Positions 1-64,000 of a DNA stretch of 64,000 bases are shown in pieces. The translations under genes and the position numbers were made by a program. The stretch covers positions 62,001-126,000 of the forward strand of contig MEOA01000054.1 of NCBI GenBank assembly GCA_001768515.1, given 5' to 3'. Origin of the DNA: Bacteroidetes bacterium GWE2_42_24 (GTDB lineage Bacteria > Bacteroidota > Bacteroidia > Bacteroidales > TTA-H9). How positions within the stretch are numbered: the stretch's first letter is position 1; each line of letters begins with the position of its first letter. The notes under the pieces are model-generated. The model was not told the origin of the DNA, searched no databases, and saw nothing but the letters and a program-made list of their open reading frames with translations.

Positions 1-1158
1 ACGTGCGAGGAATGCCTTGTGGGGTTCGGGGGTGAAACCTTTGTCTGATTCAATGGGAAGCCTTTTGGCAGTACCATCGGTAAATGCTCCGGCGGTGAGT
101 ATCCATACGCGGGCGGCTTTTGTGGTGAAGCCGGAAGGTACCTGCTCTACTTCACTGATATTTTCAAAGGTGAGGTGATGTCTGAGAAGATCATAGAGCG
201 ATGGGGTACCAGTGCCATCGAGGGTAAACAGGTTAAATTTCAAGCCGAGAGGTTGTTGTGCTCCTTTACTCTGGATCAGTCGTCTGGTAAAGCGGGTTAA
301 TCCGTGGAGGCCGGCGCTGACCTTCAGTGCTTCGTCGTTGCAGAGGATTATTGAGATCGAAGGGGTTTGGGGTGCAAAATCGGCCAATACCAGAAGCAGA
401 GCCGGTGAGCCATTCAGGTACTGCCTTTTAACCTGGCCGACCACATCGGTGAGTTGAGTAAGTGATTGTTCTTCGACCCCATTATAGTTCAGGGTAGCCA
501 CAGGCTGGTGTCCGAATGAAAGAGCCTCTTGTACGAGGAAACCTGTCTTTTCGGGATCTGAGGTCAGTCGGAAGTCTGCTTCAGAATCCCCGGACAGAGG
601 AAGGAAACCTGTGCAGTTGCCTGCCACCACGAAGAATGAAGGTTCGTCGACCGGAAGAAGGGATGCTTCGGACGGATAACCAAAGCCGGCAGCAAAGCCC
701 ATTTCGTTATAACTGACAATTTCGTTCCCGTTCCAGAAGCATCCTTCGCTGTTCTGGTTGCCACGTACCTCCAGGGTATATTTATCGGTACCCACAGCCA
801 GTGTATGGGTGGTGACGTTTGGTTTCTTCGATGAACGAATCTGGTGCAGAGCTGACTCCAGATCGGGTTTGAGACAGAAGAGCTTGTGTAGCCCTGCTGT
901 CTCGAATACTTGAAAGATCACGGGAGAGACAGAGGTAAGGAAGAGTTCGGCCTGTCCTGGCGTAAGTCTTTTTTTTGTCTTCAGCAGCACCCTGATACCT
1001 GCGCTTGATAAGTATGGGCAATCTGAAAAGTCAACGATGATGTCACGATCGTTTTCCGGAAATAGTGACAGTGCCTTGTCGAGGTCGGCGCTGCTATTGG
1101 CGTCAATGCGCCCAATGGGTCTGACGCTTCGGTTGTCAGAATCTGTAAGTACATTCAT
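1..1158 (-). CDS. STAS-domain protein (anti-anti-sigma-like), C-terminus cut by window edge
   Basis: Reading the minus strand from the ATG at 1158 gives an uninterrupted frame of 386 codons to base 1, so the gene continues outside the window. Residues about 10-100 form a STAS domain. The segment around residues 43-60 (DFSDCPYLSSAGIRVLL) is the signature of anti-anti-sigma factors, with adjacent serines 51 and 52 at the usual phosphorylation site. The following ~280 residues match no family I know. It is the last visible gene of a minus-strand block containing RsbW-like kinases and a SpoIIE-type phosphatase, so it is probably the phosphorylatable switch protein. The STAS call is secure; the role of the long C-terminal part is unknown. 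Confidence 0.8.
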   Translation of the reverse strand, partial: MNVLTDSDNRSVRPIGRIDANSSADLDKALSLFPENDRDIIVDFSDCPYLSSAGIRVLLKTKKRLTPGQAELFLTSVSPVIFQVFETAGLHKLFCLKPDLESALHQIRSSKKPNVTTHTLAVGTDKYTLEVRGNQNSEGCFWNGNEIVSYNEMGFAAGFGYPSEASLLPVDEPSFFVVAGNCTGFLPLSGDSEADFRLTSDPEKTGFLVQEALSFGHQPVATLNYNGVEEQSLTQLTDVVGQVKRQYLNGSPALLLVLADFAPQTPSISIILCNDEALKVSAGLHGLTRFTRRLIQSKGAQQPLGLKFNLFTLDGTGTPSLYDLLRHHLTFENISEVEQVPSGFTTKAARVWILTAGAFTDGTAKRLPIESDKGFTPEPHKAFLAR

Positions 1159-1217
1159 TTGATAAAGGAAATTTTTAGAAGTCAGGAATAGATTTATCAG
1201 GCTAATGGTATTGGTTG

Positions 1218-2699
1218 TCAGCGGTAGTCGCTCATAATTATATCGAGGAGTTCCTTAGCGATGCTTGAGGCGAGTACGATTTTTTCAGGATCAACGGTCA
1301 CATTGTTCAGGTATTGCATCTTGAGGACGTCGCCGTTGCGAAGTTCGGGGATGATACCGCTAAGCATGAATCCAGCCATATTCATTTCGCGGGCCAGCAG
1401 GGCAGAACAGGGCTTGTCAATGGGTATCTCCAGGTAGATGGTCTCGATTTTTTTCAGGCATAGTTCTCTGAGCTGGTGTTTGATCAGGTCGATGGCATCG
1501 GTTCCCTGTTTCTGAACAGATATCACGGCGATGTTGAGGTCGGGTTTTACCGTAGTGCTGACAAGAGAAAGATACTGTGGTATCTCAGGCAATTCGGTAT
1601 CAGGCACCATGATTACTTCGCGGTCAAGTTCGAGACGTTGGTAAATATTGCTGAGGAGCGTGAAGAATTTCTCGTTCAGGTACACCCGGCGGTGTGGTTC
1701 CTGACTGATTTTAAGGTAAAAAAGTACCACAGCCTGCCTTTGCCCGGTTCTTTCACCACCAATTTTTTTAAAGGTAAGGCTTTGGCTGGCGTAAGCCAGC
1801 ATGATGCCGGTTTCCCTCGCGCCGAGGCTGATATTTCCTTGTTGGGTGTATGAATGGATCGTGACCGATTCGCTGTATATGCCGAACATGTCATGGTTTT
1901 TAGCGTATGCCATCAGGTATTTCTTCGATTCCTTGAAGAGGCTGTGTCCCCTGTATCTGGGATCTATCATGGCAGCGCCGGAGTCGGCAACAGGTGCTTC
2001 CTTGTGTTCGAAGAAGAGGCTAAGGTTTCCCACGATCTGGTGATCCTTATTGATCGACACAACTGACATGAGCAACCCGTCTTCGATCAGTTCGCGAATC
2101 TTATCAGGGTAATAGAACACCGAAGAGTAAGTGTAGCCATAGACCCGGTATGCGAGTCTCGACAAATTGACGGCATCCTCGGGTTGCACCAGTCGCATGG
2201 TCGGGATGTCGGTGGCAGCCTCCTGCTCATCTTCCGGTATGAGTTTTTTTTCGTTCCTCGAAGGCATATCCGCGATACTGGTTTCGGTTAGGTATTTAAC
2301 AAGCTCCAATCGCTTGCCTTCGCGCCCAAGGTTGATGATATTGAACTCGTCGGCGAGGTTTCTCATTAACAGGATTTCCAGAGCTGTATTCTCATTTTTT
2401 TGCAGGTGCTCCATGTCAGACGGAAGGCCCTTGTCTTCAATCGAGATAACGAAGGCGCCGGGCCGGTAACTGACCTTTACATCGAAACTTTCCAGTTCGT
2501 CGGACTCAAAGGAATTTTCGATGGTACTCAACACCGCTTCCTCGGTGATAAGCTCCAGCTTTTTTAATTCTATTTCGTCGAATTTGAATTCCCTCGCGAA
2601 GAACAGCACGAAATCCTGTGTAGCCCTGATATACGATTTGTCGGCATATACCGTGAGCCTCGCGATATATTCTTTTGACAGCAACTCTTTTGGTATCAT
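1218..2699 (-). CDS. RsbW-like ATPase fused to a GNAT-like domain
   Basis: 493 residues, ATG start. Residues about 10-140 resemble a serine-kinase/anti-sigma HATPase domain: an N-box-like ELITEEAVLSTIENS near residue 50 and an EDKG motif near residue 90. Residues about 165-330 resemble a GNAT acyltransferase, with DPRYRGHSLFKE at the expected acetyl-CoA loop. The last ~150 residues are less clear and may be a second domain of similar fold. The STAS gene lies 59 bp downstream on the same strand, suggesting a kinase/switch-protein pair. The acyltransferase substrate is unknown and catalysis is not proven. The HATPase assignment is more certain than the GNAT one. Confidence 0.72.
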   Translation of the reverse strand: MIPKELLSKEYIARLTVYADKSYIRATQDFVLFFAREFKFDEIELKKLELITEEAVLSTIENSFESDELESFDVKVSYRPGAFVISIEDKGLPSDMEHLQKNENTALEILLMRNLADEFNIINLGREGKRLELVKYLTETSIADMPSRNEKKLIPEDEQEAATDIPTMRLVQPEDAVNLSRLAYRVYGYTYSSVFYYPDKIRELIEDGLLMSVVSINKDHQIVGNLSLFFEHKEAPVADSGAAMIDPRYRGHSLFKESKKYLMAYAKNHDMFGIYSESVTIHSYTQQGNISLGARETGIMLAYASQSLTFKKIGGERTGQRQAVVLFYLKISQEPHRRVYLNEKFFTLLSNIYQRLELDREVIMVPDTELPEIPQYLSLVSTTVKPDLNIAVISVQKQGTDAIDLIKHQLRELCLKKIETIYLEIPIDKPCSALLAREMNMAGFMLSGIIPELRNGDVLKMQYLNNVTVDPEKIVLASSIAKELLDIIMSDYR

Positions 2700-3240
2700 A
2701 TAATCGTTATTTATTGGTTATTAAAGAAGCGAGAGGCAGTCTTTTGGTTTTTAGTATTTGGTTTGCCGGTTTTAAGATAAAGAATCACAGCCCAGAGGTA
2801 GTAGCTTTTCAGGGATATGTTCGCTAAGATAAGGAGTTTTTACAAGATAATGGTTTGCCGAAGTCTGGGAATATCCATTGAAGAAGTGCAATATTTTGAC
2901 ATCGAAGAAACCATAATTGGATGCAGAGAGGCGACTTCACTCCTCTCTGCGTCCACTTTGTAGCTTATGGCTGACTTCTTATTCCGGTAACCGTTTTTCA
3001 TTATAAACCATTTGTTGGTGTCTTGATTCATAACTATCTACCCTTGCTGCTCAATAATGAATTAGCTATATTGACTGGCTGTCAAATCTCTCAGGTCAGA
3101 CGTCATAAGCGTCAGTATTAAGCTCAGCAAGGCCAGCTTAGTGTATTGATCTTGCCTATTGCGGGCGAGTTATATGCATTATCTCAGCTAAGCCAAACCA
3201 GAATCCTTTTGCTTCAGCGACAAGAAAACAGAAGCTCTTT
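2700..3240. other. Intergenic stretch, no convincing gene
   Basis: 541 bp between two same-strand signalling genes. A 63-codon minus-strand frame (2840-3031) runs straight through the inverted repeat at 2918-2955 and is judged spurious. A smaller inverted repeat (TAAGCT...AGCTTA) lies near 3118-3140. No TAnnTTTG promoter element was found for the downstream gene. Confidence 0.5.
2918..2955. repeat. Inverted repeat, 14-bp stem and 10-nt loop
   Basis: TGGATGCAGAGAGG at 2918-2931 pairs with CCTCTCTGCGTCCA at 2942-2955, with one position that is a G-U pair in RNA. The loop is CGACTTCACT. There is no T-run, so it is not a standard intrinsic terminator. It may be a palindromic intergenic repeat or an RNA-processing site between two transcripts. 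Confidence 0.6.
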
Positions 3241-3660
3241 TCAGGCTCCTGCGAGTTTTTTCGATAGCGTCAGTATATTCTTCCCGTCTTCGTGAGAGTA
3301 TTCGAGGTGATCCATGATGGTGCGCATGAAATGGATTCCGAGACCCCCGATTTTACGGTCTTCGAGCGAGAGGTTGATGTCGGGTTTTGCCTGCAGCAGG
3401 GGGTTGAATTCGATGGCGTCGTCGATGATTTGCATGGTAAACAGGTTCCCGTCAAGGGAGAGCCTGATATTGATGGTGTGCGCTTCATGGTCATGATAAC
3501 CATAGTTGATGATGTTGGTCACTACCTCCTCTATGACGAGGTTCAGCTTCATTGTTTCCTCCATCATCAGATTCCATTCATCGGCCAGTAATTCCAACGC
3601 ATTGGCAACGACATCCAGCTGGCTCATCTCATTGGTGATGGCAATCGTCTTTGTCAGCAT
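3241..3660 (-). CDS. RsbW-like anti-sigma factor / serine-protein kinase
   Basis: A single HATPase_c domain of about 139 residues. The N box (KLNLVIEEVVTNIINYGYHD) and a later GGLGIHFM segment (G boxes) match the RsbW/SpoIIAB family. These kinases phosphorylate a STAS partner and bind a sigma factor or other target. I chose the ATG at 3660; a TTG at 3681 would overlap the upstream phosphatase gene by 8 bp. With the ATG, the gap to the upstream stop is 13 bp, so co-transcription is likely. A role downstream of the response-regulator phosphatase is inferred from order and family logic. Confidence 0.85.
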   Translation of the reverse strand: MLTKTIAITNEMSQLDVVANALELLADEWNLMMEETMKLNLVIEEVVTNIINYGYHDHEAHTINIRLSLDGNLFTMQIIDDAIEFNPLLQAKPDINLSLEDRKIGGLGIHFMRTIMDHLEYSHEDGKNILTLSKKLAGA

Positions 3661-3673
3661 GGTGTTGTTGGTT

Positions 3674-4843
3674 TTAACCAATGTATTTCAGATACAACAT
3701 AGTGATGTCGTCCGATTGCTGTGTGCCCATAGCAAAACGTGCAACATCTTCGTTAAGAGTACCGACGACAGTCTGGGCAGGTAGCCCTGCAGCGGCGGAG
3801 AGAACTGTTTCGAGGCGGGCCTCGCCGTATGCCTCATCCAAGGCATTGAAGGCTTCAGTAACACCATCGGTGAAAAGCAGTATCCCCTGTTGAGGCGTCA
3901 ACTGCACCTGCATCGCTCTATACTCGTGGTCTTCAAAGACACCCAGAATCATGTCGCCCGATGGTTCGACTGTCACGACCTCCCCATTTTCCTTAAGAAT
4001 GTATGGCGGGTTGTGGCCAGCATTCACGTAATCAATCTGCCCGGTTTTCAGGTTGATGATGGCATAAAAGACCGTTACGAACATACAGCCGACGCTTTCA
4101 TTGCACAACAGTTTATTGACATATTGCAGGCATTCGTCTGGCGGCATCCCCTTTAGACCGGTGGCGCGGATAAGTGTACGGCTGACGGCCATGAAAATGG
4201 CGGCGGGGATCCCTTTACCAGATACGTCGCCAATGACAAATCCGAGATGATCGTTGTCAATCATGAAGAAATCGAAGAAATCGCCGCCAACCTCCCTGGC
4301 GGCAGCCATGGAGGCATAGATGTCGAATTCGGTTCTGTTGGGAAAAGGTGGAAATACCTGAGGCAGGATGCCCTGCTGAATTTCGCGGGCTACGTTAAGG
4401 TCACGCTGGATCGATATAAGCTGGTCGTGCTCGTAGATGAAGTTGCGTTGAATCTTGATCTCGTCGAGTGTCTTGTTGATGGTGATCTCGAGGTCGTCGA
4501 AGTTGATGGGTTTCGTGAGGAAGTCGAAAGCTCCGCGGTTCATCGCTGTTCTGATGTTTTCCATGTCGCCGTATGCCGATACCACCACTGTCTTGAGGGA
4601 AGGGTTTTTCAGCTCTTTCAGCTTCAGCAACAGGGTGAGACCATCCATCTCGGGCATGTTGATGTCAGAGAGGATCACTCCGATGTCGGGGTGCTCGATG
4701 AGCTTGGCTAAAGCTTCCAATCCATTGTGGGCAAAGATGAAATCATACTCGTTGCTTCTGATCTGTTTGCGGAATTTTTGTCTGATGAGGGGTTCCAGAT
4801 CAACCTCATCGTCAACTACCATGATCTTTACTTGTAAATCCAT
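3674..4843 (-). CDS. Response regulator with SpoIIE/PP2C phosphatase output (RsbU-like)
   Basis: 389 residues. The N-terminal receiver domain (about 1-125) has acidic residues DDE at 11-13, phospho-acceptor D60 in LSDINMPEMDG, and a lysine in the LTKP motif. A coiled linker leads to a SpoIIE-type phosphatase (about 165-385) with metal-binding motifs EVGGDFFDF, GDVSGKGIPAA and FTDGVTEA. The family dephosphorylates STAS proteins. It sits between the histidine kinase (upstream, 38 bp) and the RsbW-like gene (downstream), so the likely path is kinase to receiver to phosphatase to STAS protein. This architecture is well established; the specific signal is unknown. Confidence 0.92.
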   Translation of the reverse strand: MDLQVKIMVVDDEVDLEPLIRQKFRKQIRSNEYDFIFAHNGLEALAKLIEHPDIGVILSDINMPEMDGLTLLLKLKELKNPSLKTVVVSAYGDMENIRTAMNRGAFDFLTKPINFDDLEITINKTLDEIKIQRNFIYEHDQLISIQRDLNVAREIQQGILPQVFPPFPNRTEFDIYASMAAAREVGGDFFDFFMIDNDHLGFVIGDVSGKGIPAAIFMAVSRTLIRATGLKGMPPDECLQYVNKLLCNESVGCMFVTVFYAIINLKTGQIDYVNAGHNPPYILKENGEVVTVEPSGDMILGVFEDHEYRAMQVQLTPQQGILLFTDGVTEAFNALDEAYGEARLETVLSAAAGLPAQTVVGTLNEDVARFAMGTQQSDDITMLYLKYIG

Positions 4844-4881
4844 TCCTATGTTCTATGTATTGTGATAATTAGTCTTCGTGC

Positions 4882-6240
4882 CTATATCAGATTTTTCGGG
4901 ATGGTGATGATAAACTCAGCATATTCTCTTTCAACCGAATCGACTGTCATCGTGCCATGATGTTCTTTTGTAATGATGTCGTAGCTGAGCGAGAGGCCCA
5001 GCCCTGTACCTTGTCCCGGTGGTTTGGTGGTGAAGAATGGGTTGAACACCTTATCGATCACCGCCTGCGGGATGCCGAAACCATTGTCCCGGATTCTGAT
5101 TTCAACAAAGTCAGCAAGATTTTTGGTTCTGACCGTCAGGATGGGGAAGTAGGCATCCTTCAACTGAATTTTTTTTTGATTTGTAGAGTAGCAGGCATTG
5201 TTGATAAGGTTAAGAAACACCCTGCTGAGGTTTTGCGGGATGGCGTTTATCATTCCGATGGTTTGATCGTATTCGGCGTCAATTTTGATGTTGAAGCCTG
5301 CGTCTTGTGCCCGCATTCCGTGGTAGCCGAGATTGACATATTCGGCCAGAACAGTATTGATATCGGTTGGAAGGATGTCGGCATGCTGTCCCCGTGCATG
5401 AAGCAGCATTCCTTTTACGATGCTGTCAGCACGTTTACCATGTTCGTTTATTTTCAGGGCATTGGAACGAATGTCGCCGGTGATTTCTTCCAGATAGTCC
5501 TTGTCTTCGGGTTTTAGCTGATCACTTAGCTTATCGAGTTCCTGGGTTAGTTCCAGTGCCAGTTCGATAGTCAGTTCTGAGAAATTGTTGATGAAGTTGA
5601 GCGGGTTTTTGATCTCGTGGGCAATCCCGGCGGTGAGTTGGCCGAGGGCCGCCATCCTTTCCGATTCAATCAACTGCGTCCTGGCTTTCTCAAGTTCTCT
5701 GCCTGTTTGTTCGGTTTGTTCTTTCAGGGATGTTATGGTGAAGGCAAGGGCGACCAGTCTGGCCAGGTTTTCAAGCAGGCCGGCGTCGAACTGCGTAAGG
5801 CTGTTTTTTTGACTATTCTGCAAAATCAGGACCCCCAGTACTTTGCTTTCGGCTATGATCGGGCAGCAGGCCATTGAGCCTGTTGCGTTGTTTAAATCAA
5901 TTGTAAGGGCTTCGGGGAGATATTGGCTGCGCTCGTTTTCGATGTCACTCAGAAACAAAGTACGGGCATGGACAGCACACCATACTGCCAGAGAGCCCTT
6001 GTCTGAAAGAGATAGTTCAAACAGTTGAAACTTCTCTCCCTTTTCAGTGTCCATGATTCCCGTCAATGTCTGTTTCTTCTCATCGAGGGTGAAGAGTTGA
6101 AATCGTGTCTCCCCAAATAGTGGTTGCACATGGTCATTTACCGCCTCAGCAATGTGAGCAGTATCGCGGGCAAGGGTAAGCCGGTGCCCTGTTTCATTCA
6201 GGGCATGAAGCCTTTCTTCGCTATTAGCCTGTGTTCTCAT
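4882..6240 (-). CDS. GAF-domain sensor histidine kinase
   Basis: 452 residues with no transmembrane segment visible, so probably cytosolic. Residues about 15-165 form a GAF domain, followed by a short coiled coil. The HisKA H-box has phospho-acceptor H208 in GIAHEIKNPLNF. The HATPase domain has an N box (LINNACYST), RDNGFGIP and GTGLGLSLS. It is first in the operon and probably phosphorylates the neighbouring receiver-phosphatase protein. The GAF ligand cannot be predicted. The preceding 5' region has a candidate -7 element at 6584-6591. Confidence 0.92.
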   Translation of the reverse strand: MRTQANSEERLHALNETGHRLTLARDTAHIAEAVNDHVQPLFGETRFQLFTLDEKKQTLTGIMDTEKGEKFQLFELSLSDKGSLAVWCAVHARTLFLSDIENERSQYLPEALTIDLNNATGSMACCPIIAESKVLGVLILQNSQKNSLTQFDAGLLENLARLVALAFTITSLKEQTEQTGRELEKARTQLIESERMAALGQLTAGIAHEIKNPLNFINNFSELTIELALELTQELDKLSDQLKPEDKDYLEEITGDIRSNALKINEHGKRADSIVKGMLLHARGQHADILPTDINTVLAEYVNLGYHGMRAQDAGFNIKIDAEYDQTIGMINAIPQNLSRVFLNLINNACYSTNQKKIQLKDAYFPILTVRTKNLADFVEIRIRDNGFGIPQAVIDKVFNPFFTTKPPGQGTGLGLSLSYDIITKEHHGTMTVDSVEREYAEFIITIPKNLI

Positions 6241-6583
6241 TTTATGTCAGTGGTTTCTTTGGTTAAATAGCCCATGGTAGCATACCGGGCGGAGTAATCC
6301 GGTCTGTACAACGCCTGATAAAGGGATGACTGCGACCTGATGCAGGTGAACCTTCAGTGGAAGCATGCAATAGCAGGTTTTCATCAGATGAGGGAGGTTG
6401 GTTGGTTGAGTACCTCTGTTGACTTTTTCGAAAGAAGACCCGTTGGGGTAGATATGTCGAAGGTTCTGCATGTGAATCCAATTCGTGTTGAGAAGAGGCG
6501 TCGGTATCGGTTGAATGGATGGCCGGAGAGGTTAATCCTGAATACATCCCGTACCAATCTAAAATCCGTTCTTTCCCCTGACA

Positions 6584-6591
6584 CAAAGATA
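6584..6591 (-). promoter_or_regulatory. Candidate -7 element for the histidine kinase operon
   Basis: The plus strand reads CAAAGATA, that is TATCTTTG on the minus strand, matching TAnnTTTG of Bacteroidota primary sigma promoters. The leader would be about 335 nt. No clear -33 TTTG at ideal spacing. Confidence 0.35.
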
Positions 6592-6834
6592 GTCGGTTTT
6601 CTCAAAAAACGCTACAACTTCCTGAGGGATTCTCAGAAAGCCGGGAAGATTGCTAAGGAGGTTTGTCTTTTGTGAAAAGCACGGGGAACAAGTGCAGATG
6701 AGGCGACTTCTGATGGCTATACTGGTGTATTCACGAACTGGCCGTCTCCTTTCGGTTCAGGGACAAAAGCCCGCCGAGCATTGGCTGAATGTTGGAATCA
6801 GGGCGTCGGGATGCCTCATGTGTGAGCAACCAGC

Positions 6835-6888
6835 CCTAACCTGGGAGAGTTCGGTGAAGGTAACTCTGGGAAGCAAACTCAGGTTAGG
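6835..6888. repeat. Nested inverted repeat (9-bp outer, 6-bp inner stem)
   Basis: CCTAACCTG at 6835-6843 pairs with CAGGTTAGG at 6880-6888. Inside, AGAGTT at 6846-6851 pairs with AACTCT at 6862-6867 around a 10-nt loop. It lies about 80-135 nt past the transporter stop codon. There is no T-run on either side, so it is more like a structured 3' UTR or small RNA than a terminator. Confidence 0.5.
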
Positions 6889-6927
6889 TAAACCAGAGGT
6901 CTGGAAAGCCTTACAGTCTGGCTGCGT

Positions 6928-6941
6928 TTTCTGTACAGAAA
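6928..6941. repeat. 14-bp perfect palindrome
   Basis: TTTCTGTACAGAAA is its own reverse complement and lies 27 bp past the transporter stop codon. It could be a dimeric regulator site or part of a 3' hairpin (flanking GCCTT and AAGGC also pair). Function unproven. Confidence 0.35.
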
Positions 6942-6968
6942 GACAAACAGGCTGCAAGGCATATCCAG

Positions 6969-8690
6969 CTACTTGCGGTTCTTATTTCCCTTCTTCCAGA
7001 TGGATTCGATCTCTTCCAGGGACCTGCCCTTTGTTTCGGGTACAAACTTCCAGATGAAAAGGGCGGCCAGGAAACTCATCACTCCATAGATCCAGTAGGA
7101 GAAACCATGGTTGAACAAACCTGTGAGCCATGTATTGTCGTTCATCATGGGAAAAGTCCACGATACGATCAGGTTAGCGATCCACTGTGCGGCAACTGCC
7201 ACCGACATGGCTCCCCTGATGGAGTTAGGGAAGATCTCTGAAAGGAGTACCCAGGTAACCGGCCCCCAACTCATGGCAAAGGAGGCGACGTAGAGAAGCA
7301 TATAGAGAAGCGCCACGATTCCCAGACTGCCGAAATAGAATGAGAAGCCTAGCGCAATCATGCTGAATGCCATCCCAAGCGCACCAATGATCATCAGTGG
7401 TTTTCGCCCGAGTCGGTCGACAGTCATAATAGCCAGCACGGTGAAGGCCAGGTTGATTACCCCCACGATGATTGTTTGCAGCAGGGAGGTATCGGTTGAG
7501 GCCCCCATGTTCCGGAAGATGTTGGCAGCATAGTATAGCACAACGTTGATTCCGACAAATTGCTGGAATACCGAGAGGAGGATGCCGATGATGATGACGG
7601 CGGTGCCGTAAGAGAACCATGGGACACGTTTCTCGTGCAATGTCTCTTTGATCTCGCTGAGGATGGCTGTGGCCTGTTCTTTTCCTGAAACTTTTACCAA
7701 TACCGACATGGCCTCTGTTTCCCTGTTTTTCATTACCAGAAAACGGGGTGTCTCGGGGACGAAGATCAGTAGCAGCAGGAAGATGGATGAGGGGATGACT
7801 TCCGATAAGAACATCCAGCGCCATCCTTCGTTTGTAAGCCATTGTTCATCACCATTGAGGGCGATGAAATAGTTGACGAAGTATATGACCAGCATGCCAA
7901 AGATGATCGCGAACTGGTTAAAGGATACCAACTTTCCCCTGATCCCGGCAGGAGCAATTTCGGCGATATACATTGGTGAAATCATCGAAGCTACCCCTAC
8001 TCCAATACCACCGACGATCCGGTAGAAGACAAAGGTGAAGACATCCTCCAGCCCTGGCAATTTAAAAAATTCAGGGCGCCATGTTCCAATCGCTGAGATT
8101 GTTAATAAGATTGAGGCTGCAATCAGTCCCTTCTTCCGGCCCCACGATTTGGAGATGAAGCCTGCCGATGCACCACCAATGACACAGCCCACCAGAGCAC
8201 TTGAGATGACGAACCCTTTTACCGAGTCGGCCCAAGCCTTGAGCCCGGCGGCTGTTTGAGCCACAGGTTCTGAAAAGTAGTTGAGTGTCCATGCGATCAT
8301 TATGATGAGAATCACCCCGGCAGCAACCGTTCCGCGTTTGAATGAGCCGGTAAGTCTGAAAAGCTGCATAGTGATGATAATCGCGATAATATAGAAAGAG
8401 ATCGTCACGAACCATTTGTATTGGGTCACCACATCCAGTGCATAGGTGTGAAAATCGGGATTGAGGATATTTAGGATGTAGAAGTCGACCAGCGATTTTT
8501 CGGCGCCATTAATCACCGCGGTATCGTAACCAAATAACAATCCACCCAAGGTGGCTACAAGGGTTAGAGCCACGATGTAGGCACGGTTTCCTTTGCCGGT
8601 TGAAATTCCATTCAAGACTTGTGAGTTTTTTTTTATGGATTCCTTCATGCTGTGGGTGAGGTTAGACGTAGAAATTAATGAGTTGTTCAT
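6969..8690 (-). CDS. xylE: Sugar porter (MFS), probable D-xylose:proton symporter
   Basis: 573 residues, MFS sugar-porter family. TM1 carries [18 protein letters not shown] (about 49-66), very close to XylE. Other family motifs are [32 protein letters not shown] and PETKGRS. Compared with XylE it has about 80 extra residues between TM1 and TM2 (roughly 75-158), containing two hydrophobic stretches (93-112 and 120-139), so it may have 14 membrane segments. The first ATG overlaps xylA by 29 bp; an internal ATG at 8648 would instead leave a 13-bp gap. It follows xylB and xylA, so it probably imports the substrate of that pathway. Confidence 0.88.
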
Positions 8691-9990
8691 ACAATTCCTG
8701 ACGACCGCTGATCTGCTTCGGTTCTCCGCTTTTCAATGCCAGTTCACGCAGGTCTCCAAGTGTCAGTTTTCCTTCTTCAAAGGCTTTTCCGGAACCGCTA
8801 TCGAATGAGGCATACCGTTCCTTTCGGAGTCTCAGATAATCCGATTCGGTAAGTATCTTGTTGGCGGCCAGTAGTGCCCTGGCAAAGGCATCCATTCCGC
8901 AAATGTGGGCGATGAAGATATCCTCAGGATCGGTAGAGTTTCTTCTGGTTTTGGCGTCGAAGTTGATGCCGCCGTCTTTAAATCCACCAGCTTCGAGAAT
9001 CACGAGCAGGGCTTCGGTGAGTTCGTAAACATTGACAGGAAACTGGTCGGTATCCCAGCCGTTCTGGTAATCGCCTCTGTTGGCATCGATGCTTCCCAGA
9101 AGTCCTGCGTCGGCAGCTACTTGCAGGTCATGCTGGAAGGTATGCTGTGCCAGCGTCGCATGGTTTACCTCGATGTTGAGTTTAAAGTCTTTTTCGAGCC
9201 CGTGTTGGCGCAGGAATCCGACCACGGTAGCAGCGTCGAAGTCGTATTGGTGCTTGGAGGGTTCCATGGGCTTGGGCTCGATCAGGAAGGTTCCCTGCCA
9301 TCCCTGTTTGCGGGCATAGTCGCGGGCCATGGTGAGGAACATGGCCATGTGCTCAAGTTCCCGTTTCATATTGGTGTTGAGCAGACTCGAGTATCCTTCG
9401 CGGCCACCCCAGAAGACATAGTTGGCACCACCCAGTGCGATGGTAGCGTCCAGTGCATTTTTCACCTGAACACCAGCCCATGGCAATACGTGGAAGTCGG
9501 GATTTGTGGCGGCTCCATTCATGAAGCGTTTGTGAGAAAATAAGTTGGCTGTGCCCCATAGTAGTTTTATGCCTGACTCTTCCTGCTTCTGGACGGCGTA
9601 TGTGGTCATGGCCTGGAGCCGTTTCTCTGATTCTAAAATATTATCAGACTCTTCAACCAGATCATAGTCGTGGAAACAATAAAAAGGAATCCCTGTTTTT
9701 GTCATGAATTCAAAGGCGGCATCCATTTTGTATTTTCCCCGGGAGATGGCGTCGGCTCCTTCAAGCCAGGGGAATGATTTGGTTGCAGCGCCAAAGGGGT
9801 CGCTCCCTGTACCTCCCAGTGTATGCCAGTAAGCCATGGCAAACCTGAAAAGCTCTTTCATGGTTTTGTTGCCTATACGTTGATCTTCATTGTAATATCT
9901 GAAAGCCAGCGGGTTTTTTGATTCGCTTCCTTCAAATTTGATTTTGCCAATGCCCGGGAAAAATTCCCTGGGACCTTTAACGATTGTCAT
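8662..9990 (-). CDS. xylA: Xylose isomerase
   Basis: 442 residues, the usual length for a class II enzyme. It converts D-xylose to D-xylulose in the cytosol using divalent metal. Visible motifs are the catalytic-His segment [12 protein letters not shown], the substrate/metal loop [22 protein letters not shown], and the metal-binding [17 protein letters not shown]. The start codon overlaps the xylB stop in an ATGA arrangement (9987-9990), implying translational coupling. Identification is secure. Confidence 0.98.
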
Positions 9991-11474
9991 GCTTTATTTA
10001 AATTTTTGGTTAAAAGTTCTTCCCATTTCTTATAGGATTGTTTTATCAAATCAACATCATTTGCGGGGTGAATCGTCCCGACAGATTGGAGGCCTTTGAA
10101 GGCTTCCTCCATATTGGTGTATATGCCCGCACCTACGCCCGCACCTCTGGCAGCACCTTGTGCTCCATCGGTATTGTAGAGTTCGATGGTAGCCCCGGAG
10201 ATGTTGGCTAATGTTTCGGCGAAGATACGGCTTTGGAACATATTTGTCTTACCGGCCCTGATGACACGGATCCCGACACCTGTTTGCTGCATGATTTGCA
10301 TCCCGTACCAGAAGGCGAAAGCAATTCCTTCCTGGGCGGCCCTGAAGAGGTGGGCCTTGCTGTGAATGTTGAAATTCAGGTTATGCCAGCTACAGTTGAT
10401 TTCCTGGTTCCCGAGCATGCGTTCTGCCCCGTTACCGAAGGGAAGTACGAGTAATCCGTCACAACCTGCTTTGACTTGTGCGGCCAGTTCATTGATCGCG
10501 TGATAGCTCATCCCTTCACCGGCGATCTTCCTGACCCATGAGTTCAGGATGCCTGTCCCGTTGATGCACAACAGGACACCATTCCGTATGGCCTCAGGTT
10601 TGCTGTTCACATGCACGAAGGTATTTACACGCGACTGAGGGTCGGTTTCGGTACGCTCTGTGACGCCATATACGACACCGGAAGTGCCTGCCGTAGCTGC
10701 TACTTCACCGGGGAGGAGTACATTCAGTGAGAAGGCGTTATTGGGCTGATCGCCTGCGCGGTAACACACAGGGGTGCCGGGGGCAAGACCTGTCGCGATA
10801 GCTGCCTCAGTTGTTACGCTGCCCTGATGACCAAAGGTCTCGGTCAGTTTTGGCAACATATCCTGACTGATACCATAATGGTTGAGGAGAAAGCCGGCTG
10901 TCTTTTTTTCTTTAAAATCCCACATGATCCCCTCCGACAGACCAGAGATGGTGGTACTGATCTCATCCGTCAGCTTCATGGCAATGAAGTCGCCCGGGAG
11001 CATGATTTTAAAGATCTTTTCAGCTGTTTCCGATTCGTGATCCATGACCCATTTTAGCTTGGAAGCTGTGAAGTTACCGGGGGAGTTGAGCAAGTGGTTC
11101 AGGCATTTCAGGGATCCGATTTGCTGAAAAGCCTTGTTACCTGTTTCCACGGCACGACTGTCGCACCAGATAATGGCATTTCGCAGGACGCGCTGGTCTT
11201 TGTCGACACAAACCAGACCATGCATCTGGTAGGAAATGCCGATGGCCTTAATATCAGTCGGCTCAATGTCGGCCTTCAGAACGGCTTTCTTAATGGCGCT
11301 TTTAGCGTGGTGCCACCATTGCTCAGGATCCTGTTCTGCCCACCCGGCCCGTTGGGCGATGATCTCCATTTCTGTGTCCGGTGCTTGTGCCGATGAACGG
11401 CAAACACCCGTATTTGATTCGAGGATGGATGCTTTGATGGATGAACTGCCAATATCCAGACCTAATATGTACAT
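9987..11474 (-). CDS. xylB: Xylulokinase
   Basis: FGGY-family carbohydrate kinase that phosphorylates D-xylulose, feeding the pentose phosphate pathway. The frame opens upstream at 11576, but the family's N-terminal phosphate-binding motif begins immediately after the ATG at 11474 ([17 protein letters not shown]), so that start was chosen (495 residues). Further motifs are [13 protein letters not shown] with IIWCDSRA, and AGTSGVVYG. It is the first gene of the xylB-xylA-transporter operon. Neighbouring xylA makes D-xylulose the most likely substrate. Confidence 0.96.
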
Positions 11475-11948
11475 ATTATTTGAAGAATTTATTTTCAAAG
11501 ATTCAAAGATTTTCGGAATATTCAATGTCAATTGCCAGGTTGAAATGGATTCCCCGATTTTTATTGTCAGGGCCAATGGCTTTAATATGGCATTTATGCT
11601 GGGTTGATGAATCGTATAGGTGTTTTGCCACGGAATTCTGACAAAAATTTACTCAATCAGTAAGTAAGTACAGAATAGAAGCATTCACAGTCGCCAACCT
11701 CACTCCCGTATTTTTCAATTCCGGCTTCTTTCGCACGAGGCTGGACAGTTCGATGGCAGTAATTTTGGGGCGTTTCCCTTTGAAATGTATACAACTTGAT
11801 CATGATGTAAAGAATGATGTTGTTGATTCCCCGTATGGTTTCCTGCGAGATGTAAGCTCGTTACCCGGAAGGATTACGATGTTTGCCGGTGTTATATAAA
11901 TTATGTTTTTTAAATGGGGCTTTGTAATCATCTCTTATTAAGGGGTGG
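11475..11948. other. Upstream region of the xylose operon
   Basis: 474 bp. No regulator gene and no clear TAnnTTTG element on the minus strand was found. A 48-codon minus-strand frame at 11657-11803 has no recognisable similarity and is not called as a gene. The xylose operon promoter must lie here, but I cannot place it. Confidence 0.45.
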
Positions 11949-13688
11949 TTATTGCAGAATACACTTTTGGGTGATTATTCCAGAGATAGTGGAGAGTCTG
12001 AAAAAATAGACGCCAGATGGCAATGATGCAGCGTTGAAGCTGATTGTGTGACGACCAGAGGCCTGTTCTCCTTTCACCAGTGACATCATATGCCGACCGT
12101 AGATGTCAAATACAGAGAGGTCAATCGAGCCTGCGTGTTGAAGATGGTAGTTTATGATCGTTGACTGTGAGAGGGGATTAGGTGAAATGGGTTCAAGATA
12201 AAATTCTTTTCCGGCATTGGGTGGTGCCACTATTCCGGCCGAGGCTTTCAGCATTTTGAGGGCATATCGGAGTTCAACGTCAAGGCTGTCAATGTAAAGC
12301 TGATTGATGACGGTATCGTTAACGGGTACCCGGATATCCGGGCTTACACCTCCGGTCATTGTTGAATCGCTGTCAAGCTGAATGATGTAATTTTCGTTCA
12401 TTGACACACCATAGGGATACCTCACGTAGAAGTCAGAGGGGGGCGGGAAGAGGTAATGAGCACGTTCGACCAAAGCAAAGGAACCATTGGTGCCATGAAA
12501 GCCAATGGTTTTGCAGTTGGGTAGTTTACGCAACATCATCGGGATACCTTCTCCCGAACTGATGCTGCGAGGGCCTACAAGTACCATTACCGGCCGGTTG
12601 AACAGAACCCCCTGGGGTTCAGTAAACAAAGTGCCGGGAGGATAAGCAGCATTGGTGTCAAATTCAAGGGTCTGTGGATTGAAATGGGGGATATGCAGAG
12701 GCCATCTTTCGAGGGAGTCGGTATCTGGATTGTACCAACTCTGTTTTTCATACACGGCGTTCTGGTCATAGAAGAAACCAGCCATGGCAGCTGCAAGGGC
12801 GTCATAGCCGCCCATGTTGATTCTGAAGTCGAGCACAAGTCCGGGAGCATCACTGGCAATAAACCCATTGAGCGCGTCCCTGAAGGTGGTGTAGATGGTT
12901 ACTGCGGAAGCCTCATCTCCATAAAGACTGTTGACCTTGATGTATCCATAACCACCGTCCAGAATGGCCGAAGTCACCTCAGGGCCGGTTTCCGCCGGGT
13001 ATAGTGTTGTCTGGTCGAAGGTGGCATATCCGTCATCTACAGCCGTGAGCACTGCCGTTACTGGTGTTGTGGATCCCCTGTTGGTGAATTTGACCTTCAT
13101 GGAAGCCCCTACTGGCGCCCTTCCGATCAGCCGGTTTTGATTCATCTTCCGGAACTCATGGGTGGCTGGTACCAGATCAGCCCATCGGGTAGGAACGGTA
13201 TCCAATACACTTTGCACGGGATGATCGTTAATTTCTAAAAGTTCGGCCCCGAATAACATGCCTGCCTGAGCAGCAGGAGAACCGGGGTTGATTAGTCTTA
13301 CCAGAATGCGGCCATCATCGGTTCCAATAACTGTAAACCCATAACTACCTCCTATCTCACGGTATCGGGCTGCTGCCCTGATGGCTACCCAGCCATGCCG
13401 GACATTGGTATGTCCATCATGGATGCCATCGATGTAGGAAGCCATTGCAATATAGAAGGCGGTAGTATCATCAGTAGTGCCTGCAGCGATTATCTTTGGC
13501 CTGATGGCTCCGTTCAGAGAATCCCAGTCGATTGCTTTCCAATCGCCCATGGGGTACCAGACTGAAAAAACCTGGTGCATCGAATCGTAAGCCTGGACGA
13601 ATCCATTGGTTTGCGCAGAAGAAATACCAGCAAGCATCATAAAGAGGCTGGTGATGGTGATGAGCTTATTAATCTGTTTGTTTATCAT
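11949..13688 (-). CDS. Secreted S41-family peptidase with T9SS type A sorting domain
   Basis: 579 residues. A hydrophobic N-terminal signal peptide ends near residue 25. A PDZ-like region (about 110-170, with INPGSPAAQAGM) precedes the S41 catalytic core (about 240-450): DGGYGYIKVNS, LVLDFRINMGGYD and the putative nucleophile region VGPRSISSGEG. Residues about 500-579 form a Por-secretion-type domain (ISPNPLSQSTIINYHLQ ... LPSGVYFFRLS), so the mature protein is exported by T9SS and anchored or released at the surface. Substrate unknown. It appears to be transcribed alone, with about 300 bp upstream. Confidence 0.9.
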   Translation of the reverse strand: MINKQINKLITITSLFMMLAGISSAQTNGFVQAYDSMHQVFSVWYPMGDWKAIDWDSLNGAIRPKIIAAGTTDDTTAFYIAMASYIDGIHDGHTNVRHGWVAIRAAARYREIGGSYGFTVIGTDDGRILVRLINPGSPAAQAGMLFGAELLEINDHPVQSVLDTVPTRWADLVPATHEFRKMNQNRLIGRAPVGASMKVKFTNRGSTTPVTAVLTAVDDGYATFDQTTLYPAETGPEVTSAILDGGYGYIKVNSLYGDEASAVTIYTTFRDALNGFIASDAPGLVLDFRINMGGYDALAAAMAGFFYDQNAVYEKQSWYNPDTDSLERWPLHIPHFNPQTLEFDTNAAYPPGTLFTEPQGVLFNRPVMVLVGPRSISSGEGIPMMLRKLPNCKTIGFHGTNGSFALVERAHYLFPPPSDFYVRYPYGVSMNENYIIQLDSDSTMTGGVSPDIRVPVNDTVINQLYIDSLDVELRYALKMLKASAGIVAPPNAGKEFYLEPISPNPLSQSTIINYHLQHAGSIDLSVFDIYGRHMMSLVKGEQASGRHTISFNAASLPSGVYFFRLSTISGIITQKCILQ

Positions 13689-13986
13689 TGTTTGTTATTT
13701 TGAATGTGGAAACAAGATATTACCATTTGAAAGATTTCATTGCTGAGTGAAATGTGGCTTCATGTCGATCTGTTCTTATTGATTTTTGTAACAATAATTA
13801 GTTTTCTGATCGTAGTCCTCTCTCGGGATAAATAGCCACGATAATTTTGATCGTATCATAGTTTGTTTGGATTGTCCGGAATGAGGTAACTGCGACTTTT
13901 TTCATGTTTTGGTGAGTCACTGCAATATAGATTGCCATGCATCGGCCAACACTCCTCATCTGGCAGGTATGGCAGGGTCTGTATTG

Positions 13987-15231
13987 TTAATTGTGTTTGC
14001 CTGCACTATATATTATTCCTGAGAATTGATTAAAGAGCCCGGTGGTTGCCGGGTGGTTGAATGGAACATATTGTGTATATATGGATGCAGCAATACCTGA
14101 AGCAAAATCAATATAAAAGTACGAATTCATCATGCCACCCCAGAAAACGGTGCCCGCCTTTCTTCCATAGGTGGTTGTGTCGTTATCGATGGCCCACCCA
14201 ATCCCCCATTTGTCGTTTAAGGTTAACAGTCCCCTGAAATCACAGCATGAAGAACCAAAGTAAGCATCGGCTATGTCAATGGTAACATCACCAATCTGGT
14301 TGGAGGTCATTTCGCTGACAGTACTATCGGAAAGTATCCGCACACCGTCGAGTTGTCCGCCGTTTAGGAGGCATTGCAATAATCTTGTGAAATCGGCAGG
14401 TGAAGAAAAGAGACCACCTCCCGGGTTGAATTTTGTGATCACAATCGTTGGAATTCTTTCAGGATACTCTGTCAGGGGCTGTTTCCCATCTATTCCCCTT
14501 TGACCTCTTGATACAATGAACTGCTTCAAGGAATCGGGAACGTTGAACCAGGTTCTGCTCATACCCAGCGGGCCGGTAATGTATTTTCTGAAGTATGTTT
14601 CCAGATCCATGCCTGAAAGCTTTTCTACGAGCCTGCCTGTCCAGTTGAGACTGGTTCCGTATAGGAATCCGGTACCGCTTTCGAACTGCCGGGGAAGGTC
14701 TTTATAGCGCCATCCGGTGGTGTCGAAATTTGACAGTGCCTTGCTGGTAAATGTGTAACCAAAACCTGAGGTGTGGGTCAGCAGTTGACGTAAGGTTACA
14801 GGGTTGGTCCCCTTAACTGGTACACCGTTTTTTATAACAGGAATGGCTGCCATCTCGGGAAGTATATCTGAGAGATCATCATCAAGGCCGATGAGGTTGC
14901 GCTCTACCAGTTGCATTGCGGCTATACTTGTCACCAGCTTGGTCATGGAATAGATACGGAAAATATGATTGGTGGTTACCGCACCTTCTTCGTCCCATAT
15001 GGCGTTTCCCTTGGTATAGGCAACGGATTGCCCATCTTTGTTGATCGCTATTGCCACCACGGCCGGCAGATCGCTTGCCTGCATGGCTTCATTCATGAGG
15101 AGGTTGACGGTTTGCTGCGTCGGAAAAGCTGACTGACCAATCGCGTTTGAGGCAAATAGCAGACAGGTGGTGAAGCCAAGGGGCAGCATCGTGCTGAACA
15201 GTCTGCGATATAATTTGCCGGTTTGTTTCAT
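13987..15231 (-). CDS. Exported serine hydrolase, beta-lactamase/PBP-like family
   Basis: 414 residues with a signal peptide in the first ~33 residues. The catalytic SxxK motif is SMTK in RIYSMTKLVTSIAAM (around residue 95). LYGTSLNWTGRLVEKLSG supplies the family's Tyr-containing motif, and LTHTSGFGY is typical of the class C beta-lactamase/esterase fold. These proteins are usually esterases or peptidases rather than true beta-lactamases, and the substrate cannot be inferred. A candidate -7 element lies at 15347-15354. Confidence 0.85.
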   Translation of the reverse strand: MKQTGKLYRRLFSTMLPLGFTTCLLFASNAIGQSAFPTQQTVNLLMNEAMQASDLPAVVAIAINKDGQSVAYTKGNAIWDEEGAVTTNHIFRIYSMTKLVTSIAAMQLVERNLIGLDDDLSDILPEMAAIPVIKNGVPVKGTNPVTLRQLLTHTSGFGYTFTSKALSNFDTTGWRYKDLPRQFESGTGFLYGTSLNWTGRLVEKLSGMDLETYFRKYITGPLGMSRTWFNVPDSLKQFIVSRGQRGIDGKQPLTEYPERIPTIVITKFNPGGGLFSSPADFTRLLQCLLNGGQLDGVRILSDSTVSEMTSNQIGDVTIDIADAYFGSSCCDFRGLLTLNDKWGIGWAIDNDTTTYGRKAGTVFWGGMMNSYFYIDFASGIAASIYTQYVPFNHPATTGLFNQFSGIIYSAGKHN

Positions 15232-15346
15232 CTGATGTTAATTATGAGTGGTTGATATGTTTTTTGACTTTTTCTTCAAAAGTTCTGATAAACTAACCTT
15301 GGTTTTTGACATACTCTAAAGATTTCCTTTCTGATAAATTTGTAAT

Positions 15347-15354
15347 CAAAGATA
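15347..15354 (-). promoter_or_regulatory. Candidate -7 element for the serine hydrolase gene
   Basis: Plus strand CAAAGATA equals TATCTTTG on the minus strand, matching TAnnTTTG. It lies 116 bp upstream of the start codon at 15231, in the gap after the sialidase-like gene. Confidence 0.35.
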
Positions 15355-15381
15355 TTGAAAGCCATCTGAATTTATCTGCTT

Positions 15382-16428
15382 TTAAAGATTTTCTATTTTC
15401 AAGGCCAGATGTTTGATTGATGTCCGGTTATAGGTATAGGAGATGTGAACTACGTCATCACTGGCTTGTATTACTGCCGGATAGCTGAACTCACCTGTGG
15501 GTTGATCTTCTGCCCTGAAAACCTCTGTCCAGGTTTTACCATCTTCAGAAACTGAAATAGACAGGCGATTTCGTCCATTCCACCAGTCCTTACCACTGGT
15601 ATCCGGATTTGCAACCAGCAACTGTAGTCCATTTTTCAGGGTCAGTGCATCGATTCCTGAATTGGGATTGGGGATACTGGTCTTTTGAAGGGATGTCCAA
15701 CTGAGACCATCATCCTCTGAAAAGCTTTCCATGATAAAGTTCTGGTTGCTACGGCAGAGTGCCTGAATGGTGCCGTCGGGAAGAACAATAAGTGCTGGTT
15801 GAATGACTTTGGCCGGGTTAGCAGTATCAACCGGGATGAGGGTCCACGTCTTTCCGTGGTCATCAGATCGTTCGATGAAGACCTGCCAGCGGTTGGTCGT
15901 TTCGGTGCTTGACGGATTGAGCCATGTTTCTGAAGGTGTGATCAGCGGTTTATTTTTAATTGGCCCCAGGTTAGGATTCAATGCGATGGGTTTACTCCAT
16001 GATTGTCCCTGATCGGAAGAGGTAACCACCATACCGCTCCATTCACGGGGTGAAGGGCCTTGCTTGTAATAGAGGTAAATCGTTGGATCACCCGGGTTAA
16101 ATAACACGGGATTCCAGCAGGGGATGGGGGGCAGTGTATTGTTGCTGCCACATATTGTTTTAACCGGCTGGCTCCATTGGCCATGGGCTTTTATAGCACT
16201 CCAGATACAGACATCATCAGCCCCCTCATAGTCGCCCCCGAACCAGGCAGCGAGTATATCACCCTTTCCGTTTTCGACTAAAGTTGAAGCGTGGCATTGC
16301 TTGAATGGGGCCTCCTGAAAAATGAATTCCTGCGAAAGAACTTCCACATGGTATTTTTGCTGTGCTGTTGTGGTTATCAGAATTAACAACAACAAAATAA
16401 GGACGCAGGCCGCTGGTTTTAAACACAT
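15382..16428 (-). CDS. Sialidase-like BNR-repeat protein, exported
   Basis: 348 residues with a strongly hydrophobic signal peptide (first ~22). The N-terminal QCHASTLVENGKGDILAAWFGG is characteristic of the BNR_2/sialidase-like fold. Four Asp-box motifs of the S-x-D-x-G-x-x-W type are visible: SSDQGQSW, RSDDHGKTW, SEDDGLSW and SEDGKTW. This indicates a six-bladed beta propeller. It may be a glycoside hydrolase, but true sialidase activity is not assured because I do not see the FRIP motif. No carbohydrate-utilisation (SusCD) genes are nearby. Confidence 0.8.
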   Translation of the reverse strand: MCLKPAACVLILLLLILITTTAQQKYHVEVLSQEFIFQEAPFKQCHASTLVENGKGDILAAWFGGDYEGADDVCIWSAIKAHGQWSQPVKTICGSNNTLPPIPCWNPVLFNPGDPTIYLYYKQGPSPREWSGMVVTSSDQGQSWSKPIALNPNLGPIKNKPLITPSETWLNPSSTETTNRWQVFIERSDDHGKTWTLIPVDTANPAKVIQPALIVLPDGTIQALCRSNQNFIMESFSEDDGLSWTSLQKTSIPNPNSGIDALTLKNGLQLLVANPDTSGKDWWNGRNRLSISVSEDGKTWTEVFRAEDQPTGEFSYPAVIQASDDVVHISYTYNRTSIKHLALKIENL

Positions 16429-16485
16429 AGGTTAATGTTGCGCTATTGATTGTAACTGCATGATTTCAGGAAACCAATCCACTGT

Positions 16486-17280
16486 TCATTTTCCAAGACG
16501 AAGAATTTTAAATGCCCCCTGAGTAACAAGGCCGAAAACAATGGTGCCGGCAACCAGATCGGGTATGCCCGAATTCAACAAGAGAACGAGTAACCCAGCT
16601 ATGATGACCCCGATGTTTGCGATTATGTCGTAGGAAGTGAAGATCATGGTGGCTTTCATGTGGGCTTCTTCTTTTCCGTCTGCCTTTTGCAGGAGCAACA
16701 GGCAGATGGCATTGGCAACTAACGCCAATGCAGACACGATTATCATGATAGTGAAGTCAGGGAGTTGCCCTTTATCTAAAACACGTCTGACGACTTCTAT
16801 ATAGCCAAGAAAGGCCAGTGTAAGCTGGAAGTAACCGGCCAGCCGGGCTATTTTTTTCTGTTTGATAAGATTTTTGCCTACAGCCAGGATACTGATCCCA
16901 TATACAAAAGCATCAGCCAGCATATCAAGGCTGTCGGCTACAAGCCCCATCGATCTGGAGATAAGTCCTGTTGTAGCCTCGATCACGAAAAAAATCAGAT
17001 TGATGGCAAAGACTGTCCATAACACCCGACTTTGGTTTGAGGGCTTATCAAATGCCAATTTATCGGTTTTTTCTGTCGAGAGAATCTTGCTGCCAAAGTT
17101 TAACCCGGCAAGCCTGGCCTCGATCTCCTTCAGCCTGCCCTGATGATAAATGGTCAGTCTTCGGTTTGAAATGTCAAATTCAAGGTATTCAATGCCTGGG
17201 TTGCCCTCAAGTTTCATCCGGATTAACCGTTCCTCTGAAGGACAATCCATCTTCGAAATTAAAAACAGTGTTTTATCCAT
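16486..17280 (-). CDS. Cation efflux (CDF-type) protein with N-terminal HMA-like domain
   Basis: About 264 residues from the ATG at 17280; an upstream TTG at 17298 would add six residues. Residues about 1-75 form a small HMA-like domain with MDCPSEE, a variant metal-binding motif with one cysteine. The rest contains five or six membrane segments with CDF features: LVADSLDMLADAFVYG in TM2, and SYDIIANIGVIIAGLL replacing the usual HxxxD of TM5. Probably exports a divalent metal; which one is unclear. A phenylalanine sits where YiiP-type proteins have the His, so specificity likely differs from zinc exporters. Confidence 0.8.
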   Translation of the reverse strand: MDKTLFLISKMDCPSEERLIRMKLEGNPGIEYLEFDISNRRLTIYHQGRLKEIEARLAGLNFGSKILSTEKTDKLAFDKPSNQSRVLWTVFAINLIFFVIEATTGLISRSMGLVADSLDMLADAFVYGISILAVGKNLIKQKKIARLAGYFQLTLAFLGYIEVVRRVLDKGQLPDFTIMIIVSALALVANAICLLLLQKADGKEEAHMKATMIFTSYDIIANIGVIIAGLLVLLLNSGIPDLVAGTIVFGLVTQGAFKILRLGK

Positions 17281-17474
17281 GCCCTGGTGTGAATTCAATG
17301 GATGTCAAAAAATGCAGTGACGGAGGTTTGTGATATTGTATTTATCAGCCAGAACTATATTAATGTTAATACTTTCAGTTACATGTAGCAGGTTCATGAT
17401 GGTTTTTCGCAGGAAATGTCTGTTTGTGCATCTGTTCCTCAGCGTAAAAACAGGTTTTGGGTGCGTTTGGGCGA

Positions 17475-18728
17475 TTAGTGGTTTAAGCTCGCCACAGCTT
17501 CCGGGTCGTGCTTGTGCTTGAAAAACAGGGCAAACAGAATGGCAACAACCAACGAGTAACCTGCAAAGGCGAGCCAGATTCCCTGCCAATCGAACTGCCC
17601 GTCGGCCATAAGGAAGTATTTGTCGATTACGATACCACTAAGCCGGCTTCCCAGAAAAGCGCCAAAGCCATTGGTCATCATCATGAACAATCCCTGTGCA
17701 CTGGCTCTGATACGTTGGTCGCTCTGTGTTTCGACAAACAGTGACCCTGAAATGTTAAAGAAATCGAAGGCCATTCCGTAAATGATACACGACAGAAAGA
17801 TCATCCACAAATTTGCTGCAGGATCACCATAGGCAAACAGCCCAAAACGAAATATCCAGGCAATCATGCTGAAAAGCATAACCTTTTTAATGCCAAATCG
17901 CTTCAGAAAGAAGGGGATGGTGAGGATAAACAACGTCTCTGATATCTGGGAGATCGACATGATGATGGCGGGATACTTCACAGCAACCAAATCCTTGAAG
18001 GCATCCACATTGGCGAAGTCGTGGAGAAAGGTGTCTCCGTATGCATTGGTAAGTTGTAAAGATGCCCCGAGGAGCATCGCAAAAACAAAAAATAAGGCCA
18101 TCTTCGTGCTTTTGAACAAGGCGAAAGCATTGAGCCCAAGTGCTTCTACAAAAGTTTTTTTGTGGCCTTTCCCAAGCGGGGCGCAGGAGGGTAATGTAAA
18201 GGCATAGAGACCCAGGAAGAGTGATGCTGCCGATGCAACATAGAACTGCATGGCCGAAGTCTCGAATCCTGAGAGGCTGATGGTCCAGAGAGCAACAATA
18301 AATCCGACTGTTCCCCAAACCCTGATGGGCGGGTATTCCTTCACAATATCCATCCCCTTGCTTCGCATCGATGAATAGCATACCGTGATGGAAAGTGCTA
18401 TGGTTGGCATGTAGAAAATCATATTAATCAGCATCACCCAGAACATCACAGAGGGATCATTAACCATCGGAACAGTGAACAACAGAATTGCTCCCATGAT
18501 GTGGAATATCCCGTAAAGTTTCTCGGCGTTGATCCACCTGTCGGCTACTATCCCGGCAATGGCAGGCATGAATAGTGAAGCGATACCCATGGTAGAAAAA
18601 ATGGCCCCAAATTCTGTACCCGACCATTGTTTCGTTTGAAACCAATAGGCTCCTATTGTTAATAGCCATGAACCCCAAATAAAAAACTGCAGAAAGTTCA
18701 TTAAAACAAGCCGATTCTTGATGTTCAT
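17475..18728 (-). CDS. Nucleoside permease (MFS, nucleoside:H+ symporter family)
   Basis: 417 residues with about 12 membrane segments. The N-terminus (LVLMNFLQFFIWGSWLLTIGAYW) and the internal segment MIFYMPTIALSITVCYSS match the NupG/XapB family. It probably imports nucleosides at the inner membrane. No nucleoside-catabolic gene is adjacent, though an AMP nucleosidase lies further along. Two candidate -7 elements lie about 45 and 54 bp upstream. Confidence 0.85.
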   Translation of the reverse strand: MNIKNRLVLMNFLQFFIWGSWLLTIGAYWFQTKQWSGTEFGAIFSTMGIASLFMPAIAGIVADRWINAEKLYGIFHIMGAILLFTVPMVNDPSVMFWVMLINMIFYMPTIALSITVCYSSMRSKGMDIVKEYPPIRVWGTVGFIVALWTISLSGFETSAMQFYVASAASLFLGLYAFTLPSCAPLGKGHKKTFVEALGLNAFALFKSTKMALFFVFAMLLGASLQLTNAYGDTFLHDFANVDAFKDLVAVKYPAIIMSISQISETLFILTIPFFLKRFGIKKVMLFSMIAWIFRFGLFAYGDPAANLWMIFLSCIIYGMAFDFFNISGSLFVETQSDQRIRASAQGLFMMMTNGFGAFLGSRLSGIVIDKYFLMADGQFDWQGIWLAFAGYSLVVAILFALFFKHKHDPEAVASLNH

Positions 18729-18769
18729 AAAGATTTACTTAATTGTCATTTTCAGATTTGAAATACAAG

Positions 18770-18777
18770 CAAAAATA
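18770..18777 (-). promoter_or_regulatory. Candidate -7 element for the nucleoside permease gene
   Basis: Plus strand CAAAAATA equals TATTTTTG on the minus strand (TAnnTTTG). A second match, CAAAATTA, lies immediately beyond at 18779-18786. Start codon at 18728. Confidence 0.45.
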
Positions 18778-19087
18778 ACAAAATTATGACAGTACATCTA
18801 TTGGTGTGATCGTGGCAGTAGAGAGGAACTCAATTTGATCTTCTCTGCTATCAATACCATAAAAGCTGACAATCGCATGTCCTCACTTTATGTGCATCGA
18901 ACCGGAAACTGTTGGGGGTGTTTTAATTTGAATAGTGCTGAATGATTGGGTAATAACAATGCTGCCGACAGCGGCTATGTACTATTTTCCGCCCCCATGA
19001 TTCAATCCCGATTTCGGTTAAATCCCGCATTATTCTACAACATGATAGTTATTGTCAGATACCTGACACACAGTGGGCATACATATT

Positions 19088-19180
19088 GTCGGTTCGAAGT
19101 AGCTTCGAACCGGCTTCATAATCCGTTTGTAGCTCGTTCGTCTTTTTACGAATGGACAGCGAATCAGCTTTGAAGAAGCT
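19088..19180. repeat. Three consecutive small hairpins
   Basis: CGGTTCGAAG (19090-19099) pairs perfectly with CTTCGAACCG (19103-19112) around a TAG loop. TTCGT (19137-19141) pairs with ACGAA (19148-19152) and extends through wobble pairs. AGCTT (19166-19170) pairs with AAGCT (19176-19180). Three stems in 93 bp suggests a structured transcript or a palindromic repeat cluster. Confidence 0.45.
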
Positions 19181-19251
19181 ATGAATGAAGTTTAACTAAG
19201 GTGTAACTTGTGTCTGAAGAAGAGAAGAATAGCTTTTCAAAAAGAGGTTCA

Positions 19252-19292
19252 ACCGGTATTTGCGTGAAACAACCGGAAAGCCAAATACCGGT
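19252..19292. repeat. 11-bp perfect inverted repeat
   Basis: ACCGGTATTTG at 19252-19262 pairs with CAAATACCGGT at 19282-19292 across a 19-nt spacer. It could be a regulator operator or an RNA hairpin. It lies about 1 kb upstream of the aldolase gene. Confidence 0.5.
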
Positions 19293-19840
19293 GGCCATAA
19301 TCCGCAGACCGGAAGAATGTGATTTTATCTCCTATGAAGATAGTTGGCTAATCATCAGTTGTATAGAGACGAGATGCTGTATGGTGTTCGCGATATAGTC
19401 TGAAAAAAGGCTTATAGCATAAACAACAAATGCTATAGACTGAATACCTTCGGGCCATAAAGCTTTAACAGCAGATTTCAATTGGCTGGCCAGTCGAATT
19501 CATCGTTAATTTTTCCGCAATAACCCGGAAACGGATTTTCCTCTTTCATGCTCCCCCGGGTTATGGACAATACTCCAATATTTAGACGCGTTTTTACACT
19601 TGATTTCTTCACTTTTCAAAAAAAAATTTCAATTTTTTTAAGTGAACAAAATCACAAAAATCTGTTTTCTAAGCTGTTGATTTCCGGTTGTTTGCAAGTC
19701 AATTTTTCCCCAAAGTCGCATCAAAGTTAGGTCAAAGTTATCTTTTTCTTATGTATTGCCTATGGCTGTAGTAACGTTTGAGTATCTTATATATGAAGGT
19801 AATATAATTATGTGCATTTTTTGGCACAATTTTAGCATAG

Positions 19841-20005
19841 ACCATTTATCGGCATGTTTCACCAGTGGAATGTTCGGGTCAGAATTACTACGGGTTGCTT
19901 GAAGAATTAACCAACTATCTGGTACCGGGCATGAAATTCTTTGCCCCTGCAACCATGGAAGCCTTCAGATATGACCATTATGATAGAGATATGGGTGGTG
20001 GGTAA
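19841..20005 (+). pseudogene. Possible coding remnant
   Basis: Frame open for 54 codons from 19841 (just after a TAG at 19838) to TAA at 20003, without a convincing start. The translation has protein-like composition, for example NYYGLLEELTNYLVPGMKFF and MEAFRYDHYDRDMGGG. This may be the 3' remnant of a degraded gene. I do not recognise the family, and chance is not excluded. Confidence 0.25.
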
Positions 20006-20234
20006 ATAATTATATTCTAAGCACATATTTTCAGAATAATAGACGTCGTTTTAAGAGAAATCCGGATAGCTTTTTTGATTCATACAGAACGACAGTTTGC
20101 ATAACTTCTGAGAATCATTCAGAAATCATCGCGAAAAGTGCAATCAAAGCTATAATTTCCGTACAGGTTCCGGGAGAAGCATAATGAAAGAACTTACCAT
20201 GGCACCCTACATGACACAACAGAGCGCTTTTGTA

Positions 20235-20242
20235 TAACTTTG
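20235..20242 (+). promoter_or_regulatory. Candidate -7 element for the aldolase gene
   Basis: TAACTTTG matches TAnnTTTG. It would give a leader of about 75 nt before the ATG at 20325. No well-spaced TTTG at -33. Confidence 0.4.
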
Positions 20243-20324
20243 TGCTACTTTTCAATGTGAAATTTTGATAAACAGTCTGGCAGTTTCCTTGGATTTAGAA
20301 TGCTGACCGGCTAATACCAGTTTA

Positions 20325-21134
20325 ATGTTACCAGTAAAAGAAGAATATACAAATATGCCAGTGACAGGGATTATGTCGGAGATTGCCGGTGTTGCGTCAT
20401 TGTTATGGCAGAAAGGCTGGGCAGAGCGAAACGGGGGAAATTTGTCGGTTAACCTTACAGCCTGCGTCGGGGAATGGGTTCCCGGGTCTCCTTTGCTTTT
20501 GTCGGAGTTTGTTCTGGGGCGTTCATTCGCATTGCTGGCAGGCGATGTTTTATATCTGACAGGTACCGGGACAAGGATGAGGGATGTAGCGCAGCGACCT
20601 TTTGAAACGGGATGTTTCATCAGGGTTGGTATAGATGGCCGGCATTGTGAGGCTTGGGCTGTCAAAGGGGTTAACCCAAGTTCAGAACTCCCTTCACACT
20701 TTGCTGTTCAGCAGTTTCTAAAGTCTGAAGGGAAAGGTTATACCGCAGTGCTTCATACACATCCGACGGAACTCATCGCCCTAACACATAACCGGCTTTT
20801 TCTGGAAAGTTCATATCTGACAAGAACTCTTTGGTCGATGATTCCGGAAGCGCGCATTTTTATTCAAAGGGGAGTGGGAGTCATTCCATATACCATGCCC
20901 GGAAGTTCCATTCTGGCGGAACTGACTATTAAAGCCCTTGCAGCGCATGATGTGGTATTGTGGGAGAAACACGGTGCACTTTCTGTAGGGAAAGACATTG
21001 AGGATTGCTTTGACAATATCGATACCCTTAACAAGTCGGCTATGATTTATATGTCTGCTCATATGGCTGGATTTCAACCCGAAGGGCTTTCAGATGCCCA
21101 GTTGAATGAATTGGGTGAGACGTACGATCATTAG
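20325..21134 (+). CDS. rhaD: Class II aldolase, probable rhamnulose-1-phosphate aldolase
   Basis: 269 residues, close to the 274 of E. coli RhaD. The segment WQKGWAERNGGNLSVNLT near the N-terminus and the zinc ligands in VLHTHPTELIALTHN and EKHGALSVGKD identify the class II aldolase/adducin fold, and the N-terminal motif favours RhaD over FucA. It would cleave L-rhamnulose 1-phosphate to DHAP and lactaldehyde. It is an orphan here: no rhamnose isomerase or kinase is adjacent. Start could be the first ATG or one of the internal ones at 20355 or 20370. Confidence 0.85.
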   Translation: MLPVKEEYTNMPVTGIMSEIAGVASLLWQKGWAERNGGNLSVNLTACVGEWVPGSPLLLSEFVLGRSFALLAGDVLYLTGTGTRMRDVAQRPFETGCFIRVGIDGRHCEAWAVKGVNPSSELPSHFAVQQFLKSEGKGYTAVLHTHPTELIALTHNRLFLESSYLTRTLWSMIPEARIFIQRGVGVIPYTMPGSSILAELTIKALAAHDVVLWEKHGALSVGKDIEDCFDNIDTLNKSAMIYMSAHMAGFQPEGLSDAQLNELGETYDH

Positions 21135-21168
21135 GGTAACCTGTAAACCGTTGTTTTTATTAATATTA

Positions 21169-21216
21169 CTGTTAATCAACCCATCCATTCTGTTCCGGAG
21201 GGGCGATGATTAACAG
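21169..21216. repeat. 10-bp inverted repeat downstream of the aldolase gene
   Basis: CTGTTAATCA at 21169-21178 pairs with TGATTAACAG at 21207-21216 across 28 nt. It may help end the aldolase transcript, but there is no T-run, so it is not a standard terminator. Confidence 0.3.
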
Positions 21217-21280
21217 GTAAAGGGTTATTGGGGTTTAGGTTTCGATTGATTTTAGTAAGCTATAAAAAGTATTTCACGGA

Positions 21281-21319
21281 GCGAAAAAGAAGCCCCGGCT
21301 ACTTCGGTAGCCGGGGCTT
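21281..21319 (-). terminator. Intrinsic terminator of the membrane pyrophosphatase gene
   Basis: A 13-bp perfect stem (21290-21302 with 21307-21319) around a TTCG tetraloop, GC-rich. On the minus strand it is followed by CTTTTTC. It lies 24 bp past the stop codon of the minus-strand gene. Confidence 0.9.
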
Positions 21320-21342
21320 ATGCTTATTTGGTTTATGGAAAT

Positions 21343-23805
21343 TTATCCCTTGATTCTCATTCCATAAAACGAACGGTAGACGAAGAACAGACCGATCGCA
21401 AAGAAGAATAGACCAATCATCGGGCCGATGTTGCGGGTTCCCATTTTATCGGCATGAACAAGTAGTTCAATGGATATTTCGGCTGCTAGCAAACCGAATA
21501 GCGTTGAAAACTTGATGATGGGGTTTAGGGCCACACTGGTCGTATCCTTAAACGGGTCACCTACAGTATCGCCAATAACTGTGGCGTCGTGCAGGGGAGT
21601 CCCTTTTTCTTTTAATTCAACCTCTACTACTTTCTTGGCGTTATCCCATGCCCCTCCTGCATTAGCCATGTACATGGCCTGAAACAGTCCAAAGACGGCG
21701 ATGGAGATCAGATAACTTACAAAGAAGTTGGGATTGAAAAATGCGAAGGCCAGGGTGAGGGAGAAGATGACGGCGAAGATATTCCACATCCCGGTTTGGG
21801 CATATTGTGTACAGATCTTTACCACGGCTTTGGAATCTTCAATGTCGGCCTCTTCCTTATCGAGACGGATGTTCTTTTTGATGAATTCAACAGCACGATA
21901 GGCTCCCGTTGTAACAGCCTGCATTGAGGCACCGCTGAACCAGTAGATCACTGCTCCGCCGGTCATGAAGCCGAGGATCACGGCAGGGTCGGTGAGTTGA
22001 ATGTTGAGCAGGCTCTGCCCGTTGACAAGGATGGTGTTTTTGAGTACCAGAATGATGGCGAAGATCATGGTGGTGGCACCAATGACAGCCGTGCCGATTA
22101 ATACTGGTTTGGCTGTAGCCTTGAAGGTGTTGCCTGCGGAATCGTTCTCTTCGAGGTTGTGTTTCCCTCTTTCGAAGTCTGGTTCGAAACCGAAATCACG
22201 TTTTATTTCTTCTTTGATGCCAGGGATTTTTTCTATACGGGAGAGTTCGAACACGCTTTGAGCATTATCGGTTACAGGTCCGTATGAATCAACAGCGATG
22301 GTTACCGGTCCCATTCCAAGCATTCCGAATGCTACCAGGCCGAAGGCAAAGATGGCAGGGTAGCTGCCGAAAATGGTGGCACCTGTAATTGTATCTACGT
22401 GGATACCGTTAACAGTAAACAATGCCAGGCTCATTAATCCAACCATCAGCATCCCTTTCCAGAAGGCAGAGAAGTTTCCGGCGATGATTCCCGAAAGAAT
22501 AGTTAATGAAGGACCTCCTTCACGTGACGCGTTTACAATTTCCTTCACGTGTCGGGATTTGGAGCTGGTAAATGCTTTAGTGAATTCGGGAATGAGGGCT
22601 GCAGCGATAGTGCCACAGGAAATGATAGTAGCGAGTTTCCACCAGAGGCCGGGTTCTGCGGCTTCAAGGATACCGTTGGCCAAAAGAATGTAGGTTAAGC
22701 CGAACGTCACAATGATGGAGACAAGAGAGGTGATCCAGACCAGATTGGTGAGGGGTTGCTCGAAGTTAAAGTGATCGGCTTTGCTGTACCTGGCGTGACT
22801 TATTCTTTCGTTCACCATGTATGAGAACACGGAGGTGAAGACCATCAGGACACGCATAGCGAAAATCCAGACAATGAGGCTGGCTTGAAATTCAGCTCCT
22901 GAAACAGCAAGAATGATGAAAGAGATCAGTGCGACACCTGTTACACCATAGGTTTCAAAACCGTCGGCTGTAGGTCCCACACTGTCTCCGGCATTATCAC
23001 CAGTACAGTCGGCAATGACGCCGGGATTCCGTGGGTCATCTTCGCCGATCTTAAACACGATCTTCATCAGATCAGCACCAATATCGGCAATTTTGGTGAA
23101 AATACCTCCTGCAATACGCAAGGCTGAGGCTCCAAGTGATTCCCCGATTGCAAAACCGACGAAACTGGCACCTGCAATATTGCCAGGGACAAACAACAGG
23201 ATAAAAATCATCATAATCAGTTCAACGCAAATGAGGAGCATCCCAACACTCATTCCCGCCTGAAGCGGAATACTCATTACATTGTAAGGTTTACTGCGAA
23301 GTGCAGCAAAAGAGGTTCTGGCGTTAGCCAATGTGTTGATTCTGATTCCAAACCATGCTACTCCGTATGACCCAAGCACACCGAGAATGGTCCATAACAA
23401 CACATTTATGACGAAAAAGGGACGGCTGATTTCTCCATTTTTCACTGCATCGGGTTCGGAGAGAAATCCGAAATAAGCAGCGATGACGATGCCAATGATT
23501 CCAAAGAGGATCATTAGAAACTTGCCTTGTTGCAACAAATAGGTCTTACATGTTTCATAAATTATATTGGCAACGTTAAGCATTGATTTGTGTGCCGGCA
23601 GCTTTTTGATGAGTATAAACTGCCATAGTCCGAATACGAGGCCGAGTACGATGATAATGATACCCCAAAGCAGGAGGGAATGTCCATTCATTCCAGTCGA
23701 TTCGAAATAACTCAGCTTTAAATCAGGTACCTTCAGGTCGGCCTCGCTTGCCGCCGCGACCCAGGGAAGGGAGAGGGCCGCTGCAAGTGTTAGTAATCTT
23801 CTCAT
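21343..23805 (-). CDS. hppA: Membrane-bound ion-translocating pyrophosphatase
   Basis: 820 residues, about 16 membrane segments. It couples pyrophosphate hydrolysis to H+ or Na+ export across the inner membrane. Catalytic motifs are DIGADLMKIV (around 241-250), EDDPRNPGVIADCTGDNAGD (255-274), DSYGPVTDNAQS (506-517) and GDTVGDPFKDT near the C-terminus. In the segment aligned with the K+-dependence site the protein reads GNTFKATAK with Lys at about 562, as in K+-independent enzymes, but other positions deviate. The N-terminal ~40 residues include a likely signal or extra helix. Transcribed alone, with its own terminator. Confidence 0.96.
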   Translation of the reverse strand: MRRLLTLAAALSLPWVAAASEADLKVPDLKLSYFESTGMNGHSLLLWGIIIIVLGLVFGLWQFILIKKLPAHKSMLNVANIIYETCKTYLLQQGKFLMILFGIIGIVIAAYFGFLSEPDAVKNGEISRPFFVINVLLWTILGVLGSYGVAWFGIRINTLANARTSFAALRSKPYNVMSIPLQAGMSVGMLLICVELIMMIFILLFVPGNIAGASFVGFAIGESLGASALRIAGGIFTKIADIGADLMKIVFKIGEDDPRNPGVIADCTGDNAGDSVGPTADGFETYGVTGVALISFIILAVSGAEFQASLIVWIFAMRVLMVFTSVFSYMVNERISHARYSKADHFNFEQPLTNLVWITSLVSIIVTFGLTYILLANGILEAAEPGLWWKLATIISCGTIAAALIPEFTKAFTSSKSRHVKEIVNASREGGPSLTILSGIIAGNFSAFWKGMLMVGLMSLALFTVNGIHVDTITGATIFGSYPAIFAFGLVAFGMLGMGPVTIAVDSYGPVTDNAQSVFELSRIEKIPGIKEEIKRDFGFEPDFERGKHNLEENDSAGNTFKATAKPVLIGTAVIGATTMIFAIILVLKNTILVNGQSLLNIQLTDPAVILGFMTGGAVIYWFSGASMQAVTTGAYRAVEFIKKNIRLDKEEADIEDSKAVVKICTQYAQTGMWNIFAVIFSLTLAFAFFNPNFFVSYLISIAVFGLFQAMYMANAGGAWDNAKKVVEVELKEKGTPLHDATVIGDTVGDPFKDTTSVALNPIIKFSTLFGLLAAEISIELLVHADKMGTRNIGPMIGLFFFAIGLFFVYRSFYGMRIKG

Positions 23806-23828
23806 AAATATGTAATTTTTATTGAGAG

Positions 23829-23836
23829 CAAAAATA
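23829..23836 (-). promoter_or_regulatory. Candidate -7 element for hppA
   Basis: Plus strand CAAAAATA equals TATTTTTG on the minus strand. It is 24 bp before the start codon, giving a leader of about 15-20 nt. Confidence 0.45.
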
Positions 23837-23965
23837 CAGAAGATGATAATACTATCGACGCCAACACGTCTGTTCGGGTCTTTTTTTCTAAACTTTTAGC
23901 CTTTCAGTTTGTTTGAGAAGCCTGTTGTCGCATTGGATTTTGCACTTTAGTTTGGTTTTACCGTA

Positions 23966-23973
23966 TAAATTTG
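23966..23973 (+). promoter_or_regulatory. Candidate -7 element for the bifunctional nuclease operon
   Basis: TAAATTTG matches TAnnTTTG. A TTTTG sits about 23 bp upstream, slightly wider than the usual -33 spacing. Leader about 75 nt to the ATG at 24054. Confidence 0.45.
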
Positions 23974-24053
23974 TAGTTTTATCAACTGAATTTAATGGAA
24001 TGAAGATTACTGGCTAATCGTTGATAATTAATTTAATATAAGACGTCTTAAGA

Positions 24054-24638
24054 ATGAAAAAGATCCGACTGGAAGTAATCGGCATGTCGTACAGTCAACT
24101 TCAGAGTGGTGCCTATGCACTTATTCTTGGTGAAGCAGATGGCCGCCGCCGGTTGCCAATCATCATCGGTAGTTTTGAGGCCCAGTCTATAGCCCTGGAA
24201 CTTGAAAAGATGAAGCCCTCGAGGCCGCTCACCCATGATCTTTTTAAGACCTTTGCTTCAACTTTTGATATCAGTGTTACAGAAGTGGTGATTCATAAAT
24301 TTTCGGATGGTATCTTCTATGCCCTGTTATACTGCACCAACGGTGAGCGACGTGTTGAGATTGACTCCAGGACGAGTGATGCTGTTGCCCTTGCGCTTCG
24401 TTTTCGCTGTCCGATATATACCACAGAAGATGTGATGGCGCTTGCTGCCATTGATATGGCTGAGCAAAATGAAGTGTTTGACATGACTGGCGATTCTGAT
24501 GATGTTGTTGAAGAGAGTGAATACGCCGGTATTGAGGTTGAAGAGCTTGAAAAAATGATGCAGGAGGCCATTGGTCGTGAGGAATACGAAAAGGCTTCCC
24601 TCATCCGGGATGAGATCAAACGAAGGGCTTCGTCGTGA
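24054..24638 (+). CDS. Bifunctional nuclease (DUF151) family protein with UVR-like tail
   Basis: 194 residues. Residues about 1-135 form the BFN/DUF151 domain (MSYSQLQSGAYALILGE, LPIIIGSFEAQSIALE, SRTSDAVALALRFRCPIY), a family with reported DNase and RNase activity in some members. After an acidic linker, the C-terminus (about 160-194) resembles the UvrB/UvrC interaction motif (AIGREEYEKASLIRDEIKRR), as is common in Bacteroidota homologues. It is the first gene of a plus-strand cluster and runs into the following pyrophosphatase gene with almost no gap. Confidence 0.88.
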   Translation: MKKIRLEVIGMSYSQLQSGAYALILGEADGRRRLPIIIGSFEAQSIALELEKMKPSRPLTHDLFKTFASTFDISVTEVVIHKFSDGIFYALLYCTNGERRVEIDSRTSDAVALALRFRCPIYTTEDVMALAAIDMAEQNEVFDMTGDSDDVVEESEYAGIEVEELEKMMQEAIGREEYEKASLIRDEIKRRASS

Positions 24639-24658
24639 GTGTAAGAGATGCATGTCGT

Positions 24659-25276
24659 ATGATGAGCCCGCGCATTCTCCTGATTTTAGTGGTATCAGGG
24701 CTTTTTGCCGGTTGTACGGGCCGCGACTATTCAACACTTCCATCGATTAACGAGGATCATCAGGTGACCATGGTGGTTGAGATTGCTGCAGGCACCTCTG
24801 TAAAAATCGAATATAATCAAGAGAAAAGAGCGTTTCTTCCTGATTCTATTGCAGGTAAAGTCAGAGTTGTTGATTACCTGCCTTATCCTCTCAACTATGG
24901 TTTTATTCCTTCAACATTGCAGTCGACCGAAAGAGGTGGTGATGGTGATCCACTTGACGTGCTTTTGCTTGGAGCGTCTTTGCCCACCGGAACCATAATT
25001 AAGGTTATCCCGATAGCCATCTTGAGATTGAAGGACGAAGGGGAGGCTGATGAAAAGATATTGGTGATACCTGCTGATCCTTCTGCCAGGGTGGTTCAGG
25101 TAGATGATTTTGCCTCGCTGAGAATGAATTATCCCTCTATTCTGTCACAACTTGAAGTATGGTTTATTAATTACAAAGGGCCAGGGGTGATAACCTCTTC
25201 TGGTTGGGGTGATGAGGCGGAGGCCTGGGCAATGATTCTGGACTGCAGGATAGATCAGAAAAAAATGGTGGATTGA
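24659..25276 (+). CDS. ppa: Inorganic pyrophosphatase, family I, lipoprotein form
   Basis: About 205 residues. The N-terminus is a lipoprotein signal ending in LFAGCTG, so the mature enzyme would be anchored in the cell envelope rather than cytosolic. The family I core is clear: KIEYNQEKRAFLPDS, VDYLPYPLNYGFIPST and GDGDPLDVLLLG with the catalytic Asp residues. I chose the ATG at 24659 because the signal peptide then has normal length; a GTG at 24635 overlapping the previous stop is an alternative. It follows the bifunctional nuclease gene and precedes thyA by 23 bp. A membrane pyrophosphatase lies just upstream on the other strand. Confidence 0.9.
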   Translation: MMSPRILLILVVSGLFAGCTGRDYSTLPSINEDHQVTMVVEIAAGTSVKIEYNQEKRAFLPDSIAGKVRVVDYLPYPLNYGFIPSTLQSTERGGDGDPLDVLLLGASLPTGTIIKVIPIAILRLKDEGEADEKILVIPADPSARVVQVDDFASLRMNYPSILSQLEVWFINYKGPGVITSSGWGDEAEAWAMILDCRIDQKKMVD

Positions 25277-25299
25277 AATGGTGTTAAGTATAAATTGAA

Positions 25300-26091
25300 A
25301 TGAAACAATATCTTGATTTACTCCGACATGTGCTGGAAAACGGATCGCGGCGAAGCGACCGGACAGGTACAGGAACCATCGGTGTGTTTGGCTATCAGAT
25401 GAGGTTTGATCTGAGTAATGGGTTCCCGTTGTTAACAACCAAGAAGCTACATCTTCGAAGCATCATTCATGAATTGCTCTGGTTTCTTAATGGAGATACC
25501 AATATTGCATACCTAAACCAAAACAAAGTTTCTATATGGGATGAGTGGGCCCGATCCGATGGAGAACTGGGCCCTATTTACGGGTATCAATGGCGCTCCT
25601 GGCCATCATACGATGGTGGTCACATTGACCAGTTGCAACAAGTACTGAAATCCATTCGGGAAAATCCTGATTCACGGCGGCATCTGGTGAGTGCATGGAA
25701 TGTGGCACAAATTGATCAGATGGCTCTGCCTCCCTGTCACATTTTGTTCCAGTTTTATGTTAACGATGGTGAATTATCGCTTCAGTTGTATCAGAGAAGT
25801 GCCGATATTTTCATAGGGGTTCCGTTCAATATTGCCTCTTATGTGCTGCTGCTGATGATGGTCGCGCAACAGACAGGACTCAGACCAGGCGAATTTATCC
25901 ATACGCTTGGTGATGCGCATATTTACCTTAATCACCTTGATCAGGTGAAACTTCAGCTAAGCCGTGAGCCATATCAATCGCCAACAATGAGAATAAAGAA
26001 GGCTCAAACGTTGTTCAGCTACACCTTTGACGATTTTGTGCTGGAGAATTATACTTGTCATCCGCATATAAAAGGAGAGATAGCTATCTGA
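25300..26091 (+). CDS. thyA: Thymidylate synthase
   Basis: 263 residues, essentially the E. coli ThyA length. Converts dUMP to dTMP using methylene-tetrahydrofolate. Visible features are SDRTGTGT near the N-terminus, the catalytic cysteine in [14 protein letters not shown], the dUMP-binding [19 protein letters not shown], and [12 protein letters not shown]. Followed by folA, which regenerates the folate cofactor. Confidence 0.98.
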
Positions 26092-26150
26092 GGCGTAAAT
26101 GGTTGTGATTTCCTTTCGACCTGAGTACCTTATTTGGCTTATTTTCGTTA

Positions 26151-26158
26151 TATCTTTG
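26151..26158 (+). promoter_or_regulatory. Candidate -7 element for folA
   Basis: TATCTTTG matches TAnnTTTG. It would start transcription near 26165, just before the ATG at 26176, which supports that start over the upstream TTG at 26134. Confidence 0.4.
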
Positions 26159-26175
26159 AACTAAATTCTCTGCTG

Positions 26176-26670
26176 ATGAAAAATCTATCTATTATCGTTG
26201 CATTTGCAAATGATCAGGCTATTGGATTCAAAGGAACCATGCCCTGGCATCTGTCGGAGGACCTGAAGCATTTCAAGGAGGTGACGTTTGGACAGCCAGT
26301 CATCATGGGGCGACGCACCTGGGAATCTTTACCCAGACGTCCTTTGCCTGGCAGGCTTAATATCGTTGTGTCTGCGACGATGCATGATGTCAAAGGTTGT
26401 GTGGTTGTTGCTTCACCGGCTGAGGCTGTCAGCCTTTGCCCTGAAGAAAGCCAGCCTTTCGTTATTGGTGGAGGTGCGCTCTACAGGCATTTCCTGCCAT
26501 TGGTTAATAACCTATACATAACGCGCATATATGAAGATGTAGAGGCTGATACATGGTTTCCTGAAGTTGATTTTGCGCAGTGGAACCTTACCAGCCATCG
26601 AAAATTTCTTAACCCCGAGGGATTAGATTATGCTTTTCAGATTTTTGAACGGAAAATCAATGAATTATGA
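26176..26670 (+). CDS. folA: Dihydrofolate reductase
   Basis: 164 residues. Reduces dihydrofolate with NADPH. Motifs are IIVAFANDQAIGFKGTMPWHL at the N-terminus, VIMGRRTWESLPRRPLPGRLNIV and FVIGGGALYRHFLP. The frame opens at a TTG at 26134, but the ATG at 26176 places the family N-terminus directly and lies after a candidate -7 element. Its stop overlaps the next gene's start (ATGA, 26667-26670). Confidence 0.97.
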   Translation: MKNLSIIVAFANDQAIGFKGTMPWHLSEDLKHFKEVTFGQPVIMGRRTWESLPRRPLPGRLNIVVSATMHDVKGCVVVASPAEAVSLCPEESQPFVIGGGALYRHFLPLVNNLYITRIYEDVEADTWFPEVDFAQWNLTSHRKFLNPEGLDYAFQIFERKINEL

Positions 26671-27524
26671 GATACAGCCGCATTGTTGTTACTCTTCTCG
26701 TTTTATTAATTTGGAATGGAGGATGCAAAATTGATGATTCGAGCCGAATTGATTTTGATTGGAACAAACGTATTGTTGAAGATCAGTTGTGGGCAGAGGC
26801 CTTATTTGCTTATCACTATAAATTCCTTTTTGATGCTTTATCCGACTCGGCCGTTGTGGTAGGATCAGATACCCGATATGATTCGGCCGATTTGATACGT
26901 TCAGGGCAGCAGGTTATTTTGGATTATGGCGACGGAAGGTTATGTCCGGACGGGAGAATTCGTAAAGGGAGAATAACCCTTGCAATCCATGGTTTTATTT
27001 TTGAACCGGGAGCTACTGCTACGATGACTTTTAATGATGATTTTTATTTCGGATCAAACCATATCGGAGGGGTAGTTGAGTTATCTGGTGTGCCGGATAC
27101 CTTAGGCTCAAATACTCGATTTTTATATACTGTGAAGGATGGTTTGATCGATCTCGGGTACGATTATGAGTATAATATCAGGTATGGCTGCTCCTGGAAA
27201 ACGCATTGGATTGGCGGAGCTAGCACCCTGTTTCAGCCCTCCGACGATCGGTTTATAGTAAAGGGCAGCAGCAATGGGAAAGGTCGTGAGCATGATCAGT
27301 TTGTTGTTGTAATCAATGATTCGCTTTGGCTGCAGCCTGGATGTCATTATCTGCGGGGTGGTAAATCTACATTGACAATGCCGGGTTTTGAAGTCAATAA
27401 AGGAACCCTTGATTATTTGGGGAAAGACAGTTGTTTTGGATATGCCAATGTTATCTTCAGTGGTAAGACTTCAAACGGTGATCCGGTGATTAGCAGCAGA
27501 TACAGGATGAGGATTAGCTTCTGA
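26667..27524 (+). CDS. Lipoprotein of unknown function
   Basis: 285 residues. The N-terminus is a lipoprotein signal with WNGGC as the likely lipobox (Cys about 20). The rest is rich in beta-strand-type sequence and glycine with paired cysteines, suggesting an envelope beta-sandwich protein. I recognise no family. Translationally coupled to folA by a 4-bp overlap, yet no functional link to folate metabolism is visible. It ends 25 bp before the convergent next gene. Confidence 0.7.
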   Translation: MRYSRIVVTLLVLLIWNGGCKIDDSSRIDFDWNKRIVEDQLWAEALFAYHYKFLFDALSDSAVVVGSDTRYDSADLIRSGQQVILDYGDGRLCPDGRIRKGRITLAIHGFIFEPGATATMTFNDDFYFGSNHIGGVVELSGVPDTLGSNTRFLYTVKDGLIDLGYDYEYNIRYGCSWKTHWIGGASTLFQPSDDRFIVKGSSNGKGREHDQFVVVINDSLWLQPGCHYLRGGKSTLTMPGFEVNKGTLDYLGKDSCFGYANVIFSGKTSNGDPVISSRYRMRISF

Positions 27525-27549
27525 TAAATAGATTCTTATTTTAGGGAGG

Positions 27550-28809
27550 TTATGTTTTTTGTTTTTTCTTTTTGGCAGCAGGGAAAAGGATGTTATTGAG
27601 AATAAGCCTGTAACCGGGTGAGTTGGGGTGTAGTTCAAGCTGGGTTGGAGGATCACCTACAAAATGCTGGTAATCTTCAGGATCATGACCGCCCAGATAA
27701 GTCCAGGTTCCATTGCCAAATTCGCCATGTATGTACCGTGCTTCATTCATTGGTTTGTTTTCACCCATGACAATTACTTCCGGCTTCAGATATTGACTCC
27801 CGAAGGCTGTGGTTTGTCCCATGAAACCCTTTATGATTCTAACATGGTTTTGGCACAGCATCGTAGGGACAACATCCCATTTGGCTGAGAAATCAAACAG
27901 TGAGAAATAGTCGTTATTTTCATTTAAAGCATGCCTGGTATCGGGGTCTACATCAATTGATGAGATTTCGTATTCATTTGGATTAGTTGAGATGGCAAAG
28001 TTTGTGAAGGCAAAGCATTTTGAATAATCGAGTTTTTGTTGTGCCTGAGGATCAATAGGATCACCATCGAACATCTGTGCACAGATGTCAACACCTTCGG
28101 CTGCTAATGCCACATCATAGCTGTCGGGAGCCGAGCACATGGCAAACAGATAGCCACCTCCGGCGACAAAATCTCTGATTTTTAATGCAACGGCCAGTTT
28201 AAGCTGCGATACCTTTGCAAATCCGTGCCGGGCGGCCGAGGCTTCAGCCAGTTTTACATCTTGCTGGTACCATTCAGCGTTGCGGTAGCGGAACCAGAAT
28301 TTGCCATATTGACCTGTGAAGTCTTCATGATGCAGATGAAGCCAGTCGTATGTCGGCAGTACTCCTGCCAGCATTTCATCATCATAAATTACATCATAAG
28401 GGATTTCGGCATAAGTGAGCGCCAGTGTAACCGCATCGTCCCATGGAAGTTTGTTTTTGGGAGAATATACGGCCACGCGTGGAGCCTTGTGAAGTTTCAC
28501 GGCATCCATGTTGACTTCAGGTTGTGCAATCTGATTTAGGATTGCCTGAGCCTGGACGTCGGCAACTGGTTGGGAAGTTACGCCACGTATGGCACACTCG
28601 TTTTCAACAGACTTGCTATAGGGCATCATGAAACTACCTCCCCTGTAGTTAAGAAGCCAGTCAATTTCAACCTGCCTCTCAAGGGCCCAGTAAGCGATAC
28701 CATAAGCTTTAAGGTGGTCCTTCTGTTTTTCATCCATCGGGATTAGCAGCCATGTTGCATGTAATTGCCCTGCTATGAGCAGAAAGATTATCAGGATGTT
28801 TTTTTTCAT
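27550..28809 (-). CDS. Exported protein of unknown role (often named asparagine synthetase B-like)
   Basis: 419 residues with a signal peptide (first ~18 residues). Homologues in Bacteroidota are commonly labelled asparagine synthetase B, but I see neither an N-terminal catalytic Cys for glutaminase activity nor the SGGxDS ATP-pyrophosphatase motif. Regions such as PRVAVYSPKNKLPWDDAVTLA and DFVAGGGYLFAMCSAPDSYD look more like a class I glutamine-amidotransferase-type fold found in exported proteins. Function unknown. Confidence 0.65.
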   Translation of the reverse strand: MKKNILIIFLLIAGQLHATWLLIPMDEKQKDHLKAYGIAYWALERQVEIDWLLNYRGGSFMMPYSKSVENECAIRGVTSQPVADVQAQAILNQIAQPEVNMDAVKLHKAPRVAVYSPKNKLPWDDAVTLALTYAEIPYDVIYDDEMLAGVLPTYDWLHLHHEDFTGQYGKFWFRYRNAEWYQQDVKLAEASAARHGFAKVSQLKLAVALKIRDFVAGGGYLFAMCSAPDSYDVALAAEGVDICAQMFDGDPIDPQAQQKLDYSKCFAFTNFAISTNPNEYEISSIDVDPDTRHALNENNDYFSLFDFSAKWDVVPTMLCQNHVRIIKGFMGQTTAFGSQYLKPEVIVMGENKPMNEARYIHGEFGNGTWTYLGGHDPEDYQHFVGDPPTQLELHPNSPGYRLILNNILFPAAKKKKQKT

Positions 28810-28859
28810 ATAAAATCAGGTACTGATAGGAAAAACGAAGTGGGGGCAGGTAGGTTCAT

Positions 28860-30389
28860 TCAAAAGGTAACATCTTCGTTGTTCATCCTTGATGGTAGTG
28901 TCATGGTTTTGGGCTGGTCGAAACCATTTCCCGGGGTCATTAGATTATAATCACCAAATTCATTGGGGATGTCATCCTCAAACCGGGCAAATTGAGCAAC
29001 GAACCTCAACCTGACATCAGCGAGTGCACCATTTCGGTGTTTTGCTATGATAATGTCGCCTTTTCCCATAGTAGAACTGCCATCCTCATACTGATCGATT
29101 TTGTAGTATTCGGGACGATAGATGAACATCACGATATCGGCGTCCTGCTCAATGGCTCCCGACTCGCGGAGGTCACTCAACATGGGTCTTTTTGTTCCTG
29201 TACGGGTCTCTACCGAACGGTTGAGCTGCGACAGGACGATAACCGGCAGGTTTAATTCTTTGGCGAGGGCTTTTAATGATCTGCTGATTGTGCTGATTTC
29301 CTGTTCGCGGTTTCCTTTTGTTTCGCCTCCTCCAATGGTCATGAGTTGTATATAGTCAATCATGACCATCTCGATGTTATACTGTTCTTTGAGCCTGCGG
29401 CATTTTGCCCTGAGTTCAAAGACAGAGAGGGCAGGAGTGTCGTCAATGAAAATCGGAGCTTCTTCGAGAGAGGCAATTCTGGCATGTAATTGCTCCCATT
29501 CATAATCTTTCAGATCACCTTTGCGCAGTTTGTCGGCCGGTAACTGGCTTTCGGAAGCAACCAGACGGGTTACAAGCTGTACAGCACCCATTTCAAGTGA
29601 AAACACGGCAACTGGTCGTTTGTGTTCAACGGCCATGTTGCGTGCCATGGTAAGGGTGAAAGCTGTTTTACCCATACCGGGCCTCGCTGCCAAAACGATA
29701 AGGTCAGTTTTTTGCCAGCCGCTTGTAATGCGGTCAAGATCTGTGAATCCGGATGGCACTCCGGTAAAATGGCCTTCTGACTCTTTTGCTTTTTGTACCT
29801 CATCGATGGCTTTCTTTACCAGTGATTGCATGGTGTCGTAGCCTCTCCTGAAGTTATTTTCGCTGACCTCAAATAGTCTTTGTTGTGCATCGTCCAGCAT
29901 TTCGAGTACATCGGCCGATTCTTCGTATGCCGTTCCAAGTGTTTGATTAGAGACCCTTATCAGTTCACGCTGGATAAACTTTTGGGTGACTATACGCGCA
30001 TGAAATTCAATATTGGCCGAAGAGGTAACTTTATTTGTCAATTGCGCGATATAGAGTGCCCCTCCACAGATTTCAAGATCCCCGCGATTTCTTAATTCGT
30101 TCGTTACCGTAATGATGTCGACGGGTTCGCTTCGGTTGAAAAGTGATTGAACAGCGGAATATATCTTCTTGTGCGACTCTTTGTAGAAGACCTCAGGCTT
30201 CAGGCTGTCGATGACAGCTGAAAGCGCATTTTTTTCGATGAGGATGGCGCCAAGTACTGCTTCCTCAACTTCAACAGCCTGCGGGGGTATCTTTCCCAGT
30301 ACATCGGGTGCAGGGTATAGTTTATCGCGGGTGCGCCGACGGGTATTATCGGCCTTTTCCTGAACAGTGGTATTAGAGGTTTCTTCCAT
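28860..30389 (-). CDS. dnaB: Replicative DNA helicase DnaB
   Basis: 509 residues. N-terminal DnaB domain (about 30-140: PPQAVEVEEAVLGAILIEKNAL) followed by a RecA-like helicase core: Walker A AARPGMGKTAFTL, Walker B region MVMIDYIQLM, and SDLRESGAIEQDADIVMFIYRPEYY. It unwinds DNA at the replication fork. A TAnnTTTG element only 5 bp before the start codon (30394-30401) raises the possibility of a very short or absent leader. Confidence 0.98.
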   Translation of the reverse strand: MEETSNTTVQEKADNTRRRTRDKLYPAPDVLGKIPPQAVEVEEAVLGAILIEKNALSAVIDSLKPEVFYKESHKKIYSAVQSLFNRSEPVDIITVTNELRNRGDLEICGGALYIAQLTNKVTSSANIEFHARIVTQKFIQRELIRVSNQTLGTAYEESADVLEMLDDAQQRLFEVSENNFRRGYDTMQSLVKKAIDEVQKAKESEGHFTGVPSGFTDLDRITSGWQKTDLIVLAARPGMGKTAFTLTMARNMAVEHKRPVAVFSLEMGAVQLVTRLVASESQLPADKLRKGDLKDYEWEQLHARIASLEEAPIFIDDTPALSVFELRAKCRRLKEQYNIEMVMIDYIQLMTIGGGETKGNREQEISTISRSLKALAKELNLPVIVLSQLNRSVETRTGTKRPMLSDLRESGAIEQDADIVMFIYRPEYYKIDQYEDGSSTMGKGDIIIAKHRNGALADVRLRFVAQFARFEDDIPNEFGDYNLMTPGNGFDQPKTMTLPSRMNNEDVTF

Positions 30390-30393
30390 GGTC

Positions 30394-30401
30394 CAAAATT
30401 A
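30394..30401 (-). promoter_or_regulatory. Candidate -7 element for dnaB, very near the start codon
   Basis: Plus strand CAAAATTA equals TAATTTTG on the minus strand (TAnnTTTG). Its downstream edge is 5 bp from the ATG at 30389, which would make the transcript nearly leaderless if it is used. Confidence 0.3.
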
Positions 30402-30466
30402 CAGATATTGGTTGTGATTTCTGATCAGTGTTGATAAGTTTTTAATTTGCAGTAAGGAGTAGCTTG

Positions 30467-31201
30467 TTAGCTGTCGTATATGCCTGATGAATCCCCCACA
30501 ATCACAATATCACTTTCTGATACTGGTTTTTCACCCCTATATTTTTGGAAAAGCCTTGCAACGGTTACTGTATCTTTCTGACAATATTTCACGATTCGGG
30601 CCAGGTCGTGTTCTATCCAATAAACTGAGGCTACCTCACTTCCATTGATATCGTCTTTCGGGGTTGGAAGTCCAAATAGTGTGGCAAGAAGTGCCAGCGA
30701 GGTAAAGCTCTTGTAATCGCCGAATTTCCATAGCTCCATAGTGTCAATATGGGATATTTCCCATGGTTTGTGCCCGGCAATATCAAAAGTTTTTGGTAGA
30801 GGAAGGCCGTTGACAAGCATACGTCGCGCGATGACCGGAAAGTCAAATTCTTTGCCATTATGTGCCGCAAGATAGTAATCACTGTCCCTGAAGAATTGAT
30901 TAACCATCACAGCAAACCGACAGAGTAGCTCCTTTTCATCATCGCCTGCGAAGGATTTTACTCTCAAATGCCCGGCATGAAAATAGGCAGCCGAGATGCA
31001 AATGATTTTCGAGAATTCTGCATAGATTCCAGCCTTGCGGTATAGGGTTTCTGCCGTTTCATCGGGAGCGCGTTTCAGTGTGTCGGCCTTGTGTTCCCAA
31101 AGTTTTTTGAAGTCAGCAGGAAGGTCATCATAGGACGGCCATTGTGGAACAGTTTCAATATCAAGAAACAGTACTTTATTTAATTGGATGTGGTCTAGCA
31201 T
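30467..31201 (-). CDS. Predicted 3'-5' exonuclease, PolB-like
   Basis: 244 residues, DnaQ/PolB-type RNase H fold. Exo I is VLFLDIETVPQ near the N-terminus, Exo II is AAHNGKEFDFPVIARRM, and Exo III lies in YCQKDTVTVARLFQKY, giving the expected acidic metal ligands. It belongs to the stand-alone exonuclease family related to DNA polymerase B proofreading domains, probably acting in DNA repair. It follows no clear operon, lying 77 bp upstream of dnaB on the same strand. Confidence 0.85.
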   Translation of the reverse strand: MLDHIQLNKVLFLDIETVPQWPSYDDLPADFKKLWEHKADTLKRAPDETAETLYRKAGIYAEFSKIICISAAYFHAGHLRVKSFAGDDEKELLCRFAVMVNQFFRDSDYYLAAHNGKEFDFPVIARRMLVNGLPLPKTFDIAGHKPWEISHIDTMELWKFGDYKSFTSLALLATLFGLPTPKDDINGSEVASVYWIEHDLARIVKYCQKDTVTVARLFQKYRGEKPVSESDIVIVGDSSGIYDS

Positions 31202-31408
31202 TGGATTCGGTGTGTTCTGTCGGGTTGAGAAAAACTTTTGTTAAATGTAAAACTTTTATTCATTTTAGCACGTGTCTTTCAATTGGCCAGAATTTTTTTG
31301 TGTGTTCTCATCCTAAGTCATTTAAAAGAAAGCTGAATGATTGATTGTGGTGCTTCGATTCAGGCAAAGTATAATGTCATTTAACCATTAATATTTATAT
31401 TTCAGACA

Positions 31409-32104
31409 ATGTTTGATTCTGTATCAGGCCTGCAGCTTAAACTGGTGATTACTGCTGATGGTTCGCATACGCTCTATAATTCTGGTATAGGTGAACATTA
31501 CCATTCTACAGGTGGAGCCATTACCGAGTCCATGCATGTTTATATCCGGAACGGGTTAATGCCTGTTATGGAAGACAATGATATATTTCATTTATACGAA
31601 ACCGGGCTGGGTACCGGCTTGAATGCTCTGCTTGCATGCATTGAAGCACGGAGGCAATGTAAAAGCATTCATTATCATGCCTGCGAGTTGTTGCCTCTCG
31701 ATATTCGTATAACGGAACAGCTTAATTACACATCCCTCGTGAACTCTGAATATGCGGCTGCAGATTTTTCAGCTATACATACCCAGGCTTATAATGGGGA
31801 ACCTGTCAGAGTGCATAAGCATTTTATACTTTCAAAGTACCAATGTGACTTCTCAGAGGTAAATTTTCATGACGAGCAATTGCGGCTGGTATTTTTCGAT
31901 GCTTTCAGCAGTAATGCACAGCCTGAGTTGTGGTGTATTGAATTATTCAGCAAACTTTGGCGTGCCATGTTGCCGGGAGCACTGTTAGTTACCTATGCCA
32001 CGGCAGGGCATGTTAAACAGGCTCTGCGACAGTCCGGTTTTCAGGTGCAAAGATTGAAAGGTGTGGCAGGGAAACGTGAAATGTTAAGGGCTTTAAAGCT
32101 CTGA
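31409..32104 (+). CDS. mnmD: tRNA 5-aminomethyl-2-thiouridine methyltransferase MnmD
   Basis: 231 residues. An SAM-dependent methyltransferase of the MnmC N-domain type: ETGLGTGLNALLA is the SAM-binding motif, LVFFDAFSSNAQPELW follows, and the C-terminal VKQALRQSGFQVQRLKGVAGKREMLRA is distinctive. In this phylum the methyltransferase is usually stand-alone, without the FAD oxidase domain of MnmC. It completes the mnm5s2U modification of tRNA wobble uridine. Stands alone on the plus strand. Confidence 0.9.
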   Translation: MFDSVSGLQLKLVITADGSHTLYNSGIGEHYHSTGGAITESMHVYIRNGLMPVMEDNDIFHLYETGLGTGLNALLACIEARRQCKSIHYHACELLPLDIRITEQLNYTSLVNSEYAAADFSAIHTQAYNGEPVRVHKHFILSKYQCDFSEVNFHDEQLRLVFFDAFSSNAQPELWCIELFSKLWRAMLPGALLVTYATAGHVKQALRQSGFQVQRLKGVAGKREMLRALKL

Positions 32105-32208
32105 GGTGATGCTGCAAAAGGTTGTCGAAATAATTCTACAGACAAGGAAATTCAAAATGGATACCGGAATAGCATAGGAGGTATTGGTATCCTGCTATAA
32201 GAGTACGA

Positions 32209-32475
32209 TTAACGAATGTCGAAAGAGTCGTAGTTAACCACATTACCTTCATTGATCTGGAATGAAGATACCGGTGACCCGATAGGCCCCTTCTTGCAAT
32301 ATTCAATAAAATCGGCAATTAGGGCTTCTTCTCCTTCTGCCTCAATGGAGTAACGGCCACTGCCGTCCTTTTTTATATAACCTTTGATGCCCAATTTCCA
32401 TGCCCGTTCCATGATTGGGAACCGAAATCCCCCGTCTAGCCGGTATATCTTGATAATAAGATCATAGTGTTTCAA
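32209..32475 (-). CDS. Acylphosphatase-like protein with altered active site
   Basis: About 88 residues if started at the TTG at 32475 (MKHYDLIIKIYRLDGGFR), which aligns with the family N-terminus; an ATG at 32541 would add 22 unrelated-looking residues. The catalytic Arg region GVGFR is DGGFR with the Arg kept, but the essential Asn of the family's VRN motif is replaced (GYIKKDGSG). Enzymatic activity is therefore doubtful. The rest of the fold, including YSIEAEGEEALIADFIEYCKKGP, is intact. A canonical acylphosphatase lies 111 bp upstream on the same strand, so this looks like a diverged tandem duplicate. Confidence 0.75.
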   Translation of the reverse strand: MKHYDLIIKIYRLDGGFRFPIMERAWKLGIKGYIKKDGSGRYSIEAEGEEALIADFIEYCKKGPIGSPVSSFQINEGNVVNYDSFDIR

Positions 32476-32586
32476 AACTGTAGTCTTGTTAAGTTGTGGA
32501 CAACCCTTTTTTAAGTATATAAAAGTACATTTTTTATCCACAAAAAAGGGAGTTATAAAAAATGCATGTTAAATTGTATCGCCTGC

Positions 32587-32853
32587 CTATTTGATTATGA
32601 AACCGTCCTGATATTTTGGTGAAAGTTTTTCAATGACTGTGGAGACAACCCTTGCATGTGGTGGCCCTGTTTTAACCCATAAAATAAAACGTTCTACACT
32701 AGTTTCCTCGCCCTCAATTTCTATCTCCACTGAGCCATCACGCAAGTTTCTTACGTATCCATTTAATCCCATGCTGATGGCCTGATGATAGGCGCCATAT
32801 CTAAAGCCTACCCCCTGTACCCTGCCTGTGATAATGAGTAAATATCTGACCAT
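32587..32853 (-). CDS. acyP: Acylphosphatase
   Basis: 88 residues from the ATG at 32853 (MVRYLLIITGRVQGVGFR), the normal family length; the frame continues upstream to 32946 but that part is not family-like. The catalytic Arg lies in GRVQGVGFR and the catalytic Asn in GYVRNLRDGSVEIEIEGEE. It hydrolyses acyl phosphates such as acetyl phosphate or 1,3-bisphosphoglycerate. Sits next to a diverged copy. Confidence 0.93.
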   Translation of the reverse strand: MVRYLLIITGRVQGVGFRYGAYHQAISMGLNGYVRNLRDGSVEIEIEGEETSVERFILWVKTGPPHARVVSTVIEKLSPKYQDGFIIK

Positions 32854-32935
32854 GTTAACAAAGAGTGGTGTCAAAAATAATCTTTTTTTAATATCTGATG
32901 TTTTCAGGAAGGGTTTTAAGATAAATTCTGCACGG

Positions 32936-33505
32936 TTAGATACCAAGACGGCGCGACATCATAATCGTCATGGCTTTACAAAGCTGTTCAGGACTGAACC
33001 TGCGCCAGTTGAAAGAAGTAAATCCGCCTCCGAAAGCAATGTAATAATCAAGGCGTGCCCTCGAGAATTCCTCCACAACATGGTCGCGGAAGTTTAGCCC
33101 AACAATCCATCCATCGCCTATTTCGTCAAACCACTCTTCGTAGTAATCGTTGGCGTCGGCATGAAAATTCAGTACATGTTCGCCGATAATGAGAAATTTG
33201 TTGATCCCCTCTGCTATCAAAGGTTCTGCAATGTTGCGCTTCAGATACATGATATCGTTGTGAAGCACATCGTTCCATTCTCCTATGAGTTCAATTACTG
33301 CAAAGTTTTCCTGGTATCCGGCGTAGAGGATTTTCAGGTAGAGGGTGCTACTTCCCATCTCATCCCAGTAAGGGTGAATGTAGTAGTTGTAAACGGCGTT
33401 GGTGCAGAGTGAATCATGATACCTGGTGCCATAAAGTGGTGAGCGTGGATCTGACGATGAGTCGTATATGTCTTCCCAACGGTCAAACGGAGCAATGTCG
33501 TGCAT
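32936..33505 (-). CDS. Conserved hypothetical protein
   Basis: 189 residues, soluble, rich in aromatic and acidic residues (for example WEDIYDSSSDPRSPLYGTRY and NDYYEEWFDEIGDGWIVGLN). No signal peptide, no membrane segment and no motif I recognise. It ends 82 bp before the acylphosphatase start and follows moeA by 32 bp on the same strand. Composition and codon use look like a real gene. Confidence 0.65.
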   Translation of the reverse strand: MHDIAPFDRWEDIYDSSSDPRSPLYGTRYHDSLCTNAVYNYYIHPYWDEMGSSTLYLKILYAGYQENFAVIELIGEWNDVLHNDIMYLKRNIAEPLIAEGINKFLIIGEHVLNFHADANDYYEEWFDEIGDGWIVGLNFRDHVVEEFSRARLDYYIAFGGGFTSFNWRRFSPEQLCKAMTIMMSRRLGI

Positions 33506-33537
33506 TGGATTCTTAGTCTTCGTTTACAGGTTGTCAA

Positions 33538-34710
33538 TTACAATGATATTATCCTGACTGTGCGGCCCTTTAGAATTGTCAGTTCAGCTTCTGCAAAGGA
33601 GACTATTCCGTCTGCCCCGGCAAAAGAAAGAATATGTGCAGAGCCATTATATCTGACAGGGAATACCTCCCCATTTATTATCTGCACTGGGAAAAAGGAT
33701 TGTCTCCCAGCTTTTTTGCGCGAATGGGTGATTCCCATTGGTAGTTTAAAGTAGTTTTCTTCATGGTTCCCTGTCATCATCCTTTGAATGAAGGGCCTCA
33801 CAAGCAAATTAAATTGTACAAGTGTTGAGACCGGATTGCCCGGCAGGCCAAAGACTGCAACATCCTGAAGTCTTGCAAATAAAGTTGGCCTCCCTGGTTG
33901 TACAGCTAATTCTTTAAATAGAATGGCTGCCCCTAACTGTTGAAGCACATCAGGAACGAAGTCATAATCGCCCATCGAGACACCTCCTGTTAGCAGAATT
34001 ATATCATTCGTTGCAGCTGCTCTACTGATTGCTTCGCATAACGATGCTTCTTTGTCGGATACAATGCCCCTGTAGTCAGCTTCTGCTCCTGCTTTCATAA
34101 CCTGTGCAATGAGTTGCCACCCGTTGCTGTTGCGGATATGTGAACCTTCCGGCTTCTTATCTGGTTCGGTTAGCTCGTCACCTGTTACAATGACGGCTAT
34201 ACGCGGTTTTCGATACACATCCACCTGTGTATACCCGACTGAAGCAAAGATGGCAATGTGTTGCGGTTCAATGTATGTGTTGCGTTTTACTACAATTTCA
34301 CCTGTTCTGCAATCTTCGCCCTGCATGCAAATATTGGAGTTTGTATGGGCACCGGTGAAGACTACTTTGCCGTCGGGAGTCAGGCTGCTTTGCTCTACCA
34401 TGAAGATGCAATCGGAGGCCTCGGGTACTTGTGCTCCTGTCATGATTTTGAAACAACTTTGCGGGGGGAGGTTTTGGGGGATGTCACTTCCTGCTGCCAG
34501 AATGCCTGAAAGCGAGAGGGAGCAAAATAATTCTGAACGGCGACAGGCGTAACCGTCAACGGCTGCTTTTCGGAAGGGGGGCATATCGATATCCGAAACA
34601 ACATCGACTGCCAGATGTCTCCCCAGTGAGGTAAGCAGGTCAACCTGGCTTGTGGGCATTTGTTGTGTTGTCTGTAGAACGATAGCCTGAGCTTCGGTGA
34701 GGGATATCAT
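33538..34710 (-). CDS. moeA: Molybdopterin molybdenumtransferase MoeA
   Basis: 390 residues. Inserts molybdenum into molybdopterin-AMP. Features are DMPPFRKAAVDGYA near the N-terminus, KIMTGAQVPEASDCIFMVEQ, VIVTGDEL, LTGGVSMGDYDFVPDVLQQLGA and GLPGNPVSTLVQFNLLVRPF. No other cofactor gene (moaA, moaC, mogA) is in the window, so the enzymes served cannot be named. Implies the organism makes molybdenum or tungsten enzymes. Confidence 0.96.
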   Translation of the reverse strand: MISLTEAQAIVLQTTQQMPTSQVDLLTSLGRHLAVDVVSDIDMPPFRKAAVDGYACRRSELFCSLSLSGILAAGSDIPQNLPPQSCFKIMTGAQVPEASDCIFMVEQSSLTPDGKVVFTGAHTNSNICMQGEDCRTGEIVVKRNTYIEPQHIAIFASVGYTQVDVYRKPRIAVIVTGDELTEPDKKPEGSHIRNSNGWQLIAQVMKAGAEADYRGIVSDKEASLCEAISRAAATNDIILLTGGVSMGDYDFVPDVLQQLGAAILFKELAVQPGRPTLFARLQDVAVFGLPGNPVSTLVQFNLLVRPFIQRMMTGNHEENYFKLPMGITHSRKKAGRQSFFPVQIINGEVFPVRYNGSAHILSFAGADGIVSFAEAELTILKGRTVRIISL

Positions 34711-34757
34711 TGCGAAGAATATTATATTATGGTCTGATTAAAAGAACTGGCAGTCTT

Positions 34758-35639
34758 TCAACTCCCTGACAGTTTGCGGAACATGATGTGAATAAGTCCG
34801 TCACTCAATCCAATTCGGGGGACGAGAATTTCTTCGGCTTTTACGATCTCCATGATATGTAGGTAAATCTCACCTGCAGGCAAGATTACATCGGCCCTGT
34901 CGCTTCTGAGTGCCATTTGTTCAATTCTTTCGGAAACGGAAAGTTGGCTGATAAATTTAATGCCGTATCTTAGGTTGTTTATGATCAGGATGTTGTCGTC
35001 GGGACGTCCGAAAAGTTTCACGATCTTATTGATATTGCCACCTGAACCAATCACGTTTACGTGGGCAAAATAGTCGCGGAATTGCATCAGCCATTCATCA
35101 AGATTTGTCCATTCTGAAGGTTGTACCTGACTATTCAGCATTCTTACGGTTCCGATCTGAAAAGAGCGAAGATCAACCAGCTTGTCTCTGTCAACCACCG
35201 AAACTTCAGTACTTCCCCCGCCAACGTCAACATACATAGTCAACCGGTTTTTTCCTGGAAATTCGTATGGGTTGCTGGAGCGGATAATTTCAGCCTCCTT
35301 TAATCCATCAATAATTTTGATGCTGATACCGGTCTCCTTTTTTACCTTTTTTACGACATCTGCACCATTGCGAGCTTCACGCATGGCAGCAGTTGCACAG
35401 GCAACATATTTTTCCGGGTGATAGAGGTCGATGAGAAGCTTAAAGGCTTTCATTGTCGTTATCAACTCGATGATTTTATGCCTGGGAATCATGCCGGTGT
35501 TAAATACTTCCTCACCTAACCGCAGGGGTACACGTACCAACTCAACCTTATCGACGCGCGAGCGTCCATCAACCATTGCAGCATTGGCAAACAACAGTCG
35601 GGCAGCATTGGAACCGATATCTATTGAGGCTAATAGCAT
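34758..35639 (-). CDS. ppx: Exopolyphosphatase / guanosine pentaphosphatase family
   Basis: 293 residues, the short Ppx/GppA form with only the two actin-like domains. Phosphate-binding motif LLASIDIGSNAARLLF at the N-terminus, ACATAAMREARNGADVV, and YVDVGGGSTEVSVV. Hydrolyses polyphosphate or (p)ppGpp-type nucleotides. It follows ppk by 36 bp on the same strand, so polyphosphate synthesis and breakdown enzymes are probably co-transcribed. Confidence 0.93.
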   Translation of the reverse strand: MLLASIDIGSNAARLLFANAAMVDGRSRVDKVELVRVPLRLGEEVFNTGMIPRHKIIELITTMKAFKLLIDLYHPEKYVACATAAMREARNGADVVKKVKKETGISIKIIDGLKEAEIIRSSNPYEFPGKNRLTMYVDVGGGSTEVSVVDRDKLVDLRSFQIGTVRMLNSQVQPSEWTNLDEWLMQFRDYFAHVNVIGSGGNINKIVKLFGRPDDNILIINNLRYGIKFISQLSVSERIEQMALRSDRADVILPAGEIYLHIMEIVKAEEILVPRIGLSDGLIHIMFRKLSGS

Positions 35640-35675
35640 AAATAAGATTTAACCATTGATTTTATGTTATTCGCT

Positions 35676-37781
35676 TTACTTTATTTCAGAGCCTTCTGAC
35701 AGCATGCTTTTAAAGAGTTCGTATTTTGCGAATTGTGATCTCACCCTTTTTTTACGTCCTCTTTTTACATAGCTGTTGATTTCGCCCTGGTGCAACATCC
35801 TGGCCTTTGTGTTGTCATTTAATTCAAGATCAAGCATTTGAAGTAGCTCTGCCTTGATGTCGGGATCAGAAACGGGGCAGGCAACTTCAATTCGGTGGTC
35901 GAAGTTACGTTGCATCCAATCGGATGATGAGATATAAATCTGAGGGTCGCCGCCATTTCCAAATACATATACACGCGAGTGCTCAAGGAACCTGTCGACG
36001 ATACTAACAGCTTTGATGTTGTCGCTCACACCCGGTATACCACCAACAATGATACAAATCCCCCGGTTGATCATTTTGATGTTGACGCCTGCCTGACTTG
36101 CCATGTAAAGCCGTTGGGCTGTTACGTCATCCACGATACTATTGATCTTGATTATGGCGGACGCATCTCGCCCTGCTTTGGCGTTTTCTATTTCCCGGTC
36201 AAGCATCTCGAGTATAAAGTCGCGAATACTGAATGGTGCAACCACAAGCTTTTTGAAGGTGGGAGGTATGTAACGCGTCTCAAACAAACCGAATACGTTG
36301 TTGACGTCTTCAGTTAAAAGTGGATCGGCAGTCAATAGACTGTCATCGGCATAAACATTGGCTGTTGATTCGTTGAAATTTCCGGTGCTTATATTGGCAT
36401 AGAGTACCTCTTTGTCGTCTTCTACCCGTTTGATTAGTAGTAGTTTTGCATGAACTTTATAGCCTGTAATAGTGGGAACAATTTTTACTCCTTCCTCCTG
36501 CAACCTATTGGACCAGTAAATATTAGCCTCTTCGTCGAATCGAGCCTGCAATTCGAGAAAAACAGTCACCTTTTTTCCATTTCTGGAAGCATTGATCAGG
36601 CTGTTGATCAAACTGCTGTCACGTGCTGCCCTGTAGAAGGTCATTTTGATCTCCTTCACCTTTGGGTCAATGGATGCTTCCCGCAGCAGGTCAATGATGT
36701 AGCGAAACGACTGATAGGGAAAATGAAGCATGATGTCACGCTTTTTAATGGCGGCCAGGATGCTTTGGTTATCGGGAAGGTGTTTGTGGGCGAGCGGCGG
36801 AAAGGGCTTAAAATAATGTATTGGCAGACCTACATAGGGAAATGACATAAAGTCTTTAAAATTGTGATAACGGCCGCCACTTCTGACATTGTCAGTGTCG
36901 CTGATCTTTAACTTCTTCATAACCTTATCAAGCAACTTGGGTGGTATTTGTCCATCATAGACAAACCTTACCGGAACGCCCTCTTTACGTTGTTTCACGC
37001 TGTAGCTGATCACTTCGAGAAAGCTTTTGTTCACGTCGTTGTCGATGTCCAGTTCCGCATCGCGGGTAAATTTTATGGTATAAGCCTCATACTGGTCATA
37101 ACCCAATACTGAAAAGATGTCGGCCATGCAGTATCGGATTACATCGTCGAGCAGGATGATGCTGGTGGTACGTGCAGGGGAAGGGAGCATCAGGAAGCGG
37201 CTAAACCGACGGGTTGGTACTTTAATCACCGCGGCATTCTCTTTTAGCTTCATGGAACTATCAGAAAGCCTTATCGCGAGATAAAGTGATTGGTCTTTTA
37301 AAAATTTCAGACTCTTTACGCTGTTGAGCATAATCGGGAAGAGCGACGACCGTAAAATCTCTTTGAAGAATCTTTTAACATAGTCTCCTTGCTCTGGATT
37401 AAGCTGTGTTTCGTCTAAAATGAAAATATTTTCTGCCGACAGTTCAAGCACAATTTTTTGATAGGCCTCATTGAATTTTTGCTCCTGAACCTGAACTAAT
37501 TCGGTTATCGCAGTCAGGGTGGCTTTAGGGTCGAATCCAACCGGATAATTTAAACGCTGTCCGGCATGAGCCATACGGTTAAGTGTTCCGACCCTAACTC
37601 TGAAGAATTCATCTCGGTTGTTGGAGTATATTCCAAGAAACTTGAGCCTTTCCAGCAGAGGTGTTGCCGGGTCCATTGCTTCCTGAAGCACTCTTTCATT
37701 AAAATGTAACCAGCTGATTTCGCGGTTTGTGAATGAATTATTGAGTGACTGAACCGGATCAACGCCGTAGTTTAGGTCCAT
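35676..37781 (-). CDS. ppk: Polyphosphate kinase 1
   Basis: 701 residues, normal PPK1 length. Reversibly polymerises ATP gamma-phosphate into polyphosphate. Key regions are REISWLHFNERVLQEA and YSNRDEFFRVRVG in the N-terminal domain and GYKVHAKLLLIKR containing the autophosphorylated His, with a second HKD-like motif near EHSRVYVFGNGGD. First gene of a ppk-ppx pair. A candidate -7 element lies at 37799-37806. Confidence 0.97.
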   Translation of the reverse strand: MDLNYGVDPVQSLNNSFTNREISWLHFNERVLQEAMDPATPLLERLKFLGIYSNNRDEFFRVRVGTLNRMAHAGQRLNYPVGFDPKATLTAITELVQVQEQKFNEAYQKIVLELSAENIFILDETQLNPEQGDYVKRFFKEILRSSLFPIMLNSVKSLKFLKDQSLYLAIRLSDSSMKLKENAAVIKVPTRRFSRFLMLPSPARTTSIILLDDVIRYCMADIFSVLGYDQYEAYTIKFTRDAELDIDNDVNKSFLEVISYSVKQRKEGVPVRFVYDGQIPPKLLDKVMKKLKISDTDNVRSGGRYHNFKDFMSFPYVGLPIHYFKPFPPLAHKHLPDNQSILAAIKKRDIMLHFPYQSFRYIIDLLREASIDPKVKEIKMTFYRAARDSSLINSLINASRNGKKVTVFLELQARFDEEANIYWSNRLQEEGVKIVPTITGYKVHAKLLLIKRVEDDKEVLYANISTGNFNESTANVYADDSLLTADPLLTEDVNNVFGLFETRYIPPTFKKLVVAPFSIRDFILEMLDREIENAKAGRDASAIIKINSIVDDVTAQRLYMASQAGVNIKMINRGICIIVGGIPGVSDNIKAVSIVDRFLEHSRVYVFGNGGDPQIYISSSDWMQRNFDHRIEVACPVSDPDIKAELLQMLDLELNDNTKARMLHQGEINSYVKRGRKKRVRSQFAKYELFKSMLSEGSEIK

Positions 37782-37798
37782 AGTGATAAAAATAGATA

Positions 37799-37806
37799 CA
37801 AACTTA
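37799..37806 (-). promoter_or_regulatory. Candidate -7 element for ppk-ppx
   Basis: Plus strand CAAACTTA equals TAAGTTTG on the minus strand (TAnnTTTG), 18 bp before the ppk start codon. Confidence 0.45.
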
Positions 37807-37845
37807 CGAAGTTAAACCATTCTACGTATGGCCCTTTTTAAAAGT

Positions 37846-38337
37846 TTACATCTCTTTTGGGAAAAGTATCAGAAAGGGGTCGGCCTTTGCCAGAGGCAAA
37901 TCACTCCATCGATCAGTTTCAAATTTGATCCCGGCAAAGCCAGAAGTAGGTAGGTAGTCGATCTGTGGAACAAAGTACTTGTTGAGAAAATTTGTGAGGG
38001 TTGGGTTGTGCCCCACAAGCATGACGCTCGATATTGTATCATCAAAAGGGTAGAGTTCTTCAAAGATTCCATCGGTGTCGCAGTGGTATAGATTATGACT
38101 GATCAGAATGTCCTCGGCAGGAAACCGGATGCCATGTGCAACAATGGTCGCGGTGTCAAAGGCTCTTACCGCATGGCTGCTTACAATGACAGCAGGAACT
38201 ATGTCGTTGGAAAGCATATATTCGATTATTTTTCTAGTCCGCTTTTTCCCTTTTTCCATCAAAGGTCTTTGCTCGTCGGGTAACTCGGTAAAATTCCACG
38301 ACGACTTGGCGTGCCGTAAAATGTATAACGTTTTCAT
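37846..38337 (-). CDS. sixA: SixA-type phosphohistidine phosphatase
   Basis: 163 residues of the histidine phosphatase superfamily. The catalytic motif is LYILRHAKSSW (RHG-type), with the second conserved His in VMLVGHNPTLTNFL. SixA-like proteins remove phosphate from histidine phosphotransfer domains, but other substrates are possible for this short form. Ends 65 bp before the ppk start on the same strand. Confidence 0.88.
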   Translation of the reverse strand: MKTLYILRHAKSSWNFTELPDEQRPLMEKGKKRTRKIIEYMLSNDIVPAVIVSSHAVRAFDTATIVAHGIRFPAEDILISHNLYHCDTDGIFEELYPFDDTISSVMLVGHNPTLTNFLNKYFVPQIDYLPTSGFAGIKFETDRWSDLPLAKADPFLILFPKEM

Positions 38338-38453
38338 GATGAACTTTTATTATTGATGTATTAACAACTCATTCTATCGATCGGTTTAATCTTTTTTACG
38401 ATAACTTTAAGTTTTAGTTGTCTTCATGACATTCATCTCATTTCCAGTTAAAT

Positions 38454-38487
38454 AAAAAAAGCCGGCATCGGTATGCCAGCTTTTTTT
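38454..38487 (-). terminator. Intrinsic terminator of glyA
   Basis: Stem GC-GGCAT pairs with ATGCC-GC (38461-38468 with 38473-38480, one internal mismatch) around a CGGT loop, flanked by A7 and T7 so it can act in both directions. It lies just past the glyA stop codon. Confidence 0.85.
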
Positions 38488-38509
38488 ATTTATTAGTGAT
38501 TTGCCCCTT

Positions 38510-39787
38510 CTAAGTATAAAGTGGGCGGTTTGACATCATTTTTTGAACCTCGGCACCAACCTGAGCAATGACTTCGTCGTTGTTGATGTTGGCGATCACG
38601 CGATCAATCAATTCAACAATGATTGGCATATGCTCTTCTGTCAGCCCACGGGTAGTAACGGCAGGTGTTCCGACACGGATACCTGACGTTTGGAATGGTG
38701 AGCGGCTGTCAAAAGGAACCATGTTCTTGTTCACGGTGATATGCGCCCTAACGAGGGTGTTTTCGACAACCTTACCTGTAATTTCAGGGAATTTTGAACG
38801 AAGGTCGATCAGCATCAAATGGTTGTCGGTTCCGCCTGAGATTACATGGTAGCCACGATCGATAAATGCCTGCGCCATTACCTCAGCATTTTTCTTTACC
38901 TGTGCAATGTATTGTTTATAATCATTGGTGAGACACTCTCCGAATGCAACCGCTTTGGCTGCAATGACATGTTCCAGAGGTCCACCCTGAATGCCGGGGA
39001 AAACAGCTGAGTCTAACAATGCCGACATCATCTTTATCTGGCCTTTCGGCGTGGTGAGTCCCCAGGGGTTCTCAAAATCTTTTCCCATCATGATGAGCCC
39101 CCCGCGTGGCCCGCGGAGGGTCTTGTGCGTGGTGGTGGTAACGATGTGACAGTGGGGAAGTGGATTGTTGAGGAGTCCTCCGGCGATTAAGCCTGCCGGA
39201 TGCGAGATGTCGGCCATCAGAATGGCACCAATCTTATCAGCAATCTCACGCATACGGGCATAATCCCAGTCGCGTGAATAAGCAGAGGCACCAGCAATAA
39301 TCAATTTGGGCTTTTCGGCCAGAGCGACTGCTTCCATCTTGTCATAGTTGACTGTCCCCGTGGTTTCTTCAACAGTGTAGGCAACCGGATGATAAAGGAT
39401 TCCTGATGAATTGACGGGGGAGCCATGTGAAAGATGTCCGCCATGCGAGAGGTCGAGCCCCATGAAGGTGTCACCAGTTTTCAGGCATGCCAGCAACACG
39501 GCCATATTAGCCTGAGCACCCGAATGTGGCTGCACGTTAGCCCATTCGGCTCCGAAAAGTTCTTTTACACGGTCGATCGCCAGTTGTTCTGTCTCGTCAA
39601 CGCATTGGCAACCACCATAATATCGCTTTCCGGGGTATCCCTCAGCATATTTGTTGGTCATTACTGAACCCATTGCTTCGAGTACCTGATCGCTCACGAA
39701 GTTCTCTGAGGCAATCAACTCGAGGCCATTAATCTGACGATTTCTTTCTTTTTCGATGATCTCGAAAACCTGAGTATCTCGTTTCAT
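38510..39787 (-). CDS. glyA: Serine hydroxymethyltransferase
   Basis: 425 residues. PLP enzyme interconverting serine and glycine with transfer of a one-carbon unit to tetrahydrofolate. Features are [33 protein letters not shown], and the PLP lysine in [18 protein letters not shown]. It supplies the methylene-tetrahydrofolate used by ThyA. Monocistronic: own terminator downstream and a candidate -7 element at 39887-39894. Confidence 0.98.
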
Positions 39788-39886
39788 ATCTGATGATTTT
39801 GAACAGTATTGGTGTGATTAACCCGATAAAAAATCCCCTGAATTGGTGAAGAGGTTTTGTAAATCAGGTTAAACATCGTTTTTTTG

Positions 39887-39894
39887 CAAAAGTA
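39887..39894 (-). promoter_or_regulatory. Candidate -7 element for glyA
   Basis: Plus strand CAAAAGTA equals TACTTTTG on the minus strand (TAnnTTTG), giving a leader of about 95 nt. Confidence 0.4.
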
Positions 39895-39949
39895 TAAATT
39901 AAAATCCAGCCCTGTATCGGTTTATATTATTGAAAACTGATTACAGCGA

Positions 39950-41209
39950 ATGATTATTCACAAAATGATAGAATTTAACCGGTTTACCCTCGACAATGGA
40001 TTGCGCCTGCTGGTGCATACCGATACCACTACGCCAATGGTGGCTATTAATGTATTGTATGATGTGGGATCGAAAGATGAACATCCCGGGCATACAGGGT
40101 TTGCCCACCTCTTTGAACATCTCATGTTCGGCGGATCCCTTAACATTGAATCCTACGACCGGGAGCTGGAAAAAGTTGGTGGAGAAAACAATGCCTTTAC
40201 AACAAGCGATTACACCAATTATTACCTCCAGATTCCGGCCAACAACGTTGAAACCGGATTTCGGCTTGAGTCGGACAGAATGCTGTCACTTTCTTTTTCT
40301 GAAAAAAAGCTTGATGTGCAGCGAAATGTTGTCATGGAGGAGTTTAAGCAGAGTTACCTCAATAAACCATACGGCGACCTGTGGCTTGAGTTGAAACCGC
40401 TTGCATATACTCATCATCCATACCGCTGGCCCACCATAGGATCTGATATCAGTCATATTGCCAATGCAACCCTCGAAGAGGTGAAAGCATTTTTTAATAA
40501 ATATTATCATCCGGCAAATGCTATCCTGTCTGTGGCCGGCAACATCACGCCCGAAAGGGCACTGCATCTTACCCGCAAGTGGTTTGGAGACATACCCGCC
40601 GGTGCTGCCAATGAACGAAAATTGCCGGCTGAACCGCCGCAACAGGCTCTTCGTACCATGACCATCTTCCGTGACGTCCCCTATGATGTCGCTCTGCTGG
40701 CTTGGAAGATGCCCCAAAGAGCCGATAAGGATTATCTGGTATGTGAGTTGCTGGCTGAGTTGCTTGCCGGTGGTGAATCGTCACTTTTAATATCCAAATT
40801 AGTAAATGATACTGAACTTCTTACCGAAGTTGAATGTTTCCTCTCAGAGGAAATTGACCACGGTTTGTTTTGCCTTTTCGCAAAGCCCCGGCTCGCCGAT
40901 GTGATCTATCCATGTGTTGATACCGTCAATGAAACATTGATGGGAATACTCACTTTTGGGATTAATAGTTCTGAACTCGAGAAAGTTAAAAACAAAGCCT
41001 TAACAGCCATTGCACTGGGGCAGATGAGTATCCACAATAAGGCTATGACATTGGCATTTGGAGAACTACTGGGTGATGCCAACCGTATCAACATTGAGCC
41101 GCAGCGCTATCAGGAGATCACCATGGAGGACCTGTTGCGTGTAGGGGAAATGGTGTTTCAAAAGCAAAATTGTTCGATTCTTTATTATAGAAGTAAAAAT
41201 ATTGCTTAA
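39950..41209 (+). CDS. M16-family zinc peptidase
   Basis: 419 residues. The inverted zinc motif HxxEH is HLFEH in GFAHLFEHLMFGGS (around residues 49-62), with a distal glutamate expected near ENNAFTTSDYTNYY. The C-terminal half is the second M16 domain. No signal peptide, so probably cytosolic. The alternative start at 39965 (MIEFNRFTLDNG) matches the family N-terminus better. It lies 54 bp before the ECF sigma gene on the same strand; functional linkage is uncertain. Confidence 0.92.
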   Translation: MIIHKMIEFNRFTLDNGLRLLVHTDTTTPMVAINVLYDVGSKDEHPGHTGFAHLFEHLMFGGSLNIESYDRELEKVGGENNAFTTSDYTNYYLQIPANNVETGFRLESDRMLSLSFSEKKLDVQRNVVMEEFKQSYLNKPYGDLWLELKPLAYTHHPYRWPTIGSDISHIANATLEEVKAFFNKYYHPANAILSVAGNITPERALHLTRKWFGDIPAGAANERKLPAEPPQQALRTMTIFRDVPYDVALLAWKMPQRADKDYLVCELLAELLAGGESSLLISKLVNDTELLTEVECFLSEEIDHGLFCLFAKPRLADVIYPCVDTVNETLMGILTFGINSSELEKVKNKALTAIALGQMSIHNKAMTLAFGELLGDANRINIEPQRYQEITMEDLLRVGEMVFQKQNCSILYYRSKNIA

Positions 41210-41263
41210 TGGCAGCCAACCTTTTTATTTCAATGTATGTCTGATCCAACGTAACCACGATTC

Positions 41264-41812
41264 ATGATTCATGATTCCGAAATAGTCAAGGGCTGTCTGA
41301 AGGGAAGCCTTAAAATGCAGAAAGAGCTGTATGATAGGTTTGCTCCAAAGATGCTGGGCGTTTGTTTACGTTATGCCCGCGACAAAGAGGAAGCTGAGGA
41401 TATATTACAAGAAGGTTTTATTAAAGTCTTTTTGAAATTAACTGAGTTTCGTGGGGATGGTTCTTTTGAAGGCTGGATCAGACGCATCATGGTGAACACT
41501 GCTATCAATTATTATATGCGCTTTCGAAAACACCTCTATCAACTGGACATTAAAGAGATTGAGGAGGTGACTGAAGATCAGCAGGTCGTATTTGATCAGT
41601 TACATGTGAAAGATTTACTCTCTCTCGTACAGAATTTACCTGTTGGTTACCGGACTGTGTTTAACCTCTATGAAATAGAAGGTTATCAACATAAAGAAAT
41701 TGCGGAAATGATGGATATATCGGTTAGTACTTCTAAAACCCAATTACTTCATGCGCGACGCCTTCTTCAGAAACGCCTCGGTTCGTATAGCCGAGAAATA
41801 GTGAAAAATTGA
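41264..41812 (+). CDS. RNA polymerase sigma factor, ECF type
   Basis: 182 residues. Region 2 (about 20-90: MLGVCLRYARDKEEAEDILQEGFIKVF and GSFEGWIRRIMVNTAINYYMR) and region 4 (about 120-175: NLPVGYRTVFNLYEIEGYQHKEIAEMMDISVSTSKTQLLHARRLLQK) are clear. It redirects RNA polymerase to a specific regulon. It is followed 15 bp later by a membrane protein with an anti-sigma-like N-terminus, the likely regulator. No target promoter can be assigned from the sequence. Confidence 0.95.
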   Translation: MIHDSEIVKGCLKGSLKMQKELYDRFAPKMLGVCLRYARDKEEAEDILQEGFIKVFLKLTEFRGDGSFEGWIRRIMVNTAINYYMRFRKHLYQLDIKEIEEVTEDQQVVFDQLHVKDLLSLVQNLPVGYRTVFNLYEIEGYQHKEIAEMMDISVSTSKTQLLHARRLLQKRLGSYSREIVKN

Positions 41813-41827
41813 ATTATTTACCAATAA

Positions 41828-42901
41828 ATGGAAAAAGATTACCAACAATTTGGAGATGTATTCAGGGATGCTTTCCATGACTTTGAGGAACTGCCCAGTC
41901 ATTCTGTTTGGAAAGGGTTGAGCCGCAAGTTGTTACTGCGTCGTTTGTTGAAGATCAGCTATACTTATATAGCTCCTGCTATATTTCTGGGTGTGGTGGC
42001 TATTTGGCTCTTTGGATTTGATCCTTTTGATAGTAAAATTGTCACCAATGATTCTGGCAAACCTGCCCTCGTTCAGAAAACTACCTCTACTGACCCTGTC
42101 TTAGCTAAAACAGTTGAAACTGTTAAAACAACACGTCCCATAATGGATAGTGTTGAACATCCGGAGCATGCTATACCAGCTAAAGTACAGAAGAATATAC
42201 CCATTCCATCCGGCTCCATCAGCAAGGAAGTCTCTAAGACCGAAGTGAATGGTCCGGTTTCTTCCCGGGTTTCCAAACCAACAATACCAGATAATGGTGT
42301 TCATCAGGAGGTTACGAAGCCCCTGCAAAAAGAACCCGTTGTCAGGAAGGATCCGGTCAGGGTAATAACCAGCAAATCTGAAGAGGAAGCTATACCCGTC
42401 GTTGTTGTTGACCCTGTCGAAAACAAAATCATCGAGTCCGCCTATTCAATTTGTTCCGGTGAAGAAGTATCTCTTACTGCACCTGAAGGCTGGCGCTATG
42501 AATGGAATACTGGTGATTATGCCCGGAATATCTCGGTGAAACCTACCGAAACATCGACCTATCAAGTTGATGTTGAAGATCGCGATGGGGGGAAAACAAC
42601 CGCCCGGTTTACTGTCAATGTGCTCGAATGCTCCATCTATATTCCAAGAGCTTTTTCGCCTAATGACGATGGTTCTAACGACCTTCTGCTGGTCAGAGGC
42701 GATGGAATCAACCAGTTCGAGATGAAAGTGTACAGTAAATGGGGAGAACTGATGTTCGAAACCCGCGACATAAGTCAGGGTTGGGATGGCCGATTTAGAG
42801 GTAACAGGGCTCCTTTGGATGCCTATATCTATCAGATAAGGTTTACCGATGAGTCCGGAAGATGGCATAATGCTCAGGGTACTGTTACCCTTGTTCCTTA
42901 A
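41828..42901 (+). CDS. Membrane protein with anti-sigma-like N-terminus and T9SS type B C-terminal domain
   Basis: 357 residues. The first ~40 residues (FHDFEELPSHSVWKGLSRKL) match the pattern that precedes the membrane helix in many Bacteroidota proteins encoded after ECF sigma genes. One helix at about 44-64 follows, then a Pro/Lys/Thr/Ser-rich stretch (about 70-200). A PKD/Ig-like region lies at about 205-270, and a gliding-motility-type C-terminal domain at about 270-357 (YIPRAFSPNDDGSNDLL and GWDGRFRGNRAPLDAYIYQI). There is no cleavable signal peptide, so an inner-membrane anchor and a T9SS sorting domain coexist. It is adjacent to the sigma gene by 15 bp. Its regulatory role is inference. 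Confidence 0.8.
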   Translation: MEKDYQQFGDVFRDAFHDFEELPSHSVWKGLSRKLLLRRLLKISYTYIAPAIFLGVVAIWLFGFDPFDSKIVTNDSGKPALVQKTTSTDPVLAKTVETVKTTRPIMDSVEHPEHAIPAKVQKNIPIPSGSISKEVSKTEVNGPVSSRVSKPTIPDNGVHQEVTKPLQKEPVVRKDPVRVITSKSEEEAIPVVVVDPVENKIIESAYSICSGEEVSLTAPEGWRYEWNTGDYARNISVKPTETSTYQVDVEDRDGGKTTARFTVNVLECSIYIPRAFSPNDDGSNDLLLVRGDGINQFEMKVYSKWGELMFETRDISQGWDGRFRGNRAPLDAYIYQIRFTDESGRWHNAQGTVTLVP

Positions 42902-42951
42902 TTAAGACCCTTTTACGTTTTATTATAATTCCCGCTAACCGTAAAAATTCC

Positions 42952-42992
42952 ACCTGAAACATCGTCGGGACGACGAAGTTTCAGGTTTATTT
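42952..42992 (+). terminator. Hairpin terminator downstream of the ECF sigma pair
   Basis: ACCTGAAAC at 42952-42960 pairs with GTTTCAGGT at 42978-42986, with an inner TCGTC/GACGA stem, followed by TTATTTAT. It lies 51 bp past the stop codon. Confidence 0.7.
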
Positions 42993-43340
42993 ATGTGATA
43001 TCGCATTTTCATTCACATTAACAAACCGTGTTTTCTCCAATTTTTGTTAATCACTCAGAGAATAAATCACATACTTCTGTGGAATACTACTTTGTATAAA
43101 CCCATATCCATCATTAGGTAATCGTTTATGAACAGCATAAAGCCATATCCGTCTATAGGAGAAGGTTGGCTATCCATACCATGTCAGACATAGATTATAT
43201 ATGCTTCGCGCCAAACTTTGGCCAGACTTCTTATCAATCCGAAAAAAGTATTCTCAGGCAACCCGAAATATAAAGACCATATTAAAGTGGCTGTGTCACA
43301 TTAGAAGGCGGAGCCCATATGGCACCATTTTGTCTCCTCA

Positions 43341-43390
43341 ACCGTAGATGGACCGTAGATGGACCGTAGATGAAGCGTAGGTGAAGCGTA
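43341..43390. repeat. 11-bp tandem repeat, about 4.5 copies
   Basis: Copies are ACCGTAGATGG (43341-43351 and 43352-43362), ACCGTAGATGA (43363-43373), AGCGTAGGTGA (43374-43384) and a partial AGCGTA. Two copies are identical and the others differ at one to four positions. The unit is not a codon multiple and the repeat is outside any gene. Confidence 0.8.
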
Positions 43391-44260
43391 TGGTTTCGGT
43401 CAGTCTTCGCATCATACCCGCTTGGTTTCCGATTTAAATCCGTGTGATACTTTTCTTTCATAAGGCGAAAATTATGCCAAAGCAGCTTAATCCTTCTGCC
43501 TGATGAAAAAATGAGAGATTTTTATTTGTGTTGATGAAGCGTCAGGTAAAGGCAAACCTCCCTGATAGCGATCGGAAGCTAAAGTGAAAAAGAATTGGAG
43601 ATTTCAGAATCTGGAGAGTCAACGCCAATAGTTAATGCCAAAGTAGTAATGATAGTCTCTTTTTAGAAAATCCACTTACCAAGGTTCCATGGCGAACATA
43701 CTCATAACTTACTGAATTATAGTTAAAAGATATTTAAGAGCCTTTGACCCCTCTTTGGAATATCATTTACTTATCAATGATTTGATTATCAGTGTTATTA
43801 AATTCAATATATGGTTAGTTAGATTTTATTGTACGGATTATTGTTTAATAATTTGTAAAAAGGACCATCCGCCCGATTACATTGCATCTCAGTAAGAGGC
43901 TTTTATTCTAAGCAAAGAATGAGAATCTTGGGGAATTTAAAGCGCTTGGCTTTTAACGTATAGCGTAAAGTTGTAGTTGTATTGTGTAGGAATATGAAGT
44001 TAGAGAGATGCATTTAACAAAATCTGAAACTTTCAGAGAGTAACCTTCACGGAACAGCCTGATGGGTATCGAAGGAAAGGGGAGGGGATGGCATTATAGT
44101 TGCCGGACTAATCCCTTCTAAGGCTACGAATGGTTCGGAAAAACATCACCAAGCTGTATAGATGTCTCCTTAAATGGTTATCGCCCCCCTTTTATTTTGT
44201 TTTTATGGCTTGTAATGGGAGAGGCGAAAATTGAAAAGAAGGTGAACTGAGCCGGATGGT

Positions 44261-45265
44261 TTATGCCGGGTTGAGTATTCTGATGATTAGTTCTTTCATT
44301 AGTTCGCCCTGTTCTGTTGACGTATTGTCGACACCTTTACTTCTGAGGTCGTATTGTTTCAGAAGATTGATAATTTGTTTCACTTGTGGTAGCGGGTAGT
44401 TTCTGGCTGCAGAAGTATACTCCTGAACGAAGAATGGGTTTACCTCCAGCACTGAGGCGATCGTCTTGGTGTCTTTACCCTGGAGTGCATGTGCTTTAAT
44501 GATTTTTAGAAAATAATTGGTAAGGGCACCGGTAAGCAAAACCATTGGGTGATCGTTTGGGTTGTCAGCAAAGTATAAAATGATCTGGATGGCTTTTGCC
44601 CGATTGCGCTGTCCAAGGGCTTTGGTAAGTTCGAAAACATTAAAATCTTTGCTGATTCCTATGTTTTGTTCCACAAGCGCTTCGGTAATTTTGCCACCCA
44701 CCGGCAGGTTAACCAGCAATTTTTGGGTTTCGTTGTCGACCTTTGACAGGTTAGTGCCGATGTTATCGGCCATCATCATTACGGCCTTCGGAGTTATTGA
44801 ATAGCCTTTCAGTTCGATGTGTTGCCTGATCCAATCCGGCAATTGATTATCGTATAATTGTTTGGCTTCAAACAATACTCCGGTTTTTTTGATGGCACCA
44901 GCCAGCGCTTTTCGTCCGTCGACTTTCTTATGTTTGTGGCATAATACGAGGATGGTGGTTGGAGTCGGTTTCTGGCAATAAGCAGTCAGGTCTTCAATTC
45001 TTTTCAGATCCTGTGCTTCCTTAACAATGATTACCATGTGGTTGGCCATCATTGGGTAACGTCGGGCCGTGTCGATAATCTGTTGAACCGAGCTATCGCG
45101 ACCATAGAATACCATTTGATTGAACTCCTTTTCGTTCTCATCGAGAACATTGTCTTCAATGAAATCGGAAATCTGGTCGATGTACCATGGTTCTTCACCC
45201 TGCAGAAGGAAAACCGGATGATAAATCCTATTGTGAAGATTGGACAGAATCTGCTCAAAGGTCAT
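44261..45265 (-). CDS. holA: DNA polymerase III subunit delta
   Basis: 334 residues. Clamp-loader delta subunit that opens the beta clamp. Family features include FLLQGEEPWYIDQISDFIEDNVL near the N-terminus, NHMVIIVKEAQDLKRIEDL, and the C-terminal helical domain (ALTNYFLKIIKAHAL). It follows the AMP nucleosidase gene by 11 bp, so the two are probably co-transcribed. Confidence 0.93.
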   Translation of the reverse strand: MTFEQILSNLHNRIYHPVFLLQGEEPWYIDQISDFIEDNVLDENEKEFNQMVFYGRDSSVQQIIDTARRYPMMANHMVIIVKEAQDLKRIEDLTAYCQKPTPTTILVLCHKHKKVDGRKALAGAIKKTGVLFEAKQLYDNQLPDWIRQHIELKGYSITPKAVMMMADNIGTNLSKVDNETQKLLVNLPVGGKITEALVEQNIGISKDFNVFELTKALGQRNRAKAIQIILYFADNPNDHPMVLLTGALTNYFLKIIKAHALQGKDTKTIASVLEVNPFFVQEYTSAARNYPLPQVKQIINLLKQYDLRSKGVDNTSTEQGELMKELIIRILNPA

Positions 45266-45276
45266 AGATGAATTGA

Positions 45277-46056
45277 TTATTCGTTGTCGAACCTGAGATG
45301 ACGAACAGTGTGTCCGTTGTTAATGAGTTGATTAAGTGAGTCGATGCCGATCCTGAGGTGTCGGTCAACATGGCTTTTATTGACTTGCTGGTCACTTTCT
45401 TCAGTTTTAACGCCATCAGGAATCATTGGCTGGTCGGATACAAGCAACAGGGCGCCAGTCGGAATATGGTTGGCAAACCCAACGATAAAAAGTGTGGCTG
45501 TTTCCATGTCGATGGCCATCGAACGGGTCGTTCTGAGGTATTCTTTGAAGTGCTCGTCATATTCCCATACACGGCGGTTGGTGGTGTATATAGTACCAGT
45601 CCAGTAATCAGAATCATGATCACGGATTGTAGTTGAAACTGCTTTTTGCAAAGCAAAGGCAGGCAAGGCCGGAATTTCGTTTGGGAAATAGTCATTAGAA
45701 GTACCATCGCCTCTGATGGCAGCTATTGGCAGAATAAGATCGCCAATTTTGTTTTTCCGTTTCAGACCGCCACATTTCCCTAAAAAAAGAACAGCTTTGG
45801 GTGCAATTGCACTGAGCAAATCCATCACCGTGGCAGCATTGGCACTCCCCATTCCAAAGTTGATAATTGTGATGTTGCCTGCTGTGGCTGAAGGCATACT
45901 GCGGCCATAGCCCTCAATTTCAACCTTATGCCATTCAGCAAATAAATCAACATAATGCTGAAAGTTGGTCAGAAGGATATATTGACCAAACTCGGTAAGT
46001 GGCTTTCCCGTGTATCTTGGAAGCCAGTTGTTTACAATTTCTTCTTTGGTTTTCAT
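45277..46056 (-). CDS. amn: AMP nucleosidase
   Basis: 259 residues, the short Bacteroidota form with only the catalytic nucleoside phosphorylase-like domain. Motifs are NFGMGSANAATVMDLLSAIAPKAVLFLGKCGGL and IDMETATLFIVGFANHIPTGALLLVSDQP. It hydrolyses AMP to adenine and ribose 5-phosphate. Lies immediately upstream of holA on the same strand. A candidate -7 element is at 46133-46140. Confidence 0.92.
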   Translation of the reverse strand: MKTKEEIVNNWLPRYTGKPLTEFGQYILLTNFQHYVDLFAEWHKVEIEGYGRSMPSATAGNITIINFGMGSANAATVMDLLSAIAPKAVLFLGKCGGLKRKNKIGDLILPIAAIRGDGTSNDYFPNEIPALPAFALQKAVSTTIRDHDSDYWTGTIYTTNRRVWEYDEHFKEYLRTTRSMAIDMETATLFIVGFANHIPTGALLLVSDQPMIPDGVKTEESDQQVNKSHVDRHLRIGIDSLNQLINNGHTVRHLRFDNE

Positions 46057-46132
46057 GGCTAAAACATTCTATGACACTTAGTCCTTCGGGTCATTGACCA
46101 GCCGGTAAAAAACAGGATCACCTTTAGCGGAA

Positions 46133-46140
46133 CAAATTTA
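46133..46140 (-). promoter_or_regulatory. Candidate -7 element for amn-holA
   Basis: Plus strand CAAATTTA equals TAAATTTG on the minus strand (TAnnTTTG). It is back-to-back with the plus-strand element at 46166-46173. Confidence 0.45.
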
Positions 46141-46165
46141 ACCGAAAAAACAACACCATTCTGAT

Positions 46166-46173
46166 TACCTTTG
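46166..46173 (+). promoter_or_regulatory. Candidate -7 element for the HsdR_N-like gene
   Basis: TACCTTTG matches TAnnTTTG. Transcription would start near 46180, which supports the ATG at 46190 or 46193 over the TTG at 46178. Confidence 0.45.
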
Positions 46174-46189
46174 CGCCTTGGTTTTAGAA

Positions 46190-46648
46190 ATGATGATTCC
46201 ACTCAATTTTCCGCCCGCCAACCTTGTCATCTCAACAACTGATCAATCGGTTATGGTTTTTGACCGTATTCGGCGAAGGCATGTAGCTCTTACTCCTGAA
46301 GAATGGGTTAGGCAGCATTTAATTCATTATCTGGTTGAGCATCGTGGATACCGGCCTTCATTAATAAGCGTAGAGGCAAAGCTGAAATTGAACAGGATGA
46401 CCCGAAGGGCTGATGTTGTTTGCTGGGTTGATCCTAATTCGAAACCATGGCTAGTTGCTGAGTGTAAGGCTCCTGAGGTTGATCTGTCGCAAATGGTTCT
46501 TGATCAGGCCTTGCGCTATAATATGGTGCTCAATGCAAAGTATGTATTGATTACCAATGGGCTGATTCATGTTTGCTATGAAATGCCGGGAAGTGGAACA
46601 ACTGCAAAGATGATTGGTGTAATTCCTGATGCTCCCTCTTTCATCTGA
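46190..46648 (+). CDS. Type I restriction HsdR N-terminal-domain-like protein
   Basis: About 152 residues. A PD-(D/E)xK nuclease-like fold resembling the HsdR N-terminal domain: MTRRADVVCWVDPNSKPWLVAECKAPEVDLS gives the D and ExK catalytic residues. It is a small stand-alone protein without helicase domain. No methylase or specificity gene is nearby, so it is not a restriction-modification system; such proteins recur beside holA in this phylum. Function unknown, perhaps DNA repair. Confidence 0.8.
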   Translation: MMIPLNFPPANLVISTTDQSVMVFDRIRRRHVALTPEEWVRQHLIHYLVEHRGYRPSLISVEAKLKLNRMTRRADVVCWVDPNSKPWLVAECKAPEVDLSQMVLDQALRYNMVLNAKYVLITNGLIHVCYEMPGSGTTAKMIGVIPDAPSFI

Positions 46649-46684
46649 CAGTCCTATACATCGTATTATACCACATTGAATTTT

Positions 46685-47914
46685 ATGTTTAAAAAGATTA
46701 CTTTCTTTCTGTTTGTTCTATTTTCCCTTTTTGGAACCAGAGTAACCTCCCAGAGTTTTGACCTAAGTAGTGTGAAGATTGCGTTTCATGGTTTTGTCCG
46801 GGGTGACGCGGCTTTTGACAGCCGACTAAACGTGGAAGCCCGTGAAGGTTTTGTTATATTGTATCCTTTAAAGCCTGATTTGGATGCCAATGGTGCCGAT
46901 ATCAATGCAGTTCCTAATTTTAACCAATGGGGGATGACATCGCGCGTCAATCTAACGGCCACGGGGCCCGATATTCTGGGAGCTAAGGTAAAAGGATTTG
47001 TTGAAGGTGATTTTACCGGCCCATCTAATCCCGAGAACAATGCTTTCAGGTTGCGGCATGGTTATATAGAAATGAAATGGGTTAAGGCATCGATACTAGT
47101 GGGGCAGTATTGGTCTCCATTAGATGTACCCGAGATGTTGCCGAGGGTTCTTGCGCTGAACACAGGAGCTCCTTTTCGGTCGTTTACCCGCAGCCCAATG
47201 ATCAAGGTAGCCTATACTCCGGGTAAGTTTGATATAATCGCGGTTGCTTATGCACAAAGAGATTATGTTTCTCCTGGTCCAAGTGGTGGGTCTGTTTCTT
47301 ATCTTCGGAATGCTCTGGTTCCCAATCTGCATCTAATGATTCAGTATCATGGCCAATCTCTTTTTGCCGGTGCCGGTGTTGATTACAAACAATTACGCCC
47401 GAGGCTGGTAACCGACAGCCTGTTTAAAGCTGATGAACTGGTAAGGTCTGTCTCACTCCATGTATTTGGTAAGTATACCGATAGGTCCTTTCAGATTAAG
47501 ACGCAGGTTATCCTCGGCCAGAATCTGAGCGATCATCTGATGACAGGTGGTTATGCTGTTGAAAAGGCCGATTCGTTGGATAACCGGACTTATGTGAATT
47601 TGAATAATCTATCGTTATGGGCTGATCTGACATATGATTACAGATCGGTAAGACTTGGATTGTATGGTGGATATGTTAAAAACCTGGGGACAGGCAGAGA
47701 TGCCAAAGGTCCCTTTTATGGGCGTGGTGATGACATTGATTATATCTATCGAGTAGCTCCCCGTATCGATGTGAATATTTTGCCCTTACAGTTTACTTTT
47801 GAAGTCGAGTATACGGTTGCTGCTTATGGGATTAGTGATAATCGTTTTAATGTTTCTCAGACTGATGAAATCAGCAATATTCGGTTGCAGGCTGCCGTTA
47901 TCTATATGTTCTAA
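46685..47914 (+). CDS. Outer-membrane beta-barrel protein, porin-like
   Basis: About 409 residues from the ATG at 46685 (an upstream TTG at 46676 would add three). A signal peptide ends near residue 22 (TRVTSQ). The mature part alternates hydrophobic and polar residues, is rich in aromatic residues and glycine, and ends in Phe, as expected of an outer-membrane barrel. Segments such as AKVKGFVEGDFTG and FRLRHGYIEMKW resemble DcaP-like porins. The substrate is unknown. Confidence 0.78.
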   Translation: MFKKITFFLFVLFSLFGTRVTSQSFDLSSVKIAFHGFVRGDAAFDSRLNVEAREGFVILYPLKPDLDANGADINAVPNFNQWGMTSRVNLTATGPDILGAKVKGFVEGDFTGPSNPENNAFRLRHGYIEMKWVKASILVGQYWSPLDVPEMLPRVLALNTGAPFRSFTRSPMIKVAYTPGKFDIIAVAYAQRDYVSPGPSGGSVSYLRNALVPNLHLMIQYHGQSLFAGAGVDYKQLRPRLVTDSLFKADELVRSVSLHVFGKYTDRSFQIKTQVILGQNLSDHLMTGGYAVEKADSLDNRTYVNLNNLSLWADLTYDYRSVRLGLYGGYVKNLGTGRDAKGPFYGRGDDIDYIYRVAPRIDVNILPLQFTFEVEYTVAAYGISDNRFNVSQTDEISNIRLQAAVIYMF

Positions 47915-47979
47915 ATCATTGATTCGGGAAGTGAATGCTTTTTTGTTCATAATTTCGTCGGGAATCGCCAAAAAAAAAT

Positions 47980-47987
47980 TAATTTTG
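47980..47987 (+). promoter_or_regulatory. Candidate -7 element for the 48014 operon
   Basis: TAATTTTG matches TAnnTTTG and lies 27 bp before the ATG at 48014. It would drive the three-gene run ending in rsmD. Confidence 0.45.
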
Positions 47988-48013
47988 CACGTGATATAAA
48001 CCAAGAAAAAATC

Positions 48014-48610
48014 ATGAAAACAGTTATTAAAATCGTTTTAGCCCTTATTATTGTAGGTCTTAGCTACCTGGTTTATGAAAGTATTATGACCCCCGTTCGC
48101 TTCGACCAGGCTAAAAACCTGAGGTATGATGCTGTTGTCCAGAAGTTGAAAGATATTCGAGACATCGAGCGGTTTTTTCGTGCGGGAAATAAGCGTTACA
48201 CTGCTAATTGGGATTCACTGGTAGCCTTCGCCAGGATTGGACAGATACCTGTAATCAAGATGGTAGCCGACCCCACTGATACCACCTTTTCGCGTTCCAT
48301 TACTGATACCATCGGTTTTATTAGTGTGTATGATTCTCTTTTTGGCAAACGTCAGAATTTTAGAATTGAAGATATTTCAATAGTTCCGGGAAGCAACGGG
48401 CAGAAATTTGAAATCCATGCCGGCAAAATTGACAAAGGTGGCATGTTTGCTGATGTATATGAAGTTCTTGCACATAACAATTCAATTCTCGCGGGTCTTG
48501 ATGAACAATTGGTTCGAAATCTTAACAAGGTTCGCGAAGATATTGACAAATATCCCGGATTGAAGATCGGTTCGATGGTGGAAGTGACTACCGACGGCAA
48601 TTGGGAGTAA
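48014..48610 (+). CDS. Conserved membrane-anchored hypothetical protein
   Basis: 198 residues. A hydrophobic segment at about 4-22 (IKIVLALIIVGLSYLVYESI) is an uncleaved anchor or signal. The rest is soluble, with RYDAVVQKLKDIRDIERFFRAGNKRYTANWDSLVAFA as a helical segment. Homologues occur upstream of DUF3822 and rsmD in Bacteroidota, but the function is unknown. Confidence 0.75.
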   Translation: MKTVIKIVLALIIVGLSYLVYESIMTPVRFDQAKNLRYDAVVQKLKDIRDIERFFRAGNKRYTANWDSLVAFARIGQIPVIKMVADPTDTTFSRSITDTIGFISVYDSLFGKRQNFRIEDISIVPGSNGQKFEIHAGKIDKGGMFADVYEVLAHNNSILAGLDEQLVRNLNKVREDIDKYPGLKIGSMVEVTTDGNWE

Positions 48611-48640
48611 TATTCCCCAACATCACCAATCTAAGCTCAA

Positions 48641-49528
48641 ATGTCCCTTAGCTTTCATCCACTATGGAGTATTTGTGATAAAAGTTTTAATGAGGACCAG
48701 GCATTGAACTATGAACTCTCCATTCTGCTTGCACAGGATGGAGTTTCTTTTTCTTTGGCTGAGCCTCAGAAGGGTAAAGTATTGGCTCTTGAAGCAATGT
48801 CTTTTTTTAACTCGGGAGAAGTTGGTGTCCCTGATTGGGATCAGGTGACCGAAATTCTCCCAGCGGCCAGAAAGATGTCACAGTGGGCAATTAATACTTT
48901 TCCAAGGACACGGATATTTGTTGAAACCCGTAAGAGTACATTAATCCCTCAGTCGCTAGCCTCTGTTGAAACCAACAGGGACATACTTGCCTTTAATCAC
49001 CCTCTTGCTGATGACGAAGTCGTGCTTGCCGATAACGTATCATCAGGCGAGATGACTCATTTGTTTGCCATTTCAGGAAAGCTCCTTTCGGTGTTAACTC
49101 AGATACAGGGAGTCTCAGGAGTACATTGTGCCTCATCAGTATTACTGGAGTTGTTGGTCGGCCAGTTCAGGAATCTGATACTCGATGATAAATTGTTTGT
49201 ACATGTCAGACCCAGGTGGTTTGAGGTTGTCTATCTGCGGGATAAGAAGCTGCGTTTTTTTAATAGCTTTGAATACCGTAACCGGGAGGATTTTATATAT
49301 TTTTTGTTGTTCGTAATGGATCAACTGGGATTGAATCCGGAAACATCAGAAGTTGTTTTACTGGGAGAAGTTGAGAAGGAATCTGCTATATATGATATTA
49401 TTTACAGGTATGTCAGAAATGTTGGATTTGCCCGCAGGCTAAGTGCTCTTAACTTTCCCTATGTATTCGACTCTTTGCCACGTCATAGTTATTTTACCAT
49501 TTTAAATACATCGCTTTGCGAATTATAA
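48641..49528 (+). CDS. DUF3822-family protein
   Basis: 295 residues. A Bacteroidota-specific family of unknown function, recognised by position just before rsmD and by sequence such as LSILLAQDGVSFSLAEPQ near the N-terminus and FVHVRPRWFEVVYLRDKKLRFFNSFEY. The two-lobed layout may suggest an actin-like ATPase fold, but I do not see an ATP-binding motif. Overlaps rsmD by 13 bp. Confidence 0.8.
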   Translation: MSLSFHPLWSICDKSFNEDQALNYELSILLAQDGVSFSLAEPQKGKVLALEAMSFFNSGEVGVPDWDQVTEILPAARKMSQWAINTFPRTRIFVETRKSTLIPQSLASVETNRDILAFNHPLADDEVVLADNVSSGEMTHLFAISGKLLSVLTQIQGVSGVHCASSVLLELLVGQFRNLILDDKLFVHVRPRWFEVVYLRDKKLRFFNSFEYRNREDFIYFLLFVMDQLGLNPETSEVVLLGEVEKESAIYDIIYRYVRNVGFARRLSALNFPYVFDSLPRHSYFTILNTSLCEL

Positions 49529-50082
49529 GAGGATCCCGCAGGGGAAAACAATTGCATCCACCGGTAGGATTACCGGTTAGGCCAACCACGGACATGGCCA
49601 AGGAAAGCCTTTTTAATATTTTAGATAATAACTTCTATTTTGAAAATATTGCGGTACTGGACTTGTTTTCCGGTACCGGGTCGATTTCTTATGAATTTGC
49701 TTCCCGGGGTGCCATCGAAGTAGTTGCCGTTGAAATGAATCCAAAATGTGCTGATTATATCAAGCAAACAGCGAAGGAACTTACTTTTGACAATCTTATG
49801 GTGATTAAAGGGAATGTGTTTAGCTACCTGAACTCAGCACGCAGACAGTTTGATGTTATTTTTGCCGATCCCCCATATGATCTGGAAGGGGTTGCCACGA
49901 TCCCGGATCTTATCATCAAAGGTGGTTTTCTGGCTCCTGATGGGCTCTTTGTGATGGAGCACGGAGAACGCGTGAGTTTTCAGAGCCATTCACATTTTAT
50001 GGAGCAGCGTCGTTATGGCAAAGTGAATTTCACCCTCTTCAGCCCTAACCAGATTATGGCCGACGACGAACAGGCTGTTTAG
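49516..50082 (+). CDS. rsmD: 16S rRNA (guanine(966)-N2)-methyltransferase
   Basis: 188 residues. Starts at a TTG (49516) inside the end of the previous gene, implying translational coupling. Motifs are MRIIRGSRRGKQL with RPTTDMAKESLFNIL at the N-terminus, LDLFSGTGSISYEFASRGA for SAM binding, and VIFADPPYDLEG with the catalytic DPPY. Its 3' end overlaps the convergent thioredoxin-like gene by 29 bp. Confidence 0.96.
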   Translation: MRIIRGSRRGKQLHPPVGLPVRPTTDMAKESLFNILDNNFYFENIAVLDLFSGTGSISYEFASRGAIEVVAVEMNPKCADYIKQTAKELTFDNLMVIKGNVFSYLNSARRQFDVIFADPPYDLEGVATIPDLIIKGGFLAPDGLFVMEHGERVSFQSHSHFMEQRRYGKVNFTLFSPNQIMADDEQAV

Positions 50083-51445
50083 ACTTAGTTAATTTCAGTA
50101 GGTATTTCTCTGATTCAGGCCCGGGTATCATGGTTGGGTACTGTATTATTTTCCCATCGCTACCTATGATCGCGAATAATGGCAGGGAACTAATCTGCCA
50201 GCGATGCATCATGGCAAAATCATTTCCACCCCAAACACTTTTCCATGGCCATGATTTCAACGCCAAAATTGATCTGGCTTCCTGTTGATCATAATCCAGA
50301 AAGATAGTGATAACATTACATTGCCAGTTCTCTCGTGATTTAAAAGCTGCCAGCCAGTCGGCTGCCTCGAGGCATGATGCACACTGTGTGTGTGTGAAAA
50401 CAATGAGTAGTGGCATGCTATTCAGTGTATCCGTGAAGGGTTGCGATCCTGTCAGCAGGGGTGGCGCCAAAGTGCCGGGCAAAAGTTCCCGGAGTTGATT
50501 CCCAACCTTACTTGCCAGCACCCGGTGTTCAGCGAAGCGCGAATGTAGCGCCAGTGAGTCAAGAAGCGAAATTGATGCCAATCTTTTTTCCGGAGGCATC
50601 GCGTATACAATATCTGTAATGATCTGGATGGCTGCAAGCTCCCGATATAAATCATTCTTAAGCAATGTGTCCGATCCTAAAAGATGTAGAAATCGGGTAT
50701 ATTCTTTTTCCGTGGCTGCATTTATCAACTGCTCCGGGTAAATACCAGGGGTTTTAAGGTGATAATCTTTAAATAGCTGCGATAGCAGTTCAAGATAAGC
50801 GGGATGCTGGTAATCGGGTTTTCTTTTAAATAACTCTTCTGCAACCGCTGTTGGTGTTCTGACCATGGTATTGATTGCTAATCCCATAAGGGTATATTGC
50901 ATGTAATCGGCCAGAAAGCGGTCGTCAGACTGATTAATAAGCTTCTGCTGCCGGTGGATAAAATTACGTGCAATTCTGATGTCCCTCTTTCGGAGGATAT
51001 CATTAAAGTTTGAATCCAGAAAGCTGGCCACTTCCATATCAAATTTTGTAATTTTAAAGCTTGTAGAGGTTTTGGTAATATCAGTCAGGGTAAATCCAGC
51101 TGAACCCCGGTTGCCTGTAAATCCTGGCTGAACAGGTTGTATAGCCTGTACCTTAAGGGTGTCGCCTGGAGTAATCCAGAACCAGTCCGTCTGGAACCAT
51201 ACATCAACACCAGCCTGGAAAACAATGTTTGTGTCGACTGACAGGATGAAGCCTCCGCCAGCATCACAGGTATCGGTCGCGAGAACTTCCAGATGACGGG
51301 TAAAGGGATTTGATTCGGCGATTAATTGTACGATAAGACCACTGCCTTCAGGGATTTTACCCTTGATGACAGCACTTTGTGACGTGACAGGTTGTGTTAT
51401 CACCCAACCGATGAAAAGGAGTAAAAGGCGGGATGCAGTTTTCAT
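50054..51445 (-). CDS. Exported thioredoxin-like (TlpA-type) protein
   Basis: 463 residues with a signal peptide (first ~22). A long N-terminal part (about 25-320) of mixed beta and helical sequence precedes a thioredoxin-like domain (about 320-450) with the redox motif CASC in LIVFTHTQCASCLEAADWL and SSLPLFAIIGSDGKI containing the cis-Pro. Probably a periplasmic thiol-disulfide protein, as in many Bacteroidota DUF4369-like families. Stop codon lies inside the 3' end of rsmD on the other strand. Confidence 0.82.
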   Translation of the reverse strand: MKTASRLLLLFIGWVITQPVTSQSAVIKGKIPEGSGLIVQLIAESNPFTRHLEVLATDTCDAGGGFILSVDTNIVFQAGVDVWFQTDWFWITPGDTLKVQAIQPVQPGFTGNRGSAGFTLTDITKTSTSFKITKFDMEVASFLDSNFNDILRKRDIRIARNFIHRQQKLINQSDDRFLADYMQYTLMGLAINTMVRTPTAVAEELFKRKPDYQHPAYLELLSQLFKDYHLKTPGIYPEQLINAATEKEYTRFLHLLGSDTLLKNDLYRELAAIQIITDIVYAMPPEKRLASISLLDSLALHSRFAEHRVLASKVGNQLRELLPGTLAPPLLTGSQPFTDTLNSMPLLIVFTHTQCASCLEAADWLAAFKSRENWQCNVITIFLDYDQQEARSILALKSWPWKSVWGGNDFAMMHRWQISSLPLFAIIGSDGKIIQYPTMIPGPESEKYLLKLTKSKQPVRRRP

Positions 51446-51479
51446 CAGTTAATAACGATTTATAGGAAAAGAAATTTTA

Positions 51480-51938
51480 TTAAAATGTCAGTCCGGGAGG
51501 CAGGAACTGCGATGGATCTCCTCCGTTTCTGATTATGTCGCGCACAACTGATGAGCTGATAAAGCTATGTTCAGGTGCCGTTAGCAGAAAGATGGTTTCA
51601 ATTTCTGTGCCTAGTTTTTTGTTGATCTGCCCAATCCCTCTTTCAAATTCAAAATCAGCAGAGGTGCGCAATCCTCGAATAATGAATTTAGCTCCAATCC
51701 GATCACAATAATTAACCGTTAGTCCAGTGTAGGTATCGGCTGCGACTTTAGGTTCTGAAGCAAATATTTTTCGAATCCATACAAGTCTCTGATCAACGTG
51801 ATAGAATCCGGTTTTATCAACATTAATACCAATAGCCACAATGATTTTGTCAAAAAGCGGGAGAGCCCTTTTAATTACGGAATAATGGCCTATGGTAATG
51901 GGATCGAATGATCCGGGAAATACCCCAATCCTTTCCAT
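51480..51938 (-). CDS. coaD: Phosphopantetheine adenylyltransferase
   Basis: 152 residues from the ATG at 51938; a TTG at 51944 would add two residues. Motifs are the nucleotidyltransferase site VFPGSFDPITIGHYSVIKRA and FIIRGLRTSADFEFERGIGQINKKL with ISSSVVRDIIRNGGD. Makes dephospho-CoA. Sits 11 bp after psd on the same strand. Confidence 0.97.
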   Translation of the reverse strand: MERIGVFPGSFDPITIGHYSVIKRALPLFDKIIVAIGINVDKTGFYHVDQRLVWIRKIFASEPKVAADTYTGLTVNYCDRIGAKFIIRGLRTSADFEFERGIGQINKKLGTEIETIFLLTAPEHSFISSSVVRDIIRNGGDPSQFLPPGLTF

Positions 51939-51949
51939 GATCAATGGTT

Positions 51950-52606
51950 TTATTCGGCAAAGGTAGCCAATATCGTTTGGGAACCAATAACCTTTTGATT
52001 CAGTTCAACTTTAACATCAGCATCTAATGGGAGGAAATGGTCAATCCGGCTCCCGAATTTGATAAATCCCATTTGGTGATTTTGTATGGCTTTTTCTCCT
52101 ATCAGGGGGTAACATACAATCCTTCGGGCTACTGCACCGGCAATCTGCCTGATCAGAATACTGCGTTTAGGGGTTGTTCTGATTACAACGGTAGTTCTTT
52201 CATTATCTATCGAAGATTTTGGATGCCACGCAACAAGAAATTTTCCCGCGTGATACTTTTGGTATATCACTTCGCCACTAATCGGAAACCAGTTGATATG
52301 AACGTTGTAGATGCTCATAAAAACCGAAACCAGCTTTCGTGGTTCATGGTAAAATTCATCCTCATCCACCTCTTCGATGGCAACGACTGTTCCGTCGGCA
52401 CCACTGAAGATGGCCATGGGGTCGGATAGCGGGCTACGATTAGGGACTCTGAAAAATCTTACGATTAGGGCAAAGAAAAGAAGCAATGGGATTAGAAAAA
52501 GCAAAGCCCAGATGAGGGGTGAAAAAATAAAAAGAAAAGCAATGATTAATCCTGTAAGTATGGCCGAAACTGAGATTATTATTCGGCCTTCTTTATGTAT
52601 CTTCAT
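51950..52606 (-). CDS. psd: Phosphatidylserine decarboxylase, short form
   Basis: 218 residues, the short archaeal/Bacteroidota-type enzyme. Two hydrophobic segments lie near the N-terminus (residues about 10-50). The autocleavage site that yields the pyruvoyl group is GS in FIKFGSRIDHFLP. FMSIYNVHINWFPISGEV is also diagnostic. It makes phosphatidylethanolamine, downstream of cdsA (19 bp) in the same operon, which fits the pathway. Confidence 0.94.
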   Translation of the reverse strand: MKIHKEGRIIISVSAILTGLIIAFLFIFSPLIWALLFLIPLLLFFALIVRFFRVPNRSPLSDPMAIFSGADGTVVAIEEVDEDEFYHEPRKLVSVFMSIYNVHINWFPISGEVIYQKYHAGKFLVAWHPKSSIDNERTTVVIRTTPKRSILIRQIAGAVARRIVCYPLIGEKAIQNHQMGFIKFGSRIDHFLPLDADVKVELNQKVIGSQTILATFAE

Positions 52607-52624
52607 GTAGATGAACGTGTCTGA

Positions 52625-53449
52625 TTAGATCAATACAATTGATAAGTATATCCAGGCAGCAGGAACGGAGAGTAATACAGCATCAAACCGGTCAAGCAGC
52701 CCGCCATGTCCGGGGAGTAGGTCTCCACTATCTTTCACCCCCTTACTCCTTTTAAGGAGGGATTCCAAAAGGTCACCAAAGATACCGAAAATAACAACAA
52801 CTATCGCCAATCCCAACCATATCGGTAAGATCATGAGACCAGTAATTTCAAATAATCCGAAGGCTGCTCCAAGGCTGAAAAGGAGACCTCCAATAGCTCC
52901 TTCCCATGATTTTTTGGGGCTTACACGTTCAAAGAGGCGGTGTCGGCCTATCGAAATTCCTGTAAGATAGGCGAAGGTGTCGTTAACCCATATGAGCACG
53001 AAAAGGCTTAAAATCATGACCGGTTGATCAGGTCGGCCAGGAATGACATCAATAAAACGTGGAAGGATTCCTAGGGGGATAGCGACATAAACAACAGGAA
53101 CGATCGTAAGAAAAGATTGTTCAAGGGCATTACTATCACGAATAAAGAGCGATGAAACCATCGGGATTAACAGGATAAACCCCAGAGTAACGGCAATAGT
53201 AAGAGAAGAACCGACTTGTACGCCAAGGCCTGAGAGTAGAAGAAAAGCTACTGTCACGGTTATAAAAGAGGTTGTCTTAAGATGCGCATTGGTAAGGTTA
53301 ATCAGAGAATGAAGCTCATGTGCGCATCCAAGAGCTACAGCACACATGAGTGCCGTAAAAAGAATATTGTTGAACAGGATCAGCGAAACAATCAGTGCTA
53401 CCAGCAATGCCCCGGTTAGCGTACGTTGAATGAAGTTATTCTTCATCAT
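52625..53449 (-). CDS. cdsA: Phosphatidate cytidylyltransferase
   Basis: About 274 residues from the ATG at 53449 (MMKNNFIQRTLTGALL); the frame continues upstream but that extension is not family-like. About eight membrane segments. The signature near the C-terminus is RSKGVKDSGDLLPGHGGLLDRFDAVL. Makes CDP-diacylglycerol for phospholipid synthesis. Its start overlaps the end of the DUF2007 gene by about 14 bp. Confidence 0.95.
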   Translation of the reverse strand: MMKNNFIQRTLTGALLVALIVSLILFNNILFTALMCAVALGCAHELHSLINLTNAHLKTTSFITVTVAFLLLSGLGVQVGSSLTIAVTLGFILLIPMVSSLFIRDSNALEQSFLTIVPVVYVAIPLGILPRFIDVIPGRPDQPVMILSLFVLIWVNDTFAYLTGISIGRHRLFERVSPKKSWEGAIGGLLFSLGAAFGLFEITGLMILPIWLGLAIVVVIFGIFGDLLESLLKRSKGVKDSGDLLPGHGGLLDRFDAVLLSVPAAWIYLSIVLI

Positions 53450-53642
53450 GCAATTTAAGGATCTCTCGCGATTGACCGACCTGGTCAGCTGGCACGTAGA
53501 CTTCAACTTCGCCAATCAGAAATTCGGAATCTTTTTTGTTAATCAGTGTCGCTTCGATGCCGTTTTCTTCAAGCATTCCACGAATGATCTCTCCTTCATA
53601 TATATCAGCAGCTGTAGCTATTAAAACAAACTGTTCTTCCAT
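53436..53642 (-). CDS. DUF2007-family small protein
   Basis: 68 residues. Fits the DUF2007 / putative signal-transducing protein family: VLIATAADIYEGEIIRGMLEENGIEATLINK then EVEVYVPADQVGQSREIL. Resembles a PII-like ferredoxin fold. Directly upstream of cdsA and overlapping it. Role unknown. Confidence 0.82.
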   Translation of the reverse strand: MEEQFVLIATAADIYEGEIIRGMLEENGIEATLINKKDSEFLIGEVEVYVPADQVGQSREILKLHDEE

Positions 53643-53680
53643 GGTAACGGTTTTTAAAGTTATGTTTAAAGATACGATAT

Positions 53681-54328
53681 TTAAATTGAATCATCAACAA
53701 AGAAGAGGTAAACTTCTTTAGGCCCATGGGCTCCCATAACTAGCGTTTTTTCAATATCTGCAGTACGGCTCGGGCCACTGATCAGCGTGATAAGTGAGGG
53801 TAAGTCCCCATTAAGGTTTCGTTGTTTCAAAGCCCGTAGTGCATCCTTTAGGTCGGGAACTAGTTGGGATGCATAGGCAACTACCAGGTGCTTTTCAGGG
53901 ATAACATGCAGTCGTCTTCCTGAATTGGTTTTTGAACTTACCATGATGCTGCCGATACGGGCCACCAGATATTCACAAAAAGTGAGGGTTGCTTTTATCA
54001 TGCCAAGATTACTATCGTCACTTATTGCAGGGATTTCTGCCTTGTTGAGCAGGTACAGGAGTTTTTCCTCAGTGCAGAACACTGTGCCCAACTGGAGGTC
54101 AGAAATTGCAGCAGCCAGATTTTCCATCAACTCATCCTCATTTTCGCAGTAGAGAAATTTTCCACCAGTGGAAGTAAACTCTTCTACAAAGATAACCGAC
54201 TGATCGTCATCCCGGTTATTGTAGATGGCCGAGTCGAAATCGACCGATTGAAAGGGACTTGGTATTTTGCTGATCAGTGCATTGCGAACTTTTTTCAGCA
54301 CTTTTTCTTTTGTTGTGGTCTCGTTCAT
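53681..54328 (-). CDS. LUD-domain (LutC-like) protein
   Basis: 215 residues. The C-terminal part TLISGPSRTADIEKTLVMGAHGPKEVYLFFVDD is typical of the LUD/LutC domain, linked to lactate utilisation in other bacteria. No LutA or LutB is adjacent, but two Fe-S CCG-type proteins occur about 4 kb away in the Hdr-like cluster. Lies between ftsH and DUF2007 as commonly seen in this phylum. Its substrate is not established. Confidence 0.88.
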   Translation of the reverse strand: MNETTTKEKVLKKVRNALISKIPSPFQSVDFDSAIYNNRDDDQSVIFVEEFTSTGGKFLYCENEDELMENLAAAISDLQLGTVFCTEEKLLYLLNKAEIPAISDDSNLGMIKATLTFCEYLVARIGSIMVSSKTNSGRRLHVIPEKHLVVAYASQLVPDLKDALRALKQRNLNGDLPSLITLISGPSRTADIEKTLVMGAHGPKEVYLFFVDDSI

Positions 54329-54366
54329 CGTCTGTGTTTTTTAATAGTATCGCAATGTTCTGCAAC

Positions 54367-56439
54367 TTAGTGTCCCATGGATGGTGGCGTTTTAATGGCC
54401 GGAGGGGTGTCTTTTTCCTCAGCCACTTCAGCCCCAGCTTTCGGAGAGTCGAGGTGTCTTGGAGCTATCTCATTGGACAGCGATCGTTCTGCCTCAAATG
54501 GTCGTGGTCCAAATATGGCTTCAAGATCTTCACGGAAGATGACCTCCTTTTCAAGTAAAACATTAGCCAACTGCTCCACTTTATTTTTATACTCAGTCAG
54601 AATACTCACTGCAGTCACATAGGCTTTTTCAACCAATCGGCTGATCTCTTCATCGATGACAACGGCCGTTTTTTCGCTATATGGCTTTTGGAAGGAGTAT
54701 TCCATCTGACCCGTCGAATCGTAATAGGAGATATTACCGATTTTGTCGTTCAGGCCAAAGTAAACCACCATATTGTATGCTTGTTTGGTGACCCTTTCCA
54801 GATCGTTCAGAGCACCAGTACTAATCTGTCCGAAATTAACCTGTTCAGATGCTCTTCCCCCAAGCGTAGCAGCCATTTCGTCAAACATTTGTTCAAAAGT
54901 AGTGATCTGTCGTTCTTCAGGGAGATACCATGCTGCGCCAAGTGCTTTGCCGCGAGGTACAATGGTAACTTTGATCAACGGATGGGCATAGCGAAGCAAC
55001 CAGCTAACAGCAGCATGACCTGCTTCATGGAAGGCGATAACACGTTTTTCCCCAACGGTGATGATTTTGCTTCGTTTTTCCAGACCTCCGACAATACGGT
55101 CAATGGCATCGAGAAAATCTTTTTTCTCTACCAGTGATTTATTTCCACGGGCAGCAATCAGCGCAGCCTCATTGCAAACATTGGCAATATCTGCACCTGA
55201 AAAACCAGGTGTTTGACGCGAAAGTAAATCAACATCAACCTGTGTCTCATCTATTTTTATTGGTTTCAGGTGGACTTTAAAGATAGCTCTTCGTTCTTCA
55301 AGGTCTGGTAATTCTACGTGAATCTGACGGTCAAAACGCCCTGCACGCAAGAGCGCCCTGTCAAGGATGTCGGCTCTGTTGGTTGCAGCCAGAATGATAA
55401 CACCTGAATTGGTGGTGAAACCATCCATCTCGGTGAGCAACTGGTTTAGGGTGTTCTCACGTTCGTCGTTTGATCCGGTCATTGGGTTTTTACCTCGAGC
55501 TCTACCGATGGCATCAATTTCATCGATGAAGATGATACAGGGTGCCTTCTCTTTAGCTTGTTTGAAGAGGTCGCGAACGCGGGATGCCCCGACGCCTACG
55601 AACATTTCTACAAAATCAGAACCTGATAACGAGAAGAACGGAACTTTTGCTTCTCCGGCAACAGCTTTTGCAAGCAAGGTTTTCCCCGTACCCGGAGGGC
55701 CAACGAGTAAAGCACCTTTTGGTATTTTGCCACCGAGTTCGGTGTATTTTTTCGGATTTTTAAGAAAATCAACAATCTCCATGATTTCAATCTTCGCTTC
55801 TTCCAAACCGGCTACATCGCTGAAGTTTACATTAACCTGTGTGTCTTTATCGAAAAGCTGGGCTTTCGATTTTCCAATATTGAAAATCTGCCCGCCACCA
55901 CCACCACGGCTCATCATTCGCATTAGAAAGAACCAGATGCCAATTAAAATCAGTAATGGAAGAATATAGCTCAGAATTTCCCCGCCCCAGTTTCTCCGTG
56001 TTACGTAATCGGGATATACACGCTGAGCCGGGGTAAGGTTCTTTTGAGCCTCATCGAGGTTTTTTTCGAACGATTCGATCGAGCCTATCTGGTATTCCAG
56101 TTCATTGGCTTTGGATGTTGATCCGAAATGGCTTGATGGTTTCTTTTTGGCAGTACTGTCAGCTTTTAAGGTTACTCGTGCTACCTCCTTATTTTCTAAG
56201 ATAATTTTCTGGACTTTGCCTTGCTCTATATATCTTTTCAATTCAAACCAAGTCGTTTTTTTCGCTGGTTCCTCAAAATTAAGAAATTGAAAGCCAATAA
56301 ATATTATTGCCAGAATACCGTAAATCCAATAAAAATTGAATTTTGGCTTCTTGTTAAGGTTCAACTGGTCTTTCTTTTTTCCGGTTGAACTGTTTTCGGT
56401 TTCGTTTTTTGGGAAATTGTCGTAGCTATTGTCTGACAT
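54367..56439 (-). CDS. ftsH: ATP-dependent zinc metalloprotease FtsH
   Basis: About 690 residues from the ATG at 56439 ([12 protein letters not shown]). Two membrane helices flank a periplasmic segment. The AAA core has Walker A GPPGTGKT, Walker [12 protein letters not shown] and a second region of homology with [13 protein letters not shown]. The zinc motif is HEAGH in [14 protein letters not shown]. Membrane-anchored quality-control protease. In an operon with rsfS upstream (33 bp). Confidence 0.98.
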
Positions 56440-56472
56440 AATTACATTTGTCAAGTTAAATTTTAACGTAGC

Positions 56473-56847
56473 TTAGTCCGTTTCAGCAACGTGAGTAAAC
56501 TCAGCATCGGCCCAAAGGTCCTCTATACGATAGAATTGACGGGCTTTCTCCTGAAATACGTGCACTACTACGCTCCCATAGTCCAGCAAAATCCATTCCG
56601 CATTCTGGCGTCCTTCTATTCCGATAGGATGGAGGCCGGGAGTATGACGTAAATTATAGATGATTGAATCTGCAATTGCTTCTGCCTGAGGTGTGTTAGC
56701 TGCCTGACATATTACAAAATAGTCGCAGACCATTTGACGCATACGACCGAAGTCCATCACGACAATATTTTTGGCTTTCTTGGACTTCATGCTGTCAACA
56801 ACAGCATCTACAATGAGTTGATTTTCAAAATTTCTGTTCTTAATCAC
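56473..56847 (-). CDS. rsfS: Ribosome silencing factor RsfS
   Basis: 124 residues, GTG start at 56847. Features are IVVMDFGRMRQMVCDYFVICQAANTPQAEAIAD and GIEGRQNAEWILLDYGSVVVHVFQEKARQFY, the family hallmark. Binds ribosomal protein L14 and blocks subunit joining in starvation. First gene of an rsfS-ftsH unit, divergent from birA. Confidence 0.96.
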   Translation of the reverse strand: MIKNRNFENQLIVDAVVDSMKSKKAKNIVVMDFGRMRQMVCDYFVICQAANTPQAEAIADSIIYNLRHTPGLHPIGIEGRQNAEWILLDYGSVVVHVFQEKARQFYRIEDLWADAEFTHVAETD

Positions 56848-56873
56848 TATCCGGTATTATTAAGGATAAAATG

Positions 56874-56881
56874 CAAATTTA
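56874..56881 (-). promoter_or_regulatory. Candidate -7 element for rsfS-ftsH
   Basis: Plus strand CAAATTTA equals TAAATTTG on the minus strand (TAnnTTTG), 27 bp before the rsfS start codon. Confidence 0.45.
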
Positions 56882-56986
56882 CCTAAATTTTTGCCATTTT
56901 GGCTGGTTTTTAATTCACTTACAGGTTTCTTTAACGATACCTGTCATTCATGCGTCGATTTCTCTTTTCTATGGCTCAGCAAATGG

Positions 56987-57005
56987 TACCTTTGGCCTAC
57001 CTTTG
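56987..57005 (+). promoter_or_regulatory. Tandem -7-like elements before birA
   Basis: TACCTTTG occurs twice, at 56987-56994 and 56998-57005, as an 11-bp direct repeat. Each matches TAnnTTTG. The second would place the start about 12 nt before the birA GTG at 57022. Confidence 0.45.
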
Positions 57006-57021
57006 CTGAAATTTTTCTGTC

Positions 57022-57762
57022 GTGGTAAATATACGTATTATTGAAGTTGCTGAATCGACCAATACTTCGCTCAGTCAATTATTACAGAATGAGCAATTGC
57101 CTTCTGGTTTTATGCTTTTGGCCAAAAACCAGACTCATGGCCGGGGGCAAAAGGGAAATATCTGGGAAAGTTTGCAGGGAGAAAACATAACCGCCACCCT
57201 GCTCCTGAAACCACAAAACCTTGAGTCTGCCGACCAATTTTATCTGACAATGGTTGTTGCTATAGGCATTGTTGATTTGTTAAAAGGGCTGGCCCCAGAG
57301 GCCCAATGGTCAGTGAAGTGGCCTAATGATATTTATTGCGCTGATAAGAAGATTGCCGGAATTCTCATTGAGAATGTGATTATGGGGAATGACTTTGGTT
57401 ATTGTCTGGCGGGCATCGGGTTGAATGTAAATCAACATAAATTTTTATCAGATGCTCCTAATCCAATATCATTGTCAATGATAACTGGAGATATCTATGA
57501 TATAAATACTATCGCTGGTCAGATGAGTATATCAATTCTTGATCGTTTTTCTCACCTTGAATCTGGCCATACTGGTAAGCTACGAGCCGATTATCTGAAT
57601 CATCTTTACCTGCGTGGTATCCCAGCATTGTTTCTGTATGAGGGTAAAACTATTAAGGCTGAAATACAGGATGTTGACATATATGGGCGATTAAGGCTGC
57701 TTCGGACAGATACCAGAGAACCCATTATTGCTGCTTTTAAAGAGATAAAATATCTGCAATAA
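57022..57762 (+). CDS. birA: Biotin--[acetyl-CoA-carboxylase] ligase
   Basis: 246 residues, GTG start. Class I ligase without an N-terminal DNA-binding domain. Motifs are VAESTNTSLSQL, the biotinyl-AMP loop THGRGQKGNIWES, and VKWPNDIYCADKKIAGILIE. Attaches biotin to carboxyl carrier proteins. Divergent from rsfS. Confidence 0.96.
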   Translation: MVNIRIIEVAESTNTSLSQLLQNEQLPSGFMLLAKNQTHGRGQKGNIWESLQGENITATLLLKPQNLESADQFYLTMVVAIGIVDLLKGLAPEAQWSVKWPNDIYCADKKIAGILIENVIMGNDFGYCLAGIGLNVNQHKFLSDAPNPISLSMITGDIYDINTIAGQMSISILDRFSHLESGHTGKLRADYLNHLYLRGIPALFLYEGKTIKAEIQDVDIYGRLRLLRTDTREPIIAAFKEIKYLQ

Positions 57763-57779
57763 TTTTAATCTGTCTTGTT

Positions 57780-59561
57780 TCATTTCTCAGTTTCCATTAC
57801 TATTTCAGCTATATCTTTTGTTGGGCCTTTGCTGTGACGGTCAATCGTTTTTTTACACAACGGACAGGCCGTAATTGTTGTGACGTCAGCATCCTGAGTT
57901 ATTGATTTACTTGCTGCTTCGCAGAGTTGCTTTGTGTCGGAATTGTATTCACCCAAACTGCCCAGACTGCCTCCGCAGCATAACTCTGACATTGGAATTT
58001 CCTGTGCATTATTCTTCAATCGCCCGACCAGTGTTTTCAACGCAGTGGCTGCCTCGCTTTTTCTGTCTAATTCGCAGGGGATATGCAGGGCAAGCTTTTG
58101 GTCCAGCGAGGGAAGTTTAATTTTATCAGCTTTGGCCAAATGAAGGATAAAGTCAGCGTGGTGTACTATTTCAATATTCAATTGGTAATTGTCTCTGAAC
58201 ATCTTGTAACAGATCGGGCAATTTGTTAAGAGTATTCTGGCACCAGTATCCAGTATGGCCTTTCTGTTTGATTCAATGAGTTGCATGGCCTCCTGTTCAC
58301 GTCCTGTCATCAACATAGGACGTCCGCAACAGATACTTCCATCTGCATCAAGCCATTGGTATTTTATACCAGAGTTCTGGAGAATCTGCTTTACCGACTT
58401 GATAGTATTTGGTGTCAGGTGGGTCATGCATCCTGCAAACCACACCACCTCAACCGATGTCCTTGCAGCTGTTGCCGGATACGCGGGGCAATTTAGCAAG
58501 CGGTCTTGTAGTGTCAGTTGCTTTCGTGCCCAAAGCCGTAAATTGACCAATCCGATTCCAACCGGACAGGCATCCTGACAGCGACCACAAAGAAGGCAAT
58601 TTTCGGTAATATCCTTAACTGCTCTCCCTGCACGCAGTTCCCTGATAAAATAGGCAGGAGCAGTAGATGGACTGTTTCCATTACAGGCTACCTGGCAATA
58701 GTCGAGGCAAACACCACAGCGGCTACATGCTTGCATGCCACATTCATAGTAACTCTGCGTTTGGGTTATCTTTGGTCCACCCCAATGTTTCAACAGAATG
58801 TATGCGATTTCTGCCGGGATGTGCATGTAACGGGTATAAGGGAGCAATATGAAGAACACTCCCAATGAAAAGGAGTAAGCCCACCAGAAAGGGTAGTAGA
58901 GGTGTTCTGCCGGCAAGGCAGCGGATAGAACCCTGCCAAGCGAATTGGTGAGAAAGCCTCCACCGCCGAAACAACCTGCCGTAAAGCTTTCGGCTAACAG
59001 GCGAAGGGGGAAAATTAGCCATAACGAAGTCAGTGCTATCCGGTCGACAGCATTGTGTTTGGTTGTGTGATGTAACCCAAACCAACGACTTCCGGATCTT
59101 TTAAAGAGTGCCAATACCAATCCTGAAAGTACAAAAAGTAGAAGAAAGTCCATGATAAACCTGAAGAACCCCGGGATAGTGGTTAGTTCGAATGGCAGGA
59201 CATGGCTGTCGTGAACGAAAAATTTCAGGAAAATGGGATAATAGGGTGGGTTGACGTGTAATTGGCTATATAACCTTGATTCTAGATTTCCCATCACGAT
59301 AAGCAGGAACCAGCCGAGTGCAAAACTCATATGCATGTAACCCAAGAGCCTGTTTTGTTGCCAAAGGCGTTTGTGCAGAAGCCCTTCACGGATTATCTCC
59401 CATATTGCATTGACTGTTGAACGGCATAGAATCCGATGCCGGAGTTCCTTCTTAATAGCAGGTGGCAGCATTACATACCAATGCCGGAATCGCTCTACTA
59501 CAACAATAAGCAGGTAAACCAACCCTATTGAAAAAGGAAGGACAAAAAGATCGAATGTCAT
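57780..59561 (-). CDS. HdrD-like Fe-S protein fused to an N-terminal membrane domain
   Basis: 593 residues. The N-terminal ~250 residues hold about five membrane segments resembling a cytochrome-b/NarI-like HdrE or DsrM domain, with histidines near HKRLWQQNRLLGYMHMS and LHHTTKHN. Next come two [4Fe-4S] sites (CSRCGVCLDYC and CLLCGRCQDACP), then two CCG domains with both cysteine sets intact: C-x32-CC...CPIC and C...CCG...CPLC. The architecture suggests a membrane anchor exchanging electrons with the quinone pool. Start overlaps the previous gene's stop (ATGA, 59558-59561). Exact partner is inferred. Confidence 0.88.
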   Translation of the reverse strand: MTFDLFVLPFSIGLVYLLIVVVERFRHWYVMLPPAIKKELRHRILCRSTVNAIWEIIREGLLHKRLWQQNRLLGYMHMSFALGWFLLIVMGNLESRLYSQLHVNPPYYPIFLKFFVHDSHVLPFELTTIPGFFRFIMDFLLLFVLSGLVLALFKRSGSRWFGLHHTTKHNAVDRIALTSLWLIFPLRLLAESFTAGCFGGGGFLTNSLGRVLSAALPAEHLYYPFWWAYSFSLGVFFILLPYTRYMHIPAEIAYILLKHWGGPKITQTQSYYECGMQACSRCGVCLDYCQVACNGNSPSTAPAYFIRELRAGRAVKDITENCLLCGRCQDACPVGIGLVNLRLWARKQLTLQDRLLNCPAYPATAARTSVEVVWFAGCMTHLTPNTIKSVKQILQNSGIKYQWLDADGSICCGRPMLMTGREQEAMQLIESNRKAILDTGARILLTNCPICYKMFRDNYQLNIEIVHHADFILHLAKADKIKLPSLDQKLALHIPCELDRKSEAATALKTLVGRLKNNAQEIPMSELCCGGSLGSLGEYNSDTKQLCEAASKSITQDADVTTITACPLCKKTIDRHSKGPTKDIAEIVMETEK

Positions 59562-59893
59562 GGCAGCAGACTGATTTGAAGTTGTTTTAGTTCATGCATC
59601 AGCTTGCGTGTATCCACATCACGGGGGCATACAAGACGACATTTTCCGCATAGTTGACATTTTGCCACTTCTAAGGCCAAAGTTGAATAGCAGCCTTGTC
59701 GTGCCAGCATTTGCGTCCGGCGGGGATTAAATGAGGAAAACTGCCCCGCGGTACAAACAGCCGCACAACTACCACAACCTATACATCTTTTCCAACTGTC
59801 CACAATCTGAAGTACAGAGGCGATTTGACTCAGATCGATCTGGTCAAGGTCAGTCTGGCGGTCTTTTTGCTTCTGAAATCCAAATTCTTTCAT
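59558..59893 (-). CDS. HdrC-like [4Fe-4S] ferredoxin protein
   Basis: 111 residues. Two [4Fe-4S] motifs: C37, C40, C43, C47 in CIGCGSCAAVC and C79, C82, C85, C89 in CQLCGKCRLVCP. Resembles the HdrC electron-transfer subunit. It lies 2 bp after the HdrA-like gene and overlaps the HdrD-like gene by 4 bp, so these are very likely one complex. Confidence 0.9.
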   Translation of the reverse strand: MKEFGFQKQKDRQTDLDQIDLSQIASVLQIVDSWKRCIGCGSCAAVCTAGQFSSFNPRRTQMLARQGCYSTLALEVAKCQLCGKCRLVCPRDVDTRKLMHELKQLQISLLP

Positions 59894-59895
59894 GC

Positions 59896-60924
59896 CTAAT
59901 TGATGATGTTAAAGAGCTGTTCATAGAGTGCCAGCGATGCAGACCTGCCAGCCTGAATGGCTTCAGTAAGTGTGGCAGGACCTGTGCATGCTCCGGCTAA
60001 CATAACATGTGGATGTCTTGTACGGAAGGTATTTTGTGATGGCCCTAATGGCTTCAGGAATCCATCGGGCCCTGTGGTAAATCCGAAAGTATCGGCCAGA
60101 TTGGCAGTGTGTTTTGATGGCTGCATACCGCAAAGAAGTATAAGCATATCGACAGTAAGTTTCAGTGGGCGAGCTGTTAGGGTGTCTTCTGCCTTAATGA
60201 TCACTTTTCCCTGTTGGTTTTCTGCTGCCTCTGAGATTCGCCCTCTGATAAATCTGATATTGTATTTTTCTTGCGCATCATGATATAATTCTTCAAAGCC
60301 CTGGCCGAACATCCTCAGGTCCATATAAAAGTTATAGATAATGGCATCAGGAAGTTTCTCCCGCATTTCAATGGCCTGTTTTACGCCTGTTACACAGCAC
60401 ACCTTGGAACAATAACTGACGCCGACTTTTTGATCACGAGAGCCAACGCAATGTAAAAATGCAATTGATTGAGGGATCTTTCCGCTTCGGTTTTCGATGC
60501 GCCCGTTTTCAAACATCTGTTCTACCTCAGCCTGCGTGTATACATTATCGTAAATCCCATAACCATATTCCTCTTTCCTGTGGGCATCGAACAAGTCAAA
60601 TCCTGTTGCCAGTAGCAGTCCGTCTCCGGTTATCCATGTCCCTTCATCTAGTTTTAAATCTACCTGATTTGTCCGGACGTTCCCTCCGATGACTTCACGA
60701 CCCATTATTCGCGATACTTCATCGGGTACTTCTGATACTAATTGCTCAAGCAGTATCTGTGCTGAAGACCTATCGGGAAATAGTTGATGCCATTTTGAGA
60801 GGTGCCCGCCCATGTCAGGATCTTTGTCGATCAGGGTAACCGATGCGCCTAGACGTGCCAGAACACCGGCTGCTGCAAGGCCGGCAGGTCCGGCACCAAC
60901 TATGATAATCCGTTTACTGCTCAT
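59896..60924 (-). CDS. HdrA-like FAD oxidoreductase subunit, short form
   Basis: 342 residues. Rossmann FAD-binding motif IIIVGAGPAGLAAAGVLARLG at the N-terminus. The HdrA signature is FLHCVGSRDQ followed by YCSKVCCVTGVKQA, and the flavin domain continues to the C-terminus (VMLAGACTGPATLTEAIQAG). It lacks the extra N-terminal Fe-S and C-terminal ferredoxin extensions of methanogen HdrA, resembling QmoA-type proteins. Start overlaps the HdrB-like gene by 11 bp. Confidence 0.9.
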   Translation of the reverse strand: MSSKRIIIVGAGPAGLAAAGVLARLGASVTLIDKDPDMGGHLSKWHQLFPDRSSAQILLEQLVSEVPDEVSRIMGREVIGGNVRTNQVDLKLDEGTWITGDGLLLATGFDLFDAHRKEEYGYGIYDNVYTQAEVEQMFENGRIENRSGKIPQSIAFLHCVGSRDQKVGVSYCSKVCCVTGVKQAIEMREKLPDAIIYNFYMDLRMFGQGFEELYHDAQEKYNIRFIRGRISEAAENQQGKVIIKAEDTLTARPLKLTVDMLILLCGMQPSKHTANLADTFGFTTGPDGFLKPLGPSQNTFRTRHPHVMLAGACTGPATLTEAIQAGRSASLALYEQLFNIIN

Positions 60925-61996
60925 AACCGTATACTTTTAATGTGTTAGGTTTTTTAGGCTCCCCTAACGATTTACCGGCGAGGTTGTTGTATTTTTTGCT
61001 CAAATCGTATGGAATTCCCATTTTATCGAGAAGTGGTTCAACCGCCACCTGATGGATATGTAGTCCAAGATCCCATGGGTCGTAACCTAAAATCAGCCCG
61101 GCCAACTCTTCAAACGTCAGCACTGGAATTCCATGTCCATTATCTCCATAGGTTTTTCCTTCCATTTCACTGATGACATATTGCCAGCGATCAAGGAAGA
61201 ATGGGCATCCGGGGCAATTCGTTACGATGAAATCGGGATGGTAGGGTTCCATGCTCTCAAACTTTCGTTGTGAACAGGCCATACTGTATCCCCGGTTTGC
61301 CTGAACCAGGTATTGTCTGAACCCAAAACCACAACAATGGCGACGTTCCGGATAATCAATGACTTCTCCTCCCCAGCTTTCTATCAATCCTGCCAAGACA
61401 TAAGGGTACTCTGCACCACCGACACCCTTGTGGGGGAACATCTTGGCATAATGACAGCCGATGTGCTCCACTCCCCTGAGTGGGTTGCCTGTTTGCTTGT
61501 TGATTAATTTGAAACGTCTCCTTTGCCAGATATCCTCTCTGAATTTGTAAATTACATCGCTGCTGTGAGCCAGATTTTCGGGTAGTTCAAATTCGCGCTT
61601 CGTGGCCTTATATAGAAATTCTCGTGTCTGAGCCAGTGTGTCAGGGAAGTGTTCCCATGTTTCAAGTATTTCGGTGTAGATACCAAAGGAGGTGATACAT
61701 GATGGGACGAAATTCTTAAACCCATGCTCTGTCATCAGCGCAAATTGACGGGCAACAACAGTCATAATGGTAGGCAACTGAACTACATCGGCATGATAAG
61801 CAATGCCAGTGCACGTGGTATGACGAGGGTCGTCATATACATCTTTGCCAAGTTCTTCTTTGAGAATTTTCAAAAAAGTGAACTCTGAAGCCGGGAAGAA
61901 ATTCTGCCTTACACAGCTACGGGCATAAAAATAGTGATCATCGGCTATCTCTTTCTGGTATTCTTTCCAGATATGTCTTTTCCCTTCGATAATCAT
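60914..61996 (-). CDS. HdrB-like protein with one degenerate CCG domain
   Basis: 360 residues. The C-terminal CCG motif is intact: C181-x39-C221C222-x38-C261-x2-C264. The N-terminal copy keeps C28, C62 and C100 but has Thr for the first Cys of the CC pair and lacks the final Cys of CxxC, so it probably does not bind a standard noncubane cluster. Resembles the heterodisulfide-reductase catalytic subunit. Start and stop overlap its neighbours (61993-61996 and 60914-60924), so translation is coupled. Confidence 0.87.
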   Translation of the reverse strand: MIIEGKRHIWKEYQKEIADDHYFYARSCVRQNFFPASEFTFLKILKEELGKDVYDDPRHTTCTGIAYHADVVQLPTIMTVVARQFALMTEHGFKNFVPSCITSFGIYTEILETWEHFPDTLAQTREFLYKATKREFELPENLAHSSDVIYKFREDIWQRRRFKLINKQTGNPLRGVEHIGCHYAKMFPHKGVGGAEYPYVLAGLIESWGGEVIDYPERRHCCGFGFRQYLVQANRGYSMACSQRKFESMEPYHPDFIVTNCPGCPFFLDRWQYVISEMEGKTYGDNGHGIPVLTFEELAGLILGYDPWDLGLHIHQVAVEPLLDKMGIPYDLSKKYNNLAGKSLGEPKKPNTLKVYGYEQ

Positions 61997-62697
61997 AGTC
62001 GGTTGTGATTTTCGTCATTAGCCGTATAAATATACCTGAAATATTCGCAATCAATTGTTTCGTCAAACTGCATGCCCAACTCGCTGGCTTTCTGTTTCGA
62101 ATGTTTTTCAATGAGTTCATAAAAGTCTGAAGCCCCGGTTACCTCAAAGATGGCTTTTAATTCGTCAAGCGATTCTTTTGGAATTGCCCGTAGAGCGCCT
62201 GGGCCGTGACCTTTGTAGTTCGCTCCCATCCTGTTGAAACTGTCAGGAGCATTTCTTATCAGCCAATCCCATATTGGCCCTTGTTCAGGGTGCATCTCCA
62301 TGGTAATGTTTTCTGCAAACAGGCAATAACCTTTCTCAAGAATCCATGTTCCAACGGTCCTTTTAATAGCCAACTGCTGCCGCCCCTTTTCCGATTCGGT
62401 GAAATAACCGGTCTCCTGCGAAAGCTTTCGGAGTGCCTGAATAAGGAGCCCTGGAGCATTATTACGCGGGCAACGAGTCTTGCATGACATGCATTCTCCA
62501 CAATACCAGATGGTGTTGCTTTTTAGAAGTGCTACTAATTGAGTCTCATCCTGCTGCTGTAAAATTTCTGCAATCATGCGGGGATCGTAATCATAGACAG
62601 TGGCGGCCGGACATATTGCCGTACAGGTGCCGCAATTGAGACATGCGCCAAGACCTTCCTGATAACGGATGTCCTGTTTTAATCTTTCAAAAAGCAT
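61993..62697 (-). CDS. HdrC-like Fe-S protein, first gene of the Hdr-like operon
   Basis: 234 residues. Two [4Fe-4S] motifs: C19, C22, C25, C29 (NCGTCTAICP region) and C66, C69, C72, C76 (CGECMSCKTRCP). A longer C-terminal part (about 100-234) is less conserved. Corresponds to HdrC. Coupled by ATGA to the HdrB-like gene. A candidate -7 element lies at 62761-62768. Confidence 0.9.
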   Translation of the reverse strand: MLFERLKQDIRYQEGLGACLNCGTCTAICPAATVYDYDPRMIAEILQQQDETQLVALLKSNTIWYCGECMSCKTRCPRNNAPGLLIQALRKLSQETGYFTESEKGRQQLAIKRTVGTWILEKGYCLFAENITMEMHPEQGPIWDWLIRNAPDSFNRMGANYKGHGPGALRAIPKESLDELKAIFEVTGASDFYELIEKHSKQKASELGMQFDETIDCEYFRYIYTANDENHNRL

Positions 62698-62760
62698 TTG
62701 CCAGCAGCGTATTATTGAAGTGATGTTGGTTTGCCGGCTCTGTTGTCCGGCTCCCTTTTA

Positions 62761-62768
62761 CAAAAGTA
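62761..62768 (-). promoter_or_regulatory. Candidate -7 element for the Hdr-like operon
   Basis: Plus strand CAAAAGTA equals TACTTTTG on the minus strand (TAnnTTTG). It gives a leader of about 55-60 nt before the ATG at 62697. Confidence 0.45.
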
Positions 62769-62780
62769 CGAAATGCGATT

Positions 62781-62822
62781 AAAAAACAAACCCGGAATAG
62801 GTATTTCTGTTCCGGGTTTGTT
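62781..62822 (-). terminator. Terminator downstream of the SRPBCC gene
   Basis: AACAAACCCGGAA (62785-62797) pairs perfectly with TTCCGGGTTTGTT (62810-62822). On the minus strand it is followed by a T-rich run. It separates the pyrE unit from the Hdr-like operon. Confidence 0.85.
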
Positions 62823-62840
62823 GATAATGTCTTTGGTGAT

Positions 62841-63242
62841 CTATGATTCAAAATGAAATTTGAGCCTGTCTAATATCATGTTGACAAAGTTCTGAAGAGG
62901 TGCTTTGGCAAGCATTTGCAACATCGGGTTTAAATCTCCCCTGAATTCGCAGGTAATGAAAGATGAGAGGCTATTGGCTTCGATGTTGAAAACCAGTTCA
63001 AATGAAAATGGGCTGGCATTCAGTGAACTGTAAATGACCTGTGTGTTGGGTAACCGCTGGCTTATTTTTAGGCTGATATCAGCCATCCCTTTGATTGTGA
63101 AACTACAGGCGTCGCCTGATACTTTCCAGTTGGTAACTTGTTCGGGCAGGAGTTCATTAAAATTTCGGTAATCGGCCAGAAGGTTAAAGATGGCTTCGGC
63201 TGGAGCGCCAATTGATTCGCGGTTGCTTTTGATGATTGTCAT
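62841..63242 (-). CDS. SRPBCC-fold protein (RatA/START-like)
   Basis: About 133 residues from the ATG at 63242, which overlaps the pyrE stop (ATGA). The frame extends seven codons upstream but that start would lie inside pyrE. A polyketide-cyclase/START-like fold: NRESIGAPAEAIFNLLADYRNFNELLPEQ at the N-terminus and the long C-terminal helix (QNFVNMILDRLKFHF). Members bind lipids or other hydrophobic ligands; the ligand is unknown. Coupled to pyrE. Confidence 0.82.
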   Translation of the reverse strand: MTIIKSNRESIGAPAEAIFNLLADYRNFNELLPEQVTNWKVSGDACSFTIKGMADISLKISQRLPNTQVIYSSLNASPFSFELVFNIEANSLSSFITCEFRGDLNPMLQMLAKAPLQNFVNMILDRLKFHFES

Positions 63243-63892
63243 ACCTCGAATTGTTTTCCCCATTCAGCCGGATTAACGCGCCAACTGTTTAATGATTCAA
63301 TGTCATTCTGTGTTATATAATTCTCCTCGGCAGCAAGGGTTACAAGCGATTCATAGTCGGAAAGGGTTATCAGCGGAACTTTTGCTTCTTTGAAAGCAAC
63401 ATCGGCTACCTGAAAACCATAGGTGAAAATGGCCATCATTCCTTTTACGACTACTCCCGCTTCCCTGAGTGCTTCAACTGCCTTCAGGCTGCTTCCACCT
63501 GTGGAGATTAAATCTTCTATCACAACAGCAGATTGGCCTGGTTCAACGACCCCTTCGATCAGATTTCCCAATCCATGTTTTTTTTCAGCCGCCCTGACAT
63601 AAGCAAAAGGTAGCCCTAGATCCTGAGCAACTAGTGTTCCCTGAGGTACTCCACCTGTAGCAACACCAACGATGATATCAGCAGAACCAAACATCTCTGT
63701 AAAAGATTTTACAAATTCCTGTCGAATTCCTGTTCTGATTTTTGGGTAGGAAAGGGTAACGCGATTATCGCAGTATATCGGCGATTTCCACCCTGATGCC
63801 CAGGTGAATGGTTTCTTTGGACTCAGCTTGATGGCCTTTACCTGCAAAAGGTATTGGGCTATCAGTCTGGCTGATTCGTGATTTATCTTCAT
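63239..63892 (-). CDS. pyrE: Orotate phosphoribosyltransferase
   Basis: 217 residues. Makes orotidine 5'-phosphate in pyrimidine synthesis. Features are ASGWKSPIYCDNRVTLSYP, IIVGVATGGVPQGTLVAQ, the loop VRAAEKKHGLGN, and the PRPP motif VVIEDLISTGGSSLKA. First gene of the pyrE-SRPBCC unit. A candidate -7 element lies at 63958-63965. Confidence 0.97.
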   Translation of the reverse strand: MKINHESARLIAQYLLQVKAIKLSPKKPFTWASGWKSPIYCDNRVTLSYPKIRTGIRQEFVKSFTEMFGSADIIVGVATGGVPQGTLVAQDLGLPFAYVRAAEKKHGLGNLIEGVVEPGQSAVVIEDLISTGGSSLKAVEALREAGVVVKGMMAIFTYGFQVADVAFKEAKVPLITLSDYESLVTLAAEENYITQNDIESLNSWRVNPAEWGKQFEV

Positions 63893-63957
63893 AAAATTGA
63901 GTTCTGAGGGCTTATTTATGTCTTGCGTTGAAGGTAAGGAGCCCCCTGTTTTTTAAG

Positions 63958-63965
63958 CAAAAATA
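63958..63965 (-). promoter_or_regulatory. Candidate -7 element for pyrE
   Basis: Plus strand CAAAAATA equals TATTTTTG on the minus strand (TAnnTTTG), 66 bp before the start codon. Confidence 0.4.
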
Positions 63966-64000
63966 ACGTTTTTTTTAACTCAACCCATCCGGTTTTTTTA

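Follow-up and report, generated by a model that had tools for sequence, protein, structure and literature searches.

A five-gene Hdr-type operon with a predicted membrane subunit in Bacteroidota, an apparent sister branch of sHdr

To which of the Hdr-type systems does an operon belong that joins soluble Hdr-like subunits to a membrane-bound one, and what might its products do? The question is posed by positions 57780-62697 of the window (the whole stretch of DNA that was analysed, 64,000 nucleotides from Bacteroidetes bacterium GWE2_42_24), where five open reading frames (ORFs) were found on the minus strand in the order C1-B1-A-C2-B3. The short answer is that the complex is a variant within the Hdr-type systems already known; which variant, and for what use, is argued below.

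The operon and its conservation

The ORFs are packed very tightly: C1 and B1 overlap by 4 bases, B1 and A by 11, and C2 and B3 by 4, with a gap of 2 between A and C2. C1 (61993-62697, 234 aa) is an HdrC/sHdrC1-like electron-transfer subunit with two [4Fe-4S] motifs (Fer4), whose eight cluster cysteines, together with C125, are conserved in 17 of 17 aligned sequences. B1 (60914-61996, 360 aa) is HdrB-like (CCG), with an sHdrB1-type degenerate site 1 and an intact five-Cys site 2, and A (59896-60924, 342 aa) is a short HdrA-type FAD protein with a Pyr_redox/HdrA core. C2 (59558-59893, 111 aa) is a small ferredoxin, again with two [4Fe-4S] motifs (Fer4), and all eight of its cysteines are conserved (19/19 aligned). 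B3 (57780-59561, 593 aa) is an EtfD/EMO/HdrDE-like membrane subunit in which Fer4 and two CCG stretches follow a hydrophobic N-terminal half. ORF positions and domain searches thus agree with the first-pass annotation, which had recognised HdrC, HdrB, a short HdrA, a second HdrC-like ferredoxin and, last, an HdrD-like protein with a membrane domain of its own.

Outside the complex lie the biotin ligase gene birA on the opposite strand (57022-57762, plus) and, at 62841-63892 on the minus strand, an ORF without a family match and pyrE. Among the 24 neighbouring proteins scanned on the window's contig, none belongs to the hydrogenase, Flx, Apr, Dsr, ETF or GCV_H families, in keeping with the earlier claims that no hydrogenase, Flx, Apr or Dsr gene is adjacent and that no donor gene adjoins the operon. 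These neighbours include the type IX secretion signal domains Por_Secre_tail and CHU_C, which we take to be consistent with Bacteroidota.

Is the arrangement peculiar to this genome? The synteny comparison covered 37 loci with a window-type B1, namely a first set of 20 (the window's own included) and a second set of 17, which were picked in part because their genomes have two B1 copies; counts among the 37 are for this reason not to be read as frequencies. Of these loci, 24 hold all five genes in the same order, and the arrangement is therefore far above chance. One further locus (L201) has the five genes in a different order and two are cut by contig ends. Only B1-A is found at three loci of one genus (L048, L203, L205), C2-B3 not being nearby, and only C1-B1 at seven, so the five genes need not always act together. 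Of 295 genomes sampled in the window's order, 91 have a window-type B1. For a phylum-wide sample of 296 genomes, the listing covered the own genome and 22 others (2 of the 22 from the window's order), with 273 outside it; among the genomes listed, the clusters are that of the own genome and two that resemble sHdr type II.

Clustering the 399 ORFs of the 25 complete loci revealed no fixed genomic neighbour. Beyond the five genes, a PLP-enzyme family and a family of overlapping ORFs recur in 3 loci each and 18 families in 2, and of 16 proteins from the orphan loci and L037 each turned up beside two of the 25 at most. A fixed neighbour gene as partner was accordingly rejected, since the widest non-operon family, the short-chain dehydrogenases, reaches 6 of the 25 loci with a mutual identity of just 22-32%.

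Descent of B1 and A

B1 is the most conserved subunit: the 17 further rows of its alignment that are not cyanobacterial are 56-82% identical to the window's B1. Its site 1 keeps three of five cysteines (C28, C62 and C100, with Thr61 and Ser103), and its site 2 has all five (C181, C221, C222, C261, C264). The site-1 pattern C28, S/T61, C62, C100, S/T103 recurs in all 19 window-type sequences, in the one cyanobacterial homologue and in 22 of 22 sHdrB1, whereas five cysteines occupy the same site in sHdrB2 (20/20), cyanobacterial B2 and Ilyobacter HdrB. Residue 261, in contrast, is Cys in the window type and Asp in sHdrB1 (22/22; type II 2/2). In the B1 tree, window-type B1 and the cyanobacterial homologue together form the sister group of sHdrB1 types I and II; UFBoot is 100 for the grouping with sHdrB1 and also for the sHdrB1 clade, outside which the window's B1 falls.

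The A protein, with GAGPAG at residues 10-15 and with C159, C172, C176 and C177, matches sHdrA (6tjr_A) over its full length (residues 4-332 against 2-335), whereas HdrA chains in the PDB, of 643-671 aa, match it in pieces only, and the A tree separates it from QmoABC and canonical HdrABC. QmoABC has two HdrA-like subunits and the membrane subunit QmoC. The operon shares with both systems an HdrA core and CCG/ferredoxin subunits; it differs from QmoABC in its single HdrA-like ORF and in the fusion of its membrane domain to an HdrD-like part, and from HdrABC in the length of A, full-length HdrA having inserted ferredoxin domains, and in the three-Cys site 1 of B1, where HdrB has both its noncubane sites complete. 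These features uphold the earlier view that the operon is neither HdrABC nor Qmo.

How, then, does it stand to sHdr? With sHdr type I (shdrC1B1AHC2B2 + lbpA, e.g. Hyphomicrobium denitrificans) it has in common the gene order C1, B1, A and then C2 and a B2-like gene, the short HdrA, the B1 site-1 signature and the sister-group position; it differs in that no H, LbpA or DsrE was found at its loci, in Cys261 where sHdr has Asp, in a C2 that is a 111-aa ferredoxin, and in the replacement of B2 by a membrane-bound HdrD-like subunit. Type II (shdrC1B1AHB3 + etfAB; L188, L189) shares the C1B1A core and has a membrane EMO-type protein in its neighbourhood, but its soluble B3, ETF and EMO are separate, its EMO lacks the cysteines of CCG site 1 and its B1 has Asp261. 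In the passages cited here, sHdr clusters are defined by H with C2B2 (type I) or by HB3 with etfAB (type II) (PMC11582611), and sHdr is associated with the lipoate-binding protein LbpA (PMC6067878). The operon has the C1B1A core with a short HdrA; tblastn at 25 five-gene loci gave no hit for H or ETF, and so neither H with C2B2 nor HB3-etfAB, and none for an LbpA-like protein, and B1 is not inside the sHdrB1 clade.

A cluster on a plasmid of Picosynechococcus sp. PCC 7003 (NZ_CP016476) has the order C1-B1-A-C2-B2, with A 45% and B1 41% identical; its B2, however, is soluble and SdhE/HdrB-like, it has no membrane subunit, and a sulfide:quinone reductase (SQR) gene follows 5 bases downstream.

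Because B1 carries the sHdrB1 signature and groups with sHdrB1, and because sHdr has this gene order and this short HdrA too, the operon is, as far as sequence comparison can tell, not sHdr as defined but a branch sister to it that has a membrane arm. The first-pass annotation had pictured a soluble CBA module joined to a quinone-linked DE-like subunit: the quinone-type module stands, in the form of B3, whereas the mixture of Hdr CBA and DE gives way to the sHdr order and to the B1 signature and tree. The closest relative, sHdr, had been missed there, being named only as a comparison target. No description of such a complex was found in the open-access literature searched.

The membrane subunit

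In B3 some five segments are hydrophobic (roughly 5-23, 72-90, 135-153, 172-197 and 224-249). Its H77 and H247 are invariant and align with His72 and His239 of two EMO-type proteins linked to type II sHdr; for this half the comparison comes from a multiple alignment of ours, whereas the profile search against the PDB left the half unaligned. The haem ligands of EtfD, in the passage cited, are His78 and His241 (PMC13083937). Behind the membrane half come two cubane [4Fe-4S] motifs and two complete HdrD-like five-Cys CCG sites, and all 18 cysteines of these motifs (10 of them in the CCG sites) are invariant within the family. The CCG part matches EtfD at 1.1e-27 and, among NCBIfam models, scores best against TfrB; a structure prediction of B3 alone (mean pLDDT 40.4) was unusable. 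B3 looks like an EtfD/EMO-type, quinone-linked membrane module with a predicted haem b.

Might the complex then simply be an acceptor of the EtfD/EMO kind, in which a soluble flavoprotein (ETF or an NADH/ferredoxin enzyme) feeds C1-B1-A and no substrate chemistry takes place at B1? EtfD/EMO (ETF:menaquinone oxidoreductase) seems to share its architecture with B3, namely about five membrane segments, two histidines placed as haem ligands, two cubane motifs and a pair of CCG domains, but each CCG site of B3 retains its five cysteines, and the gene is grouped with C1B1A-C2 rather than with ETF. No ETF gene was found in the 25 five-gene loci (tblastn, L188 ETF) or among the scanned contig neighbours, A carries a single GxGxx[GA] motif, and B1 site residues invariant in 19 of 19 sequences are unexpected in a mere wire; we hold this explanation to be the least probable of those considered.

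A comparison with HdrDE leads elsewhere. In the HdrDE enzyme of Methanosarcina an HdrD-like part, both of its CCG sites complete, is coupled to a membrane domain, a b-type cytochrome. B3 seems to resemble it, with ten invariant CCG cysteines and a predicted haem, although here the parts form one fused polypeptide and FAD and B1 arms are added. On such a model the complex would mainly take electrons from menaquinol and use them at B3 (and B1) to reduce disulfides, whether of low molecular weight or in proteins, as housekeeping thiol redox. Both CCG sites of B3 are complete, as they are in HdrB, whereas in the EMO-type proteins of type II the first has none of its cysteines left, and the TfrB score points the same way; such a reductase, however, would need no FAD protein or B1 arm, and no specific thiol or thiol biosynthesis is linked to the operon, so that we regard it as unlikely.

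Partner genes and proposed function

Is the operon a sulfur-oxidising sHdr after all, a third type, in which carrier-bound sulfane sulfur is turned into sulfite and the membrane arm feeds menaquinone? Gene order, short HdrA, the B1 signature and the B1 tree all speak for it, as do the TusA and DsrE that lie some 8 kb away from the operon in genome G031, the SQR gene adjoining the cyanobacterial homologue, and three GCV_H matches above cut-off elsewhere in the own genome, with which an LbpA-like carrier would be possible. Against this, tblastn with two H proteins, an LbpA-like protein, DsrE and two ETF proteins (from L188) gave no match in the 25 five-gene loci, though sH matches 75 of 78 sHdr loci, LbpA-like 59 of 78 and ETF L188 and L189. 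In the own genome, TusA, DsrE and SQR-like matches are all missing; of 20 B1 carriers, 10 have neither TusA nor DsrE and three, 94-99% complete (G012, G026, G054), have no GCV_H match genome-wide, G026 having no match to any of the three. There is no universal LbpA, TusA or DsrE partner. With Cys261 standing where every sHdrB1 examined has Asp, we think this third sHdr type quite improbable.

The 20 carriers were also compared with 40 other genomes, Fisher p serving as a guide only since the genomes are related. No association with carriers appeared (p 0.15 to 1.0) for TusA (8/20 against 11/40), DsrE (8/20 against 13/40), absence of GCV_H (3/20 against 5/40), MenD (4/20 against 16/40), MqnA/D (11/20 against 15/40), MenA (7/20 against 19/40) or absence of SdhC (2/20 against 5/40). 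SQR-like matches turn up in 5 of the 20 carriers as against 18 of the 40 other genomes, and the own genome has none, so SQR was rejected as a general partner. The quinone-linked cytochrome family SdhC (b558) is present in 18 of 20 carriers and 35 of 40 others, the match in the own genome being interrupted by a single in-frame stop. For a menaquinone head-group marker the counts are 15 of 20 and 30 of 40; neither is enriched in carriers. Five carriers lack both MenD and MqnA/D, and one of these, G041, which has all five genes, is also without SdhC and an over-cut-off MenA.

The reading that we prefer, at a probability of about 0.5, is a membrane-anchored sister of sHdr whose net reaction would be that of a thiol/disulfide (or protein-bound sulfur):menaquinone oxidoreductase, two different Hdr-type sites being joined by one flavin. 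The five products would form a single membrane-anchored complex. B1 would hold a thiol- or sulfur-reactive site, in which a complete noncubane cluster site faces a three-Cys site as in sHdrB1, except that Cys261 is kept; C1 would be the electron carrier that joins B1 to A, the FAD/[4Fe-4S] protein, and C2 would connect A to B3, which would exchange electrons with menaquinone by way of two putative cubanes, a pair of HdrD-like noncubane sites and a putative haem b. The substrate would be of a thiol type, and no thiol substrate or partner gene was identified from the loci and carrier genomes examined.

For this oxidoreductase we count the five-gene order in 24 loci without a fixed neighbour, the B1 site pattern, the full-length sHdrA match, the His pair, EtfD match and 18 invariant cysteines of B3, the SdhC and menaquinone marker counts and the cyanobacterial SQR gene; against it, that menaquinone markers and SdhC are not enriched, that five carriers are without MenD and MqnA/D, that the EMO match of the membrane half comes from our own alignment, and that B1-A or C1-B1 stands by itself at some loci. 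A more ambitious proposal, which we offer tentatively and do not expect to hold, would make the complex a third major Hdr-type branch, with an FAD hub that couples the sHdrB1-type site to a menaquinone-wired membrane HdrD-type site. The enzyme would then carry out electron bifurcation or confurcation, with the quinone pool on one side and, on the other, a thiol or sulfur substrate for which neither a lipoate carrier nor a TusA/DsrE relay is required.

The sHdr system is known to oxidise sulfur in association with lipoate-binding proteins. Because window-type B1 occurs in those 91 genomes of the order and half of the 20 carriers have neither TusA nor DsrE, a second use of the C1B1A core, beyond sHdr sulfur oxidation, is implied; the quinone-type module suggests an acceptor, and the fixed five-gene operon makes the whole directly testable by expression.

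The operon and its distribution

ORF calling on the window confirmed five minus-strand ORFs at 57780-62697, spaced from C1 to B3 by overlaps of 4 and 11 bases, a gap of 2 and an overlap of 4, and Pfam and NCBIfam agree with the first-pass annotation, which had read here a tightly overlapping operon of HdrC, HdrB, short HdrA, second HdrC-like and HdrD-like genes. C1 (61993-62697) and C2 (59558-59893) both carry Fer4 motifs, with HdrC as top-scoring model; B1 (60914-61996) has a CCG domain (HdrB), A (59896-60924) a Pyr_redox_2 domain (HdrA2) and the predicted membrane subunit B3 (57780-59561) Fer4 plus two CCG stretches (TfrB), all these best-model scores lying far under the model cut-offs. The operon is flanked by birA, rsfS, ftsH, a LUD-domain gene, pyrE and one ORF without a Pfam or NCBIfam family. 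As also claimed earlier, no hydrogenase, adenylylsulfate reductase (Apr) or dissimilatory sulfite reductase (Dsr) gene is adjacent, and these families, like ETF and GCV_H, are absent from the 24 neighbouring proteins scanned on the contig. ORFs of the window without a match include those at 62841-63263 (140 aa; no match in Pfam or NCBIfam), 48014-48610 (198 aa) and 46676-47914 (412 aa), both with no Pfam match at 1e-5, and 11949-13688 (579 aa; no NCBIfam match at 1e-10).

The operon is real, conserved and common within its order. A first search of 60 genomes, the source genome among them, found a short HdrA at E < 1e-70 in 20, and C1-B1-A-C2-B3 is complete and in order at 17 of these 20 loci, two others being truncated by contig ends and one (genome G009) having B1-A only. 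A second set of 17 loci, taken from an order-wide search and picked partly for genomes having two B1 copies, comprised seven complete in order, one complete and rearranged (L201: C1-C2-B3, then B1-A), two with B1-A only and seven with C1-B1 only, so that the synteny comparison proposed earlier gives one shared gene order at 24 loci (17 plus 7). B1 matches at 1e-20 or better occur in 91 of 295 genomes order-wide and in 3 of 296 in a phylum-wide sample, namely the source genome and two at 31-32% identity sitting in sHdr type II-like clusters (sHdr being the sulfur-oxidising Hdr-like complex). Clustering of 399 ORFs from the 25 complete five-gene loci revealed no fixed neighbour gene, the widest non-operon family being a loose short-chain dehydrogenase set (6/25). 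Within one genus (g6), the fetched stretches of L048, L203 and L205 hold B1-A only; L203 continues with glycogen debranching, glycosyltransferase and GH57 genes, and the same three ORF families recur in L205.

Descent of A and B1

A aligns full-length with 6tjr_A, the H. denitrificans sHdrA (2.5e-59), while long HdrA chains match it only piecewise. Our sHdr reference loci came from a named-genome scan with a 6tjr_A-led alignment (best 80 of at least 585 loci, 78 used); C1, B1, A, H, C2 and B2, which together denote sHdr type I under published criteria (PMC11582611), are all present at 57 of the 78.

Of the subunit phylogenies called for earlier, those of A and B1 were built; window-type B1, a term that also covers the order's copies outside five-gene loci, proved to be sister to sHdrB1 and outside its clade. 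Built from 58 sequences and 337 columns, the A tree sets window-type and cyanobacterial A on one side of a split (UFBoot 100), sHdrA separately (100) and long HdrA grouped with Qmo-like proteins (66), the place of cyanobacterial A inside or outside the window type carrying support of only 30. The first B1 tree (64 sequences, 338 columns) joins window-type with cyanobacterial B1 (95) and makes sHdrB1 (100) the sister group of the two; a split with support of 100 separates all three from HdrB, sHdrB2 and cyanobacterial B2. The second (56 sequences, 340 columns), which also includes orphan copies and a pair of type II sequences, unites the order's B1 (100), these plus the cyanobacterium (89), sHdrB1 of types I and II (100) and all B1 (100); copies from five-gene loci form no separate clade.

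By analogy with HdrB, we take the Cys of the two B1 sites to be noncubane cluster ligands. At site 1 the five-Cys pattern of HdrB is cut to C28, C62 and C100, with Ser/Thr at 61 and 103, in 19/19 window-type, 1/1 cyanobacterial and 22/22 sHdrB1 sequences, whereas all five Cys are present in sHdrB2 (20/20), cyanobacterial B2 and Ilyobacter HdrB. Site 2 has its full five Cys in both window-type and cyanobacterial B1; sHdrB1, in contrast, has Asp at 261 (22/22 type I, 2/2 type II), where window-type B1 keeps Cys.

Partner genes, quinone markers and related clusters

The suggested search for co-occurring donors found no sHdr partner beside the genes: H, LbpA-like, DsrE and ETF queries have no match in the 25 five-gene loci (tblastn, 1e-3), while at the 78 sHdr loci, taken as controls, the same queries recover sH at 75, LbpA at 59, DsrE at 63 and ETF at 0. 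The ETF queries do match both L188 and L189. Genome-wide, in a sample of 20 carriers and 40 others (60 genomes), no sulfur or quinone marker is associated with carriers: GCV_H is absent from 3/20 versus 5/40 and SdhC b558 from 2/20 versus 5/40, and presence is 5/20 versus 18/40 for SQR-like proteins, 8/20 versus 11/40 for TusA over cut-off, 8/20 versus 13/40 for DsrE, 4/20 versus 16/40 for MenD, 11/20 versus 15/40 for MqnA/D, 15/20 versus 30/40 for either of the last two, and 7/20 versus 19/40 for MenA.

The source genome (97% complete) encodes MqnA/D, and its SdhC match is interrupted by one in-frame stop. Searches for TusA, DsrE and SQR-like proteins found nothing in it; because three of its four GCV_H matches exceed the cut-off, an LbpA-like protein may exist elsewhere in it. 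G026 (99% complete) has the full five-gene block and no GCV_H, TusA or DsrE match. Counting against a quinone-linked role, carriers G007, G009, G016, G041 and G048 have neither MenD nor MqnA/D over cut-off; G007 and G016 have MenA over cut-off. SdhC is missing too from G009 and G041. G009 has none of the four quinone markers tested, and among first-set carriers it alone has an intact locus in which C1, C2 and B3 are not seen; G041, with all five genes, is the clearest counter-example.

A C1-B1-A-C2-B2 cluster lies on a plasmid of Picosynechococcus sp. PCC 7003 (NZ_CP016476; L052 13044-18784). Its B2 scores 199 bits against an SdhE-type model and 190 against HdrB, and 5 bases after it comes an SQR gene, presumably 'type I', identified by a 2e-98 match of its product to structures of sulfide-quinone reductase. 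DUF134, Nitro_FeMo-Co, MinD/ferredoxin or Mrp genes share the fetched stretch with orphan C1-B1 pairs at six of seven loci; L191, L193, L194, L196, L197 and L198 lie near some of these, BtuR and radical SAM genes, a set that we take to resemble the ORP operon of Desulfovibrio. The seventh, L190 (G033), adjoins TusA, rhodanese, Sulf_transp (YeeE-type), FlpD and HdrA-like genes. In G031, DsrE, TusA, FlpD, two long HdrA-like genes and a membrane gene that we ourselves read as QmoC-like precede the five-gene block on one contig, with one opposite-strand ORF between. Judging by these orphan and G031 contexts, the C1-B1 unit may well perform sulfur or thiol chemistry.

Membrane QmoC-like genes lie near both C1-B1 at L190 and the block in G031 (L037/L209). 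L188 (G064) and L189 (G146), from the same phylum and outside the window's order, are sHdr type II-like clusters with C1-B1-A, fused C2B2, an EMO-type (ETF:menaquinone oxidoreductase) membrane protein, GCV_H, DsrE and a pair of ETF genes (from annotation in L188, tblastn-matched in L189); H was found only in L188. An Acidithiobacillus ferrooxidans plasmid (NZ_CP040512; L053 8931-13089) bears a lone HdrB-like CCG protein amid GcvH-like, hemerythrin, DUF2249 and globin genes, with hcp farther off.

The membrane subunit and a proposed role

Across 17 aligned B3 sequences, H63, H77, H247, eight cubane Cys and ten CCG Cys are invariant, and family-averaged hydropathy gives about five hydrophobic segments. 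H77 and H247 align with His72 and His239 of the EMO-type proteins encoded at L188 and L189; M. smegmatis EtfD is described in PMC13083937 as a five-helix protein in which His78 and His241 bind haem b and which holds two [4Fe-4S], one linear [3Fe-4S] and one noncubane cluster. The CCG part of B3 matches EtfD at 1.1e-27, a search that left the membrane half unaligned. Type II EMO-type proteins lack any Cys at CCG site 1, whereas B3 has both sites complete, an HdrB-like feature.

Searches of mainly open-access literature on sHdr, EtfD and HdrABC, including PMC6067878, PMC11582611, PMC12345210, PMC10332631, PMC12423496, PMC13083937, PMC8002359, PMC5464585, PMC10266427 and PMC8470020, found no description of the C1-B1-A-C2-B3 set. 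We class the operon as a variant within the Hdr/sHdr kind and not as a category of its own. The gene set, the descent of A and B1, the conserved residues and the absence of neighbouring sHdr partners come directly from the sequence data, from which we infer complex formation, cofactors, an electron path, a quinone and a substrate class; our best reading is that the complex would be a membrane-bound thiol/disulfide:menaquinone oxidoreductase with an FAD hub, which may work in either direction.
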